Shown in pieces: positions 1 through 35,131 of a DNA stretch of 35,131 bases (positions within the stretch are counted from its first letter, which is position 1; the number at the start of each line of letters is the position of its first letter). The position numbers were made by a program, and so were the translations under genes. Under the pieces are notes generated by a model. The model was not told where the DNA came from. It did no database searches and was given only the letters and a program-made list of their open reading frames with translations. The stretch is from the NCBI GenBank assembly GCA_012718885.1, contig JAAYBK010000119.1, positions 1 through 35,131 on the forward strand, given 5' to 3'. Origin of the DNA: Ruminococcus sp. (GTDB lineage Bacteria; Bacillota; Clostridia; Oscillospirales; Ruminococcaceae).

Positions 1-571
1 AATCTATTGTACGGCCTATCTGTTTACCGTGTACCGCTTTTCCGAAAATAGTGTAGTCTGCTCCGAGAAGCTGTGCGGCCTTTTCCGGCCTTCCGCTGCT
101 GAGCAGTTCCCTTATCCTGTTGGAAGAGACATTCTCTCCGTCAGCAGTAACATCCTCCGCCAGCTCGGCAGTGAAGCCGAACCTTTTTCCCAGCTCTGCC
201 AGCTCTCCGATACCGCAGGAAGCGTTTCTTCCGAAGCGGAAATCCCTGCCACAGACCACACAGGACGCACGAAGTCTCTCTGAAAGTATCCTGCCTGCGA
301 AATCCTCACCGGAAAGATCCTTCAGGCTGCTGAAATCCTCGCTGATGACATCATCTATCCCCAGCGAGCGTATCAGTCGCTCCTTGTAGCTGTCAGTATA
401 AATATACTCTATCCTGCGTCCCTGTTTAAAGGAAAGGGAAGTATTCCTGAAAGTGAATACTGTCGGTACAAGCCCTGTGGAAGCAAGTTCCGCAGGCCTG
501 CTTATAACGGCTCTGTGTCCCAGGTGTACTCCGTCAAAAAGTCCCAGGGCAACAGCTCTTTTTCCAGTCAT
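1..571 (-). CDS. ribF: Bifunctional riboflavin kinase/FAD synthetase, N-terminal part (runs off left edge)
   Basis: Reverse-strand translation from ATG at 571: MTGKRAVALGLFDGVHLGHRAVI...FTFRN...CVVCGRDFRFGRNASCGIGELAELGK...VSSNRIRELLSSG. This has the GxFDGxHxGH nucleotidyltransferase motif and SSxxIR. It sits directly downstream of truB, the usual context. Confidence 0.93.
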   Translation of the reverse strand, partial: MTGKRAVALGLFDGVHLGHRAVISRPAELASTGLVPTVFTFRNTSLSFKQGRRIEYIYTDSYKERLIRSLGIDDVISEDFSSLKDLSGEDFAGRILSERLRASCVVCGRDFRFGRNASCGIGELAELGKRFGFTAELAEDVTADGENVSSNRIRELLSSGRPEKAAQLLGADYTIFGKAVHGKQIGRTID

Positions 572-575
572 CTGC

Positions 576-1469
576 TCACCCCAGATTCTTTCCCACACGC
601 AGCAGGCCGTTCTCACGGTCAGTGACGGCTGTGCCGAAAAAAGTACCATCCTGGGCATATACCCGGTAGGTATCGCTGTCAGGGCGTATCCCCCTGACTC
701 TTGCAATATCAAGCTTTACTCCGTTGCGGTACATCCTTGCCTGTGCTTCGCCCAGCACCAGCTTCGGCAGTGAAGCGAACACCTTGTCTGTGGGCAGGAG
801 CAATGTCTCCAGCCTGTCCTCATCCTTTGCCTGCTGTATCTCATCAAAGGTAAAACAGTCAGCAAGAGTGAAGCCGCAGGATGAAGTTCTCACAAGAGAG
901 GTCATTATTCCTCCGCAGCCAAGCTTTTCGCCGATATCATTTATAATAGTACGGATATATGTGCCCTTTCCGCAGACTATCTCCAGCTTTCCCTCACGGC
1001 TGTCCGGATCGTACTCCGGCAGTCTCAGGGTGCTGACCTCGATCTGCCTTGCCTCACGCTCTACCTCTATCCCCTGTCTTGCCAGGTCATAGAGACGCTT
1101 TCCGCCCACCTGTACTGCTGAGTACATAGGCGGGAGCTGCATGATATTGCCTGTGAAGTACGGCAGGACAGCTTCAAGCTCATCCCTGCTCACAGAACGG
1201 TCAGACGCAGCCTTCACCTCGCCCCATACATCCTGTGTATCGGATGTGCAGCCAAGGCGGAAGCCTGCCAGATAGCTTTTGGTATTGTCGGGCATTATAT
1301 CACAGGCCTTCGTTGCATTTCCCACGAATACCGGCAGAACGCCTGTAGCCATAGGATCGAGGGTCCCGCCGTGGCCAAGCCTTTTCATACCGAGTATCCC
1401 CCGGAGCTTTGCCACAACGTCAAAGGAAGTGAAGTCCTGCGGTTTGTTTACGCATAAAATACCGTTCAT
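576..1469 (-). CDS. truB: tRNA pseudouridine(55) synthase TruB
   Basis: MNGILCVNKPQDFTSFDVVAKLRGILGMKRLGHGGTLDPMATGVLPVFVGNATK: characteristic TruB HGGTLDPxAxGVL motif. Confidence 0.97.
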   Translation of the reverse strand: MNGILCVNKPQDFTSFDVVAKLRGILGMKRLGHGGTLDPMATGVLPVFVGNATKACDIMPDNTKSYLAGFRLGCTSDTQDVWGEVKAASDRSVSRDELEAVLPYFTGNIMQLPPMYSAVQVGGKRLYDLARQGIEVEREARQIEVSTLRLPEYDPDSREGKLEIVCGKGTYIRTIINDIGEKLGCGGIMTSLVRTSSCGFTLADCFTFDEIQQAKDEDRLETLLLPTDKVFASLPKLVLGEAQARMYRNGVKLDIARVRGIRPDSDTYRVYAQDGTFFGTAVTDRENGLLRVGKNLG

Positions 1470-2425
1470 CAGCCCAGCGCCCTTTCAACTGCTGCCGTCA
1501 GCAGCTTCTTTGCGCTTTCCAGGTCGCCTTCAACGGTACAGCCGGCAGCCTTTGCATGACCGCCGCCGCCAAGCTCCTGACATATTGCGGATACGTTCAC
1601 ATCGTATGCCGAGCGGAATGAGCATTTATATACACCGTCCGGACGCTCACGCATGAGTATGCCCACCTCGGTATTCTCAAGCTGTATAGTCAGCGGAGCA
1701 AAGCCCTCCAGCTCCTCCATTTCTATGCCCATATCCTTCATCATGTCCTGAGTCACAGCGATTATAGCAAGCTTTCCGCCTAAATAAAGCTCCATGAGCT
1801 CGTTGATCCTGCTCTCAAGCTTCATCCTGCCCTCTGATTTCACATCGAACATATAGCGGTTGATGCGGGCGAAATTTATATCGTACCTTCTCATCATCTC
1901 CGCAGCTATCTCGTGTGCTCTTGGGGTAGTGCAGTCGTACTTGAAGCAGCCTGAATCCGTGGCGATGCCTGTATAAAGGCACATAGCACAGTGCCTTGTG
2001 ATCTTCACGCCCATGAACTCAGCCAGGGTGTATATTATCTCACAGGCAGCCGTAGCCTCTCCGTGGAGGAGAGTCTTCTCCGCATAGTTCTTGTTGGAGA
2101 TATGGTGATCGATACAGAGCTGTACCTTGCTGCCGTAGATATCCTCATATCTGCCCATGAGCTTTGTATCAGCGATATCAACAGCGATGACGGTCTGCGG
2201 CTCAAACTCCTCGCCTGCACCGGTCTCTGTCAGAAAATCGTATCTTTTCGGGAACTCGTCATGGCACACTACCCTGCTGCGGATGCCAAGCTGCTCAAGG
2301 ATATCCTTGAGACCGAAGCCTGCTCCGATGCAGTCTCCGTCCGGGTTACGGTGAGTGATGATGACAGCGTCCTTACAGTTGCGGAGAAACGTCTCCGCCT
2401 CACTGAAACCGATAAACATTGTCAT
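1469..2425 (-). CDS. nrnA: DHH/DHHA1 family phosphoesterase (NrnA-like bifunctional oligoribonuclease/PAP phosphatase)
   Basis: HRNPDGDCIGAG..., DIADT, CIDHHISN (DHH motif), C-terminal GGGGHAKAAGC. Located between rbfA and truB. Confidence 0.9.
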   Translation of the reverse strand: MTMFIGFSEAETFLRNCKDAVIITHRNPDGDCIGAGFGLKDILEQLGIRSRVVCHDEFPKRYDFLTETGAGEEFEPQTVIAVDIADTKLMGRYEDIYGSKVQLCIDHHISNKNYAEKTLLHGEATAACEIIYTLAEFMGVKITRHCAMCLYTGIATDSGCFKYDCTTPRAHEIAAEMMRRYDINFARINRYMFDVKSEGRMKLESRINELMELYLGGKLAIIAVTQDMMKDMGIEMEELEGFAPLTIQLENTEVGILMRERPDGVYKCSFRSAYDVNVSAICQELGGGGHAKAAGCTVEGDLESAKKLLTAAVERALG

Positions 2426-2784
2426 TCCTCCCCGCTTTCGCTGCCGGCATTGAGCTTATTGAGCTTACGACTTATCTCAGCGCTTCTCTCTATGGAGTTA
2501 TCGGCAACGAAGGTAAGCTCAGGAGATTTCCTCATTTTAAGCCTTGCAAAAAGCTCCCTGCGGATGAAGCCGGATGCGTTTTTCAGTCCCTTTACGGATT
2601 CGACTGTACGCTCCATGCCCTCAAAGCTGGAAACATAGACCTTGCAGGAGGACATATCTCCGGAGAGATCAGCCCTTACCACAGTCAGCATCTTATCTAT
2701 CCTCGGATCCTTAAGTTCACGGAGGATAGCTGTAAGTTCTCTTTTTATATCCTCAGCCATGCGGCTGTTCTTGAAATTAGGCAT
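2422..2784 (-). CDS. rbfA: 30S ribosome-binding factor RbfA
   Basis: MPNFKNSRMAEDIKRELTAILRELKDPRIDKMLTVVRADLSGDMSSCKVYVS, RbfA-typical; overlaps the nrnA start. Confidence 0.93.
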   Translation of the reverse strand: MPNFKNSRMAEDIKRELTAILRELKDPRIDKMLTVVRADLSGDMSSCKVYVSSFEGMERTVESVKGLKNASGFIRRELFARLKMRKSPELTFVADNSIERSAEISRKLNKLNAGSESGEE

Positions 2785-2800
2785 TTTACTCCTTTCGACC

Positions 2801-3307
2801 TCACAGGTTCACTGTAAATCCGCCGCCGGAGGTCTCCTCATGTTTTTCTTTATCCGCAGAGGAATTTCCGTCAGTATCTTCTGTCTTCTCTTCCTTGCTG
2901 CTGTCCTCGGCAGTCTCTTTCTTGACCTCAGCCTTATTTTCCTCAGCCTCAGCCTTATCCTCAGTCTTCTGCTCATCGAAGAATCCATTGGTGAACATAG
3001 CTGAGCTGAAAGCCTCGTCCTCGGCAGAAACGCTGTAATCGGGGATATCATCATCGCCCTCTTCGCCGTAGTAGATATCTGCATAGAGTCCGTATTCCGG
3101 CTCCAGCTCAACATCACGTACAGGGCGCTCTATGCCCATAAGATCGTCGACTACCTCTTCAGGTTCTTCCATAGCGCTGCACTGTCCGAGAAGGATCTTC
3201 TTTACCGACTGGAAGAAGAAGATATCTATCGGTCCGAAATCGTCCCATGCCAGTGCCTCGTTGCAGTACTGCAGCATATCGGCAGTACTCATTCTGCTGT
3301 TATCCAT
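2801..3307 (-). CDS. Hypothetical acidic protein with low-complexity Glu/Lys C-terminus
   Basis: 168-aa ORF between infB and rbfA in the same orientation; folded-looking N-terminus (MSTADMLQYCNEALAWDDFGPIDIFFFQSVKKILLGQ) and charged disordered tail. No family recognised. Confidence 0.7.
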   Translation of the reverse strand: MDNSRMSTADMLQYCNEALAWDDFGPIDIFFFQSVKKILLGQCSAMEEPEEVVDDLMGIERPVRDVELEPEYGLYADIYYGEEGDDDIPDYSVSAEDEAFSSAMFTNGFFDEQKTEDKAEAEENKAEVKKETAEDSSKEEKTEDTDGNSSADKEKHEETSGGGFTVNL

Positions 3308-3431
3308 TTTGGTCTGACCCCCTATTCTTGATAATGATAAATGGTGAAAAAGTGAATAGTGAACAGCGTTGCCCCATCAGGGGCGTATGCGGATCAGTGA
3401 TCCGCAGCCGCAGCGCCGATCAACAGATCGC

Positions 3432-6104
3432 TCAGTCCTCACGGTACTCCTCGACCATATAGGTCTCGAAGATATCGCCTTCCTTGACATCGCTGAACTT
3501 TTCGAGGCTGATACCGCACTCGTATCCCTCAGCAACATCCTTTACATCGTCCTTGAATCTCTTAAGGCCTGAGATCTTATCATCAGCAATGATGATACCG
3601 TCACGGACTACTCTTACCTGACAGCCTCTTGTAGCCTTACCGCTGAGTACGTAGCTTCCTGCTACCATACCAACGTTGGATATCTTGTATACCTGACGTA
3701 CCTCTACACGGCCAAGCTCAACATCCCTGAACTTAGGAGCGAGCATACCCTTCATAGCTGTGGAGATCTCCTCGATAGCATCGTAGATGATACGATACAG
3801 GCGGATATCCACTCCGTCACGGGCAGCATTCTCAGCAGCTACAGGATCCGGTCTTACGTTGAAGCCGACGATGATAGCGTTTGAAGCGTTTGCCAGCATA
3901 ACATCGCTTTCCTTTACAGCACCAACAGCGCCGTGGATAACTCTTACTCTAACCTCGTTGTTGGAGAGCTTCTCGAGGGACTGCTTTACAGCCTCAACAG
4001 AGCCCTGAACGTCAGCCTTGACAATGATCGGGAGTTCCTTTATCTCACCCTCAGCTATCTGACTGAACAGGTTGTCGAGAGTTACCTTGCGGTAAGCGTT
4101 GAACTGCTCCTGCTTCTGCTCATGCTTTCTCTGCTCGACCAGTTCACGGGCAAGTCTCTCATCCTCAACAGCGTTGAAGATATCACCGGCGCTCGGAACT
4201 TCAGCAAGACCTGTGATCTCAACCGGCACTGAAGGACCTGCGGACTTTACAGTTCTGCCCTTGTCGTTGGTCATAACTCTTACACGGCCTACGGCTGTGC
4301 CTGCGATAAGAACATCGCCCTGTTTGAGAGTACCGTTCTGTACGAGAAGTGTAGCGATAGGACCTCTGCCCTTATCGAGACGGGCTTCGATAACAGTACC
4401 CTTTGCAAGTCTGTCAGGATTTGCCTTGAGCTCCTTGACCTCGGCAACGAGGAGAACATTTTCCAGAAGCTCATCTATTCCGTCGCCTGTCTTGGCGGAA
4501 ACGGGAACACAGATAACATCGCCGCCCCAGTCTTCGCATACAAGGTCATACTTTGTAAGCTCTTCCTTGATACGGTCGGGGTTAGCTCCTTCCTTATCCA
4601 TCTTGTTGATAGCAACTATGATAGATACTCCGGCAGCCTTTGCGTGGTTGATAGACTCTACAGTCTGCGGCATGATACCATCATCTGCGGCAACAACGAG
4701 GATAGCGATATCAGTGATATTAGCACCTCTTGCACGCATTGAAGTGAAGGCCTCATGTCCGGGAGTATCCAGGAATGTGATATCCTGGCCGTTGATATTT
4801 ACCTGATAAGCACCGATATGCTGTGTGATACCGCCGGCCTCGCCTGCGGCAACGTGGGCATTTCTGATGCGGTCCAGGATAGAAGTCTTACCGTGGTCAA
4901 CGTGTCCCATAACAACGACTACAGGGCATCTTGGCTGGAGGTTTGTATCATCGTCATCGGTATCGTCGATAAGACGCTCCTCAATGGTAACGATGACCTC
5001 CTTCTCTACCTTTGCACCCATCTCGTCAGCTACAAGTGAAGCGGTATCGAAATCAATCTCCTGGTTGATAGAAGCCATTACGCCCAGTTTCATGAGCTGC
5101 TTGATAACATCTGTAGCGGTAGCTTTAAGACGTGTAGCCAGCTCGCCGACAGTGATAGAGTCAGGGATGAGCACCTTGAGCTGCTGCTTTCTTGCACGCT
5201 CCAGCTCAAGTCTCTTGAGCTTCTCAGCCTCGCTCTCCTTCTTGGAGAACTGCTGTCTGCTTCTCTGAGCGGACTTCTGATTTATCTTCTGCTTCTTTGA
5301 AGAGTAGTTGTCATTCTTATGCTTGTTTGAGGTTGCCATCTGATCGTATCTCTCGTTGTACTTATCGAGATCAACGTAGCTTCCTCTTGTATCGACAGTT
5401 CTGCGCTGAGTTGAAGTCTGAGCGGTCTCGGAGCTGAATGAAGCGTTGAACTTTGTGCGCTCGCCTCTGTCCTGAGCCTTAGCCTGCTCCTTCTTCTTAT
5501 CATTCTTCTTGGGCTTCTGCGGAGCCTGCTCCGGCTTCTTTTCGGGAGCTTTCGGAGCTTCCTGCTTTACCTCGGGCTTCTTCTCAGGAGCCTTGGGAGC
5601 CTCTGCCTTTACCTCAGGCTTCTTCTCGGGAGCCTTGGGAGCCTCTGCCTTTACCTCAGGCTTTTTCTCGGGAGCCTTGGGAGCTTCCTGCTTTACCTCG
5701 GGCTTCTTCTCAGGAGCCTTGGGAGCCTCTGCCTTTACCTCGGGCTTCTTCTCAGGAGCCTTGGGAGCCTCAGGCTTTTTCTCCGGCTTCTTCTCGGGAG
5801 CCTTTGGGGCCTCTGCCTTTTTCTCTGGCTTCTTCTCTGTCTTCTTGGCCGGAGCAGCCTTGCTCTCCTCAGCCTCGGCCTTCTTAGCCGGACGAGCCTC
5901 GTTCACAGAAGCAAAATACTCGTCGAAGGATGTTACCTCGTGGAGCTTTGTATAGTGCTCAAGCACCTTGTTCATCTCATCCTCTGTAAGGGAAGAGCCT
6001 GCTTTCTTCTTATTATCTCCGGTACTTGCGAAATAGTCGATCAGTTCCTGTGATGAAACGCTGATATCCTTTGCAGCGTCGCTTAACTTTATCTTTTTTG
6101 CCAT
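3432..6104 (-). CDS. infB: Translation initiation factor IF-2 with repetitive N-terminal extension
   Basis: GTPase motifs [29 protein letters not shown]2_N motif; 890 aa. Confidence 0.98.
5530..5830 (-). repeat. In-frame tandem repeat inside infB, about 42-bp unit (14 aa: [14 protein letters not shown]), about 7 imperfect copies
   Basis: Translated repeat [40 protein letters not shown]... visible in the infB N-terminus. Confidence 0.9.
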
Positions 6105-6207
6105 AGGCTGTAAATACCTCCATATGTTTCCGCCGCCTCATGCGGCATTATTTTGTGCTCCTTGCAGGAGCTGTTGTATGAATATATGTCAACACAGCTG
6201 GCTGTGA

Positions 6208-6522
6208 TCAATGAGAGATCAGTTTTGCAAAGGCACCGGCAAATCCCTTATCGCAAACAGCGAGGACTGCGGTCTCCTTGCCGCAGAGAACACCTATCTC
6301 CGCCTTTGTCATATCAGAAACCAGCACCGGGACATTGTATTTGCCGCCGATGAACTCAGCTTCCTTTATTGTTTTTGCCGAAGCGTCAGCGGCGGTCAGC
6401 AGACAGACGGCACTGCCGTTTTTAACAGCCTCGCAGGCGCTGTCGAAGCCCTTTACCGCTTTTCCGGCTTTGAGGCATATACCCAGCAGATCAGCAGTTT
6501 TCCGTTTATTTTCCAAGCTCAT
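6208..6522 (-). CDS. Ribosomal L7Ae/L30e-family protein (YlxQ-like)
   Basis: ADLLGICLKAGKAVKGFDSACEAVKNGSAVCLLTAADASAKTIKE...VPVLV; position between ylxR and infB. Confidence 0.88.
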   Translation of the reverse strand: MSLENKRKTADLLGICLKAGKAVKGFDSACEAVKNGSAVCLLTAADASAKTIKEAEFIGGKYNVPVLVSDMTKAEIGVLCGKETAVLAVCDKGFAGAFAKLISH

Positions 6523-6775
6523 CCGCCATCACCTCATAAACGCTCTCATCTATTTTACATGAGAATGATTTTTCAAATCTCCTGCCCTTTCTGGCCTTGT
6601 CGAAGCACTGTATGCTGCGGCAGATATAAGCGCCTCTGCCGGATTTTTTTCCGGTAAGGTCAAGGCTTATCTCTCCCTCAGGAGACTTTATCACACGGAT
6701 AAGCTCCTTTTTCGGCTTCATCTCATTGCAGCCCAGGCACATTCTCATGGGGATCTTCTTTGGTTTCATGCTCAT
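6506..6775 (-). CDS. ylxR: YlxR family protein (RnpM-type)
   Basis: KIPMRMCLGCNEMKPKKELIRVI...GRGAYICRSIQCFDKARK, DUF448/YlxR signature; operon context. Confidence 0.93.
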   Translation of the reverse strand: MSMKPKKIPMRMCLGCNEMKPKKELIRVIKSPEGEISLDLTGKKSGRGAYICRSIQCFDKARKGRRFEKSFSCKIDESVYEVMADELGK

Positions 6776-8013
6776 TCCTCTTCTGTGGGAGCAGTCTCCT
6801 CGTCAGCAGCCTTTTCAGCAGTCTCGCCTATCTCTACAGCAGGCTCATCTGCTACGAGCTCAACATCCTCATCGATGTCAGCAGGAGCTGTCTCCGGCTC
6901 CGGCACCTTGAAATCCGGGCTGAGCTCAGGAGCCTCCTCATTTGTAACGGTATCGAACTGCGGCTTGATATCGATCTTAAAGCCTGTGAGCTTAGCTGCC
7001 AGCTTAGCGTTCTGACCTTTGTTTCCGATAGCAAGTGAGAGCTGATTGTTGGGGACTATGACTGTGCAGGTCTTCTCCTCAGCGGAAGTGATGACAGTCT
7101 TGAGCACCTCAGCAGGAGCAAGTGCTCTTGCGATGAACTCCTCCGGCACCTCGCTCCAGGGGATGATGTCGATCTTTTCGCCGCTGAGTTCATTTACTAC
7201 AGCAGTTATTCTTGAACGCTTTGCACCGATGCAGGCGCCTACAGCGTCAACATTGGGATCCTTTGACCATACAGCGATCTTTGTTCTTGAACCGGCCTCA
7301 CGGGATATTGACTTGACCTCAACTGTTCCGTCGTATATCTCGGGAACCTCGATCTCGAAGAGTCTCTTCACGAGATCCTTGTGAGTACGTGAGATCTTTA
7401 CGATAGGCTTCTTTGTCTTGCCCACGATGCCTGTGATGTATACCTTTATGTTCCTGCCCTCTTCGAGCACCTCGCCGGGGATCTGCTCATTTCTGAAGAG
7501 GTAGAGCTCTGTGCCCTGATAATCAACAGTAACAGTACCTCTTCCGGGCTCTATCTGTGATACTCTTGCAGTGATGCACTCATGCTCCTTGGACTCGAAT
7601 CTGCTGAGCATCTGCTCACGGTTTATCTCTCTCAGGTCGCCCTTTATGGACTGCTTAGCGGAGAGAGCTGCCATACGTCCGAGCTTCGAGATATCGATCT
7701 CCTTGAGGATAGTTCCGCCCACATAAGCGTTGGGGTCGATAGTCTTTGCAACGTCGATATTTACCTCATTCTCATCGATGGGGTAGTCATCGATTACCTC
7801 CTGAACGATATACATCTCAAACTTCTTGGTAGCAGGATCGATCTCCACACGTATATTCTCCTCGCTGTGTGGATATGCCTTTCTTGCTGCCTTGAGCATT
7901 GCAGACTTGACCTTCTCGATAAGGAGCTCAGTCTCTACGCTGTTTTCCTCTCCAAGGGATTCGAGAGCCTTGAAAAAGTCGTTGTTCTTGTTCATTTCTG
8001 TTAATTCCTCCAA
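6772..8013 (-). CDS. nusA: Transcription termination/antitermination protein NusA
   Basis: S1 and KH signatures (EAGSRTKIAVWSKDPNVDAVGACIGAKRSRI; LAIGNKGQNAKLAAKLTGFKIDI), acidic tail. Probable start is the MNKNNDFFKALE methionine at 7995. Confidence 0.97.
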   Translation of the reverse strand: MEELTEMNKNNDFFKALESLGEENSVETELLIEKVKSAMLKAARKAYPHSEENIRVEIDPATKKFEMYIVQEVIDDYPIDENEVNIDVAKTIDPNAYVGGTILKEIDISKLGRMAALSAKQSIKGDLREINREQMLSRFESKEHECITARVSQIEPGRGTVTVDYQGTELYLFRNEQIPGEVLEEGRNIKVYITGIVGKTKKPIVKISRTHKDLVKRLFEIEVPEIYDGTVEVKSISREAGSRTKIAVWSKDPNVDAVGACIGAKRSRITAVVNELSGEKIDIIPWSEVPEEFIARALAPAEVLKTVITSAEEKTCTVIVPNNQLSLAIGNKGQNAKLAAKLTGFKIDIKPQFDTVTNEEAPELSPDFKVPEPETAPADIDEDVELVADEPAVEIGETAEKAADEETAPTEEE

Positions 8014-8040
8014 TATAAATGTTTTTTGTCTTTAAGCGAT

Positions 8041-8517
8041 CTATTCAAATTCCATGTAAAGCTTAACGAAAGCTATATCGGCGAGGGGATATTTCTTCTC
8101 TTCTCCCGCTTCGTTCTTCACAGTCACCCCGTCCCTGTCAGCTGAGACAAGCTCTGCGACGATCTCTTTTTCGCCGTCGATGCTTCTTATGAAGCGTATC
8201 CTTACGGTATCGCCCTGACACACCTCGAAGTGCTCCTCCTTGACGAGCTCTCTTTCAAGGCCGGCCGAGCCGACCTCAAGCATATAGCTCTGTGGGATGG
8301 GATCCTTTTCATCGAGTATCTGGTTTATGGGAGCAGTAGCTCTTTCGCAGTCCTCGATGCCTATGCCTTCATCCTGATCGATGAAAACACGAAGATACCA
8401 CATTGCGCCTTCCTTCTCATAGCACACATCCCAGAGGTAGTAGCCCAGATCGTCCGTAATAGGCTTTATCAGGTCATACACTTTCTGCTCGGTGCCGCCG
8501 AATTTTTTGAATTTCAA
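8041..8517 (-). CDS. rimP: Ribosome maturation factor RimP (TTG start)
   Basis: GYYLWDVCYEKEGAMWYLRVFIDQDEGIGIEDCERATAPINQILDEKDPI...LEVGSAGLERELVKEEHF; immediately upstream of nusA. Confidence 0.94.
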   Translation of the reverse strand: MKFKKFGGTEQKVYDLIKPITDDLGYYLWDVCYEKEGAMWYLRVFIDQDEGIGIEDCERATAPINQILDEKDPIPQSYMLEVGSAGLERELVKEEHFEVCQGDTVRIRFIRSIDGEKEIVAELVSADRDGVTVKNEAGEEKKYPLADIAFVKLYMEFE

Positions 8518-8568
8518 CCCTTCATGATCTCCTTTCGTCCATATAACAGCAATAGTCTATAATAAACG

Positions 8569-8592
8569 AAAGACCGGAAGGTTCCGGTCTTT
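8569..8592 (-). terminator. Stem-loop in the 5' leader of the rimP-nusA-infB operon (possible attenuator)
   Basis: AAAGACCGGAAggTTCCGGTCTTT perfect inverted repeat, lying between the predicted promoter (8616-8644, minus) and the rimP start; followed on the minus strand by the weak T-rich CGTTTATT. Confidence 0.55.
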
Positions 8593-8615
8593 AGCTTAAA
8601 CTATCATCATATAGT

Positions 8616-8644
8616 ATTATACCACCTGTTTTCGGAAAAATCAA
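8616..8644 (-). promoter_or_regulatory. Predicted sigma-A promoter for the rimP operon
   Basis: Minus strand TTGATT - 17 nt - TATAAT. Confidence 0.6.
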
Positions 8645-8747
8645 GTGTTTTTTGAAAAAAATCCCGATTTTTTTGACTTTTCCGGTTCTGTCCATACTTT
8701 ATTCACAATTTTATGCGTATCAGGTGGATTTTTTTGCCTTTTTCCTC

Positions 8748-8776
8748 TTGCAAGATAACCTTATGTATGATATAAT
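8748..8776 (+). promoter_or_regulatory. Predicted sigma-A promoter for the GH94 gene
   Basis: TTGCAA - 17 nt - TATAAT, about 75 bp upstream of the ATG at 8853. Confidence 0.6.
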
Positions 8777-8852
8777 AAAAGCAGTATTTTGCTGACGGGA
8801 AAATGAAAGGCGCTGTTCATTCCCTGAAGCCGAAAAGGAGTATGAATAAATT

Positions 8853-11267
8853 ATGCAGTACGGACATTTTGACCTTGAAAACAAAGAGTATGTCATCACT
8901 GATCCTGCGACCCCTGCACCCTGGGCGAATTATCTCGGAGACCCTGAATACGGTGCAATGATATCCAACAATGCGGCAGGCTACAGCTTCGTAAAATCCG
9001 GAGCAAACGGACGTATCTCACGTTTCCGCTTCAATTCCGATATGGCTCTGCCCGGACGCTACATCTACATCCGTGACAACGATTCCGCCGATTACTGGTC
9101 AGCTTCATGGCAGCCTGTAGGCAAGCCCCTTGACAAGTACAAGAGCGAATGCCGCCACGGTACAGCATATACGATAATTTCTGCCGAGTATGCCGGCATA
9201 AAGTCAGAGACTACATATTACGTTCCCTACGGAAAAACATATGAAGTTTGGCGTGCAAATATCACAAATAATTCCGACAAGGAGAGAAAACTCTCCGTTT
9301 TCGGCTTCGTTGAGTTCACAAACGAGCCCAACTATGAGCAGGATCAGGTAAACCTCCAGTATACCCTCTTCATTACACGTACAAGCTTCGAGGAGAACCG
9401 CATAATCCAGCATATGAACGAGAATACAGGCTTCGATGAGACCGGCTCCAACCACAAGGAGCGCTTCTTCGGAATGGTAGGACAGCCTGTTTCCGGATAC
9501 AACGGCTCTCTCAGCAACTTCATCGGCCCATACAGAACATTCTCAAACCCTATTGCTGTTGAAAAAGGAAAGTGTGACGGAGTCATGAACTTCAACTCCA
9601 ATTCCTGCGGCGCTCTCCAGAGCGACATCACTCTTGCTCCCGGCGAGACAAAGGAATTCATCTTCATCATGGGACAGAGAAACAGTGCCGAGGCAGCAGC
9701 TATCCTCGACGAGTACAAGACTGCCGGCAAGGTAGACGCTGAGGTAAAGCAGCTCAGAGACTACTGGCACAGCCAGCTCGAAAACTTCCAGGTAGAGACT
9801 CCTTCAGAGGAGTTCAACAATATGATAAATGTATGGAACGCTTACCAGTGCTTCATCACATTCATCTGGTCAAGAGCAGCTTCATTCGTATACTGCGGCC
9901 TCCGCAACGGCTACGGCTACCGTGATACAGTTCAGGACATCCAGGGTATCATCCACCTTGCTCCTGAAATGGCAGCAGACAAGATCCGCTTCATGCTCTC
10001 CGCTCAGGTAAGCAACGGCGGCGGTCTCCCGCTTGTTAAGTTCAACCACAACGCCGGTCACGAGACCTGCCCTGACGAGAACGACGAGCACAGCGTTTAC
10101 GCTAAGGAGACAGGACATCCTTCATACCGTGCAGACGACGCTCTCTGGCTCTTCCCCACTATCGTAAAGTACCTCGGTGAAAGCGGAAACAAGGCTTTCC
10201 TGGACGAGGTCATCACATATGCAGAAGAGGGCGGCGGTGAGGCTACCGTTTACGAGCACCTCAAGAACGCTATCCGCTTCTCTATGGAGCGTCTTGGCAG
10301 CCACGATATGCCTGCCGGTCTCCACGCTGACTGGAACGACTGTCTCCGTCTTGGAGCACAGGGCGAATCAACATTCGTTGCATTCCAGCTCTACTACGCT
10401 ATGAACGTTATGAAGGAGCTGGCAGAGCTGAAGAACGACAGCGAATACTCAGCTTACATCGACGGCGTAAAAGCAAAGCTTGCTGATGCACTCGGAAAGT
10501 GCTGGGATGACGACAGATTCATCCGTGGTATCCGTGAAGACGGCGTTGTCGTAGGTGCAAAGAAGGATCCCGAGGCAAATATGTGGCTCAACCCACAGAG
10601 CTGGTCCGTTATCTCACGCTTTGCTTCCGACGAGCAGGCTGAAAAGGCTATGCGCAGCGTTCACGATATACTCAATACACCTTACGGTGCAAAGCTTCTT
10701 GATCCGCCTTATAAGTACCACCACTTTGAAGGTGCTCTCATGCAGGTATTCAACCTTGACACAAAGGAAAACGGCGGTATCTTCTCACAGTCACAGGGCT
10801 GGCTGATACTTGCTGAGGCTCTCCTCGGCCACGGCGACCGTGCATTCGAGTACTTCATGGAGAGCTCACCTGCTGCTATGAACGACAAGGCTGAGATAAG
10901 AGTTATGGAGCCGTATGTACACGGCCAGTTCACAGAGTCAAAGGCTTCTCCTTACGAGGGACGTTCACACGTTCACTGGCTCACAGGTACAGCTTCAACA
11001 GTCATGGTTGGCTGCGTAGAGGGTATCTGCGGTATGAGACCTGATCTTGACGGACTTCTTATCGATCCTTCTATCCCTGCTTCATGGGACGGCTTCAAGA
11101 TCCGCAAGAACTTCCGTGGAAAGAAGCTCAACATCACTATCGACAACTCCGCACACGTACAGAGCGGCGTAAAGAGCGTTACTCTCAACGGAACAAAACT
11201 GGACAGCAATTATATCCCCGCAGACAAGCTTGCCGACACAAACGAGATCACTGTAGTATTCGGCTGA
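8853..11267 (+). CDS. GH94 glycoside phosphorylase, cellobiose phosphorylase-like (intracellular)
   Basis: N-terminal MQYGHFDLENKEYVITDPATPAPWANYLG...NNAAGYSF and catalytic-acid region GLHADWNDCLRLG; no signal peptide; C-terminal HVHWLTGTASTVMVGCVEGICGMRPDLDGL. Confidence 0.92.
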   Translation: MQYGHFDLENKEYVITDPATPAPWANYLGDPEYGAMISNNAAGYSFVKSGANGRISRFRFNSDMALPGRYIYIRDNDSADYWSASWQPVGKPLDKYKSECRHGTAYTIISAEYAGIKSETTYYVPYGKTYEVWRANITNNSDKERKLSVFGFVEFTNEPNYEQDQVNLQYTLFITRTSFEENRIIQHMNENTGFDETGSNHKERFFGMVGQPVSGYNGSLSNFIGPYRTFSNPIAVEKGKCDGVMNFNSNSCGALQSDITLAPGETKEFIFIMGQRNSAEAAAILDEYKTAGKVDAEVKQLRDYWHSQLENFQVETPSEEFNNMINVWNAYQCFITFIWSRAASFVYCGLRNGYGYRDTVQDIQGIIHLAPEMAADKIRFMLSAQVSNGGGLPLVKFNHNAGHETCPDENDEHSVYAKETGHPSYRADDALWLFPTIVKYLGESGNKAFLDEVITYAEEGGGEATVYEHLKNAIRFSMERLGSHDMPAGLHADWNDCLRLGAQGESTFVAFQLYYAMNVMKELAELKNDSEYSAYIDGVKAKLADALGKCWDDDRFIRGIREDGVVVGAKKDPEANMWLNPQSWSVISRFASDEQAEKAMRSVHDILNTPYGAKLLDPPYKYHHFEGALMQVFNLDTKENGGIFSQSQGWLILAEALLGHGDRAFEYFMESSPAAMNDKAEIRVMEPYVHGQFTESKASPYEGRSHVHWLTGTASTVMVGCVEGICGMRPDLDGLLIDPSIPASWDGFKIRKNFRGKKLNITIDNSAHVQSGVKSVTLNGTKLDSNYIPADKLADTNEITVVFG

Positions 11268-11308
11268 TCTCACTTAGCTGAGCACAGAGGTGCTCCGGGA
11301 GGTATGCC

Positions 11309-11698
11309 ATGAAAGATAAGCTGCTGAAAAAGATCGCCGATATCAGGAAATTCCTGCTGAATCCTCATCTTGTGCTTTGTTATGCCATAGCGTGGATAAT
11401 CACCAACGGCTGGGCATACATCGGCATCGGAGTCGGTTCATACTATGATATAGAATGGCTGAAAAACATATCGGTAGCATATCTTGCAATACTATGGTCC
11501 CCCTTCTGCTTTGAGCTTATAGCAACACTTATAATCACCATTGCCCTTATGAAGCACCTTTTTCCACAGGATAAGGAAACGCTGAAAAGGATACAGGTGT
11601 ATTACAGGTACTACAGGCTGAAAGTCAGAGCATCTAAACGCAAAAAGCGTGAAAAGCGAGAAGAACGGCTTGCAAAATTGAATATACGGCACAAATGA
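11309..11698 (+). CDS. Hypothetical small membrane protein (2 predicted TM helices, basic C-terminus)
   Basis: 129-aa ORF with hydrophobic segments LVLCYAIAWIITNGWAYIGIGV and PFCFELIATLIITIALM, then RASKRKKREKREERLAK. Confidence 0.65.
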   Translation: MKDKLLKKIADIRKFLLNPHLVLCYAIAWIITNGWAYIGIGVGSYYDIEWLKNISVAYLAILWSPFCFELIATLIITIALMKHLFPQDKETLKRIQVYYRYYRLKVRASKRKKREKREERLAKLNIRHK

Positions 11699-11701
11699 TG
11701 A

Positions 11702-11744
11702 AAGAGCCGGGACTATAAGCACAGTGCTTACAGTCCCGGCTCTT
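11702..11744. terminator. Bidirectional terminator between convergent genes
   Basis: Near-perfect palindrome AAGAGCCGGGACT-a-TAAGCAC-a-GTGCTTA-c-AGTCCCGGCTCTT. Confidence 0.8.
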
Positions 11745-11750
11745 ATGGAT

Positions 11751-12611
11751 TTATTCTTCTGTTTTTTTGGTAAGGTCTGGCATTGTACCGTCGCCGTCCA
11801 GCGGGATGGAATTGCCGTCCTCGTCATAGAACACGATATTGTCCACATAGATATTGGACTTATTCTCGCTTCCCCAGCGCATAATCAGGAAGTTTGCACC
11901 CTCCATAGTCTCATCCCAGCACTGTCCGCTGCTTGCGAGCAGGAACTTGAATTCCTGGTGGATAGGGCCGGAATACTCAAAATCGTACTCGCCTCCCTCG
12001 AAGTCCTTGAAGCCGAACCATTTATTCTTGCCGTCACTGTCCAGCTTTGCTGTAGAAGAACCGCCGCCGCCGCAGATAGTACCCGGAACAGTTTTCAGCT
12101 CACCGTTCTCGTCCGTATACTCCTGTGCAACAGCATCGGCATAAAAGTCGAACTCTATGCTCTTCACCTTGGCAAGGTTCTCCTTACCTATGAGCGGAGC
12201 TGCGTATATAGCTATCTTCTGCACTTTACCTTCCATTGGAGTGGTAAAATCGTCGGTGAATTTCAGCATCTTGTTTCCTGCCAGCTCAGCAACAGAGACC
12301 TCACCCTTTGCACAGAACTCGTCATCATCGATTATCTGTACGAAAGCGCAGTTGTCATCGTCGAAGGTAACTGTATTCGGATCGGAAGCTTCTGCCGGAA
12401 CGGGAGGTATAAGTTCCTCGGTAGTGGCTTCGGTAACGTCTTCTGTTACTGCATCTGTGATATCATCAGCAGTTGTATCAGCAGCCGTTGTATCCTGAAC
12501 GGCAGTTGTTTCTGTGCTGCTCTCAGAGGAACTGTCCTTGCTGCCGCAGGAAAACACCAGTGCAGCGGAAGTAACGGCCATAAGGCCGGCAATAATCTTT
12601 TTATACATCAT
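11751..12611 (-). CDS. Secreted lipoprotein, Ser/Thr-rich linker plus beta-rich domain
   Basis: Start MMYKKIIAGLMAVTSAALVFSCGSKDSSSESSTETT: lipobox-like LVFSC; downstream Trp/Gly-rich domain that looks like a carbohydrate-binding fold (inference). Confidence 0.75.
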   Translation of the reverse strand: MMYKKIIAGLMAVTSAALVFSCGSKDSSSESSTETTAVQDTTAADTTADDITDAVTEDVTEATTEELIPPVPAEASDPNTVTFDDDNCAFVQIIDDDEFCAKGEVSVAELAGNKMLKFTDDFTTPMEGKVQKIAIYAAPLIGKENLAKVKSIEFDFYADAVAQEYTDENGELKTVPGTICGGGGSSTAKLDSDGKNKWFGFKDFEGGEYDFEYSGPIHQEFKFLLASSGQCWDETMEGANFLIMRWGSENKSNIYVDNIVFYDEDGNSIPLDGDGTMPDLTKKTEE

Positions 12612-12723
12612 TTTTATTACCTCTTTTTGTTCTTTGTCATACAAGCGTTTTGTTTACACTCATTTTATCACAGATATATTAATTTGTCAATCATTTTTGC
12701 TATAATGTTTTTTTATGCCGATA

Positions 12724-15700
12724 TTATTTTTTCCTATTCTCGTAGACTATCTCCACAACGTCCTTCATCATATCGAACGGGCGAATCTTCGGGGATATTT
12801 TTACCGAAACATAGGACTTTCCGGCGCCGTTGAAAGTTATCCTGCCCTTGTAAGAAGCGGAAAGTCCGGCTATCTGCTCAGTTGAGAGATATTCGGTATA
12901 AAAGTACATAGCGCCGTTTTTCTGAGAGATCTCAGTTATTCCCATATGAGCAGCCTTGTTCCTCAGCAATGAAACGTCAATAAGTCCTACCACAGATTTC
13001 GGCGGTTCACCATAACGGTCTATGAGCTCGTCTATCAGGTCAGTCTTATCGCTGTCCTCATTAACAGTCATTATCTTGCGGTAGATATCGATACGCTGAT
13101 TCAGGCTCGGTATATATTTCTCAGGGATATGTGCGTCGATCTGTATATCCACGAGACATTCCGGGATCTTCTCCGGTCTCTCGCCCTTTTCCTCCGCAAT
13201 AGCCTCCGAAAGCAGCTTCAGGTACATATCGTATCCGACCGCCTCCATATGTCCGTGCTGACGGCCGCCGAGGATACTTCCGGCACCTCTTATCTCAAGG
13301 TCACGGAGAGCGATACGGAATCCGCTTCCGAACTGAGTGAACTCCTTCATGGCGTTCAGTCTCTTTGTGGCTATCTCAGTCAGCACCTTGTCACGCTTAT
13401 AGGTGAAGAAAGCATAGCCCCTGCGGTTCGAGCGTCCCACACGGCCACGAAGCTGATAGAGCTGCGAAAGGCCGAAGCGGTCAGCATCCTCTATGATAAG
13501 CGTATTAACATTCGGAACATCAACGCCGGTCTCTATGATGGTAGTGCAGACCAGTATATCTATCTCGTGCTCCACAAGCTGCTCCCAGATATCGGACATA
13601 TCGTCCTCGCTCATCTGACCGTGTGCATAGGCTATACGTGCATCTGGAAGAAACTCCTGAAGCTTTGCAACACAGCCCTGTATTGTCTCCACACGGTTAT
13701 GGATGTAGTAGACCTGTCCCCCACGGCGAAGCTCACGGACTATCGCCTGAACTATAGTGCCAACGTTATACTCTATCACATAGGTCTGCACCGGATATCT
13801 GTCCTGAGGCGGCTCCTCGATGACGGACATATCACGTATGCCACTCATAGCCATATTAAGGGTACGGGGGATAGGTGTAGCGGAGAGCATGAGCACATCA
13901 ACTCCGGTAAAGCTCTCCTTGAATTTCTCCTTGTGTGCAACGCCGAAGCGCTGCTCCTCATCGATTATGGCAAGTCCCATATCCTTGAACACCACCGACT
14001 TCTGTATTATCTTATGTGTACCGATGATAAGGTCGATGCGTCCCTGCTTCAGCTTTTTGATGATCTCCTCCTGCTGTTTGGGAGAGCGGTATCTGCTGAG
14101 CAGCTCTATATTTACAGGGAAGTGCTCGAATCTGCGGATCGCAGTCTGGTAGTGCTGATATGCAAGAACAGTGGTAGGCGCAAGGATAGCGCACTGCTTT
14201 CCTGCCATAACGCACTTCATAGCCGCACGGAGAGCCACCTCTGTTTTTCCGAAGCCAACATCTCCGCAGAGAAGGCGCTCCATAGGTCTTGCTCTCTCCA
14301 TATCCGCCTTTATCTCGGCAATTGATGTAAGCTGATCGTCGGTCTCCACATATGGGAAGCGCTCCTCAAAATCACGCTGCATCTCATCATCAGGATAGAA
14401 GGCAAAGCCCTGACTCTTCTCACGCTTTGCGTAGAGTGCAATGAGCTCATGTGCCATATCCTTTACGGCTTTCTTGACATTGCTTCTTGTCCTCTGCCAT
14501 TCATTGGAGCTGAGCTTGTTGAGCTTAACGCCGCTGTCATCACGGGGACCGATGTACTTTGACACCATATCAAGCTGAGTTACCGGTATATAAAGCTTAT
14601 CTGTACCGGCATACTGAATGGTGATATAGTCCTTGGTAACGCCGTCCATTTCCAGCTTGCGTATGCCGATGAAGCGGCCTATACCATGTCCGGAATGAAC
14701 TACAAGGTCGCCCTCGGTGATATCCGCAAGGGAGCGTATCTCCTCAGCCTTGTTCTTCTTTTTCCTGCGCTTGCGGACAGAGGAATCCAATGCTCTGCCC
14801 TGAGTTATGAGCACAGTCTTGTTTTCAGGGTATTCAAATCCGCCGGCGAAGCTTCCGGACATGAGCATAACTCTTCCCGGAGCCGGCTCAGCTCCTGACG
14901 AGAGCAGGTCACAGGGAACCCTCTCATCGGCAAGATCCTGCTGTATTATCGGCAGAGTTTTTTCGCTTCCGGCTGCAAGCAGCATCCGGCAGCCTCTGCG
15001 CTTATACTCTGACAGATCCTCCACAAGCTGCTTCATATCTCCGCTCCACGGGGCAGTCTGAATTGCCTCGAAGCTTACCAGCCGGCGGAAGTCGATACGC
15101 TCGCCGCCCTGCATGAAGCTGCTTATGTACAGGCAGACCTTCTTTGAGGCGATATGCTGTATCTCAGGCAGCTCCAGCACATATCCGTCCAGTCCCTTGC
15201 AGAGCTGGCCGTCCTCGATGAGTATCTTCACATCCTCGTTGAATCGTGAGGATATTCCTGCGGCAGAATCCATGACCTCGGAGTAATCGCTGAAAAGCAC
15301 TGCTCCGTCGATATAGTCAAATATTGTAGTAGGCTCGCCGTACACCAGCGGATAATACTTGACACCGTGGGCGAGTATCTCACCGGCTCTGAGCCTGTTC
15401 ACATCCGAACCAAGGTGTTCACGCACCTGCTCCATGTGCTTGCCTCTTACCTTTTTTGCAAGGGCTTCTATCTTGTCCGCCAGCTCATTGCCGTCATACA
15501 GCACCTCGCAGGCCGGTGATATGCTCACGCTTTCAAGAGGATCGGTGCGGCGCTGGGAATCGGTATCGAATTCCGAGATACTGTCTATCTCGTCTCCCCA
15601 CAGCTCTATACGCACCGGCTTATCAGCCTGGACAGGAAAAATATCCACTATCGAACCTCTCACAGAGAACTGCGAAGCACCCTCAACCTTTTCACAGCGC

Positions 15701-16182
15701 TGATATCCGCTCTTTGCAAGTGTAAGGCAGAGCTGCTTCAGGTCTATCTCCTGGCCTGCTGAGAGCTCTGTTCCGGCGGCTATCAGCACTCCCACAGGGA
15801 TGACCGGCTGCATTACCGCTTCAATGCTTCCGCATATGATACTGCACTGTCCCTTCACCGCACGGCTCATTGCGGATATACGCATATGCTCGTACTCGTG
15901 ATTGGAGCTGTCAACCGGAGTGAAGACAAGTTCCTTTGAGGGGAAGAGCACAGCATTTTCTCCTCCGGTCATGGTATTGACATCATCGCAGAGTTTTTTT
16001 GCCTCTGCTTCCGTACCGGTTATAACGAGATGGATCTTTCCCTCCGGCAGGGAGCTTATGAGCTGAGCTCTGTGTATATGGGAAAGCCCCGTCACAGAGA
16101 CGGGTGATATCCTTTTATCTATGGCCTCCGCTATACTTTTATAGCCGGAAAGCTCTGTAAATAGTGCCTTAAAAATATTCAT
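12724..16182 (-). CDS. mfd: Transcription-repair coupling factor Mfd
   Basis: 1152 aa; helicase motifs LLCGDVGFGKTEVA, IDEEQRFGV, LMLSATPIPRTL, QLRGRVGRS; CarD-like GDLVVHSGHGIGRFIGI. Confidence 0.98.
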   Translation of the reverse strand: MNIFKALFTELSGYKSIAEAIDKRISPVSVTGLSHIHRAQLISSLPEGKIHLVITGTEAEAKKLCDDVNTMTGGENAVLFPSKELVFTPVDSSNHEYEHMRISAMSRAVKGQCSIICGSIEAVMQPVIPVGVLIAAGTELSAGQEIDLKQLCLTLAKSGYQRCEKVEGASQFSVRGSIVDIFPVQADKPVRIELWGDEIDSISEFDTDSQRRTDPLESVSISPACEVLYDGNELADKIEALAKKVRGKHMEQVREHLGSDVNRLRAGEILAHGVKYYPLVYGEPTTIFDYIDGAVLFSDYSEVMDSAAGISSRFNEDVKILIEDGQLCKGLDGYVLELPEIQHIASKKVCLYISSFMQGGERIDFRRLVSFEAIQTAPWSGDMKQLVEDLSEYKRRGCRMLLAAGSEKTLPIIQQDLADERVPCDLLSSGAEPAPGRVMLMSGSFAGGFEYPENKTVLITQGRALDSSVRKRRKKKNKAEEIRSLADITEGDLVVHSGHGIGRFIGIRKLEMDGVTKDYITIQYAGTDKLYIPVTQLDMVSKYIGPRDDSGVKLNKLSSNEWQRTRSNVKKAVKDMAHELIALYAKREKSQGFAFYPDDEMQRDFEERFPYVETDDQLTSIAEIKADMERARPMERLLCGDVGFGKTEVALRAAMKCVMAGKQCAILAPTTVLAYQHYQTAIRRFEHFPVNIELLSRYRSPKQQEEIIKKLKQGRIDLIIGTHKIIQKSVVFKDMGLAIIDEEQRFGVAHKEKFKESFTGVDVLMLSATPIPRTLNMAMSGIRDMSVIEEPPQDRYPVQTYVIEYNVGTIVQAIVRELRRGGQVYYIHNRVETIQGCVAKLQEFLPDARIAYAHGQMSEDDMSDIWEQLVEHEIDILVCTTIIETGVDVPNVNTLIIEDADRFGLSQLYQLRGRVGRSNRRGYAFFTYKRDKVLTEIATKRLNAMKEFTQFGSGFRIALRDLEIRGAGSILGGRQHGHMEAVGYDMYLKLLSEAIAEEKGERPEKIPECLVDIQIDAHIPEKYIPSLNQRIDIYRKIMTVNEDSDKTDLIDELIDRYGEPPKSVVGLIDVSLLRNKAAHMGITEISQKNGAMYFYTEYLSTEQIAGLSASYKGRITFNGAGKSYVSVKISPKIRPFDMMKDVVEIVYENRKK

Positions 16183-16217
16183 TCTGCATCTCCGTATGAC
16201 ATTTCATCATCTTCTGC

Positions 16218-16844
16218 TCAGGAATTGAACTTGTTCATTGCCTCATCAGTCTTATCCTGCACCATGAGCTTTATGCACTCGCAGGCATTTTTCACGGACT
16301 GGCTCATCTTCTCCGAATCCTCCTTGCCGAACTTTCCAAGCACCCATTTTGCCAGGTCGTAATCCGGATGAGGCTTCTTGCCAACTCCCATTTTTATGCG
16401 CGGATAATCGTCCCGGCCGGTAAACTCGCAAATGCTCCTGAGACCGTTATGGCCGCCGTGGCTGCCCTTCCTGCGGATACGCAGCTTGCCCGGGTCAAGG
16501 GATATATCATCGCATACTACTATAAGATGCGTAGGATCTATCTTATAGAACTCCAGCGCCTGAACAACTGCCTCACCGCTGTTGTTCATATATGTGGTAG
16601 GCTTCAGCAACAGGCAGCGCTTGCCGCCGATAGTCACATCGGCAGTCTTTCCCTTAAAGCGCAGGCGGTCTATCTTTGTGCCCAGCTCCTCGGCAAGAGC
16701 GTCCAGCACCATAAATCCGGCATTGTGTCTTGTATTCTCATACTCCATTCCCGGATTGCCAAGGCCGGTTATCACATATTCTATTTTACCACCGGCAGAG
16801 GTCGGATTTGAGGAAATACGGTCGAATATATCAAAAATGCTCAT
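16218..16844 (-). CDS. pth: Peptidyl-tRNA hydrolase
   Basis: ITGLGNPGMEYENTRHNAGFMVLD, KPTTYMNNSGEAV, GSHGGHNGLRSI; adjacent to mfd. Confidence 0.97.
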   Translation of the reverse strand: MSIFDIFDRISSNPTSAGGKIEYVITGLGNPGMEYENTRHNAGFMVLDALAEELGTKIDRLRFKGKTADVTIGGKRCLLLKPTTYMNNSGEAVVQALEFYKIDPTHLIVVCDDISLDPGKLRIRRKGSHGGHNGLRSICEFTGRDDYPRIKMGVGKKPHPDYDLAKWVLGKFGKEDSEKMSQSVKNACECIKLMVQDKTDEAMNKFNS

Positions 16845-16855
16845 AGCAGTTCTCC

Positions 16856-17320
16856 TTAAAATACAAATTTCATGCTGTGATACTTGTTTACAGCATCCGC
16901 AAAGCCCAGCTTCTTATACAGAGGATAGCCGTCCTCAGTGGCTTTCAGCTCCACATAGTCAAGTCCCATTGCTTTTGCGTCATCAAGCAGTTCCTTCATA
17001 AGTTTTCCGGCAATGCCCTGTCTGCGGAACGGCTCTTCCGTATAGACATTGAGGACAGTGCCCGTAAGCCCGTTGAGGAAATCCGGATTTGCCGGCTTTT
17101 CAGTCACAAGCAGGAAACAGCAGCTTACGATATGCTCCTCATTTCTTGCGGTATAGACAAAGAGCTCCTTATCCAGCCGGCGCATATAGTAGTCCGGCAG
17201 GCTTGCTGAAATACGCCCTTTCTCTTCCTCAGAAAGGCCGCCGTGATCCTCAGCAAGATACTCCAGCCGCAGCCGAACAAGCTCCGGTATATCATCTGTT
17301 CCAGCTTTGCCGAATATCAT
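16856..17320 (-). CDS. GNAT family N-acetyltransferase
   Basis: LNVYTEEPFRRQGIAGKLMKELLDDAKAMGLDYVELKATEDGYPLYKKLGF: GNAT motif A/B. Confidence 0.9.
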   Translation of the reverse strand: MIFGKAGTDDIPELVRLRLEYLAEDHGGLSEEEKGRISASLPDYYMRRLDKELFVYTARNEEHIVSCCFLLVTEKPANPDFLNGLTGTVLNVYTEEPFRRQGIAGKLMKELLDDAKAMGLDYVELKATEDGYPLYKKLGFADAVNKYHSMKFVF

Positions 17321-18090
17321 AGCTTCTCCCCCATTCCCGGAAGATAATCTATCAGCGGCAGTTCATACCGCTCCGCAATGAGGTGGCACACCTTTATGGG
17401 ATCAGGATCGGAAAGCGCCTCCGGGAAATGAGCGTCACAGCCTATTATCGCCTTGCATCCCAGTTTCTGAGCGATGCTCAGGAATCTGTGGGATGGATAA
17501 TGTCTTCCGTCTCTCACGCCCAGGAGATTTATCTCCACGGGCAGGTCCTTCTCTTTCAGGTACTGGCAGAGCCTTGTGAACTGCTCATCGCAGAGCTGAC
17601 TGCTGCCGATAAAATTCAGCAGATCAGGATGAGCAAGGTACTTGTATCTTCCCGATTCCATGCCCTCAATACAAAGATCCACATAGCGTATCAGATCGGC
17701 CTCATCCGAAGTAGGAGCGCCTGTATACGGCGAAAAAGGCTCCCGTTCATTAGTATGCTGTCCGAGTATCATGTAGTCGACCGGATAGTCCTTCAGCAGA
17801 GCATCCTGTGCTTCCATCTGATCCGGGATATACTCCGCCTCGAAGCCTATATATATGGTGATATCCTTTTCGTACTCCTTTTTCAGGCTCAGCAGCGATG
17901 AGAAATAGCCGTCCAGCTCCGAGGGAAGCATCCTCGAACCGGAAACATAGCCGTCATCGTATATCCACGGGCAATGATCCGAGAAGCCCAGAACCTTCAT
18001 CCCGGAGGATATGGCGTGCTCAACATATTTCCTGTCCTCGCCTCTTGCATGGCCGCAGCGGCTGGTATGGGTATGGTAATTTGCAAACAT
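17317..18090 (-). CDS. PHP-domain phosphoesterase (histidinol-phosphatase-like)
   Basis: MFANYHTHTSRCGHARG...GFSDHCPW...GFEAEYIPD...LGQHTNE...DAHFPEA: PHP metal-ligand motifs. Confidence 0.88.
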   Translation of the reverse strand: MFANYHTHTSRCGHARGEDRKYVEHAISSGMKVLGFSDHCPWIYDDGYVSGSRMLPSELDGYFSSLLSLKKEYEKDITIYIGFEAEYIPDQMEAQDALLKDYPVDYMILGQHTNEREPFSPYTGAPTSDEADLIRYVDLCIEGMESGRYKYLAHPDLLNFIGSSQLCDEQFTRLCQYLKEKDLPVEINLLGVRDGRHYPSHRFLSIAQKLGCKAIIGCDAHFPEALSDPDPIKVCHLIAERYELPLIDYLPGMGEKL

Positions 18091-18201
18091 GATACATCTT
18101 CCTTTCTTCTTTATTATATCATGTCCGGAAGAATATTTCAACAGTCAAAGCGAGCGTCCTATACTGAAAAAAGGAAGAGCAAGGGACTATGGGAAAGAGA
18201 T

Positions 18202-18236
18202 CGGGGAAGTATCTTTCTGAGAAAGATACTTCCCCG
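18202..18236. other. Long perfect hairpin (16-bp stem, 3-nt loop) in the intergenic region
   Basis: CGGGGAAGTATCTTTC tga GAAAGATACTTCCCCG; no good U-tract on either side. Confidence 0.8.
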
Positions 18237-18320
18237 GGTAAATAGAATTTATTTCTGTATGAGCATCACGCTCAGACTATGTCGGTGAACTGATGACCGC
18301 TATTCTTAAAGCAGAACAGC

Positions 18321-18785
18321 TCAGCTTCTTTTCAGGTATTCTCTTACCTTTTCAAATATCCTTGACTTTATTTTCAGCGGCGGAATATTTTCAGGCAGCT
18401 CATCAATGGGAAAAAATCTCTGCATCGAAGCCTCTTCCTCCTGCACCCTCATGCTTCCGGCAAAATCACGGCAAATATACAATATCACCGCAAGATATAC
18501 CTGATCGCCGTTTGGATATTCATAGAAGGAATCCTCGCCTGACAGGTCCATGAAAAATTCCAGTTCTCCGCACAGGAGGCCGGTCTCTTCCATTACCTCC
18601 CTACGGGCACATTCCTCGAAGCTCTCACCGAGCTCCATTGAACCTGCCGGATAATCCCAATAGCCGTTGTCTGTGCGTTTTTGAAGCAATATCTCATCGT
18701 TCCCGTTTATAATTATAACTCCTGCACCGGCCATAATAAGAGGTCTGCTGCCGATATTACGGCGAAGCTCCAAAATATATCCCAT
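18321..18785 (-). CDS. NUDIX hydrolase
   Basis: GSMELGESFEECARREVMEETGLLCGE: Nudix box GX5EX7REUXEEXGU. Confidence 0.95.
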   Translation of the reverse strand: MGYILELRRNIGSRPLIMAGAGVIIINGNDEILLQKRTDNGYWDYPAGSMELGESFEECARREVMEETGLLCGELEFFMDLSGEDSFYEYPNGDQVYLAVILYICRDFAGSMRVQEEEASMQRFFPIDELPENIPPLKIKSRIFEKVREYLKRS

Positions 18786-18822
18786 GCTGTTTCCTCCGTT
18801 ATGCGATACTTATAAAACTATT

Positions 18823-19497
18823 TCACACCGGCGTTCCGCAATTCCGGCAGAACGCAGCACCGTTCGTTATATACGCACCACAGACGCTGCAAACAGCCGG
18901 ATTCTGAGCAGCAGCCTGAAATGGATTTACCGTTGTCTCCTGGAGAGGAACGTTCTGTATCGGAGCCGGCTGCTCCTGCACGGGAGCGCCATTATGCTGC
19001 GCCATAGCAGACATATTGCTGATATACTCCGCCTGCTTTCTGAGGCGCTCATCCTCTCTTGCATCGATGGTATCCATTACGGTATTCTTGAAATCCATTG
19101 CATTTTTCACATAGCCGAACCTGAGCTTCTGCGAGGTCGTACTGATCTGTATGGTGGCATAGCCGAATATCTTTCCGCCAAGACTTTCGGAAATAGAGAA
19201 ATTGTCGATCTTTTCAAGATAAGCGTCTATGGACATAGCGATAACAACACCGGTCTTTCCGATTATTTTTTTATTTGTAACTCCCAGCTCAACGCTGGAT
19301 ATGATAACAGCCTTTATGAGAACGCTCAGCACCGCACATCCCACAGCACCGGCAAGTATCATTTCCTCCCCTACAGCCGCAGCGATGCCCACGGCGATAA
19401 TCCAGAACAGTATGGTGGGGATCATCGGCGCCCAGCTTATCCTGGCCTTTTTTACAAGCACCTCGTTCCGGCGCATATTTCTTTCAACGTAAGTCAT
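18823..19497 (-). CDS. Membrane protein with PH-like domain and C-terminal zinc ribbon
   Basis: Two TM segments, then PH-like SVELGVTNKKIIGKTGVV...DNFSISESLGGKIFGYATIQISTTSQKLRFGYV; C-terminal CSVCGAYITNGAAFCRNCG. Start reassigned to MTYVERNMRR. Confidence 0.75.
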   Translation of the reverse strand: MTYVERNMRRNEVLVKKARISWAPMIPTILFWIIAVGIAAAVGEEMILAGAVGCAVLSVLIKAVIISSVELGVTNKKIIGKTGVVIAMSIDAYLEKIDNFSISESLGGKIFGYATIQISTTSQKLRFGYVKNAMDFKNTVMDTIDAREDERLRKQAEYISNMSAMAQHNGAPVQEQPAPIQNVPLQETTVNPFQAAAQNPAVCSVCGAYITNGAAFCRNCGTPV

Positions 19498-19680
19498 ATT
19501 AAACCTCCTTAAATACAACGCACAGCAGCTCAGCCCGCTGTGCAATTTTATTATAACGTATAAGCAGTATTTTGTCAATATATGCTAAATAATGTGTTTA
19601 GCGATAAAGACAGCTTTTTCTCCGGCAGCACATCGATCATGAGCTGCGGCTGGCATTTTACTGTTTTTTCAAAAAAGGAC

Positions 19681-19709
19681 TTGACAAATGCGATAGTTTG
19701 TGATATAAT
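19681..19709 (+). promoter_or_regulatory. Consensus sigma-A promoter driving the T-box operon
   Basis: TTGACA - 17 nt - TATAAT, exact consensus. Confidence 0.85.
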
Positions 19710-19715
19710 CCAAAC

Positions 19716-19985
19716 CATAAGCTATGAGGAAGACAAGCAGAGTATCGCCAATGTCTGCAGAGAGCCGGCGGCAGGTGTGAGCCGGTGATAAGCAATGCTG
19801 TGTATCCCTTCTGAGCCGGAGTGCTGAAAGCTGATAGTAAGCGTTCCCGTGATTCTGCGTTAATGAATAGGACTTGCTGGAGTCTGAAGTGGTGTTACGC
19901 AATAGCGGCACAATTTGAGTGGTACCGCGGGTGATCAGTTAATGATACTCGTCTCAAAGATGGATTCTTTGAGACGAGTTTTTTG
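19716..19985 (+). ncRNA. T-box riboswitch leader (probable specifier GCA/Ala; see findings)
   Basis: K-turn GA motif (AUGAGGAAG/CUUCUGAGC), AGUA S-turn, distal Stem I AGAGAGCCGGCGGCAGGUGUGAGCCGG, T-box GAGUGGUACCGCG at 19917-19929, antiterminator closing GAGU(19917-19920)/ACUC(947-950), mutually exclusive terminator. Confidence 0.93.
19947..19984 (+). terminator. T-box intrinsic terminator
   Basis: ACTCGTCTCAAAGA tggat TCTTTGAGACGAGT followed by TTTTT; 14-bp perfect stem sharing ACTC with the antiterminator. Confidence 0.93.
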
Positions 19986-20044
19986 TTTTTCGCAGAGCCC
20001 CTTTCATTTTCCAGTATAAACAAGAATTATAAGGAGAGATAATC

Positions 20045-22396
20045 ATGAGCGAAACGACGAAATTACAGAATGCAGAAGTAAGGATAAAAGAAGTGGCAGA
20101 ACGTATTTCACATCTGCGTGAGGATCTTGGTATCTCCGTGGAAGAAATGGCTGCAATAACTGACTATTCCGTAGAAGAATACAAGAGGCTTGAATCCGGC
20201 GAGCAGGACTTCAGCTTTACATTCATCTATAAATGTGCAAACAAATTCAACGTTGAGATCACCGATCTCATGGAGGGAATCAGTCCTGAGCTCAGCGGAT
20301 ATACCGTTACCCGCAAGGGCGAGGGCGTGCCTATCGTCCGCAGAAAGGGCTTTGTATACAACCGCCTTGCATCCAAGTTCAAGAACAAGGCTGTTGAGCC
20401 CTTCCACGTTGTGATCCCCTATTCCGATGAAGCTCTTTCCCAGCCGCTGCATATGTCCAGCCATGCAGGCCAGGAAATGGATATCGTCATCAAAGGCACA
20501 ATGCGTATAACTGTAGGCTCACATACAGAGATCCTCCACGAGGGCGACTCTATCTACTATGACAGCTCCATGCCACATGATGAAGTTGCACTGGGCGGCG
20601 ATGACTGCGAAATCTACGCTTTTGTCACAGCTCCCCGCGGAACAACAGGCATGGCTGAATACAAGGAGCACGTTGCAGAGCATCACCTTACCAATGTGGA
20701 CAAGGCCGGCCTGCTCCACCCTATATCAGAAAAATTCGTAAAATGCGAGACAAATGAGGAGGGCATCCTCAGCGGAGTTCATTTCGTAAACCAGGATAAG
20801 TTCAACTTCGCATACGATATCGTTGACGCAATGGCAGAAAAATGCCCAGACAAAACTGCTATGATCTATGTGGATGTAAACCACAACGAGCGCCGCTTCA
20901 CTTTCAAGGATATCAAGAAATACTCCTGCCAGACCGCAAACTACTTCAAGTCCCTCGGCATAAAGAAGGGCGACCGTGTAATGCTGGTGCTCAAGCGCCA
21001 TTATCAGTTCTGGTTCTCGATCGTTGCCCTCCACCGTATCGGCGCACTTGTTATCCCTGCGTCAAATATGCTCAAGGAGCACGATTTTGAATACCGCTTC
21101 AATTCCGCTGAGATATCCGCTATCGTATGCTCTGCTGACGGCGACATCACAGCAGAAGTTGACAAGGCCTGCGCTGTAACAAATACTATCCGTACAAAGA
21201 TCATCGTCAACGGTCAGCGTGAGGGCTGGCACGACTTCAACGAGGAGCTCCCTGCATACAGCACTCATTTCGAGCGTACTGACGAAACTCCCTGCGGAAC
21301 TGATCCGATGCTCATCTTCTTCAGCTCAGGCACATCAGGCAATCCAAAGCTTGTTCTGCACAGCTATCAGTACCCTCTCGGCCACTATGTAACAGCCCGC
21401 TACTGGCAGAATGCCGATCCTAACGGCCTGCACTTCACTATCTCCGATACAGGCTGGGGCAAGGCTCTCTGGGGCAAGCTCTACGGCCAGTGGATGAATG
21501 AAGCAGCAGTATTCGTATACGACTTCGACCGCTTCCACGCAGACGACATCCTTCCCATGTTCAAGAAGTACAATATCACATCCTTCTGTGCGCCTCCGAC
21601 AATGTACCGCTTCTTCATCAAAGAGGATCTCTCCAAGTATGATCTCTCATCACTGAAATATGCCTGCATCGCCGGTGAAGCACTTAACCCGGAGGTATTC
21701 CACCAGTTCTACCGTGCAACAGGAATAAAGCTTATGGAGGGCTTCGGCCAGACCGAGACTACCCTTACTATCGCAAACGTTGTCGGCATGGAGCCTAAGC
21801 CCGGCAGCATGGGCAAGCCTAATCCGCAGTATGATGTACAGGTGCTCCTCCCCGACGGAACTCCCGCAGGCGTAGGTGAGACCGGTGAGATCTGTGTCAG
21901 ACTGAAGGATGAAAGCGTCCCCGGATACGGAGTCCCCGGCCTTGCACTCTGCTACTACGGCGACAAGGAGACTACTGCCGAGACATGGCGTGAGGGCTAC
22001 TACCATACAGGCGATACCGCATGGGTAGATGAGGACGGGTATTTCTGGTATGTGGGCAGAGTTGACGACGTTATCAAGTCCTCCGGCTACCGTATCGGAC
22101 CATTCGAGATCGAAAGCGTGCTCATGGAGCTTCCATATGTACTTGAGTGTGCCGTTACAGGCGTTCCGGATGAGATCAGAGGACAGGTCGTAAAGGCGAC
22201 CATCGTTCTCACAAAGGATAAAGCTCCGTCTGACGAGCTGGTAAAGGAGATCAAGGATTATGTCAAGGAGCGCACTGCACCTTACAAATATCCAAGAGTC
22301 GTTGAATTCGTTCCGGAGCTGCCAAAGACCGTAGGCAGCGGAAAGATACGCCGTGCCGCTATCCGTGAAATGGATAAGACCAAATATCAGAAGTGA
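20045..22396 (+). CDS. XRE-family HTH + cupin + AMP-forming acyl-CoA synthetase (ACSM/MACS-like) fusion
   Basis: HTH: ISHLREDLGISVEEMAAITDYSVEEYKRLESGEQDF. Cupin: PLHMSSHAGQEMDIVIKGTMRITVGSHTEILHEGDSIYYDSSMPHDEVAL. Ligase: FFSSGTSGNPKLV, SDTGWGKALWGKLYGQW, MEGFGQTETT, YYHTGDTAWVDEDGYFWYVGRVDDVIKSSGYRIGPFEIES, and C-terminal catalytic Lys region KTVGSGKIRR. Confidence 0.93.
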   Translation: MSETTKLQNAEVRIKEVAERISHLREDLGISVEEMAAITDYSVEEYKRLESGEQDFSFTFIYKCANKFNVEITDLMEGISPELSGYTVTRKGEGVPIVRRKGFVYNRLASKFKNKAVEPFHVVIPYSDEALSQPLHMSSHAGQEMDIVIKGTMRITVGSHTEILHEGDSIYYDSSMPHDEVALGGDDCEIYAFVTAPRGTTGMAEYKEHVAEHHLTNVDKAGLLHPISEKFVKCETNEEGILSGVHFVNQDKFNFAYDIVDAMAEKCPDKTAMIYVDVNHNERRFTFKDIKKYSCQTANYFKSLGIKKGDRVMLVLKRHYQFWFSIVALHRIGALVIPASNMLKEHDFEYRFNSAEISAIVCSADGDITAEVDKACAVTNTIRTKIIVNGQREGWHDFNEELPAYSTHFERTDETPCGTDPMLIFFSSGTSGNPKLVLHSYQYPLGHYVTARYWQNADPNGLHFTISDTGWGKALWGKLYGQWMNEAAVFVYDFDRFHADDILPMFKKYNITSFCAPPTMYRFFIKEDLSKYDLSSLKYACIAGEALNPEVFHQFYRATGIKLMEGFGQTETTLTIANVVGMEPKPGSMGKPNPQYDVQVLLPDGTPAGVGETGEICVRLKDESVPGYGVPGLALCYYGDKETTAETWREGYYHTGDTAWVDEDGYFWYVGRVDDVIKSSGYRIGPFEIESVLMELPYVLECAVTGVPDEIRGQVVKATIVLTKDKAPSDELVKEIKDYVKERTAPYKYPRVVEFVPELPKTVGSGKIRRAAIREMDKTKYQK

Positions 22397-23841
22397 CCAT
22401 GAACAGAACGTTTGTAACTAAAATGCCGAATCATATCGGAGCATTTCTCAAAGCAAGCAAATGCTTTGCAGCCCTCGGCATAAATATAACAAGAGTAAGC
22501 TACAACAAGGCTGTGGATTCCCATATGCTGTTTATCGACGCTGAGGGAACTCCACAGCAGCTTGCAAAGGCTGCGGAAGTGCTGACCGCTATCGGCTATC
22601 TTCAGTGTGATGAGGATAACCGCAGCGTTGTACTGCTGGAATTCCGCCTGAAGGATGAGCCAGGCAGCGTTACCGCTATTCTTGAGCTTATAAGCGCCCA
22701 TAACTTCAACATCTCCTATATAAGCTCCCAGGAAAACGGTACAGAATACCAGCTTTTCAAAATGGGACTGATCGCCGACAGCTCCGACAGGATAGATACT
22801 TTCATCGAGGAAGCAAGAAAGCTTTGCAGTGTCCGTGTCATCGAATACAACCATGCAGATAAGATATTCGACAACAGCTTCTTCTACAACGCCTTTGTCA
22901 GTGAGTTGTCCTCAGCTATGGAGATATCCTCCGAGGCAAAGAATGAGCTTATGGTCAATACCAATCTTGCAATGCAGATACTTGACGAATCCGGAGTTTC
23001 TCCGTACCGTACCTTTGACAGTATAAGCCGCTTTGCGGAGCTCCTTGCAGCTTCAAGAGGGAATAATTTCTCGCCCAGGATCACTGTTCATCAGATCACT
23101 GAAAACACCTCGGTAACTCTTATCGAGCCTCCCTGCGGAAGCAATACAGCAATAATAAAAAGCGGCAGCGAATACCTGTTCATCGACACAGGCTATGCCT
23201 GCTACAAAGAGGAGATGCTGCCGATCATCAGGAGTATCGTGCCTGAATTTGAAAGCATAGAGAAGAAGTGCTTCATAACTCACGCCGATGTGGATCACTG
23301 CGGACTTCTCCCCTTATTTGATACGGTATACGCCAGTGCTCCCAGCGCAGAATGTCTGAGACTGGAAAGCTGCGGCGAGGACGGATTCCGTGAAAGGAAC
23401 ACTCTGCACAAGCCATATATCCGCATCTGCAAGGTACTCACCTCATACGCTGCGGTATCCCCCGAAAAAATAAAGGTCATTGGCGATAAGAAGGAGATCC
23501 GCCAGCTTATCGAGCAGACCGGCTTCTTCGATTTCGGCGAACTCCACTTTGAACTGTACGAGGGAAAGGGAGGTCATCTTGCAGGCGAATCCGTGCTCAT
23601 CGACTTTGAACATCATATTGCCTTTACAGGCGATATCTTCGTGAATATGAAGGATATGACTGCTCAGCAGGCACAGTATAACCGCTATGCGCCCATTCTT
23701 ATGACATCTGTTGATACAGACAAGGAACTGTGCGCTGCCGAGAGAAATGCTCTTTTCCAGCGCCTCGGTGTAGGCTCATGGCAGATATTCGGCGGCCACG
23801 GGGGAAAAAAAGCCTATAATGTCAGACCGGCAGAGATATGA
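22393..23841 (+). CDS. Tandem ACT domains fused to metallo-beta-lactamase-fold hydrolase
   Basis: N-terminal KMPNHIGAFLKASKCFAALGINITRVSYNKAVDSH and VLLEFRLKDEPGSVTAILELISAHNFNISYISSQENG (ACT). C-terminal LFIDTGYACYKEE, FITHADVDHCG, GGHLAGESVLID, IAFTGDIF, IFGGHGG (MBL). GTG start overlaps the upstream stop (GTGA); alternative ATG at 22399. Confidence 0.87.
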   Translation: MTMNRTFVTKMPNHIGAFLKASKCFAALGINITRVSYNKAVDSHMLFIDAEGTPQQLAKAAEVLTAIGYLQCDEDNRSVVLLEFRLKDEPGSVTAILELISAHNFNISYISSQENGTEYQLFKMGLIADSSDRIDTFIEEARKLCSVRVIEYNHADKIFDNSFFYNAFVSELSSAMEISSEAKNELMVNTNLAMQILDESGVSPYRTFDSISRFAELLAASRGNNFSPRITVHQITENTSVTLIEPPCGSNTAIIKSGSEYLFIDTGYACYKEEMLPIIRSIVPEFESIEKKCFITHADVDHCGLLPLFDTVYASAPSAECLRLESCGEDGFRERNTLHKPYIRICKVLTSYAAVSPEKIKVIGDKKEIRQLIEQTGFFDFGELHFELYEGKGGHLAGESVLIDFEHHIAFTGDIFVNMKDMTAQQAQYNRYAPILMTSVDTDKELCAAERNALFQRLGVGSWQIFGGHGGKKAYNVRPAEI

Positions 23842-23854
23842 AACTATACATAAC

Positions 23855-23891
23855 AAAAAATCCTCACAGTGCGAAACTGTGAGGAATTTTT
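23855..23891. terminator. Bidirectional intrinsic terminator
   Basis: aaaaaaTCCTCACAGTgcgaaACTGTGAGGAattttt. Confidence 0.88.
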
Positions 23892-23922
23892 CGTTTTATT
23901 CTACTCTTATATCCGTAAACGA

Positions 23923-23950
23923 ATTACTTCTTTTCGCTTATTGCAGCCTG
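23923..23950 (-). repeat. ppdK 3'-end-like repeat, copy A
   Basis: ATTACTTCTTTTCGCTTATTGCAGCCTG; encodes ...QAAISEKK* on minus. Matches the 3' end of ppdK (copy C, 33686) with identical spacing of conserved blocks. Confidence 0.75.
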
Positions 23951-23987
23951 TGCTGTAGATAGGGAGCAGTGAAACTCAAATCAACAA

Positions 23988-24139
23988 ATGGCTATATATC
24001 ACCATAAACTCGATACAGAAAAAGTCCTATACTTGCTGCGGTCATAATTGCTTACAGCGAAAATCATCTTAATATAATAAGTGATATTGCAGGGGCTATA
24101 TACCAAGAGATGCGTATGCAGAATCCAAACGACCAGTAA
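23988..24139 (+). pseudogene. Small ORF with single -1 frame disruption (or frameshifting)
   Basis: Frame 1: ATG...MAIYHHKLDTEKVLYLLRS*. A -1 shift at GAAAAAG gives MAIYHHKLDTEKSPILAAVIIAYSENHLNIISDIAGAIYQEMRMQNPNDQ*, a coherent short protein. Confidence 0.45.
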
Positions 24140-24170
24140 GTGTAGAGCCGCCCTTAATGATATATGATAA

Positions 24171-24206
24171 GAGCCTTGCCCCATTGGGGGCAGGGCTTAC
24201 TTTTAT
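24171..24206 (+). terminator. Intrinsic terminator after the disrupted small ORF
   Basis: GAGCCTTGCCCC att GGGGGCAGGGCTTactttta. Confidence 0.65.
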
Positions 24207-24221
24207 ACTCCAATCATTACC

Positions 24222-24263
24222 AAAAAAGTCCACACAGCCAAACTGTGAGGACTCATTGTTTTT
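24222..24263 (-). terminator. Intrinsic terminator (repeat-family copy)
   Basis: aaaaaaGTCCACACAGccaaaCTGTGAGGACtcattgttttta; minus-strand U-run after the stop of the gene at 24283. Confidence 0.82.
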
Positions 24264-24282
24264 ATTCCTATCTTAAAGACTA

Positions 24283-24975
24283 TTAAGACGGATTCCGATT
24301 CTTAAACCTTCTCAGTATATCTGCTATTTTCAGATACAGATATCCGACTATCAGCAGTACTACAAAAAGGAAAATTATCCACCACGCACAGCCCATGAAC
24401 GGCAGCTCGTCGGTGAAGCCGAATGCTCCGGCAGAACTTCCCCAGTTGAGGAAGAAGTACGGATAATTATAACCTTCCGCAAACTGCCAGTTTTCGACAT
24501 ATCCAATGCCAGCGTAGACAGCATACAGAATTGGCGGAACTATCACCCAGAACGTGTTACTCTTCTTGATATTGCTGCTGACTCCGACTACAAAAAAGTC
24601 AATTATCGCAGCGACAGGAACGACAACGTGAGTCAGTATGTTTTGCAGATTCCACGCCGCATTCCCAAGTGTTGGAGCCAATACAAAACAGAAGACTGCT
24701 CCCGTAAGGGTGATTGAAACTGTTCCTACGAATTTTATTACCCACCACAGGTCACTGACGGATTTGTTCCTGAACAGTCCTTTCAGACCTGCCGCACATA
24801 TTATAGCGATGGCAATATTGGACTGTATCGTTAAGTACATGAAAACACGGCTGCCGCCCATAAAAGAATGCCGTCCTGCATAAGCACTCAGAAAAGTACC
24901 AAGTATCGCTGAAAAGATCACTACAATTTTCAGAACACATGAGACTGCCCTTTGTTTCGGCGTAAACGTATTCAT
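24283..24975 (-). CDS. Pr6Pr-like multi-pass membrane protein
   Basis: 230 aa, about 6 TM helices; YLTIQSNIAIAIICA, NILTHVVVPVAAIIDFFVVG, YNYPYFFLNW. Family assignment by eye. Confidence 0.65.
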   Translation of the reverse strand: MNTFTPKQRAVSCVLKIVVIFSAILGTFLSAYAGRHSFMGGSRVFMYLTIQSNIAIAIICAAGLKGLFRNKSVSDLWWVIKFVGTVSITLTGAVFCFVLAPTLGNAAWNLQNILTHVVVPVAAIIDFFVVGVSSNIKKSNTFWVIVPPILYAVYAGIGYVENWQFAEGYNYPYFFLNWGSSAGAFGFTDELPFMGCAWWIIFLFVVLLIVGYLYLKIADILRRFKNRNPS

Positions 24976-24988
24976 AGTTTCACTTCCT

Positions 24989-26080
24989 TCAGAGCTTTAA
25001 AAGTGACTCGACCTGTGCTTTCTTTTGGTAAAGAACACAGCCTCCGTCGTGATTGTCAAGCAGGATATCGCTACTCCTGAGAGCTGTAAACAGCGGAGAA
25101 TGCAAAGCCTCACGAAGTGATGTATCCTTCACATTGATATCAGAATACGGCGAGAACGGACAGGGCTCAGCTCCGCCATGAGAATTGATGTGAAAGAAAC
25201 CTCGACCAGCTGCAACACAGCCTCCCGAACTTTTTTCATCTCCCGGGAATGAGATATACACCATTTCGGGACGTTCCTTACGCATACGCTGGATCTCGTT
25301 CATCAGGTACTCTCTCTGTACATCGCCCGGAGCAAGCTCGCGGCTTTCATCGGTTACGGGAACATACTCCACGAATATTACCGCTTTGCAGCCTTTTTCA
25401 GAAAGACTGTTTATAAATGCATCGGAAGTCACTTCTTTATAGTTATGCGTTGTAACAGTAACAGATGCTCCGAAAACAAGTCCGCGTTTTCTGAACTCGT
25501 CCATATTGGAGATAAGTTTATCATAAATTCCGGAGCCACGCCGTGAATCGGTCTGCTCACGGTTGCCTTCAATGCTCATGACAGGGATAAGGTTGCGGCA
25601 TTTATCGAAAAGCTCTAAATAGCGTTCATCCATGAAAGTGCCGTTAGTAAAGATCGGAAAGAGTATATTCTGCTTCTGACCTGCAGCTTCGATGATATCC
25701 CGCCGGAGCATAGGTTCACCGCCTGCGAGAAGGATAAAGCTGATGCCCATTTCGTCTGCCTCATCGAATATCCTCAGCCATTCCGCGTCTGTGAGCTGTC
25801 TCACAGGCTCGGAATCAACAGTGGCATGATTGCAACGCGAATAACAGCCTGCACAATGAAGATTACACTTGCTGGTTATACTTGCAATGAGGAAAGGTGG
25901 GATATGCTCGCCGTTATCCTCGGCTTTCCTGCGGCGTTTTGAGGCGATTCGGCTCGCTGCTGCAAATTTCAGCATAAAGGCACTTTCCCTTGGATTTTTC
26001 AGCGTTGCCCTGACAGCTTCGCCGACTATCCGCTCAACGCCCTTTGTCAGATATTCCTGAAGTTCAAATTTTTCGTTCAT
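24989..26080 (-). CDS. Radical SAM protein
   Basis: SKCNLHCAGCYSRC (CxxxCxxC), LAGGEPMLRRDI, C-terminal Cys-containing segments GGCVAAGRGFFHINSHGGAEPCPFSPYSD. Start reassigned to MNEKFELQEYL, just downstream of the gpx stop. Confidence 0.9.
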   Translation of the reverse strand: MNEKFELQEYLTKGVERIVGEAVRATLKNPRESAFMLKFAAASRIASKRRRKAEDNGEHIPPFLIASITSKCNLHCAGCYSRCNHATVDSEPVRQLTDAEWLRIFDEADEMGISFILLAGGEPMLRRDIIEAAGQKQNILFPIFTNGTFMDERYLELFDKCRNLIPVMSIEGNREQTDSRRGSGIYDKLISNMDEFRKRGLVFGASVTVTTHNYKEVTSDAFINSLSEKGCKAVIFVEYVPVTDESRELAPGDVQREYLMNEIQRMRKERPEMVYISFPGDEKSSGGCVAAGRGFFHINSHGGAEPCPFSPYSDINVKDTSLREALHSPLFTALRSSDILLDNHDGGCVLYQKKAQVESLLKL

Positions 26081-26084
26081 AGCC

Positions 26085-26633
26085 TCACCCAAGTAATTCT
26101 TCAACAGCCTTGCGCACCTCTGCCATATCAGTTGTAGGTTCAAAGCGTGCGATAACCTTACCAGTTCTGTCAACGAGGAATTTTGTAAAGTTCCACTTGA
26201 TATATGCCTTATCGCCGAATTTCTTATTGTTCATATCCGCAAACTTGTTTAGCATCGCATTCTTTATACCCTTGCCGAAGCCTGCAAATGGCTTTTCTGT
26301 GGCAAGAAAGGCAAAAAGTGGATCAGCACTGTCACCGTTCACATCGATTTTTGCAAACTGTGGGAACTCCGTACCGAATTTGAGCGTGCAGAACTGATGT
26401 ATCTCGTCCTCGCTGCCGGGAGCCTGATTTGCGAACTGATTACAGGGAAAATCGAGTATCTCGAAGCCTTTGTCTCGTAATTCCTTGTACATAGTTTCAA
26501 GCGGCTCATAATGCGGAGTAAAGCCGCATCCCGTAGCTGTATTCACGATAAGCAGCACCTTACCATTATAATCACTGAGACTTACGTCGTTGCCTGCGCG
26601 GTCTTTCACCATAAAATCGTACACTGTTTTCAT
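26085..26633 (-). CDS. Glutathione peroxidase-family protein (Cys form)
   Basis: VNTATGCGFTPHYEPLETMYKELRDKGFEILDFPCNQFANQAPGS...IKWNFTKFLVDRTGKVIARFEP: GPx motifs with Cys, no Sec TGA. Confidence 0.94.
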   Translation of the reverse strand: MKTVYDFMVKDRAGNDVSLSDYNGKVLLIVNTATGCGFTPHYEPLETMYKELRDKGFEILDFPCNQFANQAPGSEDEIHQFCTLKFGTEFPQFAKIDVNGDSADPLFAFLATEKPFAGFGKGIKNAMLNKFADMNNKKFGDKAYIKWNFTKFLVDRTGKVIARFEPTTDMAEVRKAVEELLG

Positions 26634-26655
26634 ACTTCATGCTCCTTTCAGATAG

Positions 26656-27096
26656 TCAGATATCATTTTCTTCCAATAATTCATACAGCAGCGAATAGAG
26701 CTGCTTTGCCTTTTCGGGACTGAGTTTTACGCACTTTCCAACCTTCATAGGGATATCCTTTGCCTGTTCCTGCAAGGCTCTGCCTTGTTCGGTCAGGTAA
26801 ATGAGAACTGAACGTTCGTCGTCTTTGCTGTGTGTCCTTTCGAGATATCCGAGAGTGCTCATCTTTTTAAGAAGAGGCGAAACCGTACCGTTGTCAAGCA
26901 TGAGCTTTTTACATATATCTCCGACAGTAACGCCGTCCTTCTCCCACAGAACAAGCATCACTATATACTGTGTGTAGGTCAGATTCAACTCCTTCAGATA
27001 CGGCGTATATAAGCCCGTTACAGTTCTTGCCGCAGCATACAGCGGAAAACAGAGCTGTTTTTCTATCTTCATAGCTTCCTTGTAGTTGTATTCCAT
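26656..27096 (-). CDS. MarR/OhrR-type transcriptional regulator
   Basis: IEKQLCFPLYAAARTVTGLYTPYLKELNLTYTQYIVMLVLWEKDGVTVGDICKKLMLDNGTVSPLLKKM; the N-terminal QLCFPLYA reactive-Cys motif is OhrR-like. Confidence 0.92.
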   Translation of the reverse strand: MEYNYKEAMKIEKQLCFPLYAAARTVTGLYTPYLKELNLTYTQYIVMLVLWEKDGVTVGDICKKLMLDNGTVSPLLKKMSTLGYLERTHSKDDERSVLIYLTEQGRALQEQAKDIPMKVGKCVKLSPEKAKQLYSLLYELLEENDI

Positions 27097-27123
27097 TGTT
27101 CTGCCTCCTCAATTTATGTTGTT

Positions 27124-27161
27124 TGCAATTATATTGTATCAAATATAAACCCGTTTGTCAA
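27124..27161 (-). promoter_or_regulatory. Promoter with overlapping OhrR-like operator upstream of marR-gpx-rSAM
   Basis: Minus strand TTGACA - 17 nt - TACAAT; the -10 is embedded in the near-palindrome TACAATATAATTGCA (27124-27138), similar to the published OhrR half-operator TACAATTAAATTGTA (from memory). Confidence 0.7.
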
Positions 27162-27197
27162 GTATCCTTGCTTTATTTTTGATATTTAACTTCAGAC

Positions 27198-27240
27198 AAA
27201 AAAGTCCTCACAGCCGAAGCTATGAGGACTCATTGTTTTT
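27198..27240 (-). terminator. Intrinsic terminator (near-duplicate of the one at 24222)
   Basis: aaaaaaGTCCTCACAGCcgaaGCTATGAGGACtcattgttttt; about 45 nt shared with 24222-24263 including flanks. Confidence 0.82.
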
Positions 27241-27242
27241 AT

Positions 27243-27350
27243 TCAGATAAACACATTAACGTGAATATCACGCCAGCTTAGTATCCTACGCTTTGTGGAC
27301 TTCGCGTAAAGGTATTCTTTAGCATCTTCCAGATTCAGCGTAAAATAGCC
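27243..27350 (-). pseudogene. Gene remnant encoding a conserved C-terminal segment (copy B)
   Basis: ...GYFTLNLEDAKEYLYAKSTKRRILSWRDIHVNVFI*; aligns ungapped to the fragment downstream of ppdK at 33565-33678. Confidence 0.55.
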
Positions 27351-27369
27351 AATCTGAGTGTATTTCGAA

Positions 27370-27397
27370 ATTACTTTCCTTCGTTGATTGCAGCCTG
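27370..27397 (-). repeat. ppdK 3'-end-like repeat, copy B
   Basis: ATTACTTTCCTTCGTTGATTGCAGCCTG; encodes ...QAAINEGK* on minus. Confidence 0.72.
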
Positions 27398-27537
27398 ACA
27401 GGAAATGAATACACCTATCTGATATAAAAGTGCGTAATATGGGCGCGTGTCCTTTCTGGACTGGCAGTGCTTTTACATACTGCCGTTAGCGCAGGAATAT
27501 ACAAGAAAAACAGGCTTAACGGCTATCTTAAATATTG

Positions 27538-27888
27538 TCATTTGCCTATTATCTTTAATATCTCCGCAGACTTGAGAGTTTTACCGGATGAAACGAGCTT
27601 CTCATTGACAACGAGCGCAGGCATTGACATTGCACCGTACTCCATTATCTTCTGCAAGTCTGTGACATACTCGACCTCGATGCCCATTCCCTCAACTGCC
27701 TTGACAGTGTTGTCGTAGAGCTGATGGCAGGCTTTACAGCCCGAACCGAGCACCTTGATACAGCAGATACCGTCAACAGGTTCACCGCAGCAAGTAGATG
27801 TAGTCTCAGTTGCAGTCTGCTCTCCGCCGCAACAGTAGCATGAAGTTTCCTCTTTCTTCTCTTCCTTTTTCTTACCAAATAATGCCAT
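27538..27888 (-). CDS. Small thioredoxin-like redox protein (TM0996/MTH895 type) with Cys-rich N-terminus
   Basis: IKVLGSGCKACHQLYDNTVKAVEGMGIEVEYVTDLQKIMEYGAMSMPALVVNEKLVSSGKTLKSAEILKII; N-terminal SCYCCGGEQ...STCCGE. Confidence 0.9.
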   Translation of the reverse strand: MALFGKKKEEKKEETSCYCCGGEQTATETTSTCCGEPVDGICCIKVLGSGCKACHQLYDNTVKAVEGMGIEVEYVTDLQKIMEYGAMSMPALVVNEKLVSSGKTLKSAEILKIIGK

Positions 27889-27900
27889 GATATATTCCTC

Positions 27901-28896
27901 CTAAATGATGTAATTCTGAATGAGATTAAAGAAATATCCGACAAGGATAATTCCGACTGTACAGATAGCGATGAAAATGCAAAGCAGCTTAGGCTTTATT
28001 GCCTTTTTCAGCATTATCATTGACGGTAGTGAGAGCGTGATAACGCCCATCATAAATGCGAGAACTACGCCGAGCTTTGCACCCTTTGCGACCAGTGCTT
28101 CTGCAATGGGGATACAGCCGAAAATGTCAGCATACATCGGTATTCCGCATATCGCAGCTATGATAACTCCGAAGGGATTTCCGGTTCCAAGAACGGTTAC
28201 TATCCATTCCTCAGGTATCCAGTTGTGGATGATCGCTCCGATACCTACGCCTGCTATAATATACGGCAGGACTTTCTTTGCTGTTTCAGCTACTTTCTCC
28301 CAGGCGTATCTCATTCTATCACACTTTGAGAGTTCATTCTGCGGAGTGTCAATGCTCCTGCCGTTACGAATAAACTCCTCCACCTGATTTTCAAGGTGCA
28401 GCTTTTCGATAAGCGTACCGCCTGTGACTGCAATAACAAGTCCGACAACTACATATACTACAGCGACCTTCCAGCCGAAAATGCTCATCAGCAGAACGAG
28501 CGATCCGAGATCTACCATTGGTGACGATATAAGAAACGAGAAAGTCACTCCCAGCGGAAGTCCTGCACTTGTAAAGCCCATGAACAGCGGTATTGAGGAA
28601 CAGGAGCAGAATGGTGTGATTGTTCCGAGCAAAGCTGCGATACAGTTTGCGCCGATACCGTGGAACCTGCCAAGTATCTTTTTCGTTCTTTCTGGTGGAA
28701 AATAGCTCTGTATAAAGGTTATCACAAATATCAGCACGCCCAGCAGAACCATTATTTTTATCATGTCATAGATGAAGAATTGCAGACTGCCGCCCAGCTT
28801 GCCGCTCGTATCAAGACCGCAGGCGTTCAGCAAAGAGCCGATAAGCCTGTTCAGCCATTTCATGCCGAATATCTCATCCTGGATAAAGTCCCACAC
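27901..28896 (-). CDS. Predicted permease (UPF0718/ArsP-like)
   Basis: GANCIAALLGTITPFCSCSSIPLFMGFTSAGLPLGVTFSFLISSPMVDLGSLVLL: permease motif with FCSCSS. Confidence 0.9.
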   Translation of the reverse strand: MWDFIQDEIFGMKWLNRLIGSLLNACGLDTSGKLGGSLQFFIYDMIKIMVLLGVLIFVITFIQSYFPPERTKKILGRFHGIGANCIAALLGTITPFCSCSSIPLFMGFTSAGLPLGVTFSFLISSPMVDLGSLVLLMSIFGWKVAVVYVVVGLVIAVTGGTLIEKLHLENQVEEFIRNGRSIDTPQNELSKCDRMRYAWEKVAETAKKVLPYIIAGVGIGAIIHNWIPEEWIVTVLGTGNPFGVIIAAICGIPMYADIFGCIPIAEALVAKGAKLGVVLAFMMGVITLSLPSMIMLKKAIKPKLLCIFIAICTVGIILVGYFFNLIQNYII

Positions 28897-29342
28897 TATT
28901 CTTCATCACCTCCGAGCATTTCTGCAACTATCTCTGCCGCAGTTCTTACCATTTCGGGGCAGAGCGTTCTGAATAGTCCGTTTGACCTTGCTTTGTTCCT
29001 GTCTTCCTCATTCCTGAGGTCGCAGCCTAGGATATCGCGGCAGATATATGAGTCCTTGCGCTTCTCAAACTCATCAAGGAACTTAACTGCCATATCACGG
29101 CCTTTGGCACGGCTTGCTGTGTCATTGAGGTCGAACTGTCCGTACCTCATTCCAAGAACCATGAGCGCTCCTGTACAAGCGCCGCAGACTTCTCCCTTGC
29201 ACATTCCTCCGCCGAAACAAGCACCTATCTGGAATGCCTGTTTTTCGGTAATGCCGAACTGCTCCGCAAACGCAGCAAATACCGCCTGCGAACACATATA
29301 GCCATTTTCATAATACTGTACTGCTTTTGAAACATTATCCAT
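28896..29342 (-). CDS. C_GCAxxG_C_C family protein
   Basis: CSQAVFAAFAEQFGI...GACFGGGMCKGEVCGACTGALMVLG: family-defining cysteines. Confidence 0.92.
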   Translation of the reverse strand: MDNVSKAVQYYENGYMCSQAVFAAFAEQFGITEKQAFQIGACFGGGMCKGEVCGACTGALMVLGMRYGQFDLNDTASRAKGRDMAVKFLDEFEKRKDSYICRDILGCDLRNEEDRNKARSNGLFRTLCPEMVRTAAEIVAEMLGGDEE

Positions 29343-29396
29343 TTTCTTATCCTCCGATTGTTATATTTAGATGTATCGATTTGTTTCCGCTGTTTA

Positions 29397-29418
29397 AAGC
29401 CGTATGACCATACGGCTT
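29397..29418 (-). terminator. Stem-loop overlapping the arsR stop codon (partial terminator/attenuator)
   Basis: AAGCCGTAT gacc ATACGGCTT; only a short T-run follows on minus. Confidence 0.55.
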
Positions 29419-29725
29419 ACTTATTACAGCATTTACATTCGCTTTTGTTTACAGCCGTGATCTCTTTCAGGCAGTCCATAGCGATCTTAGCACCTTCCTG
29501 CGAAATAGAGTAGTGCATCCACTTGCCATCTTTTCTGCCGACCACAAGTCCGCTTTCGCAGAGCACCTTCATATGGTGAGAGAGTGTCGGTTGACTCAGG
29601 TGAAGCTCCTCAAGGAGATGACAGGCGCATAGTTCGCCGTTTTGCAGGATTCTGAATATCTGAACTCTGTTTTCATCACACAGGGCTTTGAATATTACCG
29701 TGATCTGCTTGTTTGATAACTCCAC
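29417..29725 (-). CDS. arsR: ArsR-family metalloregulator
   Basis: FKALCDENRVQIFRILQNGELCACHLLEELHLSQPTLSHHMKVLCESGLVVGRKDGKWMHYSIS: ELCACHLL metal-binding CxC plus wHTH; C-terminal CKCCNK. Confidence 0.95.
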   Translation of the reverse strand: MELSNKQITVIFKALCDENRVQIFRILQNGELCACHLLEELHLSQPTLSHHMKVLCESGLVVGRKDGKWMHYSISQEGAKIAMDCLKEITAVNKSECKCCNK

Positions 29726-29754
29726 GTTCTCACCTCATATTGAAGATTTTCTAT

Positions 29755-29789
29755 ATTATAGCATACACATTGAGATTTGTCAATGTGTA
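29755..29789 (-). promoter_or_regulatory. arsR promoter with perfect 10-6-10 inverted-repeat operator
   Basis: Minus TTGACA - 17 nt - TATAAT; TACACATTGA-n6-TCAATGTGTA (29764-29789) covers the -35 and spacer. Confidence 0.85.
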
Positions 29790-29857
29790 ACTGAAAATTT
29801 TTCTAATACTTTCTAAGCAAAAGAGAAGTCTTGTTGTTGAGAGCTTTAATGATAAGA

Positions 29858-30112
29858 CTATTCTTCCAACAGATTATAGATACCGTCCTCTGAGAGAACG
29901 CCGCGTTTCATGTCTTTCGGAAGCAGTCCGGCTTCATCGGCTGCATAGTCTCGTTTCCACGCAGAGCTGCTATAATAGTCGGATAAAGCTTTCAAAAGTT
30001 CAGGAGAACCGTTTTCTGTCTCCTGCATTATTTTTTCATAATGGGCTATACGTTTTATCTGCTCTTGTACAGATTCCGGTGTGGAAGGCAGTATTTTCTC
30101 AAATCGGAACAT
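29858..30112 (-). CDS. DUF4298-type small protein
   Basis: RIAHYEKIMQETENGSPELLKALSDYYSSSAWKRDYAADEAGLLPKDMKRGVLSEDGIYNLLEE. Confidence 0.75.
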   Translation of the reverse strand: MFRFEKILPSTPESVQEQIKRIAHYEKIMQETENGSPELLKALSDYYSSSAWKRDYAADEAGLLPKDMKRGVLSEDGIYNLLEE

Positions 30113-30155
30113 TTCAAATAATTCGCCGTCTTTATCATCCGGCGCACAATGATGC

Positions 30156-30599
30156 TCATTGAAATACTCGACGATATGGAAAACCGCAGCGGTTCACATA
30201 GAAATGGATATTGCGCTTTTCAAAATAAGGCGTAACAGTTTCCCAGACTGTGACCTCCGGGTGCATAGCTTCGATCTCACACCACGTTGCGTATCCTATG
30301 CCTTTGCTGTGAACGGCAGGCGAAACAAACAGCAGTTCCAGCTCGCCCTGATCGAATTCGGTCTTTATAACAACGCCACCGACGGGTTTGTTATCCTGCA
30401 TGATACGGTAGGCAGCACCTTCATCAATTGCATGAGAAATAGTATCATGTGAGATTATCTCGCCGTCCTCCTCAAAATGATCATCCCGCTGACCAAATTC
30501 TTCACGAGCACCGTAATTGAATGCTTCCTGATTGTCCTTTATAAACTGCTCTCTGTCTGACGTTTCAAGCGGAATAAGCTGTACTTTTGTCATAATCAA
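30156..30599 (-). CDS. GNAT family N-acetyltransferase
   Basis: GVVIKTEFDQGELELLFVSPAVHSKGIGYATWCEIE...VTPYFEKRNIHFYVNRCGF. Confidence 0.88.
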   Translation of the reverse strand: MIMTKVQLIPLETSDREQFIKDNQEAFNYGAREEFGQRDDHFEEDGEIISHDTISHAIDEGAAYRIMQDNKPVGGVVIKTEFDQGELELLFVSPAVHSKGIGYATWCEIEAMHPEVTVWETVTPYFEKRNIHFYVNRCGFPYRRVFQ

Positions 30600-30608
30600 T
30601 CTCCTTTT

Positions 30609-31175
30609 TTATAATCCAAGTCCATATCCTGCCCCTATCCCTATCACCGCAGACAGAATAATGATCTTGATCGGGTGTACCTTTTTGAACGCAAGCACGG
30701 TGGTAACGGCGAATAATCCGAGGAATATCCAAAAGCCCGCTGAAGAAAAAGCAGATATACTGATACCAGACGGAAAGAACACTGTCCTCGTAACAGATAT
30801 AAAGGCTGCACCTATCATTCCGACAACAGCAGGTTTCAAGCCCGACATGATACCGCCTACAGCTTTGCTTTTCTCATACTTCTCAAAACACTTTGCGATG
30901 ATAAGTATAATGATAAATGACGGCAGAACAATACCAAGTGTTGCGATGATAGCTCCGAGCACACCACAAGTTCTCATTCCTACAAATGTAGCCATATTTA
31001 CTGCAAGCGGTCCCGGCGTGCTCTCACTCAGAGCGACGAAATCCACAAGCTCTTCCTGTGTCAGCCAGCCCTGACTTTCAGCTTCCGCCTGTATCATAGC
31101 GATCATTGCATATCCGCCGCCGAATGTGAAAGCACCTATTTTCAGAAAGGCAAGAAACAGTTTAATCAGTACCAT
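30609..31175 (-). CDS. Chromate transporter (ChrA/CHR short-chain subunit)
   Basis: LFLAFLKIGAFTFGGGYAMIAMIQAEAESQGWLTQEELVDFVALSESTPGPLAVNMATFVG. Confidence 0.93.
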   Translation of the reverse strand: MVLIKLFLAFLKIGAFTFGGGYAMIAMIQAEAESQGWLTQEELVDFVALSESTPGPLAVNMATFVGMRTCGVLGAIIATLGIVLPSFIIILIIAKCFEKYEKSKAVGGIMSGLKPAVVGMIGAAFISVTRTVFFPSGISISAFSSAGFWIFLGLFAVTTVLAFKKVHPIKIIILSAVIGIGAGYGLGL

Positions 31176-31725
31176 TGCTTTGCTCCTTTCTGTTCAAAAG
31201 CGACCAAATCAAACCAAACAAGCCGCAGCCGATGATGACAAAGACAGCATCAATTTTCAGAAAAGCAGTCAGCACAAGTGAAAGCCCCATGATCGCATAG
31301 GAAAATGGTTGCTTTTTCTTCTTCACCTGATGAAACATCATCCACAGGGCTTTCAGTATCAGTGCAAGCACGGCTGCACGGATACCCATAAAAGCATACC
31401 TTACTGCCCTGATGCTCTGAAACTGCGTCAATATCATAGAGATAAGCGAAATAATAAGGAAAGATGGCAGGACAACTCCGATAGTAGCCATACACGCACC
31501 GAGAAACCCCGATGTCTTATATCCTACAAATGTTGCGGCATTGATCGCGATCGGGCCCGGTGTTGATTCTGAAATTGCAACAATATCAGATATTTCTTTT
31601 TCATTCAGCCATTTTTTGTTTTCGCATACTTCTTTCTGGATCAGCGGGATCATTGCATAACCGCCGCCGAAGGTAAAAGCCCCGATCTTCATAAAGGTCA
31701 GGAACAATTCAAGATTCTTATTCAC
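31162..31725 (-). CDS. Chromate transporter (ChrA/CHR short-chain subunit, paralogue)
   Basis: LTFMKIGAFTFGGGYAMIPLIQKEVCENKKWLNEKEISDIVAISESTPGPIAINAATFVG; probable GTG start (VNKNLELF) with AGGAG upstream. Confidence 0.93.
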   Translation of the reverse strand: MNKNLELFLTFMKIGAFTFGGGYAMIPLIQKEVCENKKWLNEKEISDIVAISESTPGPIAINAATFVGYKTSGFLGACMATIGVVLPSFLIISLISMILTQFQSIRAVRYAFMGIRAAVLALILKALWMMFHQVKKKKQPFSYAIMGLSLVLTAFLKIDAVFVIIGCGLFGLIWSLLNRKEQSNGTD

Positions 31726-31797
31726 AATATCACTCCTACAAAAAATTATAACAAATGAAGTAATATCAGTCAATATCCGAAAATGCCAAGAATATAC

Positions 31798-31842
31798 TTG
31801 ACATAAGTCGGAAAATATGTTATAATCGACATAAGTCAGAAA
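31798..31842 (+). promoter_or_regulatory. Consensus promoter with two direct-repeat operator candidates
   Basis: TTGACA(31798-31803) - 17 nt - TATAAT(31821-31826); GACATAAGTCgGAAA (31800-31814) and GACATAAGTCaGAAA (31828-31842). Confidence 0.8.
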
Positions 31843-31854
31843 GGAGATGCTATT

Positions 31855-32586
31855 ATGCCAAGGCCTCAGAAATCACGCCGTATCTGTTGTTATCCAGATT
31901 ACTGGAGCTTTGCCCCCGATCAGGATACAGCAAACGATACAGTCGTTATGTCGCTTGACGAGTTTGAAACGATACGTCTGATAGATTATCAGTCAAAGAC
32001 GCAGGAACAGTGTGCTCAGGAGATGAACGTGGCGAGAACGACCGTCACAGCGATATATGACATTGCAAGAAAAAAACTTGCTCAGGCTTTGGTCGAGGGC
32101 AGACGCATCGTCATTTCAGGCGGAAATTATACTCTTGACAACACTATCTCAGAGGAGATAACTCAGAAAGGAAGCACAATTATGAGAATCGCAGTAACTT
32201 ATGAAAACGGACAGATTTTCCAGCACTTCGGCAGAACAGAGCAGTTCAAGCTGTACGATGTTGCCGACGGCAAGATAATAAACGAGCAGGTAGTTGGAAC
32301 AATGGGTGCAGGGCATGGTGCGCTTGCAGGATTCCTGAAAAACGCTCAGACTGACGTTCTGATCTGCGGAGGTATCGGCGGCGGTGCGCAGATGGCTATG
32401 CAGGAGGCTGGTATCGCTCTTTACGGCGGCAATACGGGAAGCGCTGACGAGGCGGTTGCTGCTTTTCTTGCACAGACACTTGTTCAGAATGAGAAACCTA
32501 CCTGCGATCATCACGATCACGAACACGGCGAAGGTCATTCCTGCGGAGATCATGGCTGCGGCAGTCATAGCTGCGGTAATCACTGA
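31855..32586 (+). CDS. DUF134 (UPF0251) DNA-binding domain fused to NifX/NafY-like dinitrogenase iron-molybdenum cofactor domain with His/Cys-rich tail
   Basis: MPRPQKSRRICCYPDYWSFAPDQ...VVMSLDEFETIRLIDYQSKTQEQCAQEMNVARTTV (DUF134); MRIAVTYENGQIFQHFGRTEQFKLYDV...GGIGGGAQMAMQEAGIALYGG (NifX-like); CDHHDHEHGEGHSCGDHGCGSHSCGNH tail. Confidence 0.9.
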   Translation: MPRPQKSRRICCYPDYWSFAPDQDTANDTVVMSLDEFETIRLIDYQSKTQEQCAQEMNVARTTVTAIYDIARKKLAQALVEGRRIVISGGNYTLDNTISEEITQKGSTIMRIAVTYENGQIFQHFGRTEQFKLYDVADGKIINEQVVGTMGAGHGALAGFLKNAQTDVLICGGIGGGAQMAMQEAGIALYGGNTGSADEAVAAFLAQTLVQNEKPTCDHHDHEHGEGHSCGDHGCGSHSCGNH

Positions 32587-33395
32587 TGAGAATTGTAACC
32601 CTTGTAGAGAATACCTGCGGACATGAAGACTGTATCGCAGAACACGGCCTATCCCTTTACATCGAGACAGAGAATCATAAGCTCCTGCTCGATACAGGAC
32701 AGACTGACGCTGTTGTAAAGAATGCAGAAGCTCTCAGTATAGACCTGTCTGCTGTCGATACTGTGATACTGAGTCACGGTCACTACGACCATTCAGGCGG
32801 TATACTGCCATTTGCCGAGGAGAATCCGGAAGCAAGGATAATTATGCAGAAATCCGCAGCAGAGCCCCACTACAACGGAGAACGCTACATCGGAATTGAT
32901 ACAGATATCCTTAAACTGCCGAATATTCAGCTCATAGACGGCGATATGGAACTTGATGACGAGCTGTTCCTGTTCAGCGGTATTACAGGCAGACGGTGCT
33001 ATCCACAGGGGAACAAAAAACTGTCCTGCATAAAAAACGGCAAAAAGGTCTGTGACGATTTCTGTCATGAGCAGTGCCTTGTCATAAAGCAGAACGGCAA
33101 GCGCTGGCTGCTGTCCGGCTGTGCTCACAACGGTATACTCAATATCATTGACCGATACAGAGAGATTTTCGGAAACGCTCCCGACTATGTTATCACAGGA
33201 TTCCACATGATGAAACGTGAGGGCGAGCATACCGAGGAAGAAAAAGCTGTTATCATTCAGACGGCGCAGGAACTTTCACAGCTTGATACCGTATTTTACA
33301 GCGGACATTGCACGGGCATTCCTGCATTCGAGCTGATGAAAGATATAATGGGAGATAAACTCATTGCTTTGCACAGCGGAGAAGAAATACTATAA
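32586..33395 (+). CDS. MBL-fold metallo-hydrolase
   Basis: VENTCG...LLLDTGQTDAV...VILSHGHYDHSGGI...LSGCAHNGILNII...VITGFHMM: MBL HxHxDH motif; start overlaps the upstream stop (TGATG). Confidence 0.92.
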   Translation: MRIVTLVENTCGHEDCIAEHGLSLYIETENHKLLLDTGQTDAVVKNAEALSIDLSAVDTVILSHGHYDHSGGILPFAEENPEARIIMQKSAAEPHYNGERYIGIDTDILKLPNIQLIDGDMELDDELFLFSGITGRRCYPQGNKKLSCIKNGKKVCDDFCHEQCLVIKQNGKRWLLSGCAHNGILNIIDRYREIFGNAPDYVITGFHMMKREGEHTEEEKAVIIQTAQELSQLDTVFYSGHCTGIPAFELMKDIMGDKLIALHSGEEIL

Positions 33396-33397
33396 TA

Positions 33398-33434
33398 AAA
33401 AAGCTCTTACAGTTCAAAACTGTAAGAGCTTTTT
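33398..33434. terminator. Bidirectional intrinsic terminator
   Basis: AAAAAGCTCTTACAGTT caa AACTGTAAGAGCTTTTT, 17-bp perfect stem. Confidence 0.92.
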
Positions 33435-33519
33435 GTTGATGTACAGGTTACATTTCTCTGTACTGATTACACCTATACTGCTATCAGATTAGTGATCCAA
33501 CCAATTCCAGACACAATAA

Positions 33520-33549
33520 ATCCCCCTGAACCGAAATGATTCAGGGGAT
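33520..33549 (-). terminator. Intrinsic terminator downstream of ppdK and its adjoining remnant
   Basis: ATCCCCCTGAAccgaaatgaTTCAGGGGAT; on minus followed by TTTATTG. Confidence 0.75.
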
Positions 33550-33564
33550 CGTTATTAACATCAG

Positions 33565-33678
33565 TTATCCGCAGATGCGAACTTCAACATTGATATCATC
33601 CCATATTTTGGGACGTATCGTTTGTCCGTTCGCGGCTCTGAAAGCCTTTGCTTCTTCCAATGTTATATCGAATGTGCA
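33565..33678 (-). pseudogene. Gene remnant or short coding tail directly 3' of ppdK (copy C)
   Basis: CTFDITLEEAKAFRAANGQTIRPKIWDDINVEVRICG* with no start codon; 12/31 identical to the copy B fragment without gaps. Confidence 0.5.
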
Positions 33679-33685
33679 TTATATA

Positions 33686-33713
33686 ATTACTTCTTGTCAG
33701 CGATTGCAGCCTG
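33686..33713 (-). repeat. ppdK 3' end, intact reference copy (copy C) of the A/B/C repeat
   Basis: ATTACTTCTTGTCAGCGATTGCAGCCTG; encodes QAAIADKK* of ppdK. Confidence 0.75.
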
Positions 33714-35131
33714 AGCAGCAGCGAGACGAGCGATCGGAACACGGAAAGGTGAGCAAGATACATAGTCGAGGCCGATCTTGTGGCAGAACTCAACAGATGT
33801 AGGATCACCGCCGTGCTCACCGCAGATACCGCAGTGGAGCTTAGGATTTACAGGCTTACCGAGCTTGATAGCCATTTCCATGAGCTTGCCTACGCCAGTC
33901 TGATCGAGCTTAGCGAAAGGATCGTTCTCGAAGATCTTCTTGTCGTAGTAAGCGCCGAGGAACTTACCAGCATCGTCACGAGAGAAGCCGTAAGTCATCT
34001 GAGTAAGGTCATTTGTACCGAAGCAGAAGAAGTCAGCGTTCTTAGCGATCTCGTCAGCTGTAAGAGCAGCTCTCGGGATCTCGATCATTGTACCAACTTC
34101 GTACTCGAGGTTAGCGCCAGCCTCAGCGATAACAGCGTCAGCAGTCTCAACAACTACCTTCTTAACGAACTTGAGCTCCTTAACGTCGCCTACGAGCGGG
34201 ATCATGATCTCAGGCTTAACGTTCCAATCGGGATGATTCTTCTTAACGTTGATAGCAGCCTTGATAACAGCCTTTGTCTGCATTGCAGCGATCTCAGGAT
34301 ATGTTACAGCAAGACGGCATCCACGGTGACCCATCATTGGGTTGAACTCGTGGAGAGAAGCGATGATGTTCTTGATATCAGCAACTGTCTTGCCCTGTGA
34401 CTTAGCAAGGAGCTCGATATCAGCTTCCTCAGTAGGAACGAATTCGTGAAGAGGAGGATCCAGGAAACGGATTGTTACCGGGTTGCCCTCGAGAGCCTCA
34501 TAGAGAGCCTCGAAGTCGCTCTGCTGCATTGGCTCGATCTTAGCGAGAGCAGCCTCTCTGCCTTCAACTGTATCTGAGCAGATCATCTCACGGAAAGCAG
34601 CGATTCTGTCAGCCTCGAAGAACATGTGCTCTGTACGGCAGAGACCGATTCCCTCAGCGCCGAGCTCTCTTGCCTTCTTAGCGTCAGCAGGAGTATCAGC
34701 ATTTGTTCTAACCTTAAGTGTTCTGTACTTATCAGCCCAAGCCATGATTCTTCCGAACTCACCAGCGATCTGAGCGTCAACAGTAGCGATGATACCATCG
34801 TAGATGTTACCTGTTGTACCGTCGATTGAGATGTAGTCGCCCTCAGCAAATGTCTTGCCACCGAGCTCGAACTTCTTGTTAGCTTCATCCATCTTGATGT
34901 CGCCGCATCCTGAAACGCAGCACTCACCCATACCACGAGCAACAACAGCAGCGTGTGATGTCATACCGCCACGAACTGTCAGGATACCCTGAGCAGCCTT
35001 CATACCTGTGATATCCTCAGGTGATGTCTCGAGACGAACGAGAACGACCTTCTCGCCTTTTTCTGCCCATGCAACAGCGTCGTCAGCTGTGAATACGATC
35101 TTACCGCAAGCAGCACCGGGTGAAGCACCGA
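33687..35131 (-). CDS. ppdK: Pyruvate, phosphate dikinase, C-terminal part (runs off right edge)
   Basis: [129 protein letters not shown]. Confidence 0.97.
   Translation of the reverse strand, partial: [480 protein letters not shown]

Follow-up and report, generated by a model that had tools for sequence, protein, structure and literature searches.

The 3' end of ppdK as a probable attachment site of large serine recombinases that carry the attachment core in their own coding region

The 3' end of ppdK, the gene for pyruvate phosphate dikinase, is very probably the attB site of a clade of large serine recombinases (LSRs) that carry the attP core within their own 3' coding region and whose gene would be split by integration. 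The attB site would correspond to the last ppdK codons. This proposal is based on sequence data, which establish the position of the core, the pairing of reading frames, the restoration of recombinase genes in silico, the conservation of the detached tails and the recurrence of core-bounded cassettes. From these data we infer that a circular form of the elements exists.

The window, i.e. the whole stretch of 35,131 nt that was analyzed, harbors three copies of a site, designated A, B and C, which share the 8-bp core CAGGCTGC (Table 1). Copy C is located at the end of ppdK, the C-terminus of which has orthologues in 74 of the 115 genomes of the genus. The ungapped alignment of the peptides downstream of B and C with 12 identities in 31 positions, on which the original prediction was built, was reproduced at the minus-strand sites given there. 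The claim that the match of B goes beyond chance was supported by a comparison with 27,686 stop-free 31-mers from all six frames of the window, in which the B/C pair reached a BLOSUM62 score of 50 vs 27 for the runner-up. Furthermore, profiles built independently for the two tail types match each other with an hhalign probability of 93.8 and an E value of 1.7e-7. The tails had been placed 39 and 27 nt after the stops; they begin 26 nt (B) and 14 nt (C) past the TAA, and the difference of 12 nt between the two offsets was correct. Searches of Pfam with the peptides yielded nothing above the cut-off and only a sub-threshold match to TruB-C_2, and a repeat finder applied to the window reported only the ppdK-end similarity D4 and did not pick up the tails. 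Tail C lacks 14 nt compared to its relatives, which reduces the distance between core and F codon from 55 to 41 nt and places it out of its native frame; it is predicted to be dead through this frameshift. Copy B has a 95% identical counterpart in the same genome (C244:4377-4572) and a weaker one at C244:1907-1969. On the same contig, an apparent 3' half of a tRNA gene (TTCGAATCCCATCTCCCACCCCA; L002 1890-1935) is located near a B-type tail copy that is not preceded by ppdK.

Table 1. Features of the window that relate to the proposed attachment sites, tails and cassettes.
Feature	Position	Strand	Basis
ppdK (pyruvate phosphate dikinase), 3' part	33687..35131	minus	ORF, 5' open at contig end
Putative att core C, CAGGCTGC, within ppdK codons QAA	33706..33713	minus	same core in LSR 3' ends of relatives
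Putative type-1 LSR tail C, FDITLEEAKAFRAANGQTIRPKIWDDINVEVRICG and stop	33565..33672	minus	89-91% identical tails in G008, G009 and G019
Peptide C, FDITLEEAKAFRAANGQTIRPKIWDDINVEV	F codon at 33672, stop ending at 33565	minus	
Putative att core B	27390..27397	minus	core match
Core B and putative type-2 LSR tail, GCNQRRKVISKYTQIGYFTLNLEDAKEYLYAKSTKRRILSWRDIHVNVFI and stop	27243..27397	minus	GCx frame open from core to stop, no Met codon
Peptide B, FTLNLEDAKEYLYAKSTKRRILSWRDIHVNV	F codon at 27344, stop ending at 27243	minus	
Putative att core A (..GCACAGGCTGCAATAAGCGAAAAGAAGTAATTC), tail lost	23943..23950	minus	core match
Cassette C-to-B, 6.3 kb, no recombinase	27398..33713		bounded by cores C and B
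Cassette right end (ACTGCCAGTCCAGA..ATTTCCTGT, then core)	27390..27462	minus	conserved in LSR-less cassettes
Cassette B-to-A, 3.4 kb, no recombinase	23951..27397		bounded by cores B and A
AMP-binding gene, chromosomal anchor beside the hotspot	20045..22396	plus	neighbour comparison across genomes

The conserved segment had been suggested to be the end of an unrecognised small protein family. Instead, it represents the C-terminal tail of LSRs and is read in a frame that differs from that of ppdK. Contig SVNK01000008.1 of Ruminococcus sp. SIG537 (G013) contains two copies of this tail. One follows ppdK at 71,475, and the other, at 81,897, forms the C-terminal end of an ORF of 678 aa, which encodes an LSR (PF00239 and PF07508). 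The domains Resolvase (PF00239) and Recombinase (PF07508) were present in the three core-bearing LSRs tested, the LSR also matches the integrase family phrog_95, and the top Foldseek matches for the whole protein are serine integrases. Many LSR genes of the genus terminate within a few dozen codons of the core, and in related Clostridia the core, as CAGGC[T/A]GC, is located inside the 3' coding region of the LSR. The LSR gene L034 of G098 has a 3' end nearly identical in DNA sequence to copy B of the window, and the LSR genes L035 and L036 terminate in a ppdK-like 3' end. Since LSR genes end at the core, and since L034 corresponds to B and L035 and L036 correspond to the ppdK end, A, B and C would be copies of an attachment site and the peptide an LSR tail. 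Of the composite of ppdK end and conserved coding segment that was originally thought to have been duplicated or recombined, the relocation by recombination is retained, most likely as a site-specific event at the att core, but a gene duplication is not.

Core and tail are joined in frame in the LSRs L028, L030, L149, L150, L153, L154 and L186. In eight related LSRs the same tail is fused directly to the body of the protein with no core in between, and these predicted proteins show that the tail is the normal C-terminus of LSRs. The contiguous arrangement was considered as an ancestral state, but this was not supported by the LSR tree, which nests this clade inside the interrupted ones, and the change may have run in either direction. 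AlphaFold models, computed for one contiguous-tail LSR and for the last 214 residues of this protein, reached pTM values of only 0.40 and 0.37, too weak to assign a structural role to the tail, with a strand-helix-strand fold of the tail predicted only locally. Weak tail matches outside the genus but within the order (L012, L016-L018) as well as L019 were dismissed as chance matches, as they lie in unrelated long ORFs or have no core nearby. One LSR subclade (L182, L187 and L191) has 3' ends of the type CAAARRAIGT..KGEQDT and no corresponding tail behind ppdK. It probably uses another target gene and parks its tail there, and was excluded from the ppdK argument. Plasmid records contained distant LSRs only.

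Two types of tails were distinguished, type 1 being the tail at C and type 2 the tail at B, which are normally read in different frames from the core. Applying a score threshold of at least 50, 31 of the 70 ppdK loci of the genus carry a tail. Type 2 is in frame GCx (GGC-TGC) in all 20 tails at ppdK loci, type 1 in frame RLx (AGG-CTG) in 10 of 11, the sole exception being the frameshifted tail C of the window. The two frames of the tail types are also those in which the corresponding LSR clades read the core. The reading frame from core to stop is open in 24 of the 31 tails, and the silent tail is positioned about 14-35 nt past the ppdK stop in the frame of the LSR. At five ppdK loci of the genus with ends of the ADKK or ADQK type, a stop is read before the type-2 tail. 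Further homologues and conservation at the codon level, the absence of which had been named as refuting the original prediction, are both present: pN/pS in the tail frame is 0.36 for type 2 (27 sequences) and 0.48 for type 1 (12 sequences), compared to 0.93-1.42 in most other frames and 0.59-0.60 in one reverse frame, in a test that is partly circular because the tails were found by protein HMMs.

Codon-level conservation in one frame, together with a position behind ppdK that is conserved across families, would also be expected if the tail were an independent small protein gene. However, the B tail of the window and many others contain no Met codon, the open frame begins within ppdK or an LSR gene and has no start of its own, the same sequence forms the C-terminus of complete LSRs, and B is not located behind any ppdK gene; we regard this explanation as very improbable. 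It is likewise most unlikely that the segment is the right arm of attP only, conserved as DNA for binding of the recombinase and not as protein. Half-sites of LSR att sites flank the core on both sides, which together with the invariable position of the segment next to the core would be in line with such an arm, but conservation extends to ~150 nt from the core and thus exceeds the typical LSR site of about 50 bp. Moreover, the peptide is retained where synonymous sites vary, and other LSRs carry the same peptide fused without a core. For Bxb1 a minimal attB of 38 bp is cited in PMC10083194.

Mixed end types at some ppdK loci, e.g. an ADKK end with a type-2 tail, suggest that gene conversion may also occur. 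Nevertheless, there is very little probability that tails and cores were spread between ppdK ends by homologous recombination or gene conversion with no site-specific integration, as LSR genes beside ppdK-linked islands terminate in the correct frame at the core, and sharply core-bounded cassettes recur in differing orders.

Site-specific integration of the LSR elements was further analyzed by excision in silico. An LSR is located 3' of ppdK on the same contig and strand in G007, G013, G018, G061, G064 and G072. For these arrays, the LSR up to its core was joined to the sequence that follows the left-end core of its cassette, for which the ppdK-proximal core was used in G007. A full-length ORF was restored in four of the six, with the LSR being extended from 588 to 627 aa in G018, from 579 to 625 aa in both G061 and G007 and from 609 to 642 aa in G064. 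The fifth, in G013, is a tandem array of two LSR elements in which joining exchanges one tail for another, and G072 was not restored because both junctions contain a TGA. The integrated LSRs of G007 (..GCSGCYR) and G061 (..GCSGCNR) terminate at a TGA of the attB half-site. In G007 (C27, near 16.7 kb; L013/L022), a ppdK-like end and a type-1 tail lie beside GTCGCGCCCCACGTGGGCGTGTGAGTTGAAAT repeats that resemble a CRISPR array.

Outside the genus, a survey of named genomes revealed relatives of the LSRs in other Oscillospiraceae, Lachnospiraceae (Blautia sp. An81), Eubacteriaceae, Acutalibacter and Faecalibacterium, and tail matches were located directly behind ppdK in 16 of them. In the 20 genomes that allowed both LSR and tail to be inspected, integrated LSRs end 2-35 aa past the core. 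Joining within the same genome restored a tail of 46-51 aa in 15 of these 20, including Blautia sp. An81 and Faecalibacterium; outside the genus, no full-length ORF was obtained in G135, G139, G146 and G149, and G156 is cut by the contig edge. Two predicted proviruses from IMG/VR (201 kb and 175 kb) start in ppdK and finish at an LSR core, and in the former the LSR has 580 aa in its integrated form and 625 aa after joining to the tail.

The three cores of the window delimit two cassettes, neither of which contains a recombinase. According to Pfam, the C-to-B cassette encodes proteins with MBL fold, DUF134/Nitro_FeMo-Co, GNAT, DUF4298, ArsR and C_GCAxxG_C_C domains, two chromate transporters (ChrA), an ArsP permease and a thioredoxin. 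It recurs in G098 with 93% identity over 5.7 kb in another array order, where it adjoins a cassette that directly follows ppdK in G008. G064 and G094 also contain it, bounded by the same right end, which is common to several copies in G098 and to G008, G064, G071, G094 and G114. The B-to-A cassette contains genes for MarR, a glutathione peroxidase, a radical SAM protein and one 230-aa protein; it recurs in G008 (94% identity over 2.3 kb), and parts of it occur in G084, G128 and G009. The 230-aa ORF (24283-24975), located beside the radical SAM gene, has no match in Pfam. As in cis-mobilizable or SCC-like elements, direct att repeats are found at both ends, an internal recombinase is absent and the unit recurs in G098, G064, G094 and G008. 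No LSR of this clade was detected at E 1e-20 in the assembly of the window itself (G000, 86% complete). The segments in the window are regarded as remnants and not as an LSR, because only tails and cores are left in window and genome. In G098 (C2, 441-463 kb; L315/L316), tandem core-bounded cassettes have an LSR at one end, and the ppdK of this genome is not on the contig; this array probably occupies a second site or was relocated by rearrangement.

According to the proposed mechanism, the LSR gene of the free circle would consist of body, core and tail and encode the full-length enzyme. Integration would replace its last ~45-50 codons by joining the body to host sequence, and the reading frame of the body would run on for 2-35 codons beyond the core, in some cases up to a stop that attB provides. 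The tail would be joined to ppdK and remain silent in another frame, and the C-terminus of ppdK would be preserved because the half-site of the element encodes an equivalent one. Excision would restore the LSR. Repeated integration could generate tandem arrays in which tails are swappable and LSR-less cassettes persist, and the window would represent two such cassettes of an array. The loss of the tail presumably alters the activity of the enzyme, most simply by damping it after integration, which would lock the element in. It is conceivable, and put forward here tentatively, that integration itself serves a bacterial serine integrase as a switch at the protein level, with a shared pool of tails and a cassette-capture array. 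The free element would then produce the full-length integrase and the integrated element a tail-less form for which the reverse reaction would be impossible or would require help. The tails stored at the ppdK site that the elements share could form a common pool, with which superintegration or tandem neighbours could re-arm or re-specify integrases. The array itself could act as a platform for cassette capture in gut Clostridia.

Several known systems share features with this arrangement. SCCmec-type and other serine-recombinase cassettes and CIMEs also employ a serine recombinase and insert where a conserved gene ends (3'), and they form tandem cassettes with direct att repeats as boundaries, some of which have no recombinase; however, to our knowledge no recombinase tail is split off and stored at the target in these systems. 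Mycobacteriophages with integration-dependent immunity, such as BPs and its relatives (PMC9262239, PMC8092301), have attP within a coding gene, a stop at the attL junction cuts off a C-terminal segment, and the proteins of the free and integrated states differ. In contrast to the LSRs, this gene is a repressor and the segment removed is a degradation tag; in addition, the integrases are tyrosine enzymes with mostly tRNA targets, and no tail is kept beside a host protein gene. The archaeal 'suicidal' tyrosine integrases of SSV1, pTN3 and pT26-2 (reviewed in PMC8371274) harbor the att site inside the integrase gene, which is split by integration, as is the LSR gene in silico, and chimeras through exchange between related elements have been proposed. 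They are tyrosine enzymes of the SSV/pT26-2 family, whereas the LSRs have serine recombinase domains, and the archaeal split separates the catalytic part whereas that of the LSRs removes only about 45-50 C-terminal residues. Catalogued LSRs (PMC10083194) share the enzyme class and the preference for target genes, and an attP within the LSR coding sequence is not mentioned in that work. In the openly accessible literature we found no paper that links serine recombinases with pyruvate phosphate dikinase, nothing direct on ppdK as attB or on an attP within a serine integrase gene, and no account of a recombinase, bacterial or of the serine class, that splits its own gene. The combination of serine recombinase, internal attP and parked tail is present in none of the systems compared.

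Self-disrupting recombinases were stated to occur exclusively in archaea (PMC8371274), whereas the LSRs would represent a bacterial case in an unrelated, serine family. The range of self-splitting LSRs would cover Ruminococcus, other Oscillospiraceae, Lachnospiraceae (Blautia), Faecalibacterium and predicted proviruses. A central question for serine integrases in genome engineering is what prevents the reversal of integration, and the arrangement suggests that a detachable C-terminal tail could be a built-in one-way mechanism. Annotated LSRs of these groups would often be C-terminally incomplete because only the integrated form was sequenced, and their missing residues could be read behind ppdK.

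The 3' end of ppdK emerges as a major island hotspot that had apparently gone unreported. In the window, the AMP-binding gene marks its far side; this gene is the neighbour of the LSR end in G007, G057 and G104 and is located near ppdK in G048 and G092. At 5487-5890 of the window, a minus-strand ORF (3432-6104, 890 aa) contains seven 42-nt repeats arranged head-to-tail, which are 66-91% alike to the reference copy.
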